A stretch of 10,142 bases of DNA from an uncultured Kouleothrix sp. (GTDB taxonomy: Bacteria > Chloroflexota > Chloroflexia > Chloroflexales > Roseiflexaceae): the NCBI GenBank assembly GCA_937858455.1, contig CALLYN010000902.1, positions 1 through 10,142 of the forward strand. The letters run 5' to 3'. The notes beneath the pieces are model-generated. The model was not told where the DNA came from. It ran no database searches and saw only the letters and a program-made list of their open reading frames with translations. A program made the position numbers and the translations under genes. Below, in pieces: positions 1 through 10,142 of this stretch. Position 1 is the stretch's first letter. Every line of letters begins with the position of its first letter.

Positions 1-2
1 CG

Positions 3-101
3 CGCCAGCAGGTCGACGCTGCGGCCGACGCGCAGTGGGATCGGCTGATCGACGCCTACGAGCGCGGCCTGCGCGCCGCCGTCGCGCAGTTTGCCGGGTA
101 G
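3..101 (+). CDS. 3' end of an unidentified protein gene (partial)
   Basis: An open frame runs in from the left edge and stops at TAG 99-101. It gives about 32 residues ending in WDRLIDAYERGLRAAVAQFA-G. The codons are mostly G/C-ending like the genes downstream, and the peptide looks like an amphipathic C-terminal helix, so it is more likely the tail of a real gene than chance. The family cannot be recognised from so little sequence. A perfect hairpin follows 60 bp after the stop and could mark the end of this transcript. No start is visible because the gene begins outside the window. Confidence 0.5.
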   Translation, partial: RQQVDAAADAQWDRLIDAYERGLRAAVAQFAG

Positions 102-160
102 CACACGTAGGCTGCGCGAGCTGCGATCGAGCCAAGCGCCGCCGCGCGCCTGGCCGTGGT

Positions 161-214
161 GGCGCATGCCTCAGGGTGCGGCGGCAGGTGTGTTGCTGCC
201 CTGAGGCATGCGCC
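161..214. repeat. Perfect 16-bp inverted repeat (hairpin) between genes
   Basis: The arm GGCGCATGCCTCAGGG at 161-176 is matched exactly by its reverse complement at 199-214, around a 22-nt loop. The loop contains a smaller alternative stem (GGCAG/CTGCC). There is no T-run after the right arm, so it is not a canonical intrinsic terminator, although it could still end or protect the transcript of the gene that stops at 101. A REP-like intergenic palindrome is the alternative reading. Confidence 0.7.
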
Positions 215-293
215 CGCGCCGGGGCCGGCACGGCATTGCTGCGTCGCCAGGCGCCTGCGCGCGGGCAAACCGGCACGCCGGCGACAGATCGAG

Positions 294-299
294 TATAAT
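294..299 (+). promoter_or_regulatory. Probable -10 box of the polA promoter
   Basis: TATAAT is an exact match to the vegetative sigma -10 consensus in otherwise very GC-rich DNA. It lies 36 bp before the polA start codon and would give a leader of roughly 30 nt. I see no convincing -35 hexamer 16-18 bp upstream, so the assignment rests on the -10 box and its position. Confidence 0.55.
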
Positions 300-335
300 G
301 CGGTAGATCGGATGTGCGACTAACAGAGGTGACCC

Positions 336-3287
336 ATGCCAAACCAACGGCCGCTGCTGGCTCTGATCGACGGCCACGCCCTGGCATTTCGCGCGTTCCA
401 CGCGCTCTCCAAGGTTGGCCTGCGCGCCTCGACGGGCGAGCCGACATACGCCGTGTACGGGTTTATCTCGATCTTGCTCAACGCCATCCACGAGCACCAC
501 CCGCGCTATGTCGCGGTGTCGTTCGACATTGGCCGCACCTTCCGCGACGACCTGTACGCCGAGTACAAGGCCGGCCGCGCCGAAACGCCCGACGAATTCC
601 ATCCGCAGCTCGCGCGCATCCGCCAGCTGCTCGCCGCCTTCAACATCCCGATCTACACCTACGATGGCTACGAGGCCGACGACGTGATCGGCACGCTGGC
701 GCGCCAGGCCAGCGCCGCCGGCGTCGATACCATGATCCTCACCGGCGACACCGACACGCTCCAGCTGGTCGACGACCACGTCAGCGTGCTGCTGGCCAAC
801 CCGTACGTGCAGAAGGGCAAGAACACCGTGCTGTACGACGAGGCCCAGGTGCGCGAGCGCTACAACGGCCTGGCGCCGTCGCAGCTGGCCGACCTGCGCG
901 GCCTCAAGGGCGACACTTCCGACAACATCCCCGGTGTCAAGGGCATTGGCGAGGCCGGCGCAATCGCGCTGCTCAAGCAGTTCGGCACCGTCGAGAACCT
1001 GTACGACAACCTTGGCGAGGCGCCGAATCGCTTCAAGAAGGCGCTCGACGGCCAGCGCGAGGCCGCCGAGTTTAGCAAACGCCTGGCGACGATCGTCTGC
1101 GATGTGCCGGTGACGCTCGAGTTGCGCGCCGCCGAGCTGCGCGACTACGACCGCAGCCAGGTGATCGCGCTGTTTCAGGAGCTTGAGTTCGGCGCAAGCC
1201 TGGTGAAGCGCCTGCCCACCACCGGCAGCGCGATCGAAGAGGCCGAGCTGCCGGGAACCACGAACGCCGAAGAACCGAAGACCAAGGACGAAGAAAGCGC
1301 TTCGTCCTTGGTCTTCGGCCCTTCTTCGCCGTCTGCCGACGGCAGCCCGCAGCAGCTGGCGATGTTCGACATGCCGGCGGTGCCGCAGGCCCGCCCGGCG
1401 GCGCTGGCGAGCATGCCCGGCGCCGATGGCCGCACCGCGCTCGGCGACTACCGCGCCGTCACCAGCGAAGCGCAGCTCGCCGAGGTGCTGGCCGCGCTCG
1501 GCCAGAGCGCCGGCTTCGCCTTCGACACCGAGACGCTCGGCACGCGCGCGGTGCAGGACGACATCGTCGGCATCTCGGTGGCGGTGGCGCCGGGCCAGGC
1601 GTGGTACATCCCATTCGGCCACCGCGGCGCCGAGCAGCTGCCGCGCGAGCGCGTGCTCGGCGCGCTGCGGCCGTTCTTCGCCGACGCGCGCCTGCCCAAG
1701 TATGGCCACAACGCCAAGTTCGACATCGAAACGCTTGAGCACGCCGGCGTGCCGGTCGAGGGCGTCGTGTTCGACACCATGCTGGCGGCCGCGCTGCTCG
1801 ACAAGCGCCGCGGCCTGAAAGAGCTGTCGTTCTACGAGCTGAAGCTGCCCGAGCCGATGACCGACATCGAAGAGCTGATCGGCAAGCGCGGCAAGAACCA
1901 GCTGACCTTCGCCGACGTGCCGCTCGACGCCGCCACGCCCTACGCCGCCGCCGACGCCGACATGACCATGCGGCTGGTGCAGGCGCTGGCGCCGCAGCTG
2001 GCCGAGCAGGCCAAAGTCGCTGAGCTGTACCAGAAGCTCGAGATCCCGCTCATCCCCGTGCTCGTGCGCATGGAGCAGGCCGGCATCGGGCTCGACGTGC
2101 CGTTTATGCGCGAGCTTGGCCGGCGCATGGGCGACGACCTGGTGCGGCTCGAAGACCAGATCTACGGCTTCAACGACGGCCTGAAGTTCAATATCAACTC
2201 GGGCGATCAGCTGAGCGACCTGCTGTTCAACAAGCTGGGCATGCCCACCGCCGGCCTCGAAAAGACCAAGACCGGCCGCTACTCGCTCACGGCCAGCGTG
2301 CTCGAAAACCTCGCCGGCAAAAGCCAGCACCCGGTGATCGACCTGATCTTGCGCTACCGCCAGCTCACCAAGCTCAAGTCGACGTATGTCGACGCGCTGC
2401 CCGAGCTGGTGAATCCCGAGACCGGGCGCGTGCATACCACCTACAGCCAGCTTGGCGCCGCCACCGGCAGGCTCTCGTCCAACGACCCGAACCTGCAAAA
2501 CATCCCGACGCGCACCGACGAGGGCCGCGAGATCCGGCGCGGCTTTGTGGCCACGCCCGGCTGCGTGTTCGTCGCCGCCGACTACTCGCAGATCGAGCTG
2601 CGCGTGCTGGCACATATCACCCAGGATCCGAACCTGGTGCAGGCCTTCAGGGAAGACCAGGACATCCACGCCGCCACTGCCGCGCAGCTGTTCGGCGTGC
2701 CGATCGAGAAGGTCGATAAGAACCAGCGGCGGATCGCAAAAACCACGGTCTTCGGCGTGATCTACGGCATCAGCGCGTTTGGCCTGGCGGCGCGCACCAG
2801 CCTGAGCCGCAGCGAGGCCCAGCAGCTGATCGACGCGCTGTTCGCGCGCTTCCCCGGCCTGCGCGACTACATCGACAGCACGCTTGAAGAGGGCCGCCGC
2901 GAGGGCTTTGTGCGCTCGCTGTTCGGCCGCCGGCGCTACATGCCCGATCTACGCACCAGCGGCCCGCGCCGCCAGGCCGCCGAGCGCGAGGCGATCAACG
3001 CGCCCATCCAGGCCACCGCCGCCGACATCATGAAGATCGCCATGATCCGCGTCGACGACGAGCTGCGCCGCCGCAAGCTGGCCACGCGCATGCTGCTGCA
3101 GGTGCACGACGAGCTGATCTTCGAAGTGCCGCACGCCGAGGTCGACGAGGTTGTGGCGCTGGTGTGCGACCACATGCAGGGCGCGTATGCGCTGCGCAGC
3201 GAGAAGACCGGCAACGAAGTGCCGCTCAAGGTCGACCTCGAGATGGGGCCGAACTGGGAAGAGATGCACGAGATCGCGAACAGCTAA
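336..3287 (+). CDS. polA: DNA polymerase I with 5' nuclease, 3'-5' exonuclease and polymerase domains
   Basis: This is a full-length family A polymerase of 983 residues, used for Okazaki fragment maturation and repair synthesis. The 5' nuclease domain covers about 1-300, with YEADDVIGTLA, ILTGDTDTLQ and LKGDTSDNIPGVKGIG. The 3'-5' exonuclease domain (about 375-560) keeps its acidic set: FDTET (D397, E399), HNAKFD and YAAAD. Proofreading therefore looks active, unlike in Taq polymerase. The polymerase domain has motif A DYSQIELR (D749), motif B RRIAKTTVFGVIYG (K802) and motif C VHDE (924-926). Motif B has V-F-G where E. coli and Taq have N-F-G. The start ATG is preceded by AGAGGTGA at 325-332. 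The linker between nuclease and Klenow portions carries a palindromic insertion at about residues 311-332 (listed separately). It appears to be a single-gene transcript, followed by a 409-bp gap. Confidence 0.97.
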   Translation: MPNQRPLLALIDGHALAFRAFHALSKVGLRASTGEPTYAVYGFISILLNAIHEHHPRYVAVSFDIGRTFRDDLYAEYKAGRAETPDEFHPQLARIRQLLAAFNIPIYTYDGYEADDVIGTLARQASAAGVDTMILTGDTDTLQLVDDHVSVLLANPYVQKGKNTVLYDEAQVRERYNGLAPSQLADLRGLKGDTSDNIPGVKGIGEAGAIALLKQFGTVENLYDNLGEAPNRFKKALDGQREAAEFSKRLATIVCDVPVTLELRAAELRDYDRSQVIALFQELEFGASLVKRLPTTGSAIEEAELPGTTNAEEPKTKDEESASSLVFGPSSPSADGSPQQLAMFDMPAVPQARPAALASMPGADGRTALGDYRAVTSEAQLAEVLAALGQSAGFAFDTETLGTRAVQDDIVGISVAVAPGQAWYIPFGHRGAEQLPRERVLGALRPFFADARLPKYGHNAKFDIETLEHAGVPVEGVVFDTMLAAALLDKRRGLKELSFYELKLPEPMTDIEELIGKRGKNQLTFADVPLDAATPYAAADADMTMRLVQALAPQLAEQAKVAELYQKLEIPLIPVLVRMEQAGIGLDVPFMRELGRRMGDDLVRLEDQIYGFNDGLKFNINSGDQLSDLLFNKLGMPTAGLEKTKTGRYSLTASVLENLAGKSQHPVIDLILRYRQLTKLKSTYVDALPELVNPETGRVHTTYSQLGAATGRLSSNDPNLQNIPTRTDEGREIRRGFVATPGCVFVAADYSQIELRVLAHITQDPNLVQAFREDQDIHAATAAQLFGVPIEKVDKNQRRIAKTTVFGVIYGISAFGLAARTSLSRSEAQQLIDALFARFPGLRDYIDSTLEEGRREGFVRSLFGRRRYMPDLRTSGPRRQAAEREAINAPIQATAADIMKIAMIRVDDELRRRKLATRMLLQVHDELIFEVPHAEVDEVVALVCDHMQGAYALRSEKTGNEVPLKVDLEMGPNWEEMHEIANS
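1265..1330. repeat. In-frame palindromic insertion element inside polA
   Basis: A perfect 19-bp inverted repeat (CCGAAGACCAAGGACGAAG at 1275-1293, reverse complement at 1300-1318) surrounds a 6-nt loop. Imperfect pairing extends outward through GCCGAAGAA on the left and TTCTTCGCC on the right. Read in the polA frame it gives PKTKDEESASSLVFG, from residue 314 on. It sits in the flexible joint between the 5' nuclease and Klenow portions, where extra residues should be tolerated. It shares sequence and peptide with the insertion in trpC at 6690-6757. The boundaries are estimates. Confidence 0.75.
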
Positions 3288-3696
3288 TACCAGCTCGTTT
3301 CATCACACGAGAAACGCGGTGCCCTCCCGCGTGGCAGGTTTGGCGGGCGCAAGCCCTCCCACATCACTCTTTTTTGGCTGGTCGCGGCCACCGGCGTGGC
3401 CGCGACCAGCCAAAAAGGAAGTTTTCGGCGGCGGCAAAGCTGCCCCGAACCTGCACCATACAGCAGCCCTGCGCCACACGAGAATCCTACACACCCTCCC
3501 AACTGTTCCGCGTATCCGCGCCGCCCGCCCGCCCGTTATATCTACAGCTACGCAGGCACGCTGCGCTCCAGCCGTCGTGTCGGGTTGGAACGCGGCACGG
3601 TGTCTTTCGCATCGTCTTCGCCAGCTACATCCGACAACCGCATACATCCAGCCCGGCCACGTCGCCGGCGCTGCTGAAGAGACATCGAGGTATGCC
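3288..3696. other. 409-bp intergenic region between polA and the VOC gene
   Basis: No convincing gene is present. The region holds a weak stem just after the polA stop (CGTTTC 3296-3301 with GAAACG 3311-3316), then a GC-rich stretch with GGGCGCAAGCCC, then the hairpin-plus-tail repeat at 3371-3458. The remainder (3460-3680) is C-rich and featureless. A weak A/T patch, GTTATATCT near 3535, could be a -10 box for the VOC gene, but I would not rely on it. The frame of the VOC gene stays open back into polA (from 3151), but that stretch does not resemble coding sequence. Confidence 0.6.
3371..3458. repeat. Hairpin-plus-tail intergenic repeat, copy 1
   Basis: A perfect 21-bp stem has arms at 3371-3391 and 3396-3416 and a 4-nt CGGC loop. 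The left arm starts with TTTTT and the right arm ends with AAAAA. A tail at 3412-3458 follows (AAAAAGGAAG, then TTCGG..., GCAAAGC, GCCCCGAACC, CACCA). The tail can itself fold as TTCGG/CCGAA with a small GCAAAGC apex. The tail recurs at 8477-8520, whereas the stem sequence does not. The U-rich part is on the 5' arm, so on the + strand this is not a standard terminator, although it could stop transcripts from either side. Confidence 0.75.
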
Positions 3697-3795
3697 ATGA
3701 ACGCATCGCACTCAGTACTCGATCAGATCGACCCTGTGTCGTTGCCGAAGTATGCTATGATTGCATCGCACCCCTTCCTGAAGCAGATCGATCAC
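3686..3795. repeat. Tandem 60-bp-spaced duplication of the VOC gene start region
   Basis: Two imperfect direct copies begin near 3686 and 3746, each about 45-50 nt long. Over the 40 nt from 3691 and the 40 nt from 3751, 30 positions agree, and 17 of the first 20. Each copy has a purine-rich Shine-Dalgarno (GAGG or GAAG), the same 6-nt spacing and an ATG. The encoded peptides are [14 protein letters not shown] and [14 protein letters not shown]. Only the second copy has the family-typical IDHVG strand. Confidence 0.8.
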
Positions 3796-4683
3796 GTTGG
3801 CATTCGCGCCGACGACGCGCTGCGGCTGTTTCAATTCCTGACGCAAGCGCTGGGGTTTCCCGCCGTGGCGCCGTTCGCCGAGTACGCCGGCTATAGCTCC
3901 GGGCGCGTCTCGCTCGGCAACATGGCGCTCGAGGTGATCAGGCTCGGCACGGCGGCACGCTCGGCGCTGGCCCAGTCGAACCCCGCGCACTACCAACTCC
4001 TGAGCTTTCTCTCGCTCTCGCGCCCGCTGACGCGGCTGCTGCCCGAGCTTGAGCGGCGGCACCTGCGCCACAGCGGCGTCATCCCATTCTTCACGCCCGC
4101 CCCCGAGGGCCAGGAGCCGATCAAGCTGTGGGAGCGCATCTACCTGGGCGATCTGCTGGGCGAGAATGTCTGGCAGCGCGCGCTGTTCTCGCTGATGCGC
4201 CAGGCGCCCAGTACACCGGCCGGGCAGGCGCGCCTGAGCAGCCGGATCGCCCACGCACTGCTGGCGCACGCCTCGGGGCGCAGCATGCTCTCGCTCACCG
4301 GCTACTACCACAATGGCGCCAGCCTCGTCGCCGACGGCCAGGGCATGGCGCACCACCGCCACGGCGGGCGGATCGGCCTCGAAGGCGTGAGCGAGGTGGT
4401 GATCGGCGTGCCAAACCTGATTAAATCCACCGGCGATTGGGTGCAGCTGCTGCAGCCGCTGGTGCCCGGCGACGACGGCCTGTGGCGGGTTGGCGCGGGG
4501 CCGGCCATCCGGCTGCGCACCATGGCCCGGCACTGCATCGCCACGCTGGTGCTGAAGGTCGCCTCGCTTGAGCAGGCCCAGCGCGGGCTGCGCGCGCTGC
4601 ACGCCCCGATGCAGGTCTCGTTCGACCGCGTCTCCTTCTCGATCCCCGGCTCGCCCGGCGTGACATTCGAGCTGACCGAGTAG
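3697..4683 (+). CDS. Two-domain VOC (glyoxalase/dioxygenase fold) family protein
   Basis: The product has 328 residues. The first VOC-like module begins at about residue 30 with [18 protein letters not shown] (H33, the usual first metal-ligand position) and continues to [12 protein letters not shown] (E79). A second module begins at about 227 with [14 protein letters not shown] and ends with the typical closing strand [12 protein letters not shown]. Such proteins bind a divalent metal and act as glyoxalases, epimerases, dioxygenases or resistance proteins; the substrate here cannot be told. The start ATG has GAGG at 3687-3690, 6 nt upstream. A second in-frame ATG at 3757, with GAAG at 3747-3750, lies in the second copy of a 60-nt tandem duplication. 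Starting there would give 308 residues and would lose nothing of the fold. The gene stands alone after a long gap; the glycosyltransferase promoter begins 7 bp after its stop. Confidence 0.8.
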
Positions 4684-4699
4684 CGAGATATGTTACAAT
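4672..4699 (+). promoter_or_regulatory. Extended -10 promoter for the glycosyltransferase gene
   Basis: TGTTACAAT at 4691-4699 matches the extended -10 form TGnTAnAAT. CTGACC at 4672-4677 is a 4-of-6 match to the -35 consensus with a 16-bp spacer, and overlaps the end of the VOC gene. Transcription would start near 4706, which favours translation from the ATG at 4751 over the upstream GTG at 4706. Confidence 0.55.
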
Positions 4700-4750
4700 G
4701 CGTGGGTGCTGATGGCCGTGTATGACAAGACGCGCAGGGGATCAGGGCTC

Positions 4751-5764
4751 ATGCAAATCGTCGACCCGCTGGAACAGATCGTGCCGCGCGATCGCGCTGC
4801 CCACCAGCCTGCCCGGCCGGTGATCTCGATCGTCGGGCCGGTGTACAACGAAGAGGCGCTGCTCGAAGAGTTCTGCGACCGAACGATCGCCGTGCTTGAA
4901 GCCTTCGGCGAGCCGTTCGAGCTAGTGCTGGTGAACGACGGCTCGCGCGACCGCTCGCCCGAGATCCTGCGCCGGGTGCACCAGCGCGACGCGCGCGTCA
5001 AGGTGATCAACTTCTCGCGCAACTTTGGCCTGCAGGCCGCGCTCACGGCCGGGCTCGACCACGCGCGCGGCGACGCGATTGTGGTGATGGATACCGACCT
5101 GCAGGATCCGCCCGAAGTGGTGCCGCGCCTGGTCGAGCAGTGGCGCGCGGGCTACCAGATGGTGTACGCCCAGCGCGCCGAGCGCGCCGGCGAGACGTGG
5201 TTCAAGAAAGCCACCGCCTCGGCATTCTACCGCCTGATTGCCAAGATCACGAACATCCAGATTCCCGTCGACACCGGCGAGTTCCGCCTGATGGATCGCA
5301 AGGTGGTCGACGCGATCATCCAGATGCGCGAGTACAACCGGTTTATGCGCGGCCTGTCGGTGTGGGTCGGCTACCGCCAGACGGGCATCAGCTACGAGCG
5401 CGACGCGCGCAAGGCCGGCGAGACGAAGTTCTCGCTGAGCAAGATGGTGCGCCTGGCGCTCGACGGCATCACTAGCTTCTCGTACCTGCCGCTGCAGCTG
5501 GCCACCTACTTCGGCTTTATCGTGGCGCTGATCAGCCTGATCTTTCTGCTGGCCGTGATCGTGATGCGGCTGGCCAACCCCAGCAATCCACCATTCTACG
5601 GCCAGGCCTCGACGCTGGTGAGCGTGCTGTTCATCGGCAGCATCCAGCTGATCTTCCTCGGCATCATCGGCGAGTACCTCGGCCGGATCTACGACGAAGT
5701 CAAGCGCCGCCCGCTGTATATCGTGGCCGAGGAGCTTGGCTTCGAGCAGCCGCCGGAGGCGTAG
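4751..5764 (+). CDS. GT2 family membrane-anchored glycosyltransferase (GtrB/ArnC/DPM1-like)
   Basis: The product has 337 residues and probably transfers a sugar from a nucleotide donor to undecaprenyl phosphate at the cytoplasmic face of the membrane. The GT-A domain shows [14 protein letters not shown] (25-38), [13 protein letters not shown] (D63), [19 protein letters not shown] and the metal-binding [10 protein letters not shown] (D114, D116). [10 protein letters not shown] and [12 protein letters not shown] follow, typical of this subfamily. Two membrane helices lie at about 252-275 and 286-310, then [20 protein letters not shown], as in GtrB and ArnC. I chose the ATG at 4751, with AGGGG 10 nt upstream, because it lies downstream of the predicted transcription start. 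In-frame GTG 4706 and ATG 4712 are alternatives. The GNAT gene follows after 39 bp and is probably in the same transcript. The sugar and pathway (glycolipid, cell-surface polymer) are not determined. Confidence 0.92.
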
Positions 5765-5790
5765 CACGAGGCTGCCGGGTGCACGTCAGC

Positions 5791-5798
5791 AAGGAGGT
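5791..5798 (+). promoter_or_regulatory. Strong ribosome binding site that fixes the GNAT start
   Basis: AAGGAGGT is a perfect anti-Shine-Dalgarno match. It sits 5 nt before a GTG at 5804, which identifies that GTG as the start, since no in-frame ATG is nearby. Confidence 0.8.
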
Positions 5799-5803
5799 GC
5801 GCG

Positions 5804-6298
5804 GTGCCTACCCACAGGACGCCGACATTTGCGTTCATGGTCGCCGACGAGCTGCCCGAGCTGGCCGATATGATGCGGCGCAGCTTTCTGGCGGAGTTTC
5901 GGCGCGCCGAGGCCGCCGGCGAGGCCGAGCTGGCCCCGTACATGAGCAGCGACACCTTTTTCCACCGCTGGCTGTTTGGCTGCGTCGACATCGACCGCTA
6001 CACCATTCGCGACGGCGGCCAGGCGATCGTCGGCGGGATGGTCGTGTGGCGCTTCGAAGATGCCTACAACGTCCTCGGGCTGCTGTTCATCGACCCGGAC
6101 TGGCAGGACGCCGGGGTCGGCCGCCGCGCCTGGCAGTTCCTCGAGGCCACCTACCCCGACACGGCGCGCTGGAGCCTGCGCACCCCCACCTGGTCGGGGA
6201 AAAACCGCTACTTCTACGAGCGCGTCTGCGGCTTCCAGCGCGTGGGCGAGAGCCAGGGCCAGGCTGAGTATGAAAAAGTGCCGCGCGTGCTACAATAG
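5804..6298 (+). CDS. GNAT family N-acetyltransferase
   Basis: The product has 164 residues, begins with GTG and has the GNAT fold. Motif A is seen as LGLLFIDPDWQDAGVGRRAW (91-110), where Q101-D-A-G-V-G106 is the Q/RxxGxG/A acetyl-CoA pyrophosphate loop. Motif B follows with TPTWSGKNRYFYERVCGF (127-144), the usual N-x(3)-FYE-x(2)-GF ending. The protein would move an acetyl group from acetyl-CoA to an amine; the acceptor cannot be named. It lies 39 bp behind the glycosyltransferase with no terminator between them, so co-transcription is likely, and it might modify a related sugar or lipid. That functional link is inference only. Its last codons overlap the trpC promoter. Confidence 0.85.
   Translation: MPTHRTPTFAFMVADELPELADMMRRSFLAEFRRAEAAGEAELAPYMSSDTFFHRWLFGCVDIDRYTIRDGGQAIVGGMVVWRFEDAYNVLGLLFIDPDWQDAGVGRRAWQFLEATYPDTARWSLRTPTWSGKNRYFYERVCGFQRVGESQGQAEYEKVPRVLQ
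6288..6296 (+). promoter_or_regulatory. Extended -10 box for trpC overlapping the GNAT stop codon
   Basis: TGCTACAAT matches TGnTAnAAT, and its final T is the first base of the TAG stop of the upstream gene. The predicted transcription start, near 6303, leaves a leader of about 30 nt carrying GTGAGG at 6321-6326, the trpC ribosome binding site. No clear -35 is visible. The leader is too short for a classical trp attenuator. Confidence 0.55.
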
Positions 6299-6334
6299 CG
6301 CGCGACCGACCGCCATACCAGTGAGGCCACGCCG

Positions 6335-7219
6335 ATGACTGCTCAGGACGCGGGGACATTCCTGACCCGCATTTTAGATCACAAGCGCGCCGAGGTGGCG
6401 CTGCGCCGCGCCCAGGTGCCGCAGCACGAGCTGGTGGCGCGCATTGCCGCAGCTCCGCCCGTCCGCCCGCTCGACGCGGCGCTGCGCCGGCCGGGCAGCG
6501 TCGCGCTGATAGCCGAGGTAAAAAAGGCCTCGCCGTCGAAGGGCGTGCTGATCGAGAATTTCGACCCGCTGGCGCTGGCAGGCACCTACGCCGCGCACGG
6601 CGCCGCCGCGATCTCGGTGCTCACCGACGAGCAGTTCTTCCAGGGCAGCCTCGAATATCTGCAACAGATTCGTACACTCATGCAGCCGGCAAGCGACCAA
6701 AGACCAAAGACCAAAGAAGATTCTGCTCTTGGTTCTTTGTCGTTGGTTCTTCGTCCGGTTCCGCTGCTGCGCAAGGACTTCATCATCGACGCCTACCAGG
6801 TGTACGAGGCGCGCGCGCACGGCGCCGACGCGCTGCTGCTGATTGTGGCAGCGCTGGCCGACGCGCCGCTGCGCGAGCTGCTGGCGCTGACGCACGCCCT
6901 GGGCATGCAGGCGCTGGTCGAAGTACACGACGAGGCCGAGCTGGATCGAGCGCTGGCGGCCGGCGCGCGCGTGGTGGGCGTGAACAACCGCGACCTGCAC
7001 AGCTTTGTCACGTCGCTCGACACCACCCGGCGCGTGGCGGCGCGGCTGCCGGCCGCCGACCGGCCGCTGCTGGTGAGCGAGAGCGGCATCTTCACGCGCG
7101 AGCACGTCGCGCAGGTGCGCGACTGGGGCGCCGATGCCATTCTGGTGGGCGAGGCGCTGGTGAAATCGGCCGACATAGGCGCGCATGTGCGCGAGCTGGC
7201 CGGCATGGCGCGCTCGTAG
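6335..7219 (+). CDS. trpC: Indole-3-glycerol phosphate synthase with a peptide insertion
   Basis: This enzyme closes the ring of carboxyphenylaminodeoxyribulose phosphate to indole-3-glycerol phosphate in tryptophan synthesis, in the cytoplasm. The catalytic residues of the (beta/alpha)8 barrel are all visible: E61 and K63 in IAEVKKASPSKG, K147 in LLRKDFIID, E196 in LVEVHDE, N217-N218 in VGVNNRDL and E249 in SESGI. At 294 residues it is longer than the usual 255-270. The excess is an insertion at about residues 117-141, between helix 2 and strand 3. This lies on the side of the barrel away from the active site, so activity is probably kept. The insertion uses codons such as AGA, CCA, CTT, TTG and GAT that the rest of the gene avoids. 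The start ATG has GAGG 8 nt upstream. No other trp gene is in the window. Confidence 0.96.
   Translation: MTAQDAGTFLTRILDHKRAEVALRRAQVPQHELVARIAAAPPVRPLDAALRRPGSVALIAEVKKASPSKGVLIENFDPLALAGTYAAHGAAAISVLTDEQFFQGSLEYLQQIRTLMQPASDQRPKTKEDSALGSLSLVLRPVPLLRKDFIIDAYQVYEARAHGADALLLIVAALADAPLRELLALTHALGMQALVEVHDEAELDRALAAGARVVGVNNRDLHSFVTSLDTTRRVAARLPAADRPLLVSESGIFTREHVAQVRDWGADAILVGEALVKSADIGAHVRELAGMARS
6690..6757. repeat. In-frame palindromic insertion element inside trpC
   Basis: The left half contains GACCAAA three times in tandem (6695-6715). The right half contains TTGGTTCTTTGTC (6729-6741) and TTGGTTCTTCGTC (6743-6755). The halves are roughly inverted complements of each other around GAAGATTCTGCTC. 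Read in the trpC frame it gives PKTKEDSALGSLSLVL. The related TrpC proteins I know run straight from the helix into a V/L-P-V/L-LRKDF strand, so these residues look added. Sequence and peptide resemble the insertion in polA (1265-1330). The boundaries are estimates. Confidence 0.75.
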
Positions 7220-7238
7220 CGCCGCACGCTCGCAGGCT

Positions 7239-7275
7239 GCGATCGGCAGGTGGCGGCGGGCTGCCTGCCGATTGC
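7239..7275 (+). terminator. Hairpin after trpC, possible terminator
   Basis: GCGATCGGCAGG (7239-7250) pairs with CCTGCCGATTGC (7264-7275) around a 13-nt loop, a 12-bp stem with one G-T pair, beginning 20 bp past the trpC stop. No T-run follows (the next bases are GTTGG), so termination activity is uncertain. A second small stem, CTCGGC/GCCGAG, lies near 7294-7312. Confidence 0.45.
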
Positions 7276-7379
7276 GTTGGCCGGCCGCGCGCCCTCGGCA
7301 TTTCGGCCGAGCGCCGCCGTGACTTTCGGCACCCCCTCGATTAGCCCCTCTGGTACTACCGGCACGCGCCGCGCCGGCG

Positions 7380-7385
7380 TATGAT
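7380..7385 (+). promoter_or_regulatory. Weak candidate -10 box for the ABC exporter genes
   Basis: TATGAT, 5 of 6 to the -10 consensus, lies 62 bp before the ATPase start in a GC-rich leader. No -35 is evident. It is the only good A/T-rich candidate in the 228-bp gap. Confidence 0.35.
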
Positions 7386-7447
7386 TGCTCCATCGAACGC
7401 GACGCCGCGCCGCCACGGCGGCCCTGCGGCTGAAGGAGGAGCGACCC

Positions 7448-8269
7448 ATGCCGGGCGAGCCAATAATCGAAATGACCGATCTTGAGGTGCGCTACCGCGA
7501 CGTGCGCGCAGTAGCCGGGCTGAGCCTGTCGATCGAGGCGGGCGAAGTGTTCGGGCTGCTCGGCCCGAACGGCGCGGGCAAAACCAGCACGCTGGCGTGC
7601 ATCGAAGGGCTGCGCCGGCCGCAGGCCGGGCGGGTGCGCGTGGCCGGCTACGACCTGCCGCGCGGCGCAGAGCAGATCAAGCGCGTGCTAGGCGTGCAGC
7701 TGCAGACGGCGGCAATGTTCCCCGAGCTGACGCTGGCCGAGCTGGTCGAGCTATACGCCGCGCTCTACGACCGCTTCCCGACACGCGCGCAGGTGGCGCA
7801 GATGCTCGAGCGCTTTGGCCTGGCGCAGAAAGCCAGGGCGCGCGCCGAGCAGCTATCGGGCGGGCAGCGGCAGCGCCTGGCGCTGGCGCTGGCGCTGGTG
7901 AACGACCCGCAGATCGTGCTGCTTGACGAGCCGACCACTGGCCTGGATCCGCAGTCGCGCCGCGGAGTGTGGGCGCTGGTGCGGCGCATGCGGGCCGAAG
8001 GCCGCACGGTGGTGCTGACGACGCACGCAATGGAAGAGGCCCAGGAGCTCTGCGACCGTGTCGGCATCATTCACGCCGGCAAGCTGGTGGCGCTTGGCAC
8101 GCCGCGCGAGCTGATCGCGCGCCACGCGCCGCCGCTCGCGCCCGAGGAGGCCGCGCGCCGCCAGCCAAACCTCGAAGACGTATTCATCGCGCTCACTGGC
8201 AGCTCGCTGGCCGGCGGCCAGGACGCCCTGCAGGACGAAGAGGCCGCCTGGCTTGCCAGCGTAGCCTGA
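7448..8269 (+). CDS. ABC-2 type exporter ATP-binding protein (CcmA/DrrA-like)
   Basis: The product has 273 residues and is the ATPase subunit that powers a separate membrane protein. Visible motifs are Walker A GPNGAGKT (39-46), Q-loop VQLQTAAMF (Q86), signature LSGGQ (136-140), Walker B IVLLDEPTTGLDP (D160, E161) and the H-loop histidine H193 in VLTTHAMEEAQ. The tail PNLEDVFIALTG is typical of the DrrA/CcmA group that exports drugs, lipids or polysaccharides. The start ATG has AAGGAGGA at 7433-7440, 7 nt upstream, which rules out the earlier in-frame TTG at 7385. The partner permease follows only after about 306 bp of repeats. No solute can be assigned. Confidence 0.94.
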   Translation: MPGEPIIEMTDLEVRYRDVRAVAGLSLSIEAGEVFGLLGPNGAGKTSTLACIEGLRRPQAGRVRVAGYDLPRGAEQIKRVLGVQLQTAAMFPELTLAELVELYAALYDRFPTRAQVAQMLERFGLAQKARARAEQLSGGQRQRLALALALVNDPQIVLLDEPTTGLDPQSRRGVWALVRRMRAEGRTVVLTTHAMEEAQELCDRVGIIHAGKLVALGTPRELIARHAPPLAPEEAARRQPNLEDVFIALTGSSLAGGQDALQDEEAAWLASVA

Positions 8270-8387
8270 AGGCCGCGTATCTAAATATGCTTTTCGCTTG
8301 ATCTCTTTAGGACTTATGCGGTTGCGTTGTTCGGCTCTCGAAGCAGTGCATTTCGCCTGCGGCAGCGTGGTACGTGCCGCTCATTGT

Positions 8388-8520
8388 GTGTGCGGTTTTT
8401 CCGCGCGGAGCGCGGAAAAACCGCACACCGCTATCGATTGTGTGGCGCTGCGTGGCGAAGCCACGCAGCGCCACACAAAAAGAAATTCGGGAGCAGCGAA
8501 GCCGCCCCGAACCCCCACCA
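8388..8520. repeat. Hairpin-plus-tail intergenic repeat, copy 2 (two hairpins)
   Basis: Hairpin A is a perfect 19-bp stem (8388-8406 with 8410-8428, 3-nt loop). Hairpin B is a perfect 19-bp stem (8438-8456 with 8460-8478, GAA loop). A tail at 8477-8520 (AAAAAGAAA, TTCGGG, GCGAAGC, GCCCCGAACC, CACCA) matches the tail at 3412-3458 closely. As in copy 1, the tail starts within the A-run that ends the preceding stem. The stems of the two copies are unrelated in sequence. None has a downstream T-run. Confidence 0.75.
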
Positions 8521-8546
8521 CAGTCTAAGTAATCAAGCGAATTTGG

Positions 8547-8552
8547 TATAAA
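8547..8552 (+). promoter_or_regulatory. Weak candidate -10 box for the permease gene
   Basis: TATAAA lies 23 bp before the permease ATG, just after the hairpin repeat. If active it would give a very short leader and let the permease be transcribed despite the hairpins upstream. There is no clear -35. Confidence 0.3.
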
Positions 8553-8575
8553 CCGAGAAGAAAGGGCACATTGCA

Positions 8576-9301
8576 ATGCGGCGCTTTTTTATTCTGGCCA
8601 AGGCCAACATGCTGATGAACCTGCGCAACCGCACGGCGCTGTTCTGGAACTTCGCCTTCCCGATCGGCCTGATCTTGCTCTACGGCGTGATCTGGCGCGA
8701 GCAGATCGCCTGGCTGACCGTCGGCATCGTGGTGCTCAACCTGATGTCGAGCGGGCTGCTCGGCGACTCGAGCCGGCTGGCCACGCTGCGCGAGCGCGGC
8801 GTGCTGTGGCGGGTACACGCCACCCCGCTGCCGGCCTGGCAGCTGATCGCCGCCTACGTGCTGGCGCGGCTGGTGCTGGTGCTCGGGCAGAGCGCGGTGA
8901 TTGTGCTCACGGCGGTGCTGGTGTACGGCGCCAGCTTCACCTGGGCAGGCCTGGCCATGGCCCTGCCCTACGCGCTGGCCGGCGGCCTGGTGTTCCTGGT
9001 GATCGGCCAGCTGATCAGCGCGGTGGCGCCCACCGGCGGGGCCGCCGGCGCGATCGGCCAGGCGCTGTACTTCCCGCTGATGTTCGTCAGCAACCTGTTC
9101 ATGCCGCTCGAGCTGCTGCCGCGCTGGCTGAGCAACATCAGCATCTGGACGCCCGCGACCATGCTGGTGGATCTGATCCGCCCGCGCATGCTGCCGATCC
9201 CGGCCGCGCAGGCGCCGCTTGTCGACCTGCTGGGGCTGCTGTGCTATGGCGCCGTGGCGCTGGTGCTGGCCGGCCGGCTGTTCCGCTGGGAGCAGCGCTA
9301 G
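8576..9301 (+). CDS. ABC-2 type exporter membrane protein
   Basis: The product has 241 residues and is the permease partner of the ATPase upstream. Six hydrophobic segments are seen at about 22-40, 44-63, 91-117, 122-148, 160-180 and 214-236. The family signature lies between the fifth and sixth: LFMPLELLPRWLSNISIWTP (174-193). The N-terminus RRFFILAKANMLMNLRNRTA is the usual amphipathic entry helix. The start ATG has AAAGGG at 8561-8566, 9 nt upstream. The length is near the family's 240-260. The sensor kinase follows after 173 bp, so an exporter under two-component control is plausible. The transported compound is unknown. Confidence 0.9.
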   Translation: MRRFFILAKANMLMNLRNRTALFWNFAFPIGLILLYGVIWREQIAWLTVGIVVLNLMSSGLLGDSSRLATLRERGVLWRVHATPLPAWQLIAAYVLARLVLVLGQSAVIVLTAVLVYGASFTWAGLAMALPYALAGGLVFLVIGQLISAVAPTGGAAGAIGQALYFPLMFVSNLFMPLELLPRWLSNISIWTPATMLVDLIRPRMLPIPAAQAPLVDLLGLLCYGAVALVLAGRLFRWEQR

Positions 9302-9311
9302 CGCTCGGCGA

Positions 9312-9320
9312 TGCTATACT
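9312..9320 (+). promoter_or_regulatory. Extended -10 box upstream of the histidine kinase
   Basis: TGCTATACT fits the TGnTAnnnT extended -10 pattern seen before other genes here. Transcription from about 9327 would give a leader of about 150 nt containing the 9407-9444 hairpin. No -35 is visible. Confidence 0.45.
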
Positions 9321-9406
9321 ACCGAGGACGTACGCGGCTGGCGCGCTCAGCCCTCGGCGGTGCGCTTCTGCAGTAGAAGTGGAACGGCGCAGCTTACTTG
9401 TGCGAT

Positions 9407-9444
9407 CGCGCCTGGCGCCACGGCCGCTCGTGGCGCCAGGCGCG
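9407..9444. repeat. Perfect 16-bp hairpin in the histidine kinase leader
   Basis: CGCGCCTGGCGCCACG (9407-9422) and its exact reverse complement (9429-9444) enclose a 6-nt loop, GCCGCT. There is no T-run. It lies 30 bp before the kinase start and downstream of the candidate -10. It could attenuate transcription, act as an operator for a dimeric regulator, or be another scattered intergenic palindrome. Confidence 0.7.
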
Positions 9445-9474
9445 CGACCCGGCGCAGACAGACAGGGTGAAGTG

Positions 9475-10142
9475 ATGGGCGAACGATCGATGCACCAACC
9501 GGGCTGGCTCGGCTGGTTTCTGGTCTTCTGGCGCTTCATGCTCTGGATCTCGCTGGCGGTGGCCACGTACCAGGCGCTGCACGACGACCCGGCGCTGCTG
9601 GGCAGCTGGCGCGGCGCAGGCATGCTCGGGCTGATCGGCGTGTTTCTGCTGGCGTACGAGCTGTTTGAGCGCAGCGACGCGCGCCGCACCGGGCGCTGGC
9701 CTGTTCCCTACCGCCAGGTGCTGATCTACATGAGCGTGCAGACGAGCTGCGCGCTGCTGCTGCTGCACTACTCGTCGGGGTTTGTGGGGGTGACGTTCGC
9801 GCTCATGGGCCAGGTGTTCGCGGCGGTCGAGCGCCGGCACTGGCTGGTGCCGATCGGCGCGCTGGTGGCGGTGATCAGCGTGCCGATCGGCATCGACGAG
9901 GCGATCCGCGACGGCGACTGGGGCGCATTGGGCGGCTTTGTGCTGTTTGTGGCCGGCTGGGTCGGGCTTGCGCTGTTTATCGGCATGCTGTTCAACGAGC
10001 GCCACGAGCGCGAGCACCTGATCGCCGAGCTGCGCCGCGCCAAGGAGGATCTCGAGCGCTATGCGACCCAGGCCGAAGAGCTGGCCGCGCTGCGCGAGCG
10101 GGCGCGGCTGGCGCGCGACATGCACGACAGCCTGGGCCACGC
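9475..10142 (+). CDS. Sensor histidine kinase, NarL/DesK type (partial, runs off the window)
   Basis: The 222 visible residues are N-terminal. About six membrane segments (11-34, 49-64, 81-98, 102-117, 123-141, 152-174) form the sensor region. A charged, probably coiled-coil linker (175-212) follows, then the HisKA_3 phosphoacceptor motif ERARLARDMHDSLGHA with H217. The ATP-binding domain lies beyond the edge. This architecture is typical of DesK/LiaS-like kinases that sense membrane state or envelope stress and phosphorylate a NarL/LuxR-type regulator, usually encoded next door. AGGGTGA at 9464-9470 favours the ATG at 9475; ATG 9490 is an in-frame alternative with better spacing from that site. 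The position behind an ABC-2 exporter suggests it controls that exporter, which is inference. Confidence 0.88.
   Translation, partial: MGERSMHQPGWLGWFLVFWRFMLWISLAVATYQALHDDPALLGSWRGAGMLGLIGVFLLAYELFERSDARRTGRWPVPYRQVLIYMSVQTSCALLLLHYSSGFVGVTFALMGQVFAAVERRHWLVPIGALVAVISVPIGIDEAIRDGDWGALGGFVLFVAGWVGLALFIGMLFNERHEREHLIAELRRAKEDLERYATQAEELAALRERARLARDMHDSLGH

What the first reader, a model, noticed from the sequence alone, without database searches (positions are those of the whole stretch)
1265..6757. One protein-coding palindromic repeat family, readable on either strand, in two unrelated genes
The polA and trpC insertions share DNA (ACCRAAGACCAARGA... then ...TTGGTYCTTCG) and peptide: PKTKDEESASSLVFG versus PKTKEDSALGSLSLVL. 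Because the element is palindromic, the complementary strand also reads open: in polA it would give PKTKDEALSSSLVFG and in trpC a peptide containing SSLVFGLWSL. An element with no stops and a similar peptide in both orientations could enter genes either way round. This is analogous to the Rickettsia palindromic elements, but with a different sequence and in a different phylum. I do not know of a described family matching it.
Basis: partly seen in the sequence, partly recalled or inferred. Interest (0 to 1): 0.85.

Follow-up and report, generated by a model that had tools for sequence, protein, structure and literature searches.

The report
Mobile heptamer-armed hairpins inside bacterial genes
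Two genes in this window carry a short self-complementary DNA insert built from 7-letter repeats; it belongs to a spreading family whose likely longer relatives carry a small gene known from "intervening sequences" in ribosomal RNA, which would tie together two separate puzzles.

Summary
polA and trpC carry in-frame inserts built from tandem heptamers: (GACSAAR)n, a short loop, then (YTTSGTC)n. The genome has 60+59 tandem pairs of this unit against 0+0 for a reversed control. I found 46 clusters in the contigs fetched; 18 insertions lie in 14 conserved genes. At the 14 insertion sites aligned, the 1-4 relatives per site lack the insert.

It is not one fixed palindrome: arms recur, loops do not. 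It appears to belong to a wider class. In a sister genome the same carB loop holds a longer insert with heptamer arms around a 23S-rRNA-IVP (S23, four-helix-bundle) gene. Across several phyla 67 of 93 tested IVP loci have inverted arms, nearly always of 7-9-bp units; flank controls 2 of 85. Cyanobacterial plasmids show filled and empty sites, and gene-less hairpins with the heptamers of nearby IVP elements.

Best reading: gene-less members of a mobile hairpin class that includes rRNA intervening sequences. How it moves is unknown; junctions are irregular.

The parts
336..3287 (+). polA (DNA polymerase I) host gene, open through the insert
1269..1327 (.). polA hairpin insert: left arm 1269-1293, loop 1294-1299, right arm 1300-1327 (3-nt bulge)
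   Evidence: z -9.1; heptamers GACCAAG-GACGAAG at 1280-1293 and their complement at 1300-1313
6335..7219 (+). trpC (indole-3-glycerol phosphate synthase) host gene, open through the insert
6695..6755 (.). trpC insert: left arm of three GACCAAA units 6695-6715, loop 6716-6727, right arm 6728-6755 of degenerate complementary units
   Evidence: weak fold, z -1.5; 25 trpC loci from other genomes lack it

Best explanation
The polA and trpC inserts are gene-less members of a class of small mobile DNA elements. In their full form these elements carry a 23S_rRNA_IVP (S23, four-helix-bundle) gene between two inverted arrays of a 7-9-bp tandem repeat. The window's genome amplified a gene-less version with the unit GACSAAR. 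Copies that fell into protein loops in frame survive, because the repeat has no stops in any frame and yields a short polar peptide.

Shown: the heptamer family and its dispersal; absence from the same sites in the relatives aligned; inverted arms around most IVP genes tested, in several phyla; filled and empty sites on near-identical plasmids; gene-less and gene-bearing elements with the same heptamers in one plasmid family, and one site with heptamers plus a fragment of the IVP gene.

Inferred: that the GACSAAR minis share ancestry and machinery with IVP elements; that the IVP protein, perhaps with an enzyme in trans, drives movement; that arms grow and shrink by slippage; that the inserts are translated rather than removed from the RNA.
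For: Family: 60+59 hits against 0+0 control; 46 clusters, and all 29 with both orientations begin with the GAC arm and end with the GTC arm; zero clusters in 20 contigs picked by number, 79 kb.

In genes: 18 insertions in 14 Pfam-supported genes. At the 14 insertion sites aligned, none of the relatives (1-4 per site) has the insert.

Link to IVP: in G001 (same genus) the carB loop that holds a GACSAAR hairpin in G000 holds a longer insert with GGGGTCT-type arms around a PF05635 gene. G080 has an IVP gene between GATGAAR arms, one base from the window's unit, and GACGAAR hairpins elsewhere.

Rule: inverted arms in 38 of 51 loci of the own class, 15 of 27 in named genomes of other groups, 14 of 15 on plasmids; far-flank control 1 of 46, 0 of 24, 1 of 15. 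Against 100 shuffles of the same flanks, 15 of 22 loci exceed every shuffle. Unit 7 bp in 33 of 38; 5' arm has G > C in 49 of 53.

Mobility: filled and empty plasmids with identical 60-bp flanks, 428-bp insert, 5-bp repeat GTAAT.

Print: a rRNA IVS has tandem heptamers GACAGAT just upstream of its S23p ORF, varying in number between strains (PMC4990558, passages).
Against: No IVP gene was found in the window's own genome (71.5% complete), and a regex scan of the IVP loci fetched found no GACSAAR pair and one related array, in L281. Junctions are inconsistent: repeats of 5, 3 and 2 bp, or apparent deletions of 2-28 bp, mostly in diverged sequence. Loops of the minis are unrelated, unlike copies of one ordinary non-autonomous element. 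26 of 93 IVP loci did not reach the arm threshold (some have arms by eye, e.g. L274, L275); 14 of 93 also score 30 or more in direct orientation. Far-flank controls are probably mostly coding, near flanks mostly intergenic, so they are not a perfect match. The trpC hairpin folds poorly. The insertion loops are length-variable in relatives anyway, so they may simply be tolerant places. Heptamer repeats with inverted pairs were described in Xanthomonas, and the authors did not generally find them associated with mobile elements (PMC4692102).
Confidence: 0.68

Rival explanations
1. The inserts are local repeat expansions: slippage and template switching at small hairpins in tolerant loops enlarge them in place, with no mobile element.
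For: Arms vary in unit number, long arrays exist (L009, L017), loops differ between copies, and the loops are length-variable in relatives.
Against: The same GACSAAR unit at dozens of unrelated places with a zero control needs dispersal from a common source; a filled and an empty site with identical 60-bp flanks show insertion of a whole 428-bp unit, though in a cyanobacterial relative of the class, not in the window's genome.
Confidence: 0.15
2. Two separate things look alike: the GACSAAR hairpins are an ordinary MITE or REP family moved by some transposase, and IVP genes are independently framed by heptamers because heptamer repeats are hot spots for insertion.
For: Some G000 copies lie inside a ~120-bp MITE-like palindrome with long outer inverted repeats. 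No IVP gene in G000.
Against: IVP arms are inverted on both sides with a strand rule (G-rich 5' arm in 49 of 53). In one Nostoc plasmid family, gene-less hairpins and IVP elements share the same heptamers, and another plasmid has heptamers with a fragment of the IVP gene.
Confidence: 0.2
3. RPE-type palindromic elements: one ancestral coding palindrome that spread, related to the Rickettsia and Wolbachia elements.
For: In-frame insertion in many unrelated genes, as described for RPEs (passages of PMC10969869).
Against: No conserved element sequence beyond the 7-bp unit; loops unrelated. No sequence comparison with RPEs was made.
Confidence: 0.05

Closest known systems
rRNA intervening sequences (IVS) with S23p ORF (e.g. 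Coxiella, Leptospira; PMC4990558, passages)
   Same: Element bordered by complementary arms with an S23-family gene in the loop; tandem heptamers GACAGAT beside the ORF; unknown mobility.
   Different: Published IVSs sit in 23S rRNA helices and are cut out by RNase III. The elements here sit in protein genes and between genes, and the window's have no gene.
Rickettsia palindromic elements (RPE)
   Same: Palindromic inserts in frame in unrelated genes (passages).
   Different: RPEs are ~150-bp families; here only a 7-bp unit recurs and likely gene-bearing relatives exist.
G-rich heptamer repeats GGGAATC of Xanthomonas and similar repeats of Nostoc (PMC4692102)
   Same: Dispersed tandem heptamers; 70 and 75 cases of two arrays in convergent, inverted orientation (section read). 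The IVP structure 2gsc (XCC0516) is the nearest solved one.
   Different: The paper discusses quadruplexes, found repeats mostly intergenic, did not generally find them with mobile elements, and its main text does not name S23, IVP or helix bundles.
TAACTGA heptamer repeats of Beggiatoaceae (PMC4679880)
   Same: Many dispersed tandem heptamers (passages).
   Different: 169 direct sets and one indirect; no gene cargo seen in the passages.
REP/MITE palindromes
   Same: Short dispersed palindromes without own transposase.
   Different: No fixed terminal sequence, no fixed target duplication in the relatives examined.

Membership tests
Rickettsia palindromic elements | In-frame insertion into many unrelated protein genes | tested here: met
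   18 insertions in 14 genes
Rickettsia palindromic elements | Conserved element sequence of ~150 bp | tested here: not met
   loops unrelated, only heptamer unit shared
rRNA IVS / S23 elements | Complementary terminal arms | tested here: met
   polA z -9.1; trpC weak, z -1.5; heptamer arms in both
rRNA IVS / S23 elements | S23/IVP gene in the loop | tested here: not met
   window inserts have loops of 6 and 12 nt; IVP genes in all 7 relatives searched, none in G000
rRNA IVS / S23 elements | Location in 23S rRNA | tested here: not met
   inserts lie in polA and trpC; no Rfam match in the window
rRNA IVS / S23 elements | Cut out of RNA by RNase III | not testable with these tools
   needs RNA data
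Inverted-heptamer IVP class (proposed here) | Inverted tandem arrays of 7-9 bp | tested here: met
Inverted-heptamer IVP class (proposed here) | G-rich 5' arm | tested here: inconclusive
   49 of 53 for IVP elements; minis have no gene to give a direction, though the left arm is purine-rich
REP/RAYT | RAYT (Y1) transposase in the genome | not tested
   PF01797 was not searched
DDE-type MITE | Fixed target-site duplication | tested here: not met
   on cyanobacterial relatives: 5, 3, 2 bp or apparent deletions; not assessed for polA and trpC

The most novel reading that the evidence does not exclude
A phylum-spanning class of mobile element whose ends are not inherited sequences but are written anew as 7-9-nt tandem repeats, telomere-fashion, on both ends of a cargo. 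The unit length leans on the lineage (7 in 33 of 38 loci of the own class; 9 in three of four loci from two Acidobacteriota genomes). The IVP pentamer acts as the accessory of a polymerase in trans, and the known rRNA intervening sequences and the gene-coding palindromes are its footprints. Some full elements in genes are read in two frames at once: the IVP frame and, at +2, the host frame.
Probability: 0.3. Interest if true: 0.95.

Novelty: new variant of a known kind. Interest (0 to 1): 0.85.

Why it matters
S23/IVP genes have been puzzling since they were seen in rRNA intervening sequences: no known function, no known way of moving. The rule found here (IVP gene between inverted short tandem arrays, outside rRNA, in several phyla, with filled and empty sites) makes them testable as mobile elements. 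It also offers a source for coding palindromes and for the dispersed heptamer repeats noted in several bacteria, and shows a way in which selfish DNA may add peptides to core enzymes without breaking them.

Tried and rejected
A genome-contig scan with polA returned 65 loci, all from distant named genomes, so it could not name the window's organism; those loci were reused only as handles. The pattern GACCAAN{0,30}TTGGTC was too strict (4+4 hits, control 11+11). A claim that the heptamer's fourth base avoids T because of selection in genes was dropped: T is also 0 in all fetched contigs of the genome. A fixed target duplication was expected and not found; in the same call the Anabaena-Dolichospermum pair could not be aligned and was set aside. 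Dual-frame reading: in the 8 IVP copies inside host ORFs the +2 frame has 0 stops where 13.0 are expected, but these were chosen for being open; over all 73 tested, 9 are open against about 2.1 expected. A ninth long frame over an IVP (L279) was left out because it ends at the element. Paper searches: their listings show no report that joins S23/IVP genes with inverted heptamer arrays as a general rule (the Coxiella IVS paper notes direct heptamers); no preprint collection was held and many journals are missing. The RAYT, reverse-transcriptase and structure-prediction routes were not run.
Full report
1. The observation. polA (336-3287) and trpC (6335-7219) are open through short inserts that share DNA and peptide; NCBIfam names both proteins. 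The polA insert is a strong hairpin (z -9.1), the trpC insert a weak one (z -1.5). What they share is a 7-bp unit: GACSAAR repeated on the left, its complement on the right. Repeated, the six variants with A, C or G in the fourth place have no stop codon in any of six frames, and since three units make 21 nt, each frame gives the same cyclic peptide.

2. It is a family. In the window's genome (5.14 Mb, 1123 contigs, 71.5% complete) GACNAARGACNAAR occurs 60 + 59 times; the reversed pattern 0 + 0 (100 of the 119 places were listed). In 56 contigs (283 kb; 36 of them, the window's included, taken because they had hits) a looser criterion (two adjacent units, at most one mismatch) gives 46 clusters, and none in the 20 contigs picked by number (79 kb). 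Of the 46, 29 show both orientations at that setting; all 29 begin with the GAC arm and end with the GTC arm, three of them being repeated units. Of the other 17 some have a more degenerate second arm, and at least two (L062:7177, L069:4458) look like ordinary coding sequence. In a search of 120 genomes (the own one included) 69 have at least one match, mostly at the level of the control; the clear cases are the sister genome G001 (31/33, control 1/2) and G005 (13/11, control 0/0), with G080 (9/7, control 1/0) as a more distant one.

3. In genes. Eighteen insertions lie in fourteen conserved genes: polA, trpC, carB (2), uvrA (2), a dinG-like gene (2), a chorismate-binding (trpE-type) gene, a moeA-like gene, a leuA-type gene, mnmA, gidA, RACo, valS (2), an ABC-F-type gene and an ABC transporter (gene names beyond the Pfam/NCBIfam labels are my reading). 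In seven of the 18 only one arm passes the strict setting; the other is seen at one mismatch per unit. For 14 of the 18 I aligned one to four relatives from G001, G005, G006 and G013: none has the insert; polA, moeA, RACo and the ABC transporter were in the query but I did not align them. trpC was also compared with 25 loci from other genomes: none has it. Against a simple story, the loops vary in length among relatives and sometimes hold other palindromes: G005 valS and trpE loops carry GGGTCAG-type inverted arrays, by eye. Inserts of the window's type lie inside a glycosyl hydrolase 2 gene of G001 and a CobN-type gene of G005.

4. Arms recur, loops do not. Across 26 hairpins the arms are about 1-6 units a side; the loops (6-73 nt) show no relation beyond about ten bases (pairs with loops over 8 nt compared).

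5. The gene-bearing relative. In G001 the carB loop that holds a GACSAAR hairpin in G000 holds an insert that reads, in another frame, as a PF05635 (23S_rRNA_IVP) protein between arms of the type GGGGTCT. PF05635 occurs in all 7 relatives given to that search and not in G000, in 57 of 101 genomes of the class, and in 18 of 32 genomes reached through named loci, mostly Bacteroidota and Acidobacteriota by their titles.

6. The rule. For each IVP locus I aligned 300 bp upstream with the reverse complement of 350 bp downstream of the domain; score 30 or more counted. Own class: 38 of 51 (52 loci, one with short flanks dropped), far-flank control 1 of 46, direct orientation 8. Other groups: 15 of 27 (30 loci, three without a domain hit dropped), control 0 of 24, direct 4. 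Plasmids: I took 15 of 29 records; 14 of 15 (the other scores 29), control 1 of 15, direct 2. With shuffles of the same flanks as control, 15 of the 22 loci exceed all 100 shuffles. Loci: all 22 matches, and the 30 that the tool gave among the longer lists, so not a random draw; L277/L284 are one gene and L294/L295 near-identical. A few long alignments (L314, L322) are not clean arrays. The unit of the better arm is 7 bp in 33 of 38 and 8 in 5 of the own class; 7, 8 and 9 in 7, 5 and 3 of 15 elsewhere; the 5' arm has more G than C in 49 of 53 (plasmid loci not included). Arm sequence differs from copy to copy even in one genome.

7. Nearest arms to the window's. G080 has an IVP gene between GATGAAR arms and GACGAAR hairpins elsewhere; an Azospirillum plasmid has GACAGAG/GACGGAG arms. 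The Coxiella rRNA IVS is described with tandem heptamers GACAGAT upstream of its S23p ORF, two or three sets by strain (PMC4990558, passages). That paper also records that its origin is unclear and that remnants of transposition have been suggested.

8. Mobility. Trichormus L367 and Nostoc linckia L368 plasmids are identical over 60 bp on both sides of a 428-bp IVP element flanked by the repeat GTAAT. Two Nostoc plasmids carry IVP elements at neighbouring junctions, each empty in the other. In that plasmid family five records (L372, L373, L374, L379, L380) have gene-less hairpins of the same AGGAGTC heptamers at one place, empty in L375, some nested; C052 pE (L371) has the heptamers with a fragment of the IVP start at the Trichormus site, by eye. 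Junctions in 15 comparisons: 5 bp repeated in two (one filled site against two empty ones), 3 and 2 bp in one each, apparent deletions of 2-28 bp in ten, mostly in diverged sequence, and one pair that could not be aligned.

9. Full elements inside genes. Eight IVP copies (two near-identical) lie in host ORFs open through the element: carB (L274), Eco57I-type methylases (L271, L294/L295, L311, L329) and two DUF1156 methyltransferases (L313, L318). The host frame is +2 to the IVP frame in all eight, and has no stop where 13.0 are expected from synonymous shuffles; the set was chosen for being open, so the fairer number is 9 open of 73 against about 2.1 expected.

10. How it most likely works. 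A hairpin-ended DNA element, with or without the IVP gene, inserts at many places with small and irregular target changes; units are gained and lost in the arms; copies in genes survive when their length is a multiple of three and they fall in loops. The IVP protein is the only gene seen in these elements, so it is the first candidate for a mobility part, perhaps as an accessory to an enzyme in trans; its likeness to the Avd protein of diversity-generating retroelements is recalled, not tested. The irregular junctions fit end joining or target-primed synthesis better than a DDE transposase; this is inference.

11. Known kinds. RPEs share the lifestyle but not the make-up. Xanthomonas GGGAATC repeats with 70 and 75 inverted pairs look like the same architecture in the genus whose IVP structure is solved (2gsc, XCC0516); the paper's main text names no S23 or helix bundle and did not generally find mobile elements beside the repeats. 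I did not test whether those repeats frame that gene.

12. Limits. No call names the genome or its phylum. RNA and protein evidence is absent. The mobility evidence comes from cyanobacterial plasmids, not from the window's species. Searches for prior reports covered one open library only.

Noticed in passing
window about 3370-3416 and 8389-8478: By eye, strong intergenic hairpins of another kind (GGCTGGTCGCGGCCAC...GTGGCCGCGACCAGCC; GGTTTTTCCGCG...CGCGGAAAAACC; TGTGTGGCGCTGCGTGGC...GCCACGCAGCGCCACACA), both followed by a similar stretch containing GCCCCGAACC.
   Followed up: no
window about 3690-3790: By eye, a degenerate direct duplication of about 60-70 bp (GTATGCCATGAACGCATCGCACTC / GTATGCTATGATTGCATCGCACCC) near the start of the gene that ends at 4683.
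   Followed up: no
L011, L014, L015, L019, L068, L072, L077 (window's genome): A ~120-bp MITE-like palindrome with outer repeats like CAGGCTAYCRCANSTTCGAWCCGRGTTT that holds the GACSAAR arms and often a GGCGCTG loop at its centre, some copies in tandem.
   Followed up: partly
L281, L354, L362, L358: IVP elements at the same cas6-cas4 junction in G080 (my reading of the sequence), Anabaena sp. 90 and Pseudanabaena (annotated), and between cas10 and cmr3 in Picosynechococcus: a possible preferred site.
   Followed up: no
L325, L342, L343 (two Acidobacteriota genomes, G160 and G161): Arms with a 9-bp unit (GTCTAGCGA type) in three of four loci from these genomes, which have 13 and 17 IVP matches.
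   Followed up: partly
G004: The reversed control pattern RAANCAGRAANCAG is itself abundant here (45+48), suggesting a different heptamer family in that relative.
   Followed up: no
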